Counted from the first letter of the stretch, positions 1 to 39,134 are shown. The stretch: 39,134 nt of DNA from Rhodoferax sp. (GCA_025351745.1 JANXVI010000160.1:72890-112023), one strand, 5' to 3'. The notes: generated by a model not told the origin, from the letters alone. Numbers and translations are program-made.

Positions 1-3000
1 CTGGGCTCAAATAGGTGAAATAACGGTAGGGGTCGTCGCCTCCCCCGGCGGGGTGCTGCGTATCCTTGGCGCGCCCAGCCTGCGCCATTAGCGCCCATAC
101 GCCAGCGTGTGAGTATTGGCCTCCGTTTTCACGAATCCCCGGGGGGTACGCCTGTATGTAACCGGCACTGGGTACTGCCTCGCTGAACGGGGGATCGAGC
201 AGTTTGATCAGGCCATTCTCGGCATCGACCAACTGCGCATCCATGGCGGTGAGCGCCATGCTTTGCATGCCAACCGGCGCCGCCTGCGAGAGCACAGACC
301 ACGCCTGCGCGATCAGGTCGATGCGGGCCTCGGCATTGGCGCTGGCGCCCAGCGGCTGGCCGTCGTCAAAGAAAGCGCGCTTGAACCAACGCCCGTCCCA
401 CGCCGGACCTTGCAGTGCAGTCTTCCAACCCTTGATAGCTTCTTCCCACGCCTGTACGCGCGCCACTTCGCCACGTTCCCGGGCCAGGGGTACGAAGTCG
501 GTCACGAGTCGGCACAAGAACCAGGCCAGCCACACGGATTCTCCGCGCCCTTCGATGCCGACACGGTTCATGCCATCGTTCCAGTCGCCACTGCCCATCA
601 AGGGCAAGCCATGCACTCCCACCCGCAGGCTGTGGTCAATGGCGCGTGCGGCGTGGTCGTAGACCGAAGCAGAATGCGGGCTGATGCCAGGGGTGTAGTA
701 GGCATCTTCGGCGCCTTGCGGAATGGCGGCTCCCTCCAGAAATGGCACCTGCTGATCCAGCAGCGCCAAGTCTGCGGTCGCATTGACATAGCGCGTGCAA
801 GCATAAGGCAACCACAATAAATCGTCCGAGAAATGGGTGCGTACCCCAGCGCCCTGTGGCGCGTGCCACCAGTGCTGCACATCGCCTTGCTCAAACTGGC
901 GCGATGCGCACAGCACGATCTGGTCCCGTAGCATGTGCGGCGCCGCCCAGGCCAATGCCATGGCATCCTGCAACTGGTCGCGAAAGCCGGTTGCGCCGCC
1001 CGCTTGGTAGAAGCCTGCCTTGGCCCACAGGCGGCAGGTCACCGTTTGGTACAACAACCAGCGGTTAACCATGGCATCAAACAAGGGGTCGGGCGTCTGG
1101 ACCGTGGTAGCGCCCAATAGCTGGTCCCACATGTCGCGGACCGTCTGAAGGCGCTGCGCGGCCGACTGCTCGGCGGCCGTGGTTGCCAGCACCAGCGCGG
1201 CATCGGCGCTCTGGGCATAACCCAGCAGGAAGACCCGTTCGCCAGTCGCACCGGCACTAACACCCATGCGCGACGCGAGGGCCGCACAAGGGTCCAGGCC
1301 CATGCCGCTGCGGCGGCTGAATTGGTCGGGTAGCTCGAAGTGGCCACGTGCGCCAAAGCACTCGCGCCGGTCGCACGTCCAGTCATCCTCACCGTCGGCA
1401 TCCGCTGCAACGCTCAAGAATGCGGTGCCCTCCCCAAAGCCTGCCGAGCGCTCGCGCTGCGTGCACAACAAAACCGAGAGGCTGCCATCTTTCATGCGTT
1501 GTCGGCAGAAATCTGTCTGCACCGTGGCGCGGTCTGCGCGGTTCCCGCCCATCATCCATTCCGCCATGGCGATGACGCGCAAGTGCACGGGCTTGGAGCC
1601 GTTATTGGTGACCGTGACCGTAATCTGCTTGACCGATGTTTGAGGGTCTACACACCAGTTTGCGCTGATGTCGAGACTTTCGTTGCTGTGGCTGATAACA
1701 CTATAGCCTTGGCCATGGCGTACCTGGTATTTGCTTCCGTCCGCCCCCCATGCATTGGGCGTCAGGCTCCAGACCTTCATGGTCTTGGTGTCTTGCAGCA
1801 ATAACCATTCGGAGGGCGGGTCTGCTACCGCGTCGTTGGACCAAGCGGTCAACTGGTTTAATCGGCTATTGAGCGCCCAGCTGAAGCCGCTACCAGCCTC
1901 TGACAACTGCGCGCCAAAGTGCGGGTTGGACAACACATTGATCCAGGGCTTCAAAGGCCGCACACCGGTGCCAACATTGAAAGCAAATTCTCCGGACTCC
2001 GGTAGAAAACTACCTTTGGGAGCAGTCACCGTGAGGCCCATTCGGGCACTTGCCAACAGGCCCACACCCGACGTCGCCTGGCGCTCGGCCAAGGCCTGCT
2101 CATGCAGGGCAGCCCATTCCCGCACGTGGTGTACCAGGGGGCGTCCGTCGGCATGGAGCCGCACCCGCGCATGCGCCTTGAGCGTGCTGAGTTCGTCTGC
2201 GGTCACTTCATTGGCACGCAAGAGTACAAAACAGTTAATAGCGGGCCGCGATGGCGCGCCCGTGTCAAACAAATGGCGGTCACGCAGCGCCGCAATTTCG
2301 CGCTGCAAAGCCATGTCGTACGACGCGGGCTCGGAATTAATCACCACCAGATCGCATGCAATGCCGCCCCAGGCCCACAGGTTCAGCGCCTGCGCCATGA
2401 CTCGCAGCAAACCCAGGCCCTCCAATACACCAGCCGACACCAGGATCAGTGGCCGGTCGCCCGAGACGCCGAACCGCCACAACAGGCGCCGGTCACAGAC
2501 ACCCGGTTTCATACTGGCGGCAGCGGGCAGGCGCTTGTAGGGGCGGGTCAATGTAAGCACCAGTGCAGTAGTCAGTGTCTGCATGGCCGCAAAATTCTCG
2601 GCACTGACGCGCAGTCCGCGCAAACGTATGCCCATCAGCGTGGCCGACATCAGAGACGCGCGCTTGACGTTGTTGGTCTGGCGGTATTTGTCAATCACGG
2701 CGCGCAAGGTCGCACCGTTTTCCGACACGGCGGTCGCGAATGTGAGATGGATGCGCGCTCCGGGCGGAATGCGGACCTGCACCGCTAATGCGCATATGGG
2801 GTCGAGGCCCGTCACTAGAACTTTGCTCGTCTCACTGGTCGTTTCTGGCAAAGGGTCAAACGATGCCAGTGGATTGGCGATGCTGTGGTTGCGGCCTAAC
2901 CAGCGTTGCCTGTCCGTCTGCATCGACACGCTTTGTATGCGGGAGTCAGTGGTGGTTAAAAAGTGCGCTAATTGCAGGCTTTGCTCGGTGGGCAGGCGCG

Positions 3001-6000
3001 GCTTGCGCTCAAACAGCAAGGACTGGTGCGTGACCAGCCACTGGGCACGCACAAAGAGGTTTGTGAACGCAGGGTGGGCTTCGTCGGCCAGGCGGTCTGC
3101 CAAGGTAGGCTCGAATGCGGAGATCACTTCCAGAGTTAGGTCCTTGTCGCTGTCATTGTGCAACTCAACCATACGGAACTCAATGTCATCTTCCGGGCTG
3201 ACCCATACGGTTGTTTGCGCGTGCATTTCGGGCCATGTGGTGTCAAAGCACACACGGTCGGCATGGAAAACGCTGCGGTAGCGTGCATTGGGGTCGCGCG
3301 CGGGGTGCTGCGTCACTGACACGGGATCGCGCTGGCGGTCCCAACGCAGGTACACGAAGCTGCCACGGTCGTCGCGGAGTGCATCGTCACGCTGGCGCGT
3401 AACGCCCGTCTGGCCCCAGCGGCTCCAGCCCGCGCCGTTGGCCCGAAGGGCCACGCTGTAGCGACCATTGGAGAGCAGGTGCGTAGGCTCCACCGCCTCG
3501 GTGCCCGGTAAAACCTCGCGCAACAGACTCGGAACCCGACGGCGTTGTTGCGCCATCGGCCCGGACGCTTCAGGCGGCGCGTGCAACAAGGACACGGCGC
3601 GTGGCAAGGGTTCATGCAACAACGAGGCTACCGACTCAACCGAAGCGTTGGCCATGCCCCAGCGTTGCGCCGGCCCATCCAGCAATGCGTGTGCCAAGGC
3701 GACGATGCTCATGCCCTGGTGGTGGGCCATGACCGTGTCAACCACGGAGAAGGACCTGCCGTCCACACGGCGCGACGGCGTGTAGTCCAGTGCGTCGATG
3801 AAACCATAGCGACCGCGCGCACCCAGCCCTTCCAGCACCCTGAAGTTGTCGGCTGCGCAACCCGGGGCAATCAATGCCGCCAGTGCCGTGGCATACGGGG
3901 CAATGACCAGTTCGTCAGGCGGCGTGCGGCGCAGCGCTAGCCGTGGCACACCTTGCGGTGCGTATTGGTAGGCAAGTGTGTGGTCGCTGGCAGCGTAGGC
4001 CGATTCCGATATGCCCCAGGGCAGCGCCTGCGCACGGGTGTACTGGATTTGTTCTTGCAGTGCTGCTTGACACGCTGCCTGCAGGACGCTACCGCGCGGC
4101 TCGGCCAGCACCAGGGTCGGCATCAGGTATTCGAACATCGAGCCGGTCCAGGAGCGCAATCCGACACTGGTGCCGACGGCGAAGAAAGGGCGCCCCAGCG
4201 AGGCCCAGTGGCGCACGGGTACGTCGCCCTTTGCGATGGCCAGTAGGCTGGTGAGGCGCGACTCTGATGCCAGCAGGTCGTAGAAAGCAGCGTCGCGTTG
4301 GTGCTCCGCCACCCGGTAGCCAATGTGAAAGAGTCGGCGCTTGGGGTGGTACAAAAATGTGAAATCTGCCTGCCACGCCAGATCAGCATAAACACGTGCG
4401 AGTTCGCGTAGCCGTTGCGCCGCCTGTGGCGCAACGGCCTCCTGGTCGAGGGCGACAGAATGCAACGTGGCCCGGTGGTCTGCCAACATCCAGCGCAATG
4501 CCTCGCGCTGGGCAGGCGGCAACTGGGGCCGCTGGGCCAGCAGCGGCGCCATGCGCGCCCGCGACTTGGCAATGGCTCGCAACCCGGCCGCGTTGTCCAG
4601 GGGCGCTTGTGCCAACTCCAAACAGGCCTGGGCTGCGGCCAGCAAATGGCCGGTGAGATTGCCGCTGTCCACCGTAGACACATACATTGGCAGCAACGGT
4701 TCACAACTTTGCGTGTCGTACCAGTTCAGGAAATGGCCGCGGTAGCGCTCCAGCTTCAACAAGGTTGCCAGCGTAGCGTCCAGGCGCGCCAGCATGTCTT
4801 GCGTACCAATCCAGCCAAACTGGCGGGCGCAGGCAACGCTCAACAAGTACAAGCCAATATTGGTGGGTGATGTCCGGTGCGCCACGATATCGTGCGGAAC
4901 GAGCTGCAGGTTATCGGGTGGCAAGTGGTTGTCTTGTGCCCCGACACAGCGCTCAAAGAGCCGCCACGTGTCGCGTGAAATGCCCTCAAGGTAGTTTGCG
5001 TCCTGTTCGGATAGCATCGCATCCGTCGCGGGCGGGCGCGGCCGACTGGCCCACCATGTCCAGACTGGCGCTCCCGCCCACAAGGCGCAGAGCGCTACGG
5101 CGAATGCTGGGTGCGCAGTATCCGCCAACAGCAGCCCTGCGAGCAGGGCCATGGCGATAATGGGCTCTACCCAGTGCAGGCGCAGAATGGCCGCCAGCGA
5201 GGTTCTGGCCTTGGCTTGTGAAACGGCAGCGGTCGTCCACTGCAGCAGTTGGCGGCGGCTGATAAATGTCCGGAACAGCGCGCGCGCTATGGCGTCTCCC
5301 GCCAGCATCGACTGCTGCAACAGTTGTGCAACATGCCAGACGCCACCCAACAGTGCGCGCGCCAAATCGATGGCTGCTTTGGCAAAAAATCGCCGTTTTG
5401 CGAAGTCAACCTGCCGTGGAGAAAATCCCGCCAATGCGCCCATCAGGGGTCCGGCAGAAAACGCCACAAACACCAAAATGCATGCGGTCGACGGGGGCAC
5501 TGCGCCACCCGCCAATGCCGCCAACAACAAGACCAGTGACAGAGGAGCGACCAGCGAGCGGCGCAAGTTGTCCAACATCTTCCACAAATTAACGGCGCCT
5601 ATTCCGTACTGCCGTGGTTTTGCGACAGATGCCAGCAAAATGGGCAGCAACTGCCAGTCGCCACGCGTCCACCGGTGCACGCGCGCGCTGGCCACATCTG
5701 CGTGGAACGGTGCGTCCTCAATAACTGAAATATCGGTCACAGCAGCACAGCGCGTAATCGATCCTTCCAGCAAGTCATGGCTCAGTATTTGGCCCTCCGG
5801 CAAGCGACCTGAAAGCACAGCATGCATCGTCTGCACATGCAGCAACCCTTTGCCGGAGAACGTGCCCTCGGCAAAAATGTCCTGGTAGACCTCGGAGCTG
5901 GTCGCGCTGTAGGGATCAATACCACATTGACCAGCAAACAACCAGTGATAGGGCGTCATGTGCCCGGCACTCGGCAACGGGGTCACGATACGCGGTTGAA

Positions 6001-8044
6001 GGATGCCGTAGCCACTGACGACCTTGCGTCCATCAGTGTCCAGCCGTGGCAGGTTGTGCGGGTGAGCCGCCACACTGACCAGCTCGCGCAGGCGTCCGGG
6101 AGGCAACAAGGTATCGCTGTCCAGCGTCACTATGTACTGGATATTGCTAGCCAGCCGCGAGGCTTGTCCCAGATCCAGAAAGACGGTGTTGGCACCGATG
6201 GCCAGCGTCTCGACCAACTGCTCCAGTTTGCCCCGCTTGCGTTCCCAACCCAGCCACTGTTGTTCGGTCTCGCTAAAAGTGCGATCGCGATGTAGCAGAA
6301 TGAAACGCGGATTGACGTCGACACCGGCTTCGGCCTGGGGTCGTGGATGGCGAAGATTCAGCGCTTCGATCTGGTGCTGCGCCAGCGCCAGCAGCGCACC
6401 GTCGCTGGCCAACTTTGCAGTATCGGCATCGGCCCAATCCGTCAACAGCGCAAACTGAGCCTCCTGTTCAGGATTGGCAAGGTAATGCAACTCCAGATGG
6501 TGCACCAGATCATGGATGGACGCGGCGGCAGTCAGCATGCCGGGGATTACCACCAGCACCCGATGCTCCGGCGGGACACCGTTGACCCAAGCCAGGCGTG
6601 GCAAATGGTGCGGGTGGGCAGATTCGCTGATCATGCGATTGAACACCGCCACCACCGCCTCGGATGCCGGGAACAGCATCGCCAGCATGCTGACTGCCCA
6701 CAACCACGCATGGTCTGTTGCGCTGGAGGTCTTCAACCCATGGTGCAACAGCCACCAAACCAGCGCGCACAGGGCACCTGCCATAACTATCAGGTAGGCC
6801 GGCAGGGCCACGCGACGAACACAGTTCTGCCAAAAGAAGCTCGCCCTGTCTGGCAAACCGATAGCTTGCATCAAAGCGGATTGACCCGCACCGCGCAGCC
6901 AATAGTGGGCAACCTCGGTCATACCGCCGTCCGAGCCGGCCTTAGGGTGCATCAGCTTTAGCAACGCTTGGGCCACCGACACCTCGCTCAGGCCGCTGCG
7001 TCGTGCCAGCCGCTCGATGGCATGTAAGGTTTGGTCGCGCGTTGCATCGTCCTCGGCGGAAAAGAGACTGGAAGTCAACATCATTTGCATCAGTGCGCTG
7101 GTGCGTGAAATGATGCCCGACCAATCCGCATCGCCTATAGCGCGCAAGGACATCACCGCATTGCTGACGCTTACATTTTCTTGCGCCTGGTCGGCTCTTT
7201 GCTGAATTTGCGCAGCACCTACATCGGGAAGCACTTCACGCAACCACGCTTGTATCAGCGCCTGCCCGGCGTCTTCGCCCGCCGTACGGCGGTCTTGCAG
7301 GCGTTGTGCCATCTGGGTCAGAAAAACCCGCCTCACACCGCGTATGGTCAGCAGAGCAAGCAGTTGGTCCAATGTGTTCGCGTCGTACGTCTCAACGCGG
7401 TCAAAGCACAGATTGGCAACCTCTCGTGCTGCCTTGTTGGTTGCTACTCGCTCGGCCAACCGCCGAAGGTTTTCGATAAGGACTACGCGTAGCGTGGTCG
7501 GTAACGCCCACGCCTCGCTCAGCCTGAGTTCCCGGACCTCCTGATAGGCCATTAAATAGTGTGCTAGCAGCCCTTCGTCAAAGGCACCGTCGGTGTGCGC
7601 CACAAACGCCCAAGCGACACCATAAATACGTGGCAGCCCCGCCAAGGGTTCGTCCTGCAGAATGGGCAGGGTTCTGAAATAGCTGCGCGGCAATCCGTCG
7701 TGTATTTCTTTAAGCTGTGCCTCTATCGTGTGGAAGTTGTCCAGCAACCATTCGGCGGCCGGGCTGATGTCATACCCGGTGCTGGCCTGCACACCAATGT
7801 AGTGGTGTGCTTCGCGCAAGACTTTAATGTTGCTTTTAAGCCGAGGAAAAAACGTGGCAGCATAGCTGGAGACTTGTACCGCCCTGTGGGTAGCTCCAAG
7901 GCTTTGACCGTGTTGTTTGAACCGCTGCGCACCAAATATCTCGGAACGAATGGGGGGCTGCACCGCCCCCCGCGATGGGTCTAGGATCTCGCACAATGCA
8001 GCCGCTGCGCTGGGCAATAGCCTGGCCAGGGCAGATTGCGCCAT
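1..8044 (-). CDS. ndvB: Cyclic beta-1,2-glucan synthase (NdvB-like), C-terminus truncated by the window edge
   Basis: Minus-strand frame from ATG at 8044 to the left edge. Motifs checked in the same frame: VTLDSDTLLPPGRL (GT84 DxD region, near 6121) and GDWNDGMNRVGIEGRGE (GH94 phosphorylase-like, near 589). Absent from the ORF track because no in-window stop exists. Confidence 0.9.
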   Translation of the reverse strand, partial: MAQSALARLLPSAAAALCEILDPSRGAVQPPIRSEIFGAQRFKQHGQSLGATHRAVQVSSYAATFFPRLKSNIKVLREAHHYIGVQASTGYDISPAAEWLLDNFHTIEAQLKEIHDGLPRSYFRTLPILQDEPLAGLPRIYGVAWAFVAHTDGAFDEGLLAHYLMAYQEVRELRLSEAWALPTTLRVVLIENLRRLAERVATNKAAREVANLCFDRVETYDANTLDQLLALLTIRGVRRVFLTQMAQRLQDRRTAGEDAGQALIQAWLREVLPDVGAAQIQQRADQAQENVSVSNAVMSLRAIGDADWSGIISRTSALMQMMLTSSLFSAEDDATRDQTLHAIERLARRSGLSEVSVAQALLKLMHPKAGSDGGMTEVAHYWLRGAGQSALMQAIGLPDRASFFWQNCVRRVALPAYLIVMAGALCALVWWLLHHGLKTSSATDHAWLWAVSMLAMLFPASEAVVAVFNRMISESAHPHHLPRLAWVNGVPPEHRVLVVIPGMLTAAASIHDLVHHLELHYLANPEQEAQFALLTDWADADTAKLASDGALLALAQHQIEALNLRHPRPQAEAGVDVNPRFILLHRDRTFSETEQQWLGWERKRGKLEQLVETLAIGANTVFLDLGQASRLASNIQYIVTLDSDTLLPPGRLRELVSVAAHPHNLPRLDTDGRKVVSGYGILQPRIVTPLPSAGHMTPYHWLFAGQCGIDPYSATSSEVYQDIFAEGTFSGKGLLHVQTMHAVLSGRLPEGQILSHDLLEGSITRCAAVTDISVIEDAPFHADVASARVHRWTRGDWQLLPILLASVAKPRQYGIGAVNLWKMLDNLRRSLVAPLSLVLLLAALAGGAVPPSTACILVFVAFSAGPLMGALAGFSPRQVDFAKRRFFAKAAIDLARALLGGVWHVAQLLQQSMLAGDAIARALFRTFISRRQLLQWTTAAVSQAKARTSLAAILRLHWVEPIIAMALLAGLLLADTAHPAFAVALCALWAGAPVWTWWASRPRPPATDAMLSEQDANYLEGISRDTWRLFERCVGAQDNHLPPDNLQLVPHDIVAHRTSPTNIGLYLLSVACARQFGWIGTQDMLARLDATLATLLKLERYRGHFLNWYDTQSCEPLLPMYVSTVDSGNLTGHLLAAAQACLELAQAPLDNAAGLRAIAKSRARMAPLLAQRPQLPPAQREALRWMLADHRATLHSVALDQEAVAPQAAQRLRELARVYADLAWQADFTFLYHPKRRLFHIGYRVAEHQRDAAFYDLLASESRLTSLLAIAKGDVPVRHWASLGRPFFAVGTSVGLRSWTGSMFEYLMPTLVLAEPRGSVLQAACQAALQEQIQYTRAQALPWGISESAYAASDHTLAYQYAPQGVPRLALRRTPPDELVIAPYATALAALIAPGCAADNFRVLEGLGARGRYGFIDALDYTPSRRVDGRSFSVVDTVMAHHQGMSIVALAHALLDGPAQRWGMANASVESVASLLHEPLPRAVSLLHAPPEASGPMAQQRRRVPSLLREVLPGTEAVEPTHLLSNGRYSVALRANGAGWSRWGQTGVTRQRDDALRDDRGSFVYLRWDRQRDPVSVTQHPARDPNARYRSVFHADRVCFDTTWPEMHAQTTVWVSPEDDIEFRMVELHNDSDKDLTLEVISAFEPTLADRLADEAHPAFTNLFVRAQWLVTHQSLLFERKPRLPTEQSLQLAHFLTTTDSRIQSVSMQTDRQRWLGRNHSIANPLASFDPLPETTSETSKVLVTGLDPICALAVQVRIPPGARIHLTFATAVSENGATLRAVIDKYRQTNNVKRASLMSATLMGIRLRGLRVSAENFAAMQTLTTALVLTLTRPYKRLPAAASMKPGVCDRRLLWRFGVSGDRPLILVSAGVLEGLGLLRVMAQALNLWAWGGIACDLVVINSEPASYDMALQREIAALRDRHLFDTGAPSRPAINCFVLLRANEVTADELSTLKAHARVRLHADGRPLVHHVREWAALHEQALAERQATSGVGLLASARMGLTVTAPKGSFLPESGEFAFNVGTGVRPLKPWINVLSNPHFGAQLSEAGSGFSWALNSRLNQLTAWSNDAVADPPSEWLLLQDTKTMKVWSLTPNAWGADGSKYQVRHGQGYSVISHSNESLDISANWCVDPQTSVKQITVTVTNNGSKPVHLRVIAMAEWMMGGNRADRATVQTDFCRQRMKDGSLSVLLCTQRERSAGFGEGTAFLSVAADADGEDDWTCDRRECFGARGHFELPDQFSRRSGMGLDPCAALASRMGVSAGATGERVFLLGYAQSADAALVLATTAAEQSAAQRLQTVRDMWDQLLGATTVQTPDPLFDAMVNRWLLYQTVTCRLWAKAGFYQAGGATGFRDQLQDAMALAWAAPHMLRDQIVLCASRQFEQGDVQHWWHAPQGAGVRTHFSDDLLWLPYACTRYVNATADLALLDQQVPFLEGAAIPQGAEDAYYTPGISPHSASVYDHAARAIDHSLRVGVHGLPLMGSGDWNDGMNRVGIEGRGESVWLAWFLCRLVTDFVPLARERGEVARVQAWEEAIKGWKTALQGPAWDGRWFKRAFFDDGQPLGASANAEARIDLIAQAWSVLSQAAPVGMQSMALTAMDAQLVDAENGLIKLLDPPFSEAVPSAGYIQAYPPGIRENGGQYSHAGVWALMAQAGRAKDTQHPAGGGDDPYRYFTYLSP

Positions 8045-8047
8045 GGC

Positions 8048-8302
8048 TTACAACGCCAGCGCTGCTATACCTATCAACAATGCTACGCCCACCATGGTCG
8101 TGACCAAATGCGAGGCGACAAAACCTTGCGCTGCCTCAGCCATGCAATGCAATACAAAAAAAGGGCCCTGGGCACTCTTGCACATGCCTAAATGGTCACC
8201 CAAAGACAGCAGTTCAAGGGGGGGGATGTCTGTATTGCCGCCGAAGGACGCAGTGCTCCAGAAACGAGCCGTACCTGTATTGATTTTCATTGGAGCCTCC
8301 AT
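8048..8302 (-). CDS. Small hypothetical protein (84 aa) with hydrophobic C-terminus, directly upstream of ndvB
   Basis: ORF ends 3 nt before the ndvB ATG; C-terminal TTMVGVALLIGIAALAL resembles a TM segment. Confidence 0.5.
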   Translation of the reverse strand: MEAPMKINTGTARFWSTASFGGNTDIPPLELLSLGDHLGMCKSAQGPFFVLHCMAEAAQGFVASHLVTTMVGVALLIGIAALAL

Positions 8303-8396
8303 GCACTCTAAATAATGGTTCGAGTATTAACGTTGGGGCCTTAAAAATCTGTACGGTATCCAACATAGGTCCCGTGCGCAGAAATGCGCTGCCTGA

Positions 8397-8418
8397 GTAG
8401 CCCCATCCATGGGGCTAC
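8397..8418. terminator. Hairpin downstream of the OmpA/DUF4398 gene
   Basis: GTAGCCCC-atccat-GGGGCTAC perfect 8-bp stem; no long T-tract. Confidence 0.45.
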
Positions 8419-8434
8419 CAGGAGGCGCAGCGCT

Positions 8435-9382
8435 TTAACGGGGCGTGATCACGCCGCGGTCATCTGACAAAACAATTTCCACACGGCGATTCAACTGGCG
8501 ATTGAGAGCCGTATCGTTGGGTGCTGTGGGAAAAGAAGCACCATAGCCACGGACAGCGATTTGCGCGCTCGGTGAGCCCAGATCCAGCAGTGCATCACGC
8601 ACAGCCACGGCTCGCCTCTCAGACAACTCCTGGTTGTGCTGACTGCTGCCAGTGCTGTCGGTAAAGCCTTCGATCAACACTGCGCGCTTTGGATTTTGCT
8701 GCAGTACGGTAGCCAGTCGCTGGACCATGCGCAGACCATCGGCATTGAGCTTGGCCTGGTCAACGGAAAACAGCACATCGCCCAAGGTGATGACCAGACC
8801 GCGCTCGGTCTTCTTGGCCGCCAAATCCGCCAACTGTGCTTCAAGCTGCTGGTTGCGCGCATTGGCTTCGGCTGCAAGGCGCTGTGCTTCAGACTCACTG
8901 GCTTGGGCTAGATTCTTTTGCTGCGTTGCCATGGCCGCCGCATTGCGTGCCGCCTGCGCCGACCGCTCTGCATCTTCAGCCTTCATGCGAGCCTGGTTGG
9001 CTTCCTGCGTGCGTTGGTCCAAACGGACCTGGTCGCGAACGGCGGCCGAACCTGCGATGTCTGCTTCAGAGGATTTTCTGTTGGCCACTTCAGTGGCCAA
9101 CGCGATCTTTTGTTTGGTCAAATAGGCGAGCTTGTCCACGGTCTCATTGCTCTCGCGGGCCTTGGCCGCTGCGTCGGCTTTGGCCAATGCTTCGGCTGCC
9201 AATTGCATTTCCAGCGCTGCGTAGGTAGCAACCTTGGGGTTGCTCTGGGCTTGCGTGTAATCGGCGTGCACCTGATCCAGCAAACTGGTTGATTTGGGGC
9301 CACTGGCGCAAGCGCTGATGAGTATCACGGTACTGGCCAGCAGGATATGGAGACGGTTTTTTTTGTTAATCATGGTGATCAC
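8435..9382 (-). CDS. OmpA family protein with N-terminal DUF4398-like region
   Basis: Lipoprotein-like signal (LISACAS); coiled-coil Ala-rich region; C-terminal OmpA domain (VLIEGFTDSTGSSQHNQELSERRAVAVRDAL...NRRVEIVL). Confidence 0.9.
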   Translation of the reverse strand: MITMINKKNRLHILLASTVILISACASGPKSTSLLDQVHADYTQAQSNPKVATYAALEMQLAAEALAKADAAAKARESNETVDKLAYLTKQKIALATEVANRKSSEADIAGSAAVRDQVRLDQRTQEANQARMKAEDAERSAQAARNAAAMATQQKNLAQASESEAQRLAAEANARNQQLEAQLADLAAKKTERGLVITLGDVLFSVDQAKLNADGLRMVQRLATVLQQNPKRAVLIEGFTDSTGSSQHNQELSERRAVAVRDALLDLGSPSAQIAVRGYGASFPTAPNDTALNRQLNRRVEIVLSDDRGVITPR

Positions 9383-9394
9383 CTGAACTGGAAA

Positions 9395-9775
9395 TTATTG
9401 GGTTGCGGCGCGGTCGAGTTCCACCCGCAGGACGCGAATGTCTTCTTGCAGCGTTGCGGACACGGCTTGGGCTTTGGCAGAACCAGCCTTGGCTTGTGCA
9501 AGCTTGGCATCGGCCTGGGCCTGGTTGGCATAGTCGGTGGCGGCTTTGTAATCTTTGGCCGCGAGCGCTTGCTTGGCCAAGACCAGCTTGGCGCGCGCAG
9601 CGCGCATGTCTACGGGCGCAAATTCGGTGCCGTCTGCGCTATTGGCATTGTCGATTGCGGCTTGCGAGACGGCGACGTCTGCAGTGGCCGGCGCCTTCAA
9701 GCTGCTCGTGCACGCGCCGAGGGTCATGATGCCGACGATGCATGCCACTGATAACCAGGATTTCGTTAATTTCAT
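9395..9775 (-). CDS. DUF4398 domain-containing lipoprotein
   Basis: Start re-assigned to 9775 (MKLTKSWLSVACIVGIMTLGACTSS, lipobox LGAC); Ala/Lys-rich DUF4398-like helices; longer ORF to 9883 lacks a signal at its N-terminus. Confidence 0.85.
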   Translation of the reverse strand: MKLTKSWLSVACIVGIMTLGACTSSLKAPATADVAVSQAAIDNANSADGTEFAPVDMRAARAKLVLAKQALAAKDYKAATDYANQAQADAKLAQAKAGSAKAQAVSATLQEDIRVLRVELDRAATQ

Positions 9776-10047
9776 TTTTGGCTTTCTTGATAAAGAGCGT
9801 CGACATCCGCACAAGCGCTTGCGACTGAAAGGTTGTACATCGAGTGAAACACGGTGTCTGTGTGCTGCCGCACGTAATCTCACACCGAAACAGTTGGTGG
9901 CAGATGAGCAACGCCCATTTAGTTGTTGGCAATCGATCCGCTTTTATGTGTATTGGCGCACGGACCGAAAGTTTGCGTACACAGAACATGCAGGGTGTAC
10001 GCAAGGTACTCACTGACACACAGACTTCTAAACCACGAAAGAACGAC

Positions 10048-11205
10048 ATGAAAAACTTTAAACCACTGTATTGGGTGGGACTTGCAGGGCTGGGCTCAGT
10101 CTTGGCAACATCGGCGCTGGCGCAAGACAGCAAGTACTACTATTGGGGTCTCGGTGTGGGTCAATCGCAATCTCAGATTGATGACCGGCAGACCACCAAC
10201 AGCCTGTTGCGCACATCGAACAGCCCGGGCTCGTTTACCAGCGAACGCCAAGACACCGGTTACAAGGTGTTTGGCGGCTACCAGTTCAACAGGAATATCG
10301 GCTTGGAACTGGGCTATTTCAACCTCGGCAAGTTCACCTACATTACATCCCTTCCCGGCGGCGCGCTGAATGGCCGCTATGAAACAGAAGGTATCAATCT
10401 GGACTTGGTGGGCACCATGCCCTTGAGCGAAAAATGGTCAGCATTGGCACGCGTTGGCGCACAGTACGCAAACACCCGCGATGCGTTCGGCGGACCAGGA
10501 TTGCCAGCCTCAGCGTCCAAAGACAATAGCCAACGCGACACCAATGTCAAAGTGGGCTTGGGACTTCAGTACGAATTGACGCCTTCCATCTTTGTGCGGG
10601 CAGAAGCCGAGCGCTTCCGCGTCAAGGACGGTATTGGTAGCAATGGCGATGTCAATTACTACTCTATGTCGCTGGTGTTCCCCATCGGACGCCGTGCAGC
10701 TACACCGGTGGCAGCACCGATGCCAGCCGTCTACGTAGCACCCACACCACCACCAGCCCCCGAGCGGGTCATGGCGCCGCCTCCGCCCGCACCGACTCCC
10801 CCACCTGCTCCTGTGGCCATGCCGCGTAAAGTGCAGTTCTCGGCCGATTCGTTGTTCACTTTCAACAAGGCTCAGGTGCGCCCCGAGGGACGCACTGCGC
10901 TTGACGCATTTTCCCGCAACCTGCAGGGTACCCGATTCAGCAATATCTCTGTTGAAGGCAACACCGACCGTATCGGCTCCGATGCCTACAACCAAAAACT
11001 GTCGCAGGAACGTGCGGACGCGGTCAAGGCCTACCTTGTATCGAACGGTGGCATCGATGCCAGCAAGATCTCCGCCAAGGGACGCGGCGAAACCAATCCT
11101 GTGACTAAGCCAGGTGACTGCAAGGGCAACAAGCCCACGCCGAGCCTGATTGCCTGCCTGCAGCCTGACCGTCGCGTGGATGTGGTTGTGACCGGTGAAC
11201 GTTAA
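10048..11205 (+). CDS. OmpA family outer-membrane protein (beta-barrel + Pro-rich linker + OmpA C-terminal domain)
   Basis: Start at MKNFKPLYWVGLAGLGSVLATSALAQ (signal peptide); barrel-like YYYWGLGVGQSQSQ; linker APPPPAPTPPPAP; OmpA motif GNTDRIGSDAYNQKLSQERADAVKAYL. Confidence 0.92.
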   Translation: MKNFKPLYWVGLAGLGSVLATSALAQDSKYYYWGLGVGQSQSQIDDRQTTNSLLRTSNSPGSFTSERQDTGYKVFGGYQFNRNIGLELGYFNLGKFTYITSLPGGALNGRYETEGINLDLVGTMPLSEKWSALARVGAQYANTRDAFGGPGLPASASKDNSQRDTNVKVGLGLQYELTPSIFVRAEAERFRVKDGIGSNGDVNYYSMSLVFPIGRRAATPVAAPMPAVYVAPTPPPAPERVMAPPPPAPTPPPAPVAMPRKVQFSADSLFTFNKAQVRPEGRTALDAFSRNLQGTRFSNISVEGNTDRIGSDAYNQKLSQERADAVKAYLVSNGGIDASKISAKGRGETNPVTKPGDCKGNKPTPSLIACLQPDRRVDVVVTGER

Positions 11206-11246
11206 TCCTTATCCATCCATTTGAACCATTTAATCAAGGAAAACCC

Positions 11247-11858
11247 ATGAAATCCAACACTCTGAACTACGCTGTTATCGCTCTGTTTCTGTCTTTTGGT
11301 GTAGCGGCCCACGCTGACACCATGTCCAAGGCCGAATTTAAGAGCGCCAAGGAAAAGATTGCATCCGAATACAAGGCCGCTCTGGTACCGTGCGACACCA
11401 TGTCGGGCAACCCCAAGAAGCTTTGCGTGACAGAAGCCAAGGGCAACAAAAAAATGGCCTTGGCAAACCTCGATGCTAGCAACGAGCCATCTCCCAAGAC
11501 CCAACGCAAAGCCAGCGACGCCAAAGCGGAAGCCACCTATGACCTGGCCAAACAAAAGTGCCAGGATCAAACTGGCAATGCCAAAGATGTCTGCATCAAG
11601 GAAGCCAAGGCAGCCGACATTGCCTCCAAGGCCGATGCCAAGGCGATGATGAAGACAAAAGATGCCAATGCGGACATGCGCGCCACAACCAATAAGGCCG
11701 CCACCAAGGCCAGCGAAAAAGCCAGCGATGCCCGCAATGAAGCAGCCGTCGACAAGGCCGATGCACAGTACAAAGTCGAGAAAGAAAAATGCGACGCAAT
11801 GGCTGGCGCCGCCAAAGACAACTGCATGGCCCAGGCCAAGGCACGCTTCGGCAAGTAA
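11247..11858 (+). CDS. Secreted Ala/Lys-rich helical protein with three CX10C repeats
   Basis: Signal peptide MKSNTLNYAVIALFLSFGVAAHA; repeated motifs CDTMSGNPKKLC, CQDQTGNAKDVC, CDAMAGAAKDNC. Confidence 0.8.
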   Translation: MKSNTLNYAVIALFLSFGVAAHADTMSKAEFKSAKEKIASEYKAALVPCDTMSGNPKKLCVTEAKGNKKMALANLDASNEPSPKTQRKASDAKAEATYDLAKQKCQDQTGNAKDVCIKEAKAADIASKADAKAMMKTKDANADMRATTNKAATKASEKASDARNEAAVDKADAQYKVEKEKCDAMAGAAKDNCMAQAKARFGK

Positions 11859-11893
11859 TGCAACTTAGCTTTTAAACAACTCTGGAGAACCCC

Positions 11894-12184
11894 ATGTCCA
11901 ACAACTTTACTGACGCATCCAACAGCTTCATCGACCATGCGACCCATACTGCCGGTGATGCGATCCAAAGCACCCAGCGCCTGGCGACCCAGGCCATGGA
12001 TGGCGTGTCGAGTTCCTTGCAATCGGCACGCAAACAAATGAAGGCCGGCGCCAACCAAGCAACAGACAAGACCGTCGCCTATATCCGTGACCAGCCAGTC
12101 AAGTCGGTGCTGATCGCTGTGGCGACGGGTGCGGTTCTGGTTGGCCTGACACGGATGCTCGGCTGTCCCCGCAACTCGCAGTGA
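11894..12184 (+). CDS. DUF883 (ElaB/YqjD-like) family protein
   Basis: Amphipathic helical N-terminus, C-terminal YIRDQPVKSVLIAVATGAVLVGLT membrane segment typical of YqjD/ElaB. Confidence 0.85.
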   Translation: MSNNFTDASNSFIDHATHTAGDAIQSTQRLATQAMDGVSSSLQSARKQMKAGANQATDKTVAYIRDQPVKSVLIAVATGAVLVGLTRMLGCPRNSQ

Positions 12185-12206
12185 TAGCTAGCCTGTAAGG
12201 TCTCGC

Positions 12207-12246
12207 AAAAAAGGGGCAGTGCCATATGGCACTGCCCCTTTTTTTT
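12207..12246 (+). terminator. Intrinsic, probably bidirectional terminator
   Basis: AAAAAAGGGGCAGTGCC-ATAT-GGCACTGCCCCTTTTTTTT, perfect hairpin flanked by A- and T-tracts between convergent genes. Confidence 0.95.
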
Positions 12247-12261
12247 ACTTTCACTATGCCG

Positions 12262-12420
12262 TCAAATGCGGCCCATCACCAGCAGGACCAGAAGAATCAA
12301 CACGATGAGACCCAGTCCACCACTCGGTCCCCAGCCCCAGCCGCGGCTATGGGGCCACGAAGGAAAGACGCCAATCAGGACCAGCACCAGCACAATCAGC
12401 AAAATGGTTCCTAAGCTCAT
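12262..12420 (-). CDS. DUF3309 family small membrane protein (52 aa)
   Basis: Translated by hand: MSLGTILLIVLVLVLIGVFPSWPHSRGWGWGPSGGLGLIVLILLVLLVMGRI; below the ORF-track size cutoff. Confidence 0.88.
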   Translation of the reverse strand: MSLGTILLIVLVLVLIGVFPSWPHSRGWGWGPSGGLGLIVLILLVLLVMGRI

Positions 12421-12687
12421 ATCGATCTCCTAAATTGTATAAATGTCAAAAAATGCATCGCGGGAAGCCGGGACAGAAGCCCGATCGCCACACATGCAGA
12501 ATAAGTGGCTTGCGCACTTCCCTCTGTTCGCTGGAGCACCTACAGGTGTGCGCAGAGGTGACAATCAACAACGGTCCCTGGTAAAAGGAGATATCTTTGT
12601 ATGCCTGCGCACAGACTGCGCTACGTGTGTGGTTCAATATATGTAGATCTGGGCCGCTTGGTGCCTGGCAAGTATGGGAAAAAATTT

Positions 12688-12843
12688 ATGAATCTTCACC
12701 TTGGCCTTACACCACTGATTTCGCTGCTTGCCGGCATATTGATCCTCATCATGCCCCGGCTGTTGAATTTCATTGTGGCTATCTATTTGATAGTAATTGG
12801 CCTCATTGGAATATTTGGTGCCGGCGCGATGCGCCTCAACTAG
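12688..12843 (+). CDS. DUF3096 family small membrane protein (51 aa)
   Basis: MNLHLGLTPLISLLAGILILIMPRLLNFIVAIYLIVIGLIGIFGAGAMRLN; in-frame alternative start at 12601 has a better RBS (aaaaggag). Confidence 0.82.
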   Translation: MNLHLGLTPLISLLAGILILIMPRLLNFIVAIYLIVIGLIGIFGAGAMRLN

Positions 12844-12850
12844 AGTCAGC

Positions 12851-12872
12851 CAAGCGCCGGGTGTGGCGCTTG
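12851..12872. terminator. Hairpin between convergent genes
   Basis: CAAGCGCC-gggtgt-GGCGCTTG, perfect 8-bp stem between the DUF3096 and AI-2E family genes; no U-tract. Confidence 0.5.
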
Positions 12873-12888
12873 CTGCAACGGCCCTCGG

Positions 12889-14085
12889 TCAGTCACCCAG
12901 CAATTCGCCGATCGACTTGAAGTCCTCAACGCAGTCGCAGACAACCTTGATGGCGACCAGGATTGGAACGCCCAGCAACAGGCCCCATATACCCCACAAC
13001 CACCCCCAAGCCAGCACGCCAATAAAGATGGCCAAAGGGTTCATTTTGCTGGCGCGGCTGGTGAGCCATGGGGTCAGCAGGAAAGCTTCGATGGCGTGAA
13101 TGATCAAAGAGACACCGCTCACCAACAGCGCCATCTCGATCGTACCGAATTGCAGGAAACCTACCATGGCCGAACCCATTGCTATGGTCACGCTGCCGAC
13201 GTAGGGCACAAGGTCCAGCACGCCGGCCGCAATGCCCCATACTGCTGCGTTTTCCATTCCTAAGGCCAGGAATGCGAGCCATGTGGCAACGCCTACCAAA
13301 ACGCTGGTAAAGAGCTGCACCAACAAATAGCGTTGAATCTGGTCATGGATCTGGTTCAGTGCCTGTAATGTCACTTTCTTTTTGCTCAAAGTCGGACCGG
13401 CGAGTTTGACCAGTTTGCGTCTGAACTGGTCGCCCGATGCCAGTAAGAAGAAAGTAATCAAAGCGACCATGCCGATCTGGCCGAGGCTGGCGAGCAAGCC
13501 CATGGTGCCGCTCCACAAATGGTCCTTGATATCAAACTTTGGCTTGACTACCTGCACCCGTTGCACCCCGCGGGTGACGGGTGTTGCTTGGGTGGACTCT
13601 TCTGCAACTTGTTCGAGTTGGGCTGCAGCCTTTTGCACCGTGGTCAATGCACTATCCGGCTTGCCCTGGGGCGTACGCACCGAGTCGTGCAGCTTGCGGG
13701 CGGCAGCGGGCAGTAATTCGACCAGCTTGTTGGCATCGTCACTCAGGGAATATGCCGTGGCGCCCAAACCGGTTGCAATGCCGAGAATGAGCAGTGCGGC
13801 GCTGACAGCACGGGGAATGCGCTTTGCCTGCATCCAGTTGACGATCGGCGATAACGCATAGCTAAACAGCAGACCCACCAACACCGGAATAAACACATCC
13901 GACGCCCAGCGCAACATGAAAATACTGGCCAATGTGGCTAACAATACCAGCGAAATGCTGCGCACATTCACCGGCATGTGCAGCAGCACACGCGGCACGT
14001 CGTCTACTTGCGCTACCGCACTAGACGGGTCTGATTCAGTGTTGGGGTGCTGTCGCGCATCATCGAAGTCGTTCATATGAACCAA
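12889..14085 (-). CDS. AI-2E family transporter (PerM/TqsA-like permease)
   Basis: Multi-TM protein with VLDLVPYVGSVTIAMGSAMVGFLQFG and NPLAIFIGVLAWGWLWGIWGLLLGVPILVAIKVVCD typical of the family. Confidence 0.92.
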   Translation of the reverse strand: MVHMNDFDDARQHPNTESDPSSAVAQVDDVPRVLLHMPVNVRSISLVLLATLASIFMLRWASDVFIPVLVGLLFSYALSPIVNWMQAKRIPRAVSAALLILGIATGLGATAYSLSDDANKLVELLPAAARKLHDSVRTPQGKPDSALTTVQKAAAQLEQVAEESTQATPVTRGVQRVQVVKPKFDIKDHLWSGTMGLLASLGQIGMVALITFFLLASGDQFRRKLVKLAGPTLSKKKVTLQALNQIHDQIQRYLLVQLFTSVLVGVATWLAFLALGMENAAVWGIAAGVLDLVPYVGSVTIAMGSAMVGFLQFGTIEMALLVSGVSLIIHAIEAFLLTPWLTSRASKMNPLAIFIGVLAWGWLWGIWGLLLGVPILVAIKVVCDCVEDFKSIGELLGD

Positions 14086-14099
14086 TACTACAGCAGGCG

Positions 14100-14300
14100 T
14101 TACAGATGCAAGCTTCTAATGTTGCAGACCGCACGGCGAGCGGACTGCTGGTGGTCACCCAGTCGCTTCTCGGCGGCACCGAGAACTTGGCGTTGCAACC
14201 CGCGCAATGCCTGCCTTCTGTTACCCAACAGGTCACCCGCTTGCTCTTGCACCTTACCGACAAGGGATTTGATCGTACCGTTGATCTGGTTTGCGTTCAT
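14100..14300 (-). CDS. CsbD family stress-response protein
   Basis: MNANQINGTIKSLVGKVQEQAGDLLGNRRQALRGLQRQVLGAAEKRLGD; CsbD pattern; start re-assigned to 14300. Confidence 0.82.
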   Translation of the reverse strand: MNANQINGTIKSLVGKVQEQAGDLLGNRRQALRGLQRQVLGAAEKRLGDHQQSARRAVCNIRSLHL

Positions 14301-14421
14301 GCTGGACTTTCGTTGGAAGGATGAGAGGTCGGACACCTTGGGGTGGTAATCAGCTCTTTCGTCCATCGTAGAAAATCTGGCTTTCAGGCTCCGTTCGCTA
14401 GCAGACATAGACGCAACAAAA

Positions 14422-15342
14422 TCATGCGGTTTTGTCTGGACGCAACACCAACTCCGCCGTCTGAAGTATGAGTTGCAGCGTGGCCCGCTGGGTCAGGGTG
14501 CTGGGCCGCAGGGAGCTGGTGGCCAGCGATACCTTGGTGCGCAACGGGGGCTCGTCAATGGCCCGCAACGTATACACCGAGGGACGCACGGAGTTGGCCA
14601 CCGCATGGCGCGACAGCACGGCGCTGCCCGCACCATCGGCCACCAAATCCAGAATCGCCGACACACCGTCAATCTCCAGCGCTATCTGGGGGCGGCAACC
14701 GATATTGGCCATCTCAGATTCCACCTGCATGCGGATCGCATTGGGCCGGCTGGGAATGACCAAGGGCAGCGAGGCCACATCCCGCAATGCGATAGGCCCG
14801 GGCATAGGGTGGTCGTGCAAACCAGGTGGGCGCAGTTGCACCAGAAACAGGTCTTCGTCCTGCAGTGGGGTGGTGTCGATTTCAGGGCTGGCCTGGGCGT
14901 TGTGCAGCACGGCGATATCCAGACGGCCATTGACCAGCGACTCCTGCAGGGCCACCGACAGGCCTTCACAAATGGAAATAGTGGCATCCGGCATTTGCTG
15001 GCGGAACGCGCGGGTGAGCGGCACGGTCAACAGGCGCGCCAAACTGGGTGGCATGCCCACAGCCACGCGCCCGGCCAGCGCGCCGCGCACGCGGCCCAGC
15101 TCCTCCTTGGCGCGCTCCACCTGGTGCAGGATGCCACGTCCATGGGCCAGTAGCAGCTTGCCGGCCTCGGTGGGGACGGCCCCGCGGCCATTGCGCGTTA
15201 GCAGATTTTGCCGCAGCTCCACCTCCAGCAGTCGCACCTGCCGGCTCAGCGCGGGTTGCGCCACATCGAGTGCCAGGGCGGCACGGGTGAAGCTACCCAT
15301 CTCGGCAACGCGCACGAAGTATTCAAGTTGCTTGAGGTCCAT
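14422..15342 (-). CDS. LysR family transcriptional regulator, likely regulator of the divergent protocatechuate operon
   Basis: MDLKQLEYFVRVAEMGSFTRAALALDVAQPALSRQVRLLEVELRQNLLTRNGRG LysR HTH; divergent from the lig genes; start re-assigned to 15342. Confidence 0.93.
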   Translation of the reverse strand: MDLKQLEYFVRVAEMGSFTRAALALDVAQPALSRQVRLLEVELRQNLLTRNGRGAVPTEAGKLLLAHGRGILHQVERAKEELGRVRGALAGRVAVGMPPSLARLLTVPLTRAFRQQMPDATISICEGLSVALQESLVNGRLDIAVLHNAQASPEIDTTPLQDEDLFLVQLRPPGLHDHPMPGPIALRDVASLPLVIPSRPNAIRMQVESEMANIGCRPQIALEIDGVSAILDLVADGAGSAVLSRHAVANSVRPSVYTLRAIDEPPLRTKVSLATSSLRPSTLTQRATLQLILQTAELVLRPDKTA

Positions 15343-15421
15343 GGGTCGTATTAAAAATTGGCGGAACCAACCGCAGCAGCAGAAATTCACGGCCCTGCCG
15401 CCCCTACCAAATAAATCTATT

Positions 15422-15434
15422 CGCTAGCTTAGCG
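15422..15434. promoter_or_regulatory. Candidate LysR-type operator palindrome
   Basis: CGCTA-GCT-TAGCG in the divergent LysR/SBP intergenic region. Confidence 0.35.
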
Positions 15435-15504
15435 TCAATTATGCCGATCTGGGATAGCTGCTAGTAACTGCCCGGCCTTACCGAGATGCGGGGGCAGACC
15501 CAAA

Positions 15505-16230
15505 ATGGCAACCATGTACACCAGCAGCACTGCCACCGCGCCATGGGTGCCCCTTGCCATCATTTCGTCGATGGCCACGCGCCAACTGCTGTCCGACCTA
15601 TCGGCTGCCTATACCAACCGCGCCGGCCACAGCGTCAACATCACGTCGGTAGGTGGCGTAGATGCGGTCCACCGCGTGAAGGCAGGTGAGGCTTTCGATG
15701 TCGTCGTTCTGGCAACCGACGCTATCGACCAGCTCATCGGCGCAGGATTATTGCGTGGCAATAGCAAGGTCGACTTGGTGCACTCCGGCATCGCCGCAGC
15801 CGTGCGCGCTGGCTCGCCGCCACCCCATATTGCCGACGAAGATGCCGTGCGCCAAGCCGTGCTGGGAGCCAGCACATTGGGCTACTCCACCGGTCCCAGC
15901 GGCGTGGCATTGGTTGAATTGTTCGACCGCTGGGGTATTTCCGACCAGATCAGGAACCGGGTCGTGATCGCGCCGCCCGGCGTATCGGTGGGTAGCCTGG
16001 TGGCGTCTGGCGCGGTAGCGCTGGGCTTTCAGCAACTGAGTGAGCTGATCCATGTGGAGGGCATTGCCATCGTTGGCCCCTTGCCGCAGGCGATACAAGT
16101 CACCACCACCTTTTCTGCGGCCATCACCACTGCCTGCAAGCAGACTGAAGCCGCACGGGCACTGCTGGCCTACATGGCCTCGGCCGACGCGGCCCCTGCC
16201 AAACGCAGCCAGGGCATGGTTCCTGCCTGA
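15505..16230 (+). CDS. ModA-like substrate-binding domain protein without an obvious signal peptide
   Basis: Periplasmic-binding-protein-like sequence (VKAGEAFDVVVLATDAIDQLIGAGLL...AVLGASTLGYSTGPSGVALVELFDRWGI); no clear signal peptide; no ABC permease or ATPase nearby. Confidence 0.75.
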   Translation: MATMYTSSTATAPWVPLAIISSMATRQLLSDLSAAYTNRAGHSVNITSVGGVDAVHRVKAGEAFDVVVLATDAIDQLIGAGLLRGNSKVDLVHSGIAAAVRAGSPPPHIADEDAVRQAVLGASTLGYSTGPSGVALVELFDRWGISDQIRNRVVIAPPGVSVGSLVASGAVALGFQQLSELIHVEGIAIVGPLPQAIQVTTTFSAAITTACKQTEAARALLAYMASADAAPAKRSQGMVPA

Positions 16231-16283
16231 TATGAAATTGATAGCAGCATACGTCCATTTAACGAGGGCGAGGGGCCAAAAAC
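16230..16283 (+). repeat. Dispersed short repeat, copy A
   Basis: atatgaaattgatagcagcatacgtccatttaacgagggcgaggggccaaaaac; shares core with copies at 20434 and 38281. Confidence 0.7.
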
Positions 16284-16304
16284 ACCTAAGGGAGTATCCC
16301 CACC

Positions 16305-17333
16305 ATGATCATTGACTGTCACGGCCACTACACGACCGCTCCCAAAGCGCTGGAGACCTGGCGCAACCAGCAGATTGTCGGCATCCAGGACCCCAGCGCC
16401 ATGCCCAAGGTTGCGGATTTGAAGATCAGCGACGACGAATTGCGCGAAAGCATTGAGTCCAACCAGTTGCGCTTGATGAAAGAGCGCGGTACTGATGTCA
16501 CGCTGTTCAGCCCGCGCGCCAGCTTCATGGCCCACCACATTGGAGACCTCCATGTGTCCAGCACCTGGGCTGCCATCTGCAATGAGCTGTGTTACCGCGT
16601 AAGCCAACTTTTCCCCGACCATTTTGTGCCCGTAGCCATGCTGCCGCAGAGCCCTGGGGTGGACCCGGCCACCTGTATCCCCGAACTGGAGAGATGCGTC
16701 AAAGAGTACGGCAATGTCGGCATCAACCTGAACCCTGACCCCAGCGGCGGCCATTGGACATCCCCGCCGCTGAGCGACAAGGCCTGGTTCCCCATCTACG
16801 AGAAGATGGTGGAGTACGACATTCCCGCGATGGTCCACGTTTCCACCAGTTGCAACCCTTGCTTCCACACCACCGGTGCGCACTACTTGAACGCGGATAC
16901 AACTGCTTTCATGCAGTGCCTGACCAGCGACCTGTTCAAGGATTTCCCGACGCTACGGTTTTTGATTCCACACGGCGGAGGCGCCGTGCCGTACCACTGG
17001 GGCCGCTTTCGCGGCCTGGCACAGGAGCTTAAAAAGCCGTTGCTGCAAGACCACCTGCTGAACAACATCTTCTTCGACACCTGCGTCTACCACCAGCCCG
17101 GCATAGACCTGCTGAACACTGTTATTCCGGTGAAGAACGTGCTGTTCGCCAGCGAAATGATTGGCGCCGTGCGCGGCATAGACCCCGAAACCGGCCACTA
17201 TTTCGATGACACCAAGCGGTATATCGAAGCGTCCAAGATTTTGAGTGCCGTTGACCGCCACCAGATCTACGAGGGCAATGCCAGGCGCGTGTTCCCGCGC
17301 CTGGACGCCCTACTGAGCAGCAGAAGCCAATAA
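16305..17333 (+). CDS. ligJ: 4-oxalomesaconate hydratase (LigJ/PmdE-like amidohydrolase)
   Basis: MIIDCHGHYTTAPKAL... amidohydrolase_2 start, IPHGGGAVPYHWGRFRG; position in lig cluster. Confidence 0.92.
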   Translation: MIIDCHGHYTTAPKALETWRNQQIVGIQDPSAMPKVADLKISDDELRESIESNQLRLMKERGTDVTLFSPRASFMAHHIGDLHVSSTWAAICNELCYRVSQLFPDHFVPVAMLPQSPGVDPATCIPELERCVKEYGNVGINLNPDPSGGHWTSPPLSDKAWFPIYEKMVEYDIPAMVHVSTSCNPCFHTTGAHYLNADTTAFMQCLTSDLFKDFPTLRFLIPHGGGAVPYHWGRFRGLAQELKKPLLQDHLLNNIFFDTCVYHQPGIDLLNTVIPVKNVLFASEMIGAVRGIDPETGHYFDDTKRYIEASKILSAVDRHQIYEGNARRVFPRLDALLSSRSQ

Positions 17334-17342
17334 GGTTTTTTT

Positions 17343-17382
17343 GGGGTCGGGTTCTAGACCGCAGCGAAACAGACCTTGCCCC
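17343..17382. repeat. Imperfect intergenic hairpin, related to the GGGACAGACC element
   Basis: GGGGTCGGGTTCTAGACCGCAGCGAAACAGACCTTGCCCC with T-run upstream. Confidence 0.5.
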
Positions 17383-17414
17383 AATAAAGCCGTGCCACTT
17401 ACGGAGAACAAACC

Positions 17415-18098
17415 ATGACCCAACTAGGCATAGTCCACCGCAACATCACCCGCGCCGACAAGTCTGCCGTCGACAAGCTCTCGGGCTTTGGTGTGGCGAC
17501 CATCCACGAGGCCATGGGTCGTGTCGGGCTGATGAAGCCGTATATGCGGCCCATCTACACCAGCGCCCATGTGTGCGGCACCGCAATCACGGTGCTGCTG
17601 CAACCCGGCGACAACTGGATGATGCACGTGGCCGCCGAGCAGATACAGCCCGGTGACGTGGTGGTAGCCGCCTGTACGACGGACAACGAGGATGGATTCT
17701 TTGGCGACTTGTTGGCCACATCCTTTCAGGCCCGCGGCGCTATGGGCTTGGTGATTGATGCCGGCGTGCGCGACGTGAAGGACCTCACCGAGATGAACTT
17801 CCCCGTCTTCAGCAAAGCCATCCATGCCAAGGGCACGATCAAGGCGACGCTGGGGTCGGTCAACATTCCTATCGTTTGTGCGGGTGCGCAGGTCAACCCA
17901 GGAGATGTGGTGATTGCCGACATTGACGGTGTAGTTGTTGTGCCTGCCGACATGGCGCAGAAAGTGGCGGATGCGGCCCAGGCGCGCGAAGCCAATGAAG
18001 GGGCCAAGCGGACCGTCTTTGCGTCTGGCGTGTTGGGGTTGGACTATTACAAGATGCGGGAAGGGTTGGAGAAGGCGGGGCTGCGGTATGTTGACTAG
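17415..18098 (+). CDS. ligK: 4-carboxy-4-hydroxy-2-oxoadipate aldolase (LigK/PmdF-like, RraA-fold)
   Basis: [18 protein letters not shown]...[20 protein letters not shown]...[25 protein letters not shown] typical RraA/HMG aldolase. Confidence 0.92.
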
Positions 18099-18202
18099 AC
18101 TCGGCGATGTCCGGCTCGAAGGCAGAACGCTTTGCCGTCCAGGCTTTCGGCATGTCGCCCTTGAACAAAACAGCCTCTAGACCTCGTAGACATTGACCCT
18201 AT

Positions 18203-18236
18203 AGCTATTTAATTTATAGCACTTATCTTGCAAGCA
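18203..18236 (+). repeat. Dispersed short repeat, partial copy D
   Basis: agctatttaatttatagcacttatcttgcaagc; resembles the 5' half of the repeat only. Confidence 0.45.
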
Positions 18237-18237
18237 T

Positions 18238-19158
18238 ATGGAATTTACTAAAACACCTGGCTGGCTGGACTGGTACGCCGGGCCCGGCAAACCCCGCTTC
18301 CGACTCCCACCCGGCAGCGTGGACGCGCACTGCCACGTGTTTGGTCCCGGCGAGCAATTTCCCTACGCGCCCGAGCGCAAGTACACGCCCTGCGACGCGT
18401 CCAAGGAGCAGTTGTTTGCGCTGCGTGACCACCTGGGCTTCGACAAAAGCGTGATCGTGCAGGCCACCTGCCATGGTTCGGACAACCGGGCGCTGGTCGA
18501 TGCGCTGCTGGCGTCCAACAACAAGGCGCGGGGCGTGGCCACCGTCAAGCGGGATGTGACCGATGCCGAGCTGCGTGCCATGCACGCGGCTGGTGTGCGC
18601 GGCACGCGCTTCAACTTTGTCAAGCGTTTGGCCGACTTCACGCCGCCGGATGTGCTGCTGGAGATTGCCAACCGCATTGCGCCACTCGGCTGGCATGTTG
18701 TCGTGTACTTTGAGGCGCAGGACTTGCCGGAGCTGTACGACTTTTTTACCGCCATAGCTGACAATTTAGCCACCACGGTGGTCGTAGACCACATGGGCCG
18801 CCCGGACGTCAGCAAGCCGGTGGACGGCCCCGAGTTTGCGCTGTTTGTGAACATGCTGCGCGAGCACTCCAATATCTGGAGTAAGGTGAGCTGCCCTGAG
18901 CGGCTCAGCGTCAGCGGGCCGCCTGCGCTCCACGGCGAGCAGCATGCCTACGCCGATGTGGTGCCCTTTGCCAAGTACCTGGTCGAGACCTTCCCTGACC
19001 GCGTACTGTGGGGCACCGACTGGCCGCACCCGAATCTGAAGGACCTTATGCCGGACGATGGCCTGCTGGTGGACTACATTCCCCAGATCGCCACCACACC
19101 GGAGCTGCAACGCAAGCTGCTGGTGGACAACCCGACACGGCTGTATTGGAACCAATAA
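18238..19158 (+). CDS. ligI: 2-pyrone-4,6-dicarboxylate hydrolase (LigI/PmdD)
   Basis: PGSVDAHCHVFGPGEQFPYAPERKYTPCDAS and WGTDWPHPNLKDLMPDDGLLVDYIPQIA. Confidence 0.95.
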   Translation: MEFTKTPGWLDWYAGPGKPRFRLPPGSVDAHCHVFGPGEQFPYAPERKYTPCDASKEQLFALRDHLGFDKSVIVQATCHGSDNRALVDALLASNNKARGVATVKRDVTDAELRAMHAAGVRGTRFNFVKRLADFTPPDVLLEIANRIAPLGWHVVVYFEAQDLPELYDFFTAIADNLATTVVVDHMGRPDVSKPVDGPEFALFVNMLREHSNIWSKVSCPERLSVSGPPALHGEQHAYADVVPFAKYLVETFPDRVLWGTDWPHPNLKDLMPDDGLLVDYIPQIATTPELQRKLLVDNPTRLYWNQ

Positions 19159-19192
19159 TTTGCGGGACAGACCAAGATTTGCATCGAAATTT

Positions 19193-20544
<1,352 letters not shown>

Positions 20545-20548
20545 GCAC

Positions 20549-20584
20549 TTGCGGGACAGACCGTAGCGAAGCGGAGCTCTGTCC
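20549..20584. repeat. GGGACAGACC-type intergenic hairpin
   Basis: GGACAGA...TCTGTCC 7-bp stem; ttgcgggacagacc is identical to 19160-19173. Confidence 0.6.
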
Positions 20585-20605
20585 TCAACTGATAAGGAAA
20601 TTGCA

Positions 20606-21562
20606 ATGAAAACCATCAAAGTCGCGCTGGCCGGTGCGGGCGCCTTCGGCATCAAGCACCTGGACGGCATCAAAAATATTGACGGTGTAGAAGTTGTATC
20701 GCTGGTCAGCCGCGAGCTGGAGAAGACCCGCGAGGTAGCCGCCAAATACGGCATCGCGCACGTCACCACCGATCTGACCGACAGCCTGGCGATCAAGGAG
20801 ATCGACGCCGTCATCCTGTGCACGCCCACGCAAATGCATGCCGCACAAACCATCGCCTGCCTGCAGGCGGGCAAACACGTGCAGGTGGAGATTCCATTGG
20901 CAGATTCGGTGCAAGGCGCAAAGGATGTCATAGCCATGGCCAAGACCAGCGGCCTGGTGGCGATGTGCGGCCACACGCGCCGCTTCAACCCCAGCCACCA
21001 ATACGTCCAGACCCAGATCAAAGCAGGTGCTTTCAACATCCAGCAGATGGATGTGCAAACCTATTTCTTTCGCCGCAGCAACATGAACGCACTGGGCCAG
21101 GCGCGCAGTTGGACCGACCATCTGCTGTGGCACCACGCGGCCCACACCGTGGACCTGTTTGCGTACCAGTGCGGCAGCCCCATCGTCAAAGCCCATGCAC
21201 TGCAAGGGCCGATACACCCCACGTTGGGCATCGCGATGGATATGAGCGTCCAATTAAAGACTGCCAACGGCGCCATCTGCACGTTGAGTCTGAGCTTCAA
21301 CAACAACGGCCCGCTGGGCACGTTCTTCCGCTACATCGGCGACAACGCAACCTACATCGCTCGCTACGACGATCTCTACAACGGCAAAGACGAACAGATC
21401 GACGTCAGCCAAGTGGCAGTGTCGATGAACGGCATAGAACTGCAAGACCGCGAATTCTTTGCCGCCATCCGCGAGGGCCGTGAGCCCAACAGCAGCGTAG
21501 CGCAGTTGCTGCCGTGCTACCAGGTGCTGCACGACCTGGAGAAGCAGTTGAAAGACCAATAG
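20606..21562 (+). CDS. ligC: 4-carboxy-2-hydroxymuconate-6-semialdehyde dehydrogenase (LigC; Gfo/Idh/MocA fold)
   Basis: VALAGAGAFGIKHLDGIKNIDGVEVVSLVSR Rossmann start; HVQVEIPLADS; DHLLWHHAAHTVDLFAYQCG; cluster position. Confidence 0.93.
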   Translation: MKTIKVALAGAGAFGIKHLDGIKNIDGVEVVSLVSRELEKTREVAAKYGIAHVTTDLTDSLAIKEIDAVILCTPTQMHAAQTIACLQAGKHVQVEIPLADSVQGAKDVIAMAKTSGLVAMCGHTRRFNPSHQYVQTQIKAGAFNIQQMDVQTYFFRRSNMNALGQARSWTDHLLWHHAAHTVDLFAYQCGSPIVKAHALQGPIHPTLGIAMDMSVQLKTANGAICTLSLSFNNNGPLGTFFRYIGDNATYIARYDDLYNGKDEQIDVSQVAVSMNGIELQDREFFAAIREGREPNSSVAQLLPCYQVLHDLEKQLKDQ

Positions 21563-21620
21563 GAGGCTGGGCGGCAGAGCGGTCTGCTCCGTGTCCCCCC
21601 CAACGCAAGAAGCTTGCTAT

Positions 21621-22127
21621 TTAAGGATTGCCAAGAAAATCGCGCTTGCCAATCTCCACCCCGTTGTGGCGCAACATGGCGTAAGCAGTCGTGATGTGGA
21701 AGTAGAAGTTGGGAATGGCATGGCCCAGCAAAAACTGCATGCCCTTGTAGTGGGTTTCCTTCTCACCGCGCTTGGTGACGATATCTTTGTCTTCGGTACC
21801 GTCGATCTGCGCGGCAGTGATGGTCTGGATGAAAGCAATGGTCTTGGCCACGCGGGCTTTCAACTCGGCAATCGTTTTCTCGTTGTCTTCAAACGCGGGG
21901 ATGTCGACCCCGGCCAGACGCGCCACAACGCCCTTGGCGGTGTCGCAGGCGATCTGCACCTGGGTAGCCATGGGCAGCATATCGGGAAACAGACGGAAGG
22001 CCGTCAGGCTGGCGTCGCTCAGCTTCTTTGCGTCGATATGGGCCTGGGTTTTGTCCAAAATATTGGACAGGTTTCCCAGTATGTTGACAAAACGGGGCAC
22101 GCTGGCTTGGTACATGGAGATGGTCAT
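21621..22127 (-). CDS. DUF1993 family protein
   Basis: MTISMYQASVPRFVNILGNLSNILDKTQAH...GKRDFLGNP; typical DUF1993. Confidence 0.88.
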   Translation of the reverse strand: MTISMYQASVPRFVNILGNLSNILDKTQAHIDAKKLSDASLTAFRLFPDMLPMATQVQIACDTAKGVVARLAGVDIPAFEDNEKTIAELKARVAKTIAFIQTITAAQIDGTEDKDIVTKRGEKETHYKGMQFLLGHAIPNFYFHITTAYAMLRHNGVEIGKRDFLGNP

Positions 22128-22525
22128 GAAAGGTCCTCAAAATAGTTGTCGCGGAATCGCGGCGGGCCATGGTAACTGGTATCACCTGGCCGCGCAGACG
22201 GTCCGCCAATCCCCCCATTCAGACTGCCCCACCTGTTCCAGCGCGAGACCACACGGTGCGATGGCCTGGCACCAACCGTCTACTTCTAACAGTCCACTGG
22301 AATCCATTGCGTGCGAATGCGGAATGCGAACCCTGTCGATGCGCCCAATCGCCATCACCCCCTTATTCAGCTGTGCATCACTTTGGTTGATACCGCGCTG
22401 TACATTGCCGGATGGCCGCTGCCGACTCCACTCCGCAAAAAATGGTCTGCGCTTGGTGCGGTAGCGCACAGCATTGGGCGTGCCGTACGCGCATCGTCGA
22501 CTACATTCGCGCCCCCACCTTCACC

Positions 22526-23371
22526 ATGCCCACCGCACACATCCGCTTAGCCCGCCTGCACGCCGTTGCGCGCATGGTCTGCGCGCTGGCAAGCGCGGTC
22601 ACGTGCGGTGGCGCACCGGCGCAGCCGGACGTACGCGCAGAGTACATGCCCGCTGTGACGGTAACGGCCAAAGCAAATCCCAATCCTGTTGAAAAGTCTT
22701 ATCGCAAGATGGTCAAGGGCATGGATCTGTTTCAACGGCAACACGCCCTGTCGCCCAACGCGGAACTGCGCTTCAAACTGCTGCCTCGCAAACAAGGGAC
22801 CGACATGAACACCATCACACTGGCCGTGGTCGGTGACACCGTGGACTTCGTGCTGCCCATCGCTGCAGATCACACGTTCGCATTGCCGCGCCATGCACTA
22901 GCGCAGCAGGAAGATGCCCAGGTCGTGCCCAATCGCAGGGCGTTGAGCCTGACCTGGCGCACCGATATCCGAACACCGGGCCTGCCACCCGACACCCGGC
23001 GCTTGGGCGACCTGCGCCTGGAATGCAGGGTGGGTATGGAGGCAGGTCTGATATCCAACAGCAGCAGTTTGATCGGTCGACTGGCTGGCGCAGTTTTCGA
23101 CACACCAGCATATTGCGACAAGCCAGCGCCGCTGTACCTCTTCTTCGCCGACCGGCCCTTGTTTAGCGTGACCTTGCTTGCCGGCGCGCGGCGCCACGTT
23201 CTTAGCATCGACAAGCTTTATGCCAATGCCAGCGACGACACCGACATGCAAGCCAACCTTCCGTATTGCGATTGCGAAATGCTGGTGGACCGCACGTATG
23301 TCTTGCCCTTGGGCGACAACACTTGGCCTGACGACACCTTGGTGCTGTTTGAATACATGGACGGCGAATGA
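22526..23371 (+). CDS. Hypothetical exported protein
   Basis: Signal-like ARMVCALASAVTCGGAPAQ; conserved-looking body; ATGA overlap with next gene; start uncertain (track: 22412). Confidence 0.7.
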   Translation: MPTAHIRLARLHAVARMVCALASAVTCGGAPAQPDVRAEYMPAVTVTAKANPNPVEKSYRKMVKGMDLFQRQHALSPNAELRFKLLPRKQGTDMNTITLAVVGDTVDFVLPIAADHTFALPRHALAQQEDAQVVPNRRALSLTWRTDIRTPGLPPDTRRLGDLRLECRVGMEAGLISNSSSLIGRLAGAVFDTPAYCDKPAPLYLFFADRPLFSVTLLAGARRHVLSIDKLYANASDDTDMQANLPYCDCEMLVDRTYVLPLGDNTWPDDTLVLFEYMDGE

Positions 23372-23742
23372 AAACAACCCCCAACGATTGCAAACCGAAG
23401 CGACTTCTTTTGGTGGGTGTTGCGCTGGCCAGTTGCCAGTGGCTCGTCGCCTGCAGCAGCCTGGGTGCGGGTGCGACAGCGTCGACATTGCGCGACCCAA
23501 CGATGTCGTTGCAGAGCGCACAGGACGCCTTCGTGGTGGGACAGACCACACAAGCGCAAGCGTTGGCCGCATTAGGGCCCGCATCGGAGATCCGGTTTGA
23601 CAGCGGCTACGCCGTCTGGGTGTACCGGGCGAGGGCCGTTGAGCCGGGCGCCGATCGTGCCGAATTCGCGATTCTGTTTGCCCCGTCTGGCATTGCCAAG
23701 AAGACCCGACTACGTCCGGCCGATGCGAAACCGGGTAGCTAG
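23368..23742 (+). CDS. Hypothetical lipoprotein
   Basis: Lipoprotein-like signal LASCQWLVACSS; overlaps upstream stop by ATGA. Confidence 0.75.
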   Translation: MKTTPNDCKPKRLLLVGVALASCQWLVACSSLGAGATASTLRDPTMSLQSAQDAFVVGQTTQAQALAALGPASEIRFDSGYAVWVYRARAVEPGADRAEFAILFAPSGIAKKTRLRPADAKPGS

Positions 23743-23749
23743 CAGCGCG

Positions 23750-24664
23750 CTAGAAAACCGACAGTCCTGTCTTGGCGACAAACAGCTCCAGGGCCATCCT
23801 TCCCAACTGCGAGTTGCCCGTCTTGTCCAACACGGGCGACCACACGCACAGGCTCAACGTATCAGGAACCACCGCCACAATGCCACCGCCCACACCGCTC
23901 TTGCACGGCAGGCCTATGCGAAACGCAAACTCGCCCGCGGCGTCGTAGGTGCCGCACGTCAGCATCAACGCATTGATACGCCGGGCCTGCGCTTCGCTGA
24001 TCACCTGCGCGCCGCCATAGGGGTGCGTACCATCGCGGCACAAGTAGCCTGCTGCGCGCGCCAACTGCACACAACTCATGCTGATGGCGCATTGGTTGAA
24101 ATAGACGTCCAGCACAGTGTCAACGGAGTTGTCCAGCGTGCCAAATCCCTTCATGAAGTTGGCCAACGCGGCGTTGCGAAAACCCGTGTCGGCTTCGGAC
24201 TGCGCAACCTCCGCATCTATAACCACGGTGTCGCCACACAGACTGGACAGCAAGGCCAGCATATCGCTCTTGGCATCGCCCAACGTCAGCAAGCGGTCGG
24301 CAATTGCGATGGCGCCAGCATTGATAAACGGGTTGCGCGGAATGCCACGCTCGGTCTCCAACTGCACCAGTGAGTTGAACGGACTACCCGAAGGCTCGCG
24401 CCCCATACGCTCCCACAGCGTGTCACCCAAACCACGCATCGCCAGCGTCAACGAGAACACTTTGGACATGCTCTGAATGGAGAATGGTCTGCCACTATCG
24501 CCAGCGGCGGCTTCTTCGCCCTTGCAGGTGCGCAGGGCGATGCCAAATTGCATAGGCGAAACCCGAGCCAACGCCGGGATGTAGCTGGCCACTTGCCCCC
24601 CGCCCGTGCCGAGCAGCGGCGTGATCTCTTCTGCAATTTCGTTCAGTACGGCTTGAAAATCCAT
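23750..24664 (-). CDS. glsA: Glutaminase A
   Basis: GGQVASYIPALARVSPMQFGIAL...FSIQSMSKVFSLTLAM...NPFINAGAIAIADRL...VGGGIVAVVPDTLSLCVWSPVLDKTGNS; serine-dependent glutaminase. Confidence 0.96.
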   Translation of the reverse strand: MDFQAVLNEIAEEITPLLGTGGGQVASYIPALARVSPMQFGIALRTCKGEEAAAGDSGRPFSIQSMSKVFSLTLAMRGLGDTLWERMGREPSGSPFNSLVQLETERGIPRNPFINAGAIAIADRLLTLGDAKSDMLALLSSLCGDTVVIDAEVAQSEADTGFRNAALANFMKGFGTLDNSVDTVLDVYFNQCAISMSCVQLARAAGYLCRDGTHPYGGAQVISEAQARRINALMLTCGTYDAAGEFAFRIGLPCKSGVGGGIVAVVPDTLSLCVWSPVLDKTGNSQLGRMALELFVAKTGLSVF

Positions 24665-24758
24665 GGTGTCAGTGTGAACCCAAGGTGGCTCAATGGCTCA
24701 GCAAAAGCGCTATGACCATAATAAACCGCCCAAGAAGGCACATGCACCGACCCATGGG

Positions 24759-24782
24759 TCGATGGATCGATGGATCGATGGA
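24759..24782 (+). repeat. Tandem repeat, 3 x 8 bp (TCGATGGA)
   Basis: tcgatggatcgatggatcgatgga; another copy on the minus strand at 25021-25028. Confidence 0.9.
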
Positions 24783-24806
24783 GGAATGGTTGAATTGCTT
24801 GCTCGA

Positions 24807-25025
24807 CTAATTCACCGTCTGCAACGCCATATCGGCTGGTTCGAAGAAGATACAGGCCCGCTCGTAGCGCTGAATTTCATCGAACGGGTATTTGATGGCC
24901 CCGTCGATCTTGACGTATCGCGGGCCGGCGCCAACGGCGGTTGCCAGGCTGATGGCCGATTCGGACCGTCCCCATCGTTTGGCCAGTTCGCCCTGTGATA
25001 GCAGATTGTTGTGTACAGCGTCCAT
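24807..25025 (-). CDS. Small helix-turn-helix DNA-binding protein (72 aa)
   Basis: NNLLSQGELAKRWGRSESAISLATAVGAGPRYVKIDGAIKYPFDEIQRYERAC; AlpA/excisionase-like wHTH. Confidence 0.75.
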   Translation of the reverse strand: MDAVHNNLLSQGELAKRWGRSESAISLATAVGAGPRYVKIDGAIKYPFDEIQRYERACIFFEPADMALQTVN

Positions 25026-25246
25026 CGATTTCTCCCTGTTTCGTGTCTTGCCTGATTATTGTGTCGATTGAGCGATGGGAAAGTGAAGATGTATGGCGGT
25101 TTATTGGTCTTATTCCGGCGCGCCGAAACCGACCAACCGTTTGAACCATGCCTTCTACGTCGCAGCGCCCACTGGCTTACGAAGTGTTGAATTGAGCGCT
25201 ATGCGACGTGTGGGTTCCAGTTGAAACGTGGTCCCGGGCCCTGCGT

Positions 25247-25888
25247 CTACGGCTTGGGCTTCACCACGCGCGGTGTTTTTGCGACGGACGAGGTCAATTT
25301 GTCGCCTTGGTCCAGGCACAACAGCGTATCCACGTATGACATGAAGCGGTTCAAGTAATCGGGCGAGGTGTCGCGCATCAACTCCAGTGCGCGCAGCGCC
25401 ACCACGTGCGAATTGATTGGGCCTGCGTTCTTGGGGGCTTTGCCCAACGCCTGGGTGACCTGCTTCTCGGCGCTGAGCTTGGACCAGGTGTTTCTGAAGT
25501 AGCGCACAGACTTCAATTCGGTGCGCGGCGGTGTGTTGAATGCCCCCAGCGCGTGGGCCGATTTCTGCGGTGCATGTTGCGCCAGATGGCGCACCAGGTC
25601 GCCAAGTGCTTCGTGCTGCGTCGGCGCCACTTTTGGCACGGGCAACGTGGTTTGCACATCGCACTGCGCATGTTCCATGCGCTTGCGCAATGCTGCTACC
25701 GCCGAGTCCAGCTTTCCGTCCAGGATTCGTTTGACGCTTCCCTGGTGCCCACTGGCACGGTGTGCCAGCGCTTCGAGGTAATGGAATCGCACGGGGTCAA
25801 AATGGTTCGCGCCTTCCAAGCGCAAACCGTCCAGGCGTGCGTCCACCACCCGTTCCTCCACCACCGCGCTGCGCCCCTGGTCACTCAT
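25247..25888 (-). CDS. DUF2894 domain-containing protein
   Basis: GANHFDPVRFHYLEALAHRASGHQGSVKRILDGKLDSAV; last gene of the four-gene operon; ATGA overlap with OmpA gene. Confidence 0.85.
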   Translation of the reverse strand: MSDQGRSAVVEERVVDARLDGLRLEGANHFDPVRFHYLEALAHRASGHQGSVKRILDGKLDSAVAALRKRMEHAQCDVQTTLPVPKVAPTQHEALGDLVRHLAQHAPQKSAHALGAFNTPPRTELKSVRYFRNTWSKLSAEKQVTQALGKAPKNAGPINSHVVALRALELMRDTSPDYLNRFMSYVDTLLCLDQGDKLTSSVAKTPRVVKPKP

Positions 25889-26523
25889 TGCGGAGCCGAG
25901 GTTGTGTTGTTGGCACGGGGTACGGGCGCCATCTCTACCCGGCGATTTTGCGCGCGGCCTTTTTCATCGGCGTTCGTCGCTATCGGTTGCTGCGCACCAA
26001 AGGCGGCTGCGAACACCATGGCCGATGGCATTCCCTCTTCGATCAATGCACGCGTGACGGTCAACGCGCGCTGGGCCGACAGCTCCCAGTTGTCTGCAAA
26101 CTGGCCATTGCTGCGCACCGACTTGTCGTCGGTAAATCCGCTCACCATCAGCATCTCATTGCGCGCGGCCAGATAAGACTGCAAGGGCTTCACCAACGAA
26201 CTGAGCAGTTGCCGACCATCGGGTTGCAATTGGTCGGAGTTCAACGAGAACAGCACCCGGCCGCTGATGCCGATGCGCCCATTGGTCAATGTGATGCGGC
26301 CAGACGCCAATGGAACGGCCAGGGCCTTTTCCAGGGTCATGCGGCGCTGCTCTTCAACCTGCCGCCTTTTTACCTCGTCTTCCAAATGCGTTGCCATCTG
26401 CATCTGGACCACCAGCACACCCACCAACAACAGCACAAAGGCGCCCAAAAGGCCCGACATCAAATCGCCAAAAGCGGCCCAGACCGGTGCCGTTTGCTCC
26501 CCCCCCGCGTCATAGTCTTCCAT
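25885..26523 (-). CDS. MotB/ZorB-like protein: one TM helix plus OmpA peptidoglycan-binding domain
   Basis: PVWAAFGDLMSGLLGAFVLLLVGVLVV (TM with Asp20 in MotB-like position) and MVSGFTDDKSVRSNGQFADNWELSAQRALTVTRALIEEGM. Confidence 0.88.
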   Translation of the reverse strand: MEDYDAGGEQTAPVWAAFGDLMSGLLGAFVLLLVGVLVVQMQMATHLEDEVKRRQVEEQRRMTLEKALAVPLASGRITLTNGRIGISGRVLFSLNSDQLQPDGRQLLSSLVKPLQSYLAARNEMLMVSGFTDDKSVRSNGQFADNWELSAQRALTVTRALIEEGMPSAMVFAAAFGAQQPIATNADEKGRAQNRRVEMAPVPRANNTTSAPQ

Positions 26524-26525
26524 GC

Positions 26526-28511
26526 TCAGGCAGCCTCGTGAGCCATCAACGCTTGCTTGGCGGGCAGTTGGCGCAGCTCATCAAAAACTTCCTTTTGCGA
26601 CAGGATGCTGAGGTCAATGATCTCGCGCGCCTGTGCCACGTAGTAGGCCAGTTGCTCGTCGCTTCGGGCCATGGATTTGTCCATGGCGCCTTCAATGCGC
26701 TGCAGGTTGGCGATCAACTTGGCGTTGGCATCGCTGAAGGCGTTGACCGCAAAGGTGAACGATTCGCTGAGCGCCGAGACCTCTACCGCACTGCTGGTGA
26801 CGTTGGCGGCAATGTCGGCCAACTTGGCCGACTCAGCGTCCACCTTCTCGGCAAATTGGCCGCCGGCATGGGTCAGGGCTACCGCCGAAGAAGCAACCAA
26901 CGAATCGATGACGGCGCGCTGTTCTACCGATGCATGGTTGATTCCATCCAACAGCGTACTGAGCGTAGCCATGATGCGGCTGCGCTCTTCCAGCAGTTCA
27001 TTGTCGCGCGCGGCGCTGCTCGATACTTCTTGCCGCAATTTCCCTATCACTTCGGCCGCCGCGCGCGGGGCCTCGGAGGCGGTTTCAATGAGCCGGGCAA
27101 TCGGTTCTTCGAGCGCAACTCCCAACGTCGTCAGATGTCCTGTGAGTGCCGTTTGCAAATCGCCCAAGCGCTCCACCGCCGCGTTACCTCGCACCGCTTC
27201 TTCGTCACGCAGCGCGCTGAGTTCCGCCCGCAGCGTGCCGACGGCGTGGTCCATCCGTTGGGCGTGCTGTCGGGTCCAATCGGCCTCAGAAGCGATACGC
27301 GTGCGAACCAGGTCCTCAGCGCTTGCCGTCAACGTGGCAATATTGTTCAGCGTTGCGCTGGCGCTGGCCTGCGCATCCGCGGTGGTCTGCTGCCACTCGT
27401 TCTTGAGTGCGGTTGCTATCACTCGCAGGGACCCGGTCCATGCCTCTAAACGCTCGCGGTCGTAGGCCACATGGGCTCGCTGCTGATTGGCAAGCGTATC
27501 GGTCCAAGCGTCTGTCGCCGAAGATGCTGTAGCGGCAATGCGGGTAGACAGCCCATCCAACTGGTTTTGCGTCGTGTCCACCAGTCGCTCGTGCAGTGTC
27601 TTCGCTTCACGCGCAATGCCTGCCATGGTGCTTTCAAACACGGGCGTGATACTGGCGCTAACCGCCTGCGCGCTATGGGACAGACTGTCGCGCAGAGACT
27701 GGCCGACAGAATTGGCCAGATCGGTATAAACGCCTTTCACGCCACTGTGGAAATTTTCCTGGTTGCTCAGCAGCCGGTCATTTAATTGGCGGCTCATACT
27801 TTCCATCTGCGCCATCATGGCCTGCATCTGGGCGACAACGGTAGGCAAGGCTTGGGATTGCAATTGCAGCGCCTTGTAGGTTTCCTGGCGTTGGTGCGTC
27901 AGCGAAAAGGCGCGCAACGTGGTGGCGATGGCGGTGTCCAAGCCTTGCGCCGCCGACATTCTTTCGCGACGGCTGATGGCCGACATCAGGCCCAGCATCG
28001 CAGATGTGGCGACACCCGCGACTGATGTACCAAACGCCAGGCCCAGGCCCTTGATGGGCGCTGCGAATGCGGAGCGTATGGCTTGCAAGTCAGTAGTCCC
28101 TTCCAACGCAAATACGGCCCCGTTGAGCGTGACCACCATTCCCAGGAACGTGCCCAGCATGCCCAGCATCACCAGCAAGCCCACCAGATAGGGCGTCAGC
28201 GCTGGGCCGGGCAGACCCACACGCTCACCCTCAACCCGCAGGCGCACCGGGTTTTGCAGTGAGGGGTGGACGTGGACCAGCCACACACCCAAGTTGGGTA
28301 TATGCGCCGGAATGGCCAACAACGCCTGTGCCAGCGTGTCCGTAGCCTGGCGAAAGCGCCGCAATTCAAGAGCGCCAACCATGTAGACCGCCGCAATGAT
28401 CAGCGTCATCAGCAGTGCCAGCACGTTGGCAGACCCCAAGAATCCGCTGGCGACCCACGCGGTGGCCATGGCGCCCAGTACAAAGGCGCCAGCAAAGAAA
28501 TATCTGTTCAT
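26526..28511 (-). CDS. DUF802 domain-containing protein: MotA/TolQ/ExbB/ZorA-like membrane core plus long Ala-rich coiled-coil tail
   Basis: Start re-assigned to 28511 (MNRYFFAGAF), ATGA overlap with DUF3348. Core LVGLLVMLGMLGTFLGMVVTLNG...IRSAFAAPIKGLGLAFGTSVAGVATSAMLGLMSAISRRER; about 430-residue helical tail. Confidence 0.87.
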   Translation of the reverse strand: MNRYFFAGAFVLGAMATAWVASGFLGSANVLALLMTLIIAAVYMVGALELRRFRQATDTLAQALLAIPAHIPNLGVWLVHVHPSLQNPVRLRVEGERVGLPGPALTPYLVGLLVMLGMLGTFLGMVVTLNGAVFALEGTTDLQAIRSAFAAPIKGLGLAFGTSVAGVATSAMLGLMSAISRRERMSAAQGLDTAIATTLRAFSLTHQRQETYKALQLQSQALPTVVAQMQAMMAQMESMSRQLNDRLLSNQENFHSGVKGVYTDLANSVGQSLRDSLSHSAQAVSASITPVFESTMAGIAREAKTLHERLVDTTQNQLDGLSTRIAATASSATDAWTDTLANQQRAHVAYDRERLEAWTGSLRVIATALKNEWQQTTADAQASASATLNNIATLTASAEDLVRTRIASEADWTRQHAQRMDHAVGTLRAELSALRDEEAVRGNAAVERLGDLQTALTGHLTTLGVALEEPIARLIETASEAPRAAAEVIGKLRQEVSSSAARDNELLEERSRIMATLSTLLDGINHASVEQRAVIDSLVASSAVALTHAGGQFAEKVDAESAKLADIAANVTSSAVEVSALSESFTFAVNAFSDANAKLIANLQRIEGAMDKSMARSDEQLAYYVAQAREIIDLSILSQKEVFDELRQLPAKQALMAHEAA

Positions 28512-29281
28512 ACGGCTTGTAGTGTTGTCTCGTGGTGAAATGCTTCCAGCAGGCCTACGGCGGGCTGCAGGCGAAAGTCCAATTCGGCCAGAAGCACGGT
28601 TTGCAACTCTGCGCAAAAGCGTGCCAACCAGGCGCCGGGTTTCATCCACAAATCAGGGTTGTCGTTGCTTCGCTGCGTGTCCGTCAGCGCCTGCTGATAC
28701 GCCTTGCGCAAGTAGTTAAAACGCTTCTCAAGCAAAGAAGGGAGCGTGGCTAACAATCTGCCTTCGCACTCAACCAAAATGCCGTCGAATGTTGCGTCGA
28801 GTGCCACCAGTTGCCTCAGCCTTGGAGATGCCCTGGCAACCCCATGGCGCAACTTGACCCGCACACTGCGCACGCCGGTTTCCATGTCGCGTTGGTGGGC
28901 TTGGTGGTAGCGGCGAAAAGTTGCGTAGGCCCTCACATCATCCAAAGGCCCCTCCAACTTTGGCAACGTCAGTTCGGCCCGGGTTCTGCCAGTGTTGGGC
29001 GCATGGCTCTTGGTTATGGTGTTTTCCAATTGCGAACGCATTTTGGCGAAGATTACATCCAGTGGACCATCGTCCCCCGACTGGTCGGGCAACGCGGCCG
29101 CTTCCACGGCGATGGAATTGTGCACGCTGGTCAGTGCGATTGCATCCGTAAAACCTATCCACAGCCCCAGTCTTTCTCCAAAGGCAGCCGCGGGCTCGGC
29201 CGTTTGCAAAACGGACAGGTCAGCGAGGGTGCGAATGAGTAGCGAGCTGTGAAGGTTTGTACGCGTAAGGGCTCGCGTCAT
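28508..29281 (-). CDS. DUF3348 domain-containing protein
   Basis: LLIRTLADLSVLQTAEPAAAFGERLGLWIGFTDAIALTSVHN; first gene of the operon. Confidence 0.86.
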   Translation of the reverse strand: MTRALTRTNLHSSLLIRTLADLSVLQTAEPAAAFGERLGLWIGFTDAIALTSVHNSIAVEAAALPDQSGDDGPLDVIFAKMRSQLENTITKSHAPNTGRTRAELTLPKLEGPLDDVRAYATFRRYHQAHQRDMETGVRSVRVKLRHGVARASPRLRQLVALDATFDGILVECEGRLLATLPSLLEKRFNYLRKAYQQALTDTQRSNDNPDLWMKPGAWLARFCAELQTVLLAELDFRLQPAVGLLEAFHHETTLQAV

Positions 29282-29503
29282 AGGCAGATGGGGTCCAAGT
29301 CAACGCATCATCAACGGATGATGGGGTCGCGATTTTACATGGGGAATGCATGCCAAGAATTCCCCCCAATCAATCCTCGCCCACCAATCGGACTTCAGCC
29401 TGTCGGCGCTGGGATAGTCTAAACGGACTATTGAACACCGCTGCCACCCGATGTAAAAACGACAAGCGTCTTTCAGCTGCACTTTATTAGCAGCGCAAGG
29501 CGC

Positions 29504-29532
29504 AGGCGCGAAATATATTGCGCCTCTTTTTT
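29504..29532 (+). terminator. Intrinsic terminator-like hairpin upstream of the PEP-CTERM gene
   Basis: AGGCGC-gaaatatatt-GCGCCT-ctttttt, about 25 nt before the ATG at 29557. Confidence 0.6.
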
Positions 29533-29556
29533 GATGTTAATTTTTAGGGGAGTTAA

Positions 29557-30195
29557 ATGAAAATCACACACCTGGTGGCGGCTGCGGCCATCACCTTATT
29601 GTCTGCAACCTCGGGATATGCAAATACAGCGGCCAGCGGAAAGATTACTGCCGGATCGACATTTGGAACCGACAATGCGTTCCAGTTCTACAACGACTCG
29701 ACCGCGGGAGAATTTATTACATCACTCACATGGGATCTGACTCCTATTGGCGGTTTTTTTGATACCACCAATGCGGCGCCAGGCCTTTCGAGTTCGGGTC
29801 TGCAGCAGAGTGGTTTGAGCGACAACGTAGGGGCCATCTTCCCGACCAACGCTTTTCAGAATGGCCGGCCTTCACTGACCATTTCGTTCACTCCGAATTC
29901 CTTCGCGTCGGGTGAAAAATTCATATTTGGCGTGGATACTGACCTGTTTAGCTGCATAGATTGCGTTGGAATCAACGGAAACGGATTTGTTGGGGCTACG
30001 GTTTCAGCGATTTTTTCCAACGGGCAGACCCGTTATGGAACCTATGTGTTGAGCAATGAGGCTGGATTTGGTTCAAAGGTTGGCATCACGTCGGTGACGG
30101 CAGTGCCTGAACCAGAGACGTACGCCATGATGCTCGCCGGTTTGGGCCTCATTGGAGCCATCGCGCGTCGCCGTCAACGCAAGCACACCGCATAG
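29557..30195 (+). CDS. PEP-CTERM sorting domain-containing secreted protein
   Basis: Signal peptide plus C-terminal VPEPETYAMMLAGLGLIGAIARRRQRK. Confidence 0.95.
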   Translation: MKITHLVAAAAITLLSATSGYANTAASGKITAGSTFGTDNAFQFYNDSTAGEFITSLTWDLTPIGGFFDTTNAAPGLSSSGLQQSGLSDNVGAIFPTNAFQNGRPSLTISFTPNSFASGEKFIFGVDTDLFSCIDCVGINGNGFVGATVSAIFSNGQTRYGTYVLSNEAGFGSKVGITSVTAVPEPETYAMMLAGLGLIGAIARRRQRKHTA

Positions 30196-30221
30196 TCAAC
30201 GCACTGCCTCGGATGCAATTC

Positions 30222-30247
30222 AACGGGAGCTTGGGCTCCCGTTTTTT
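30222..30247 (+). terminator. Intrinsic terminator
   Basis: AACGGGAGC-TTGG-GCTCCCGTTTTTT downstream of the PEP-CTERM gene. Confidence 0.93.
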
Positions 30248-30301
30248 ATGGTGCAGACAATCGATTCTCGTGCGACGCACCCCACCGGCACCAACACCGC
30301 A

Positions 30302-32383
30302 CTACCAAACGCGAAGGCGCGCGTTGGGCTCCAAATAGAGACGCTGACCGGGCACCACATCGAACGCTTCGTACCACGCGTCGACATTGCGAACTGTCGC
30401 AATGCGCAAACTATCTGGCGCGTGGTTATCAGCGGTCAACTGCTTGTGCAATGCTTGATCGCTGAGTTTGCTGCGCCAGCTCCTTGCAAAGCCGATGAAA
30501 AACTGCTGGTCCTGGGCACGCAAGGCTTCTTTGCCGAGGCCTTTGCTGCCGGGCGATGCGCGGTAGGCATCAAACGCCGCGACCAGTCCACCAAGGTCAG
30601 CCAGGTTTTCCACCAGGGTCACGTTGCCATCCACGGCTTTGCCTGGAAGAGGAGCGTAACCAGCGTACTGCGCCACCAGGGGTTGGGTGGCCCGCTGGTA
30701 TTGGGCCGTGTCGTCGGGCGTCCACCACCTTCGCAATGCACCTGTGGCATCGTATTCCATGCCCAGCGTATCAATGAAATGGCTTACTTCGTGGCCGATG
30801 ATGGCGCCAATCGCACCGTAGTTGGCGGCGTCCGACGCTGCAGGGTCAAATTTTGGCACTTGCAACAACGCCGCTGGAAAGTTATAGGCGTTTTGCTGAA
30901 ACAGCAGCACGGCACCCACCGTGTGTGCGCCCATAGCCCATGTGCGATTGTCAGCGGCTTGGCCCAGACGCCCCAGCGCCTGCCGGTAATCCCACAATGC
31001 CACACGCTGCAGGTTGCCAGCCACATCGTGCGGGCTGATGCGCAAGTCTGCATAGTTGCTCCATTGCTCAGGGTAGCCCAAACCAAAATAGAGCCGTCGC
31101 AACTTCTCGCGTGCAGTAGCCTTGGCGGGCGGTGACATCCAATTGACACCTTCCAAGCGATGACCAAAGGCCGCTATCACATCCGCGGCAATGCCCTGCA
31201 CGCGTGCCTTGTATGCAGCGGGGAAAAAGCGCTCCACATACAAGCGTCCAAGCGCCTCTCTCAATGACTTCTGCGTAGCGTCCAACGCGCGTTGCTCACG
31301 CGGCGGTGGCACAGCACCCTGCGCACTTCGAAAGGCCAACGCAGCCTCCGCAATGGAATGCGGTAACACATCGGCATACCGGTCGACGGCGTGAAAACGC
31401 AGATAGTCCGCCCAGGTGTTCTCTGGGTTTGCGGCCACCAAGGCGGCCAAGCCTTGCAAAGCACCGGGTTGCCATGCCACAAAGGATTTTTGCCGGGCCA
31501 GTCCTGCTGCCGCAAATAGTGCATTCCAGTCCAGGCCAGGCGCCTTTTGGGCGAAATCCGCCCGCGTCCATAAATTGTCGGCATTGCGGTCTTCGGAAGA
31601 GATTTGTGGTGTCGCGTGGCTTTGCGCCAACGCTGTCTCCAGCACCAATACAGCCTGTGCACGGGCGCGAAAACTGTCTGGACGACCCGCGCCAACCAGG
31701 GCCAAGACATGCTCGATGTAGGCTCGATAGGAATCCCTGACGGCCTGCTTTTCCGGCAACGGGTTGAGGTAGTCATCCCGGTTCGGCATGCCCAAACCGC
31801 CTTGCAACAGAAAGGCGACGTTATTCGCTTCGCCATGCAGGCCCGTCTCGACCGACAGGCCCAATACATGGGCGGAGTTGTAGACGCCCATATTCAGTGG
31901 GTCTACGTCGGCGCGTAATTCGTTGCCCAGCAATCGAGTCAGCGCAGCCTTATTGCGCACTTGGTCTATGCGCCGCAGCAGTGCCTTGACAGGTGTTAGT
32001 CCGGCGGCTTGGATGGCGTTCTGGTTCAAATAGGCTGTGCGAAAGTCTGCTACTTTGCGAGCCAACGAACCCACCGGTTGCGTGGCAGCAGCTTCCAACA
32101 ATTGCGCAACACGGCGTTGCCCCAACGCAATCAATTCGGTGCGCGCCGTGACTCGGTCCTTCCCCTCAGGGATAGTCGTATCGCGCAACCAGGTCCCATT
32201 GGCATACGCGAAAAAGTCGTCACCTGGTGGGATGCGCGTATCCACCCCCTCGTCGATAGCCGCTTGAGCGTACACAATGCCCACACTACAAAGTGCAATC
32301 GCCATGGTGCACCGGGCGACAAACCGGATCAAACCCTCCGTTGGGTTTTGGGCGTTGTCTGGGGTTGGTGAAGGTTTGCACAT
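30302..32383 (-). CDS. M13 family metallopeptidase (PepO/neprilysin-like), secreted
   Basis: GAIIGHEVSHFIDTLGMEYDATG (HExxH), DGVDTRIPPGDDFFAYANGTWL-type N-terminus; start re-assigned to 32383. Confidence 0.94.
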   Translation of the reverse strand: MCKPSPTPDNAQNPTEGLIRFVARCTMAIALCSVGIVYAQAAIDEGVDTRIPPGDDFFAYANGTWLRDTTIPEGKDRVTARTELIALGQRRVAQLLEAAATQPVGSLARKVADFRTAYLNQNAIQAAGLTPVKALLRRIDQVRNKAALTRLLGNELRADVDPLNMGVYNSAHVLGLSVETGLHGEANNVAFLLQGGLGMPNRDDYLNPLPEKQAVRDSYRAYIEHVLALVGAGRPDSFRARAQAVLVLETALAQSHATPQISSEDRNADNLWTRADFAQKAPGLDWNALFAAAGLARQKSFVAWQPGALQGLAALVAANPENTWADYLRFHAVDRYADVLPHSIAEAALAFRSAQGAVPPPREQRALDATQKSLREALGRLYVERFFPAAYKARVQGIAADVIAAFGHRLEGVNWMSPPAKATAREKLRRLYFGLGYPEQWSNYADLRISPHDVAGNLQRVALWDYRQALGRLGQAADNRTWAMGAHTVGAVLLFQQNAYNFPAALLQVPKFDPAASDAANYGAIGAIIGHEVSHFIDTLGMEYDATGALRRWWTPDDTAQYQRATQPLVAQYAGYAPLPGKAVDGNVTLVENLADLGGLVAAFDAYRASPGSKGLGKEALRAQDQQFFIGFARSWRSKLSDQALHKQLTADNHAPDSLRIATVRNVDAWYEAFDVVPGQRLYLEPNARLRVW

Positions 32384-32545
32384 GCTGGCTCGCTCAAGTT
32401 GGGTGTGACGGTCCGCTGAGATGCTATGCGCGTCGCGGCTGCGTGTCGCGCACGGGGTGGACAGATTTAGATCACAACCGGACATTGCCACTGGTTGCAA
32501 ATCTCCCAGCATTCAACGAAGATAGCCCGCCATAGGCAGCAAAAA

Positions 32546-33568
32546 ATGTCCGAAAAACGATCTACTTCATTAATTGTTATCGAACTCCTGTTCGTCATTG
32601 CGCCCGATGCTTTGCTGCTGGACATAGCAGGCCCGGCAGAAGCCTTTCGCCTGGCCAACCTCCACCGTGCACTCCAAGGTTTACCCCCACATTTCAGGTT
32701 GCGCTTTGTGGGACCAGAGCCCGCTGCGAACAGTTCGGTCGGCTTACGGCTCGCAGGGTTAGAACCCCTGCCCGAACAACTTTCCACACCCACCTGGATC
32801 GTGCTGGTGGGCCAACCGGCCGTCCATGCCACTACAGCCAGTCCCGCCATCAATACCATCGCACAGTGGCTCAACCGCGTGTTGTACGGTCGCTTGGGTG
32901 CACAGGGTTGCCCCCACCGACTGGTGACCATTTGTTCGGGCACTTTGCTGGCCGCGCGGGCCGGACTGCTAGACAACCGCCGCTGCACGACGCACCATGA
33001 GCTGCTGCCCAGCTTGCGCGTGCTCGCACCAAAAGCCCAGGTCGTGGCCAATCGCGTTTACCTGATGGATGGGCCGCTAGCCTCCAGCGCCGGGATCACG
33101 GCCGGTATCGATCTGGCACTGCAACTGATAGCCAACGCCTGCGGCGAAGCCTTGGCCGCGAGCATCGCGCAAGACATGGTCGTCTACCTGCGCCGCTCAG
33201 GAGACGACCCCGAGTTGTCTCCTTTTCTGTCGCACCGCCGCCATATGCACCCCGCCGTGCACCACGTGCAGGATGCCATCAACGCTGAGCCGCGGCGCGA
33301 CTGGAGCATGCAGACCCTGGCCGCTGTGGGCAACGTGACGCCGCGCCATCTACTGCGGCTGTTTGTGGAACAGGCCGGTGTTTCGCCACTGCTGTTTCTG
33401 CAGACTATCCGCCTGGAGCGTGCGCGCCAGTCGCTGGAACACGGTGCCAATGTGACCCTGGCTGCAGAATCGGCCGGTTTTCGTTCAGGACTGCACCTGC
33501 GCCGCGCGTGGAAACGGCGTTGGGGCGGCTCACCCCGTGACCTCCGATCGCGGGCGCTCGATGTGTAA
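32546..33568 (+). CDS. GlxA family (DJ-1/PfpI + AraC HTH) transcriptional regulator
   Basis: N-terminal LLFVIAPDALLLDIAGPAEAFRLANL; TICSGTLLAARAGLLDNRRCTTHHE; C-terminal AraC HTH. Confidence 0.92.
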   Translation: MSEKRSTSLIVIELLFVIAPDALLLDIAGPAEAFRLANLHRALQGLPPHFRLRFVGPEPAANSSVGLRLAGLEPLPEQLSTPTWIVLVGQPAVHATTASPAINTIAQWLNRVLYGRLGAQGCPHRLVTICSGTLLAARAGLLDNRRCTTHHELLPSLRVLAPKAQVVANRVYLMDGPLASSAGITAGIDLALQLIANACGEALAASIAQDMVVYLRRSGDDPELSPFLSHRRHMHPAVHHVQDAINAEPRRDWSMQTLAAVGNVTPRHLLRLFVEQAGVSPLLFLQTIRLERARQSLEHGANVTLAAESAGFRSGLHLRRAWKRRWGGSPRDLRSRALDV

Positions 33569-33656
33569 TCCAGTGCGACGGCAAGTTCTTAACGGAGCGT
33601 CTTTTGTCGATTGAAAAATCGGACAACCGCGCAGAGATCAACGCGTTTCATGCGTC

Positions 33657-33800
33657 ATGCTACACGAAGGCATTGAAATCCTCGATGCACCCAGCGAGTA
33701 CGATGCCACGCCTGGCTACTACGCGCTCCTATTTTTTTCTGACTTGGATGGCATCCAGTTCGAATTGGTTCACGAGCCGCGTCTCGACCCCATTTTGGGT
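33657..33800 (+). pseudogene. Remnant of a VOC/glyoxalase family protein C-terminus
   Basis: HEGIEILDAPSEYDATPGYYALLFFSDLDGIQFELVHEP resembles the end of VOC proteins; no N-terminal half found. Confidence 0.6.
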
Positions 33801-34547
33801 CTACAGGTCGTCTGGTTTGCACCATCGACCGGTTTGCGCGCAGACCACAGTCGGCCCGCCATTCACCCACACCTGCCCTGCATCCAGCAGCAACGCGGTT
33901 GCAGGGTCCACGTCGAATTCAATACCCAGTGCACGCGCAACGTTCGCGTTTTCAATGGACAGTTCCCAGGTCAAGAATATTTGCGAGCAATCCCGCACTG
34001 GCGGAAAGTCGGCGGCGTGGAAGCCTTGATTGTTCCGCTCGATCACAGCGTGCGGCTGGGCCGTGTCGAACACCACGGCCGTACCCATGGTCAAAGGAAT
34101 GCGCTGGCCCGTCGCTGGGAAATGCAGATCCATGCCCTTGTCTTTGCTCAGAAACAGATTGCAAAAGGCCGCCCCCCCATACTGCGCACCGTCGTGATGG
34201 TAGCGCGCGCCGCGGCAGGCCATCAGCGCTATAGCACTGGCCGCCAGCACGTCTTGCAGACCCAGCGCGTGCGTCCATTGCACCACCGCCTCCACGCATA
34301 GCCCAAAGGTCGGCCAGCGCATGCGCGCGCGTGCCAGAGGTAGTTCTTCCACGTCGCCAGCTTCCAAGCCCAGGCGCAGCGCGATGTCCCTTTCCCAGTC
34401 TGCAGCAAGCCTCGCGGGGAATGCGGGCACATCGATCGTACCCGTCAGCACCCTGCCGCCCACGCTTCGGCTGCGTACGACCTCACCGCTCGCGTAGTAG
34501 GCGGTTATGCGGTCTGGCTGAGGTGGCGCTGCAAGGAGGAGGCTCAT
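33801..34547 (-). CDS. Hypothetical protein, putative 2OG-Fe(II) oxygenase-like fold
   Basis: RYHHDGAQYGGAAFCNLFLSKDKGMDLHFPATGQRIPLTMGTAVVFDTAQPHAVIER suggests an HxD...H jelly-roll; start re-assigned to 34547 (MSLLLAAPP). Confidence 0.6.
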   Translation of the reverse strand: MSLLLAAPPQPDRITAYYASGEVVRSRSVGGRVLTGTIDVPAFPARLAADWERDIALRLGLEAGDVEELPLARARMRWPTFGLCVEAVVQWTHALGLQDVLAASAIALMACRGARYHHDGAQYGGAAFCNLFLSKDKGMDLHFPATGQRIPLTMGTAVVFDTAQPHAVIERNNQGFHAADFPPVRDCSQIFLTWELSIENANVARALGIEFDVDPATALLLDAGQVWVNGGPTVVCAQTGRWCKPDDL

Positions 34548-34560
34548 TGGGACTTTTGCC

Positions 34561-35592
34561 GTGGCGAAACAAAGCGACCCATTATCAATGGCGGAAGGGG
34601 ACAATGTGTCCTCACAGTTGACCCCATCGTATTGGCTGACCACACCCCACTTTGCCGCGTGCTTCTCATCCATGCAAGACTTACTCAACGCCATCACCAC
34701 GATGGACATGCCACTGGATGCCCAGCGCATCTTTCACGGCCGGGGTGGACTGCACCCCGGCTGCGAGCATCTGGCGCTCGACGCGTATCCCCCCGTATGG
34801 GTGTTAACCAGTTTTCAGCCACTGGCAGATGACGCATTGGCAACCGTGCACACCGCCCTGACCGAGCGCCTAAAGCAACTCGCCCCGGAACAAGCCCTCA
34901 ATTGGGTGTTTCAGCTGCGGCTGGAGGGGCGTAGCGACACACGGCTGATGGCTGGCAATATACCCACGCCGCTTGTTGTCACCGAAGGCGGCGCGCGCTT
35001 TGGCGTGCATGTGCTGAAGGGCCAAAACCATGGTCTCTTCCTCGACATAGCGCAGGGCCGCCGTTGGGTGCGGGAGCACACCGCTGCCAACCCGGGGCGA
35101 AAGGTGTTGAATTTGTTTGCCTACACCTGCGCCTTCTCAGTGGTAGCCCTGCAAGGTGGCGCCCGGCAGGTGACGAATGTGGACATGAGCCAGGGCGCGC
35201 TGGCCATAGGGCAGCAGAACCACCAGCTCAACGGCATTCCATCGGGTGCCAGCTTTCTGACGCATGACATCTTTACCACCTGGGGCAAGATCACGCGCAG
35301 CGGCCCGTATGACCTGATCATCCTCGACCCACCCAGCTACCAAAAGGGCAGCTTTGTGGCCACCAAGGATTATGCGCGCCTGATGCGCCGCCTGCCCCAC
35401 CTGCTCGATGCGGGTGGGCACGCGCTCTTGTGTCTGAACGCGCCTGAACTGGGTATGGCATTTTTGCAGGACCAGATGCAGGAGTTGGCGCCGAGCCTGA
35501 CATTGGTTGAACGTGTACCCAACCCATCGGCGTTTGCCGATAGTTCGCCCGATCGGGCGCTCAAAGTGCTGGTCTACCGGGCACCGGAGTGA
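34561..35592 (+). CDS. Class I SAM-dependent methyltransferase (RlmI-like)
   Basis: GLFLDIAQGRRWVREHTAANPGRKVLNLFAYTCAFSVVALQGGARQVTNVDMS and LIILDPPSYQKGSF; start may be 34672. Confidence 0.88.
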   Translation: MAKQSDPLSMAEGDNVSSQLTPSYWLTTPHFAACFSSMQDLLNAITTMDMPLDAQRIFHGRGGLHPGCEHLALDAYPPVWVLTSFQPLADDALATVHTALTERLKQLAPEQALNWVFQLRLEGRSDTRLMAGNIPTPLVVTEGGARFGVHVLKGQNHGLFLDIAQGRRWVREHTAANPGRKVLNLFAYTCAFSVVALQGGARQVTNVDMSQGALAIGQQNHQLNGIPSGASFLTHDIFTTWGKITRSGPYDLIILDPPSYQKGSFVATKDYARLMRRLPHLLDAGGHALLCLNAPELGMAFLQDQMQELAPSLTLVERVPNPSAFADSSPDRALKVLVYRAPE

Positions 35593-35631
35593 CGCCGGTT
35601 CATCCAAAGCGGCGCCCACGGTATCCATAAA

Positions 35632-36954
35632 ATGGCGCCCATGCAAAGCCTATTCAAACCCACGCTCTTTTCACCGCCGGCACGCTGTCGGCTTGCGCTC
35701 TCCGTGCTGGTGATCGCAGCACTGGCCGCCTGCAAGGCCGCACCGCTGGCGGAAAAACCCCAGACTCCACCACCTGCAGCGGCCATCCCCATCCCCATCC
35801 CCAGCCCCGTTCCGGTAGCGTCCAGCGAAGATGAACACAGCCAGAAGTTTGCCCATTGGATCGACGCATTCAAAACCACGGCGCGCGCAGCGGGTATTGG
35901 CAAAGCAACGCTGAACAGCGCCTTGGACACGGTGCGCTTCCTGCCGCGCGTCATTGAGCTGGACCGTGCCCAGCCTGAGTTCACCCGCAATGTGTGGGAC
36001 TACCTCGACAGCGCAGTGTCTTCCTTGCGCGTCAGTCGGGGCCAGGAGAAGCTGGCGCAACTGCGGCCACAGCTTGATGCAGTAGCAGCGCGGTATGGCG
36101 TGCCCACTGAGGTGTTGGTGGCGATCTGGGGCGTGGAGAGCAATTTTGGCACTCACGTTGGCGATGTGTCTGCGATCGACGCCCTGGCCACGTTGGGCTT
36201 TGAAGGTCGCCGCGAAGAGTGGGCACGTGGGCAATTGCTGGCGGCACTGAAGATTTTGCAAAGCGGCGACATCGCCCGCGAACAGATGGTCGGCTCGTGG
36301 GCTGGTGCCATGGGCCAGACGCAGTTTTTGCCTTCAGCGTTTTTGGCTTACGCCGTAGATGCGGATGGCGATGGCAAGCGCGACATCTGGGGCAGCGTGC
36401 CCGACGTGATGGCATCAACCGCCAACTTTTTGGTGCAGTCCGGATGGCAGGCAGGCCAGCCCTGGGGGACCGAGGTGCGCCTACCAACCGGGTTCGACTA
36501 CACACATGCCGACGCCGCAGTGCGCAGATCGACAGAAGCCTGGGCAACCGAGGGCGTGCAAACCGCAGACGGCGCGCCGTTGCCCGCATTGGCCGACAGC
36601 GCCATTTTGCTGCCCGCCGGTGCACGCGGACCCGCTTTTGTGGTGGGGCCCAACTTCCGCACGATCCTGCGTTACAACAATGCGACCAGCTATGCGCTGG
36701 CCGTCACCCTGCTGGCGCAGCGGCTCGCCAACGGCCCCGCCGTCCGCGCGCCATGGCCGCGCGACATGCAAGCACTGACGCGCAGCCAGATGGTGGCGTT
36801 GCAAACCGCGTTGAACGCACAGGGTTTCTCCACCGGCACACCCGACGGCATCGCGGGCCCTGCCACGCAACGCGGTGTGCGCCAATACCAGAGCAGCCTT
36901 GGGTTGCCAGCAGATGGCTACCCGACCCTGGACCTGTTACAGCGCCTGCCATAG
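35632..36954 (+). CDS. MltB-type lytic murein transglycosylase with C-terminal peptidoglycan-binding domain
   Basis: Lipoprotein signal (ALAAC); GVPTEVLVAIWGVESNFGTHVGDVSAIDALATLGFEGRR; MGQTQFLPSAFLAYAVDADGDGKRDIWGSVPDVMASTANFL; PG_binding_1 end. Confidence 0.95.
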   Translation: MAPMQSLFKPTLFSPPARCRLALSVLVIAALAACKAAPLAEKPQTPPPAAAIPIPIPSPVPVASSEDEHSQKFAHWIDAFKTTARAAGIGKATLNSALDTVRFLPRVIELDRAQPEFTRNVWDYLDSAVSSLRVSRGQEKLAQLRPQLDAVAARYGVPTEVLVAIWGVESNFGTHVGDVSAIDALATLGFEGRREEWARGQLLAALKILQSGDIAREQMVGSWAGAMGQTQFLPSAFLAYAVDADGDGKRDIWGSVPDVMASTANFLVQSGWQAGQPWGTEVRLPTGFDYTHADAAVRRSTEAWATEGVQTADGAPLPALADSAILLPAGARGPAFVVGPNFRTILRYNNATSYALAVTLLAQRLANGPAVRAPWPRDMQALTRSQMVALQTALNAQGFSTGTPDGIAGPATQRGVRQYQSSLGLPADGYPTLDLLQRLP

Positions 36955-36990
36955 CCTTGCCTTAGCGTTGGACTTTTCGTCGGACTCGCC

Positions 36991-37719
36991 TCAGGCATCC
37001 AGCTCCGGGTAATGCCGAAAGATACCCGTTTCGTTGAACGGAATGCGGCGCTCACTTTGGAGGTAGGCCGCAACGCGCTGGTGTTGGGCAACCCGGTCGC
37101 GCAGTGCCATTACCCGCGGCGTCTTTTTGGTGGCACGTCGGGTTGCCTTGGGAAAGGCATATTGCAGGCCTTCCACCAACTGGAACAGCGACAGGTCGGC
37201 ATAGCTGAGCCGTGCACCCACCAAGTGCTCGTCGCCCTTCGGGTTGCGCTCCAGCACAGTCTCTAGCCAGTCCAGAAATTTGGGGATGCGTTGTGTGCGA
37301 AAGGCCTTGGCCGCCGTCGCTGCTTCGAGCTTCTGGTCTTCGTAATAGAGACTCGTGCCGACCGGGTGGTGCGTGCCGTGCACCTCGCTCACCGCGTCTG
37401 CAATCGTGAGCTGAATCTGATGCGTCCAGATGCTATCGACCTCGCTCGTGCCTACCAGCTTCAGCCGCGGCCCCAGGTACATCAGGATGGCCGACGTCTG
37501 CCCAATCACCCGCTTGCCGTCGACCAGTACCGGGCAGGCAAAGGACGGGCGCACGGCCGCTGCGTCTTGCAGGCAGTGCAACAACGCGGGCATGCCCTGC
37601 CCCGCCGTAGTGTTGCCGCGCGCGACATCCGTGTAGGCTGCTCCCGCTGCTTCCAGCGCCAGGCGGATAAATTCTCCACGGCCTTGGAGGCCGGGCCAGT
37701 AGTAAAGCTGGTACGGCAT
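36991..37719 (-). CDS. Glutathione S-transferase family protein
   Basis: MPYQLYYWPGLQGRGEFIRLALEAAGAAYTDVA...RLSYADLSLFQLVEGLQYAFP. Confidence 0.93.
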   Translation of the reverse strand: MPYQLYYWPGLQGRGEFIRLALEAAGAAYTDVARGNTTAGQGMPALLHCLQDAAAVRPSFACPVLVDGKRVIGQTSAILMYLGPRLKLVGTSEVDSIWTHQIQLTIADAVSEVHGTHHPVGTSLYYEDQKLEAATAAKAFRTQRIPKFLDWLETVLERNPKGDEHLVGARLSYADLSLFQLVEGLQYAFPKATRRATKKTPRVMALRDRVAQHQRVAAYLQSERRIPFNETGIFRHYPELDA

Positions 37720-37733
37720 GGCCCGCGCCGCGC

Positions 37734-38198
37734 CTATTTGAATTGCAGTGGTGCGCCGTTCAAGGGCACCGCCGTGAGGCTGTTCTTGGGCGAGCCGTCG
37801 ATCAACTTGTCGGTATACGTGAGGTACAACAGCACTTGGCGGGCGGGGTCCGTCATGCGCACAATACGCATCTTCTTGAACAAGATCGAGCGGCTTTCAT
37901 TGAACACTTCTTCGCTCTTGGGTATCGGCACGGTGGCGGAGATTGGGCCGACTTGCCTGCAAGCAATCGAAGCCTCCGACTTCTCTTCGGCCAAGCCCAG
38001 CGCGCCCTTGATACCACCCACTTTAGAGCGGGAGACGTAGCAGGTGATGCCAGCAATCTTGGGGTCATCAAAGGCCTCAACAACGATCTTGTGGTCTGGT
38101 CCAATAAGCTTGAAAGCAGTATCCACTGCGCCAATTTGCTGCGCCATGGCGGCACAGGTAAACGGAATGAGCAAGGCAAGGGCGTGTTTTGGTTTCAT
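37734..38198 (-). CDS. creA: CreA family protein
   Basis: IGAVDTAFKLIGPDHKIVVEAFDDPKIAGITCYVSRSKVGGIKGALGLAEEKSEASIACRQVGPI; start re-assigned to 38198. Confidence 0.94.
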   Translation of the reverse strand: MKPKHALALLIPFTCAAMAQQIGAVDTAFKLIGPDHKIVVEAFDDPKIAGITCYVSRSKVGGIKGALGLAEEKSEASIACRQVGPISATVPIPKSEEVFNESRSILFKKMRIVRMTDPARQVLLYLTYTDKLIDGSPKNSLTAVPLNGAPLQFK

Positions 38199-38280
38199 GG
38201 CGCTAATGTAAGTGCTTTGGCAGCATGGCAATCGGAAACCCAGACCCAAGGCGGTGGGCGCAGGGAGTAAAAACGCAACT

Positions 38281-38336
38281 GCTACAAAATATATAGCTGC
38301 ATCCGCACATTTCACGAGGGCGAGGGCCCGATTTTA
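38281..38336 (+). repeat. Dispersed short repeat, copy C
   Basis: gctacaaaatatatagctgcatccgcacatttcacgagggcgagggcccgatttta. Confidence 0.7.
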
Positions 38337-38475
38337 ATAAACATACTCCTGTAAAATCGTTTTGCTTCAGAGCTGATGTATTGCGTGTGTAGACCGGCGC
38401 TGCAGGGCGGGCCGGGAACTTTACCTATTGTTCGGCCTCTGAAAGCCCAGCGCATCACCGACCTATCACCACCCT

Positions 38476-39134
38476 ATGCACACCACCACGCCCGACCTTC
38501 AACCAACCAGCACCCAAAGCAACGTGCGGGCATCCTTCATAACCCTGCGCACCTACCTCAACACGCAGATTTTGGGCCAACCCAAGCTGGTCGAGAGCTT
38601 GTTGGTTGCGCTCTTGGGCGATGGTCATTTGCTGGTCGAGGGGCCACCGGGCCTGGCCAAGACCCGCGCGATCAAGGCCCTGGCCCAAGGGCTCGAATGC
38701 GAGTTCCAGCGCGTGCAGTTCACGCCCGACATGCTGCCCTCCGACCTGACGGGCTCCGACATCTACCGACCCGAGCAGGGAAGCTTCCAGTTCCAGCGTG
38801 GCCCGCTGTTCCACAACCTGGTACTGGCCGACGAAATCAACCGGGCACCGGCCAAGGTGCAGTCCGCGCTGTTGGAGGCTATGGGCGAACACCAGATCAG
38901 TGTGGGCATGACGACCTACCCGCTGCCCCGCCTGTTCTTGGTCATGGCCACCCAGAACCCTTTGGAACACGAGGGCACCTACCCGCTGCCCGAGGCGCAA
39001 CTGGACCGCTTCATGCTGCACACGCTGGTCGACTACCCGGACCGCGCCACCACGCGCCTGATCATGGACCTGACGCGGCGCGAGGCGCTAGACGGTCGCG
39101 AGCTGCCCGCTCCGGCGCGCCATGTGACGCAAGA
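38476..39134 (+). CDS. MoxR family AAA ATPase, truncated by the right edge
   Basis: HLLVEGPPGLAKTRAIKALA (Walker A), LVLADEINRAPAKVQSALLEAMGE (Walker B), VMATQNPLEHEGTYPLPEAQLDRFML. Confidence 0.96.
   Translation, partial: MHTTTPDLQPTSTQSNVRASFITLRTYLNTQILGQPKLVESLLVALLGDGHLLVEGPPGLAKTRAIKALAQGLECEFQRVQFTPDMLPSDLTGSDIYRPEQGSFQFQRGPLFHNLVLADEINRAPAKVQSALLEAMGEHQISVGMTTYPLPRLFLVMATQNPLEHEGTYPLPEAQLDRFMLHTLVDYPDRATTRLIMDLTRREALDGRELPAPARHVTQ

Follow-up and report, generated by a model that had tools for sequence, protein, structure and literature searches.

Zorya types I and II have been solved as 5:2 stators, which need ion flow, the tail and peptidoglycan binding for their function; no depolarisation was found in either type, and the antiviral work is done by nuclease effectors, of which that of type II, ZorE, is a nickase that is recruited to the membrane on infection (Mariano 2025, PMC11890865). 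That study gives no structure or mechanism for type III, which Payne 2021 (PMC8565338) had defined by two DUF families beside zorAB and had counted 6,401 times. Phages plated less well on E. coli with the type III operon of Stenotrophomonas nitritireducens, and the partner proteins were proposed to regulate ZorAB (Payne 2021, PMC8565338). During phage infection of B. cenocepacia, a change in expression was seen for the first genes of a Zorya III operon (PMC12584637). Within the literature searched, DUF3348 and DUF2894 are named only by Payne 2021 and Mariano 2025. The designations of the two partners are swapped between sources: in the text of Payne 2021 DUF3348 is ZorF and DUF2894 is ZorG, and PADLOC-DB v2 has the reverse.

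The four-gene zorAB locus

The window, i.e. the whole stretch of 39,134 nucleotides of Rhodoferax sp. that was analysed, contains the following four genes.

28508..29281, minus strand: DUF3348 gene; all-helical, soluble protein of 257 aa, partner or effector (PF11828, 218.6 bits; ZorG3, 1.3e-65)
26526..28511, minus strand: zorA3; 661 aa from ATG, MotA/ExbB/TolQ-like membrane core and long helical tail (ZorA3, 9.2e-249)
25885..26523, minus strand: zorB3; MotB-like protein of 212 aa with one TM helix and an OmpA-type peptidoglycan-binding domain (ZorB3, 9e-110; PF00691, 1.3e-18)
25247..25888, minus strand: DUF2894 gene; helical protein of 213 aa (PF11445, 191 bits; ZorF3, 1e-66)

The genes are transcribed in the order DUF3348, ZorA, ZorB, DUF2894, and their reading frames are all intact. 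The tight packing on the minus strand given in the preliminary description was confirmed, with ATGA overlaps of zorA3 with the DUF3348 gene (28508-28511) and of the DUF2894 gene with zorB3 (25885-25888), and a 2-nt gap between zorA3 and zorB3 (26524-26525); both sequence motifs quoted there are also present. The four genes are translationally coupled. The start of zorA3 was taken at ATG; the mechanical ORF list begins at an upstream GTG, at 28649.

The Zorya type III models of PADLOC-DB match all four proteins (E 1e-65 to 1e-248) and outscore the type I and II models by hundreds of bits, and both DUF families score far above their Pfam cut-offs. The combination that distinguishes type III is found in the window: a ZorA with a MotA/ExbB/TolQ core and a long tail, recognised by the ZorA3 model and by a match to the solved structure 8VVN; a ZorB with a transmembrane aspartate (Asp20, invariant) and an OmpA domain; and adjoining DUF3348 and DUF2894 genes instead of ZorC, ZorD or ZorE. 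None of the 34 other ORFs of the window resembles ZorC, ZorD or ZorE, as had been noticed before for the neighbourhood of the operon, and the locus is thus of neither type I nor type II. The four genes almost certainly constitute a complete chromosomal Zorya type III anti-phage system. The preliminary description had proposed an uncharacterised ion-driven stator of the ZorAB/MotAB kind with two partner proteins; the stator with its partners fits the evidence, but since 2021 the combination has had a name, Zorya type III, and one of its members defends E. coli against phage (PMC8565338). The window operon is therefore an already catalogued defence type, found in a Rhodoferax-related bacterium: it agrees with the described type III systems (Payne 2021, PADLOC) in all four families, in the four-gene organisation and in model matches of 1e-65 or better, and differs in its host lineage. 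By analogy with the characterised member, the window operon is predicted to protect against phage. What is new here are signs of a rod length that changes by whole helix turns, of a conserved tip, and of two helper proteins unlike any solved structure.

Compared with Zorya type I (ZorABCD; PDB 8VVN), the window system has in common the Thr and Thr-Ser of the ZorA core, the Asp and peptidoglycan-binding domain of ZorB and the long ZorA tail, but it is without ZorC and ZorD, its tip sequence is unlike that of type I, and it has instead two helical partners in which no enzyme fold is recognisable. With type II (ZorABE; PDB 8VVI) it has a ZorAB stator with a tail in common, whereas the HNH nickase ZorE is missing and the type II model scores are much weaker, in the 1e-6 range. 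The label DUF802, which had been given to ZorA, holds poorly in the window, as the match (17.7 bits) lies under the cut-off of 22.6 and covers half of the model; the ZorA3 model (9e-249) identifies the protein firmly. The DUF802 score of a ZorA homologue encoded elsewhere in the assembly, on a different contig, is 65 bits.

Stator core, rod and tip of ZorA

Three parts of ZorA are distinguished.

27978..28187, minus strand: TM3-TM4 core, residues 109-178; Thr121 and Ser163 invariant, Thr162 near-invariant, presumed ion path
26667..27962, minus strand: rod; length-variable helical spacer containing the DUF802 segment
26529..26753, minus strand: tip, the last 75 residues, containing QRIEGAMDKSMARSDEQLAYYVAQAREIIDLSILSQK; conserved, presumed partner docking site

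In an alignment of 17 diverse sequences, Thr121 of TM3 and Ser163 of TM4 are invariant and Thr162 is nearly so. The sole meaningful match of a PDB profile search with the ZorA core was 8VVN (7.5e-4), the type I ZorA of Shewanella, in which Thr121 and Thr162-Ser163 align with the Thr and Thr-Ser of GTF and LTSVWGVA. A ring of conserved Ser/Thr coordinates sodium in 8VVN, and the type III stator of the window may likewise use sodium. In ZorB, Asp20 and the OmpA peptidoglycan motif N-x2-LS-x2-RA are invariant among seven diverse sequences. By analogy with the solved types, the window proteins would assemble as five ZorA and two ZorB.

The membrane-core fold class and the OmpA-like peptidoglycan-binding domain are shared with the flagellar stators MotAB and PomAB, and could be taken to indicate a diverged MotAB, ExbBD or TolQR unit serving flagella or nutrient uptake. 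ZorB3 scored 359.7 bits against PRK09040 (cut-off 194), but the MotB and Pal models remained well under their curated cut-offs on ZorB, the best MotB-type model reaching 85 bits of the 283 needed. Neither a MotB model over its cut-off nor a flagellar context was found, the neighbouring Pfam families in the window include neither flagellar nor ton genes, the cytoplasmic rod is hundreds of residues long, and the margin of the type III models over those of types I and II also speaks against such a unit, which we regard as extremely improbable.

Downstream of the core, the ZorA tail is long, Ala-rich and helical, with a hydrophobic period of 3.66-3.68 residues. We measured the distance from the TM4 motif to the conserved C-terminal motif, alignment-free, in 104 proteins. 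This core-to-tip distance, which is 466 residues in the window ZorA, takes 45 distinct values between 360 and 903 residues, and these all fall in one phase of a period of 3.65 residues (power 22.9, a value reached in 0/2,000 randomisations, whose maxima were <8.8 in 95% of cases). Indel lengths from pairwise alignments of ZorA tails have the same period, although the helical pattern itself could bias these. The ZorA rod thus gains or loses length in whole helix turns, which is what a continuous rod would do if its packing register has to be kept. The whole-turn rule supports a rod; it does not by itself prove a role in torque, because a preference for such indels is general among continuous coiled coils.

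At the end of this variable spacer, the last ~70-75 residues of ZorA have a mean pairwise identity of 67%, compared with 12% in the mid-tail and 80% in the core. The tip matches no solved ZorA tail in the PDB. Its conservation suggests that the DUF3348 and DUF2894 proteins may dock at the tip. Together with the rule on rod length, the conserved tip makes it possible to approach by experiment how a membrane motor signals to soluble partners.

Partner proteins and a proposed mechanism

AlphaFold2 predicts the DUF3348 protein as all-helical with confidence (pLDDT 85.8) and the DUF2894 protein as a two-part helical protein (pLDDT 77.9). Foldseek comparison of both models with the PDB returned nothing at E 0.001 or better, with best probabilities <0.3; at the level of sequence profiles, nothing in the PDB was found for DUF3348, and DUF2894 gave one short match to PscE (0.0054), too weak to interpret. 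No PDB fold resembles the partners, and therefore no nuclease or helicase fold is recognisable in the modelled structure of either, unlike ZorD and ZorE; this distinguishes type III from types I and II. A missing fold match does not prove that the partners have no activity. The strongest conserved feature of the partners is an invariant NAGPxN motif of DUF2894 together with the helices that follow it. A comparison of the two proteins showed that they are unrelated. Weak DUF3348 matches in two further genomes (L008, L009) were rejected as relatives, being coiled-coil segments of HlyD-type export proteins.

We propose a series of linked steps. Five ZorA and two ZorB, as in the solved types, would form an ion channel in the inner membrane, anchored to peptidoglycan by the OmpA domain of ZorB. 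When a phage disturbs the envelope, ions would pass along the path of Asp20 and the Thr/Ser residues, and this passage would set the ZorA pentamer rotating, together with its long helical rod in the cytoplasm. At the end of the rod, the conserved tip would then recruit or activate the soluble DUF3348 and DUF2894 proteins, which may stop the infection near the entry site. That the operon is a complete type III anti-phage system working by an ion-driven rod and partner proteins is, in our judgement, very probable as an overall explanation; the recruitment of the partners by the tip we consider an even bet. Against the overall explanation stands that neither partner has a recognisable effector activity. 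The partners may act without a nuclease of their own. More speculatively, type III as a whole may have no nuclease, the rod being a driveshaft whose length is free and whose tip is fixed in rotational register, with a type-III-specific tip working through two helical proteins of unrecognised fold that block the entering DNA or recruit a host enzyme; we put this forward tentatively, as somewhat doubtful.

The missing nuclease and helicase folds would also agree with partners that are regulators only, as Payne 2021 proposed (PMC8565338), the infected cell being killed or arrested by ion leak through ZorAB according to the original abortive-infection idea. No depolarisation was found in types I and II, where nuclease effectors act (PMC11890865), and the rod with its conserved tip suggests that the target is soluble; killing by ion leak with purely regulatory partners is therefore rather unlikely.

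Distribution, exchange and surroundings of the operon

ZorB3 is present in 77/251 genomes of the window's family (31% of family species), and the DUF2894 and DUF3348 profiles built here match exactly these genomes and no others, so the co-occurrence of the genes, on which the preliminary description had made its reading depend, is complete. The 127 loci have one constant gene order, G-A-B-F, and strand, and lack genes only where a contig ends. Zorya type III was found in 23/49 good genomes of the genus and in 9/363 genomes of a class-wide draw. Within the genus, genomes with the system are larger than those without it (median 4.4 vs 2.7 Mb), and incomplete, small bins therefore contribute to the absences. 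Full-length plasmid matches, among those listed, were on replicons >350 kb. In the phage collection the only matches were generic OmpA proteins, none of the viral contigs encodes a Zorya type III relative, and a PHROGs search gave chance-level matches only.

The host is uncultured, and its genome is a fragmented bin in 498 contigs with a completeness of 91.7 and a contamination of 6.85%. Another genome of the genus, G152, has a contig that over 14.8 kb is identical to a named Rhodoferax record, and the host is therefore probably related to Rhodoferax. The assembly contains a further type III operon (L019, G000:C260:1-10431), whose ZorB is 91% identical to that of the window and whose ZorA tail exceeds that of the window copy by 62 residues. 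The contig of this operon, 10.4 kb in all, agrees along its whole length at 93% identity with a contig of G152, which is another species, and all other positives of the family and genus have one copy per genome; given these points and the contamination of the bin, a true duplication was rejected in favour of what is probably a stray contig.

The trees of ZorAB and of the partner proteins, from 29-30 genomes, do not conflict with each other at any strongly supported split, whereas the combined Zor tree disagrees with rpoB at 7/14 of its strong splits. The tree comparison was repeated with G164, whose rpoB is misplaced, left out, and the rpoB topology was then rejected for Zor (AU p about 1e-78). 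The genus of the window is monophyletic in the rpoB tree and not in the Zor tree. The surroundings of the operon differ between genera, with no general neighbour; the sister of the window's genome in the rpoB tree (G197) shares the flank at window 18943-23357 next to its own operon. The four genes thus co-evolve as a unit, are exchanged as a block and then stay put for a time, and exchange as a block fits a defence system.

A housekeeping envelope stator, acting in the cell wall, export or surface motility and giving phage protection only as a result of over-expression in E. coli, would account for the single copy, for the location on chromosomes or large replicons, for the preference for larger genomes, for the absence from phage and viral collections, and for the few defence genes adjoining the operon; one clade even has the operon next to dnaA-dnaN-gyrB. 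However, less than a third of the family species and fewer than half of the good genus genomes carry it, its strong conflict with the host tree and its changing chromosomal sites indicate that it is dispensable and exchanged, and its Zorya relatives act in defence, which makes a housekeeping function improbable. Of the roles suggested earlier, defence is accordingly more likely than motility or envelope homeostasis, given the patchy occurrence and horizontal exchange of the system. Weighing against the type III defence system working by rod and partners, the window copy lies outside a defence island, the flanks of related copies are defence-poor, and the operon is absent from viral contigs.

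No other defence genes were found beside the window copy, and at 30 other loci the 138 ORFs of the flanks include few (a type I specificity subunit, an AbiD). The flanks of the 127 loci contain no conserved fifth gene. A promiscuous ABC-ATPase-like cluster lies near 40 loci, on both sides and strands, and the next most frequent neighbour occurs at 16 of 127 loci, many of them in Limnohabitans. A promoter scan found sites no more numerous than in shuffles. In a clade of genus g1 (G150, G216, G244, G183; L175-L178 and relatives), the operon directly follows dnaA-dnaN-gyrB-like genes, named from their sequence starts, which is an unusual fixed location for a defence operon.

Among the neighbours of the operon, an M13 peptidase (window 30302-32512) lies beside a PEP-CTERM protein (29557-30195); the peptidase is present at high similarity in only 2/100 genus genomes, too rare for an empty-site comparison. 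Elsewhere in the window lie adjacent envelope genes: a DUF4398-OmpA protein (8435-9382) obtains a weak ZorB-model score via its OmpA domain; its gene is adjoined by that of a DUF4398 protein (9395-9883), and a protein with an OmpA barrel and an OmpA domain is encoded on the opposite strand (9844-11205).
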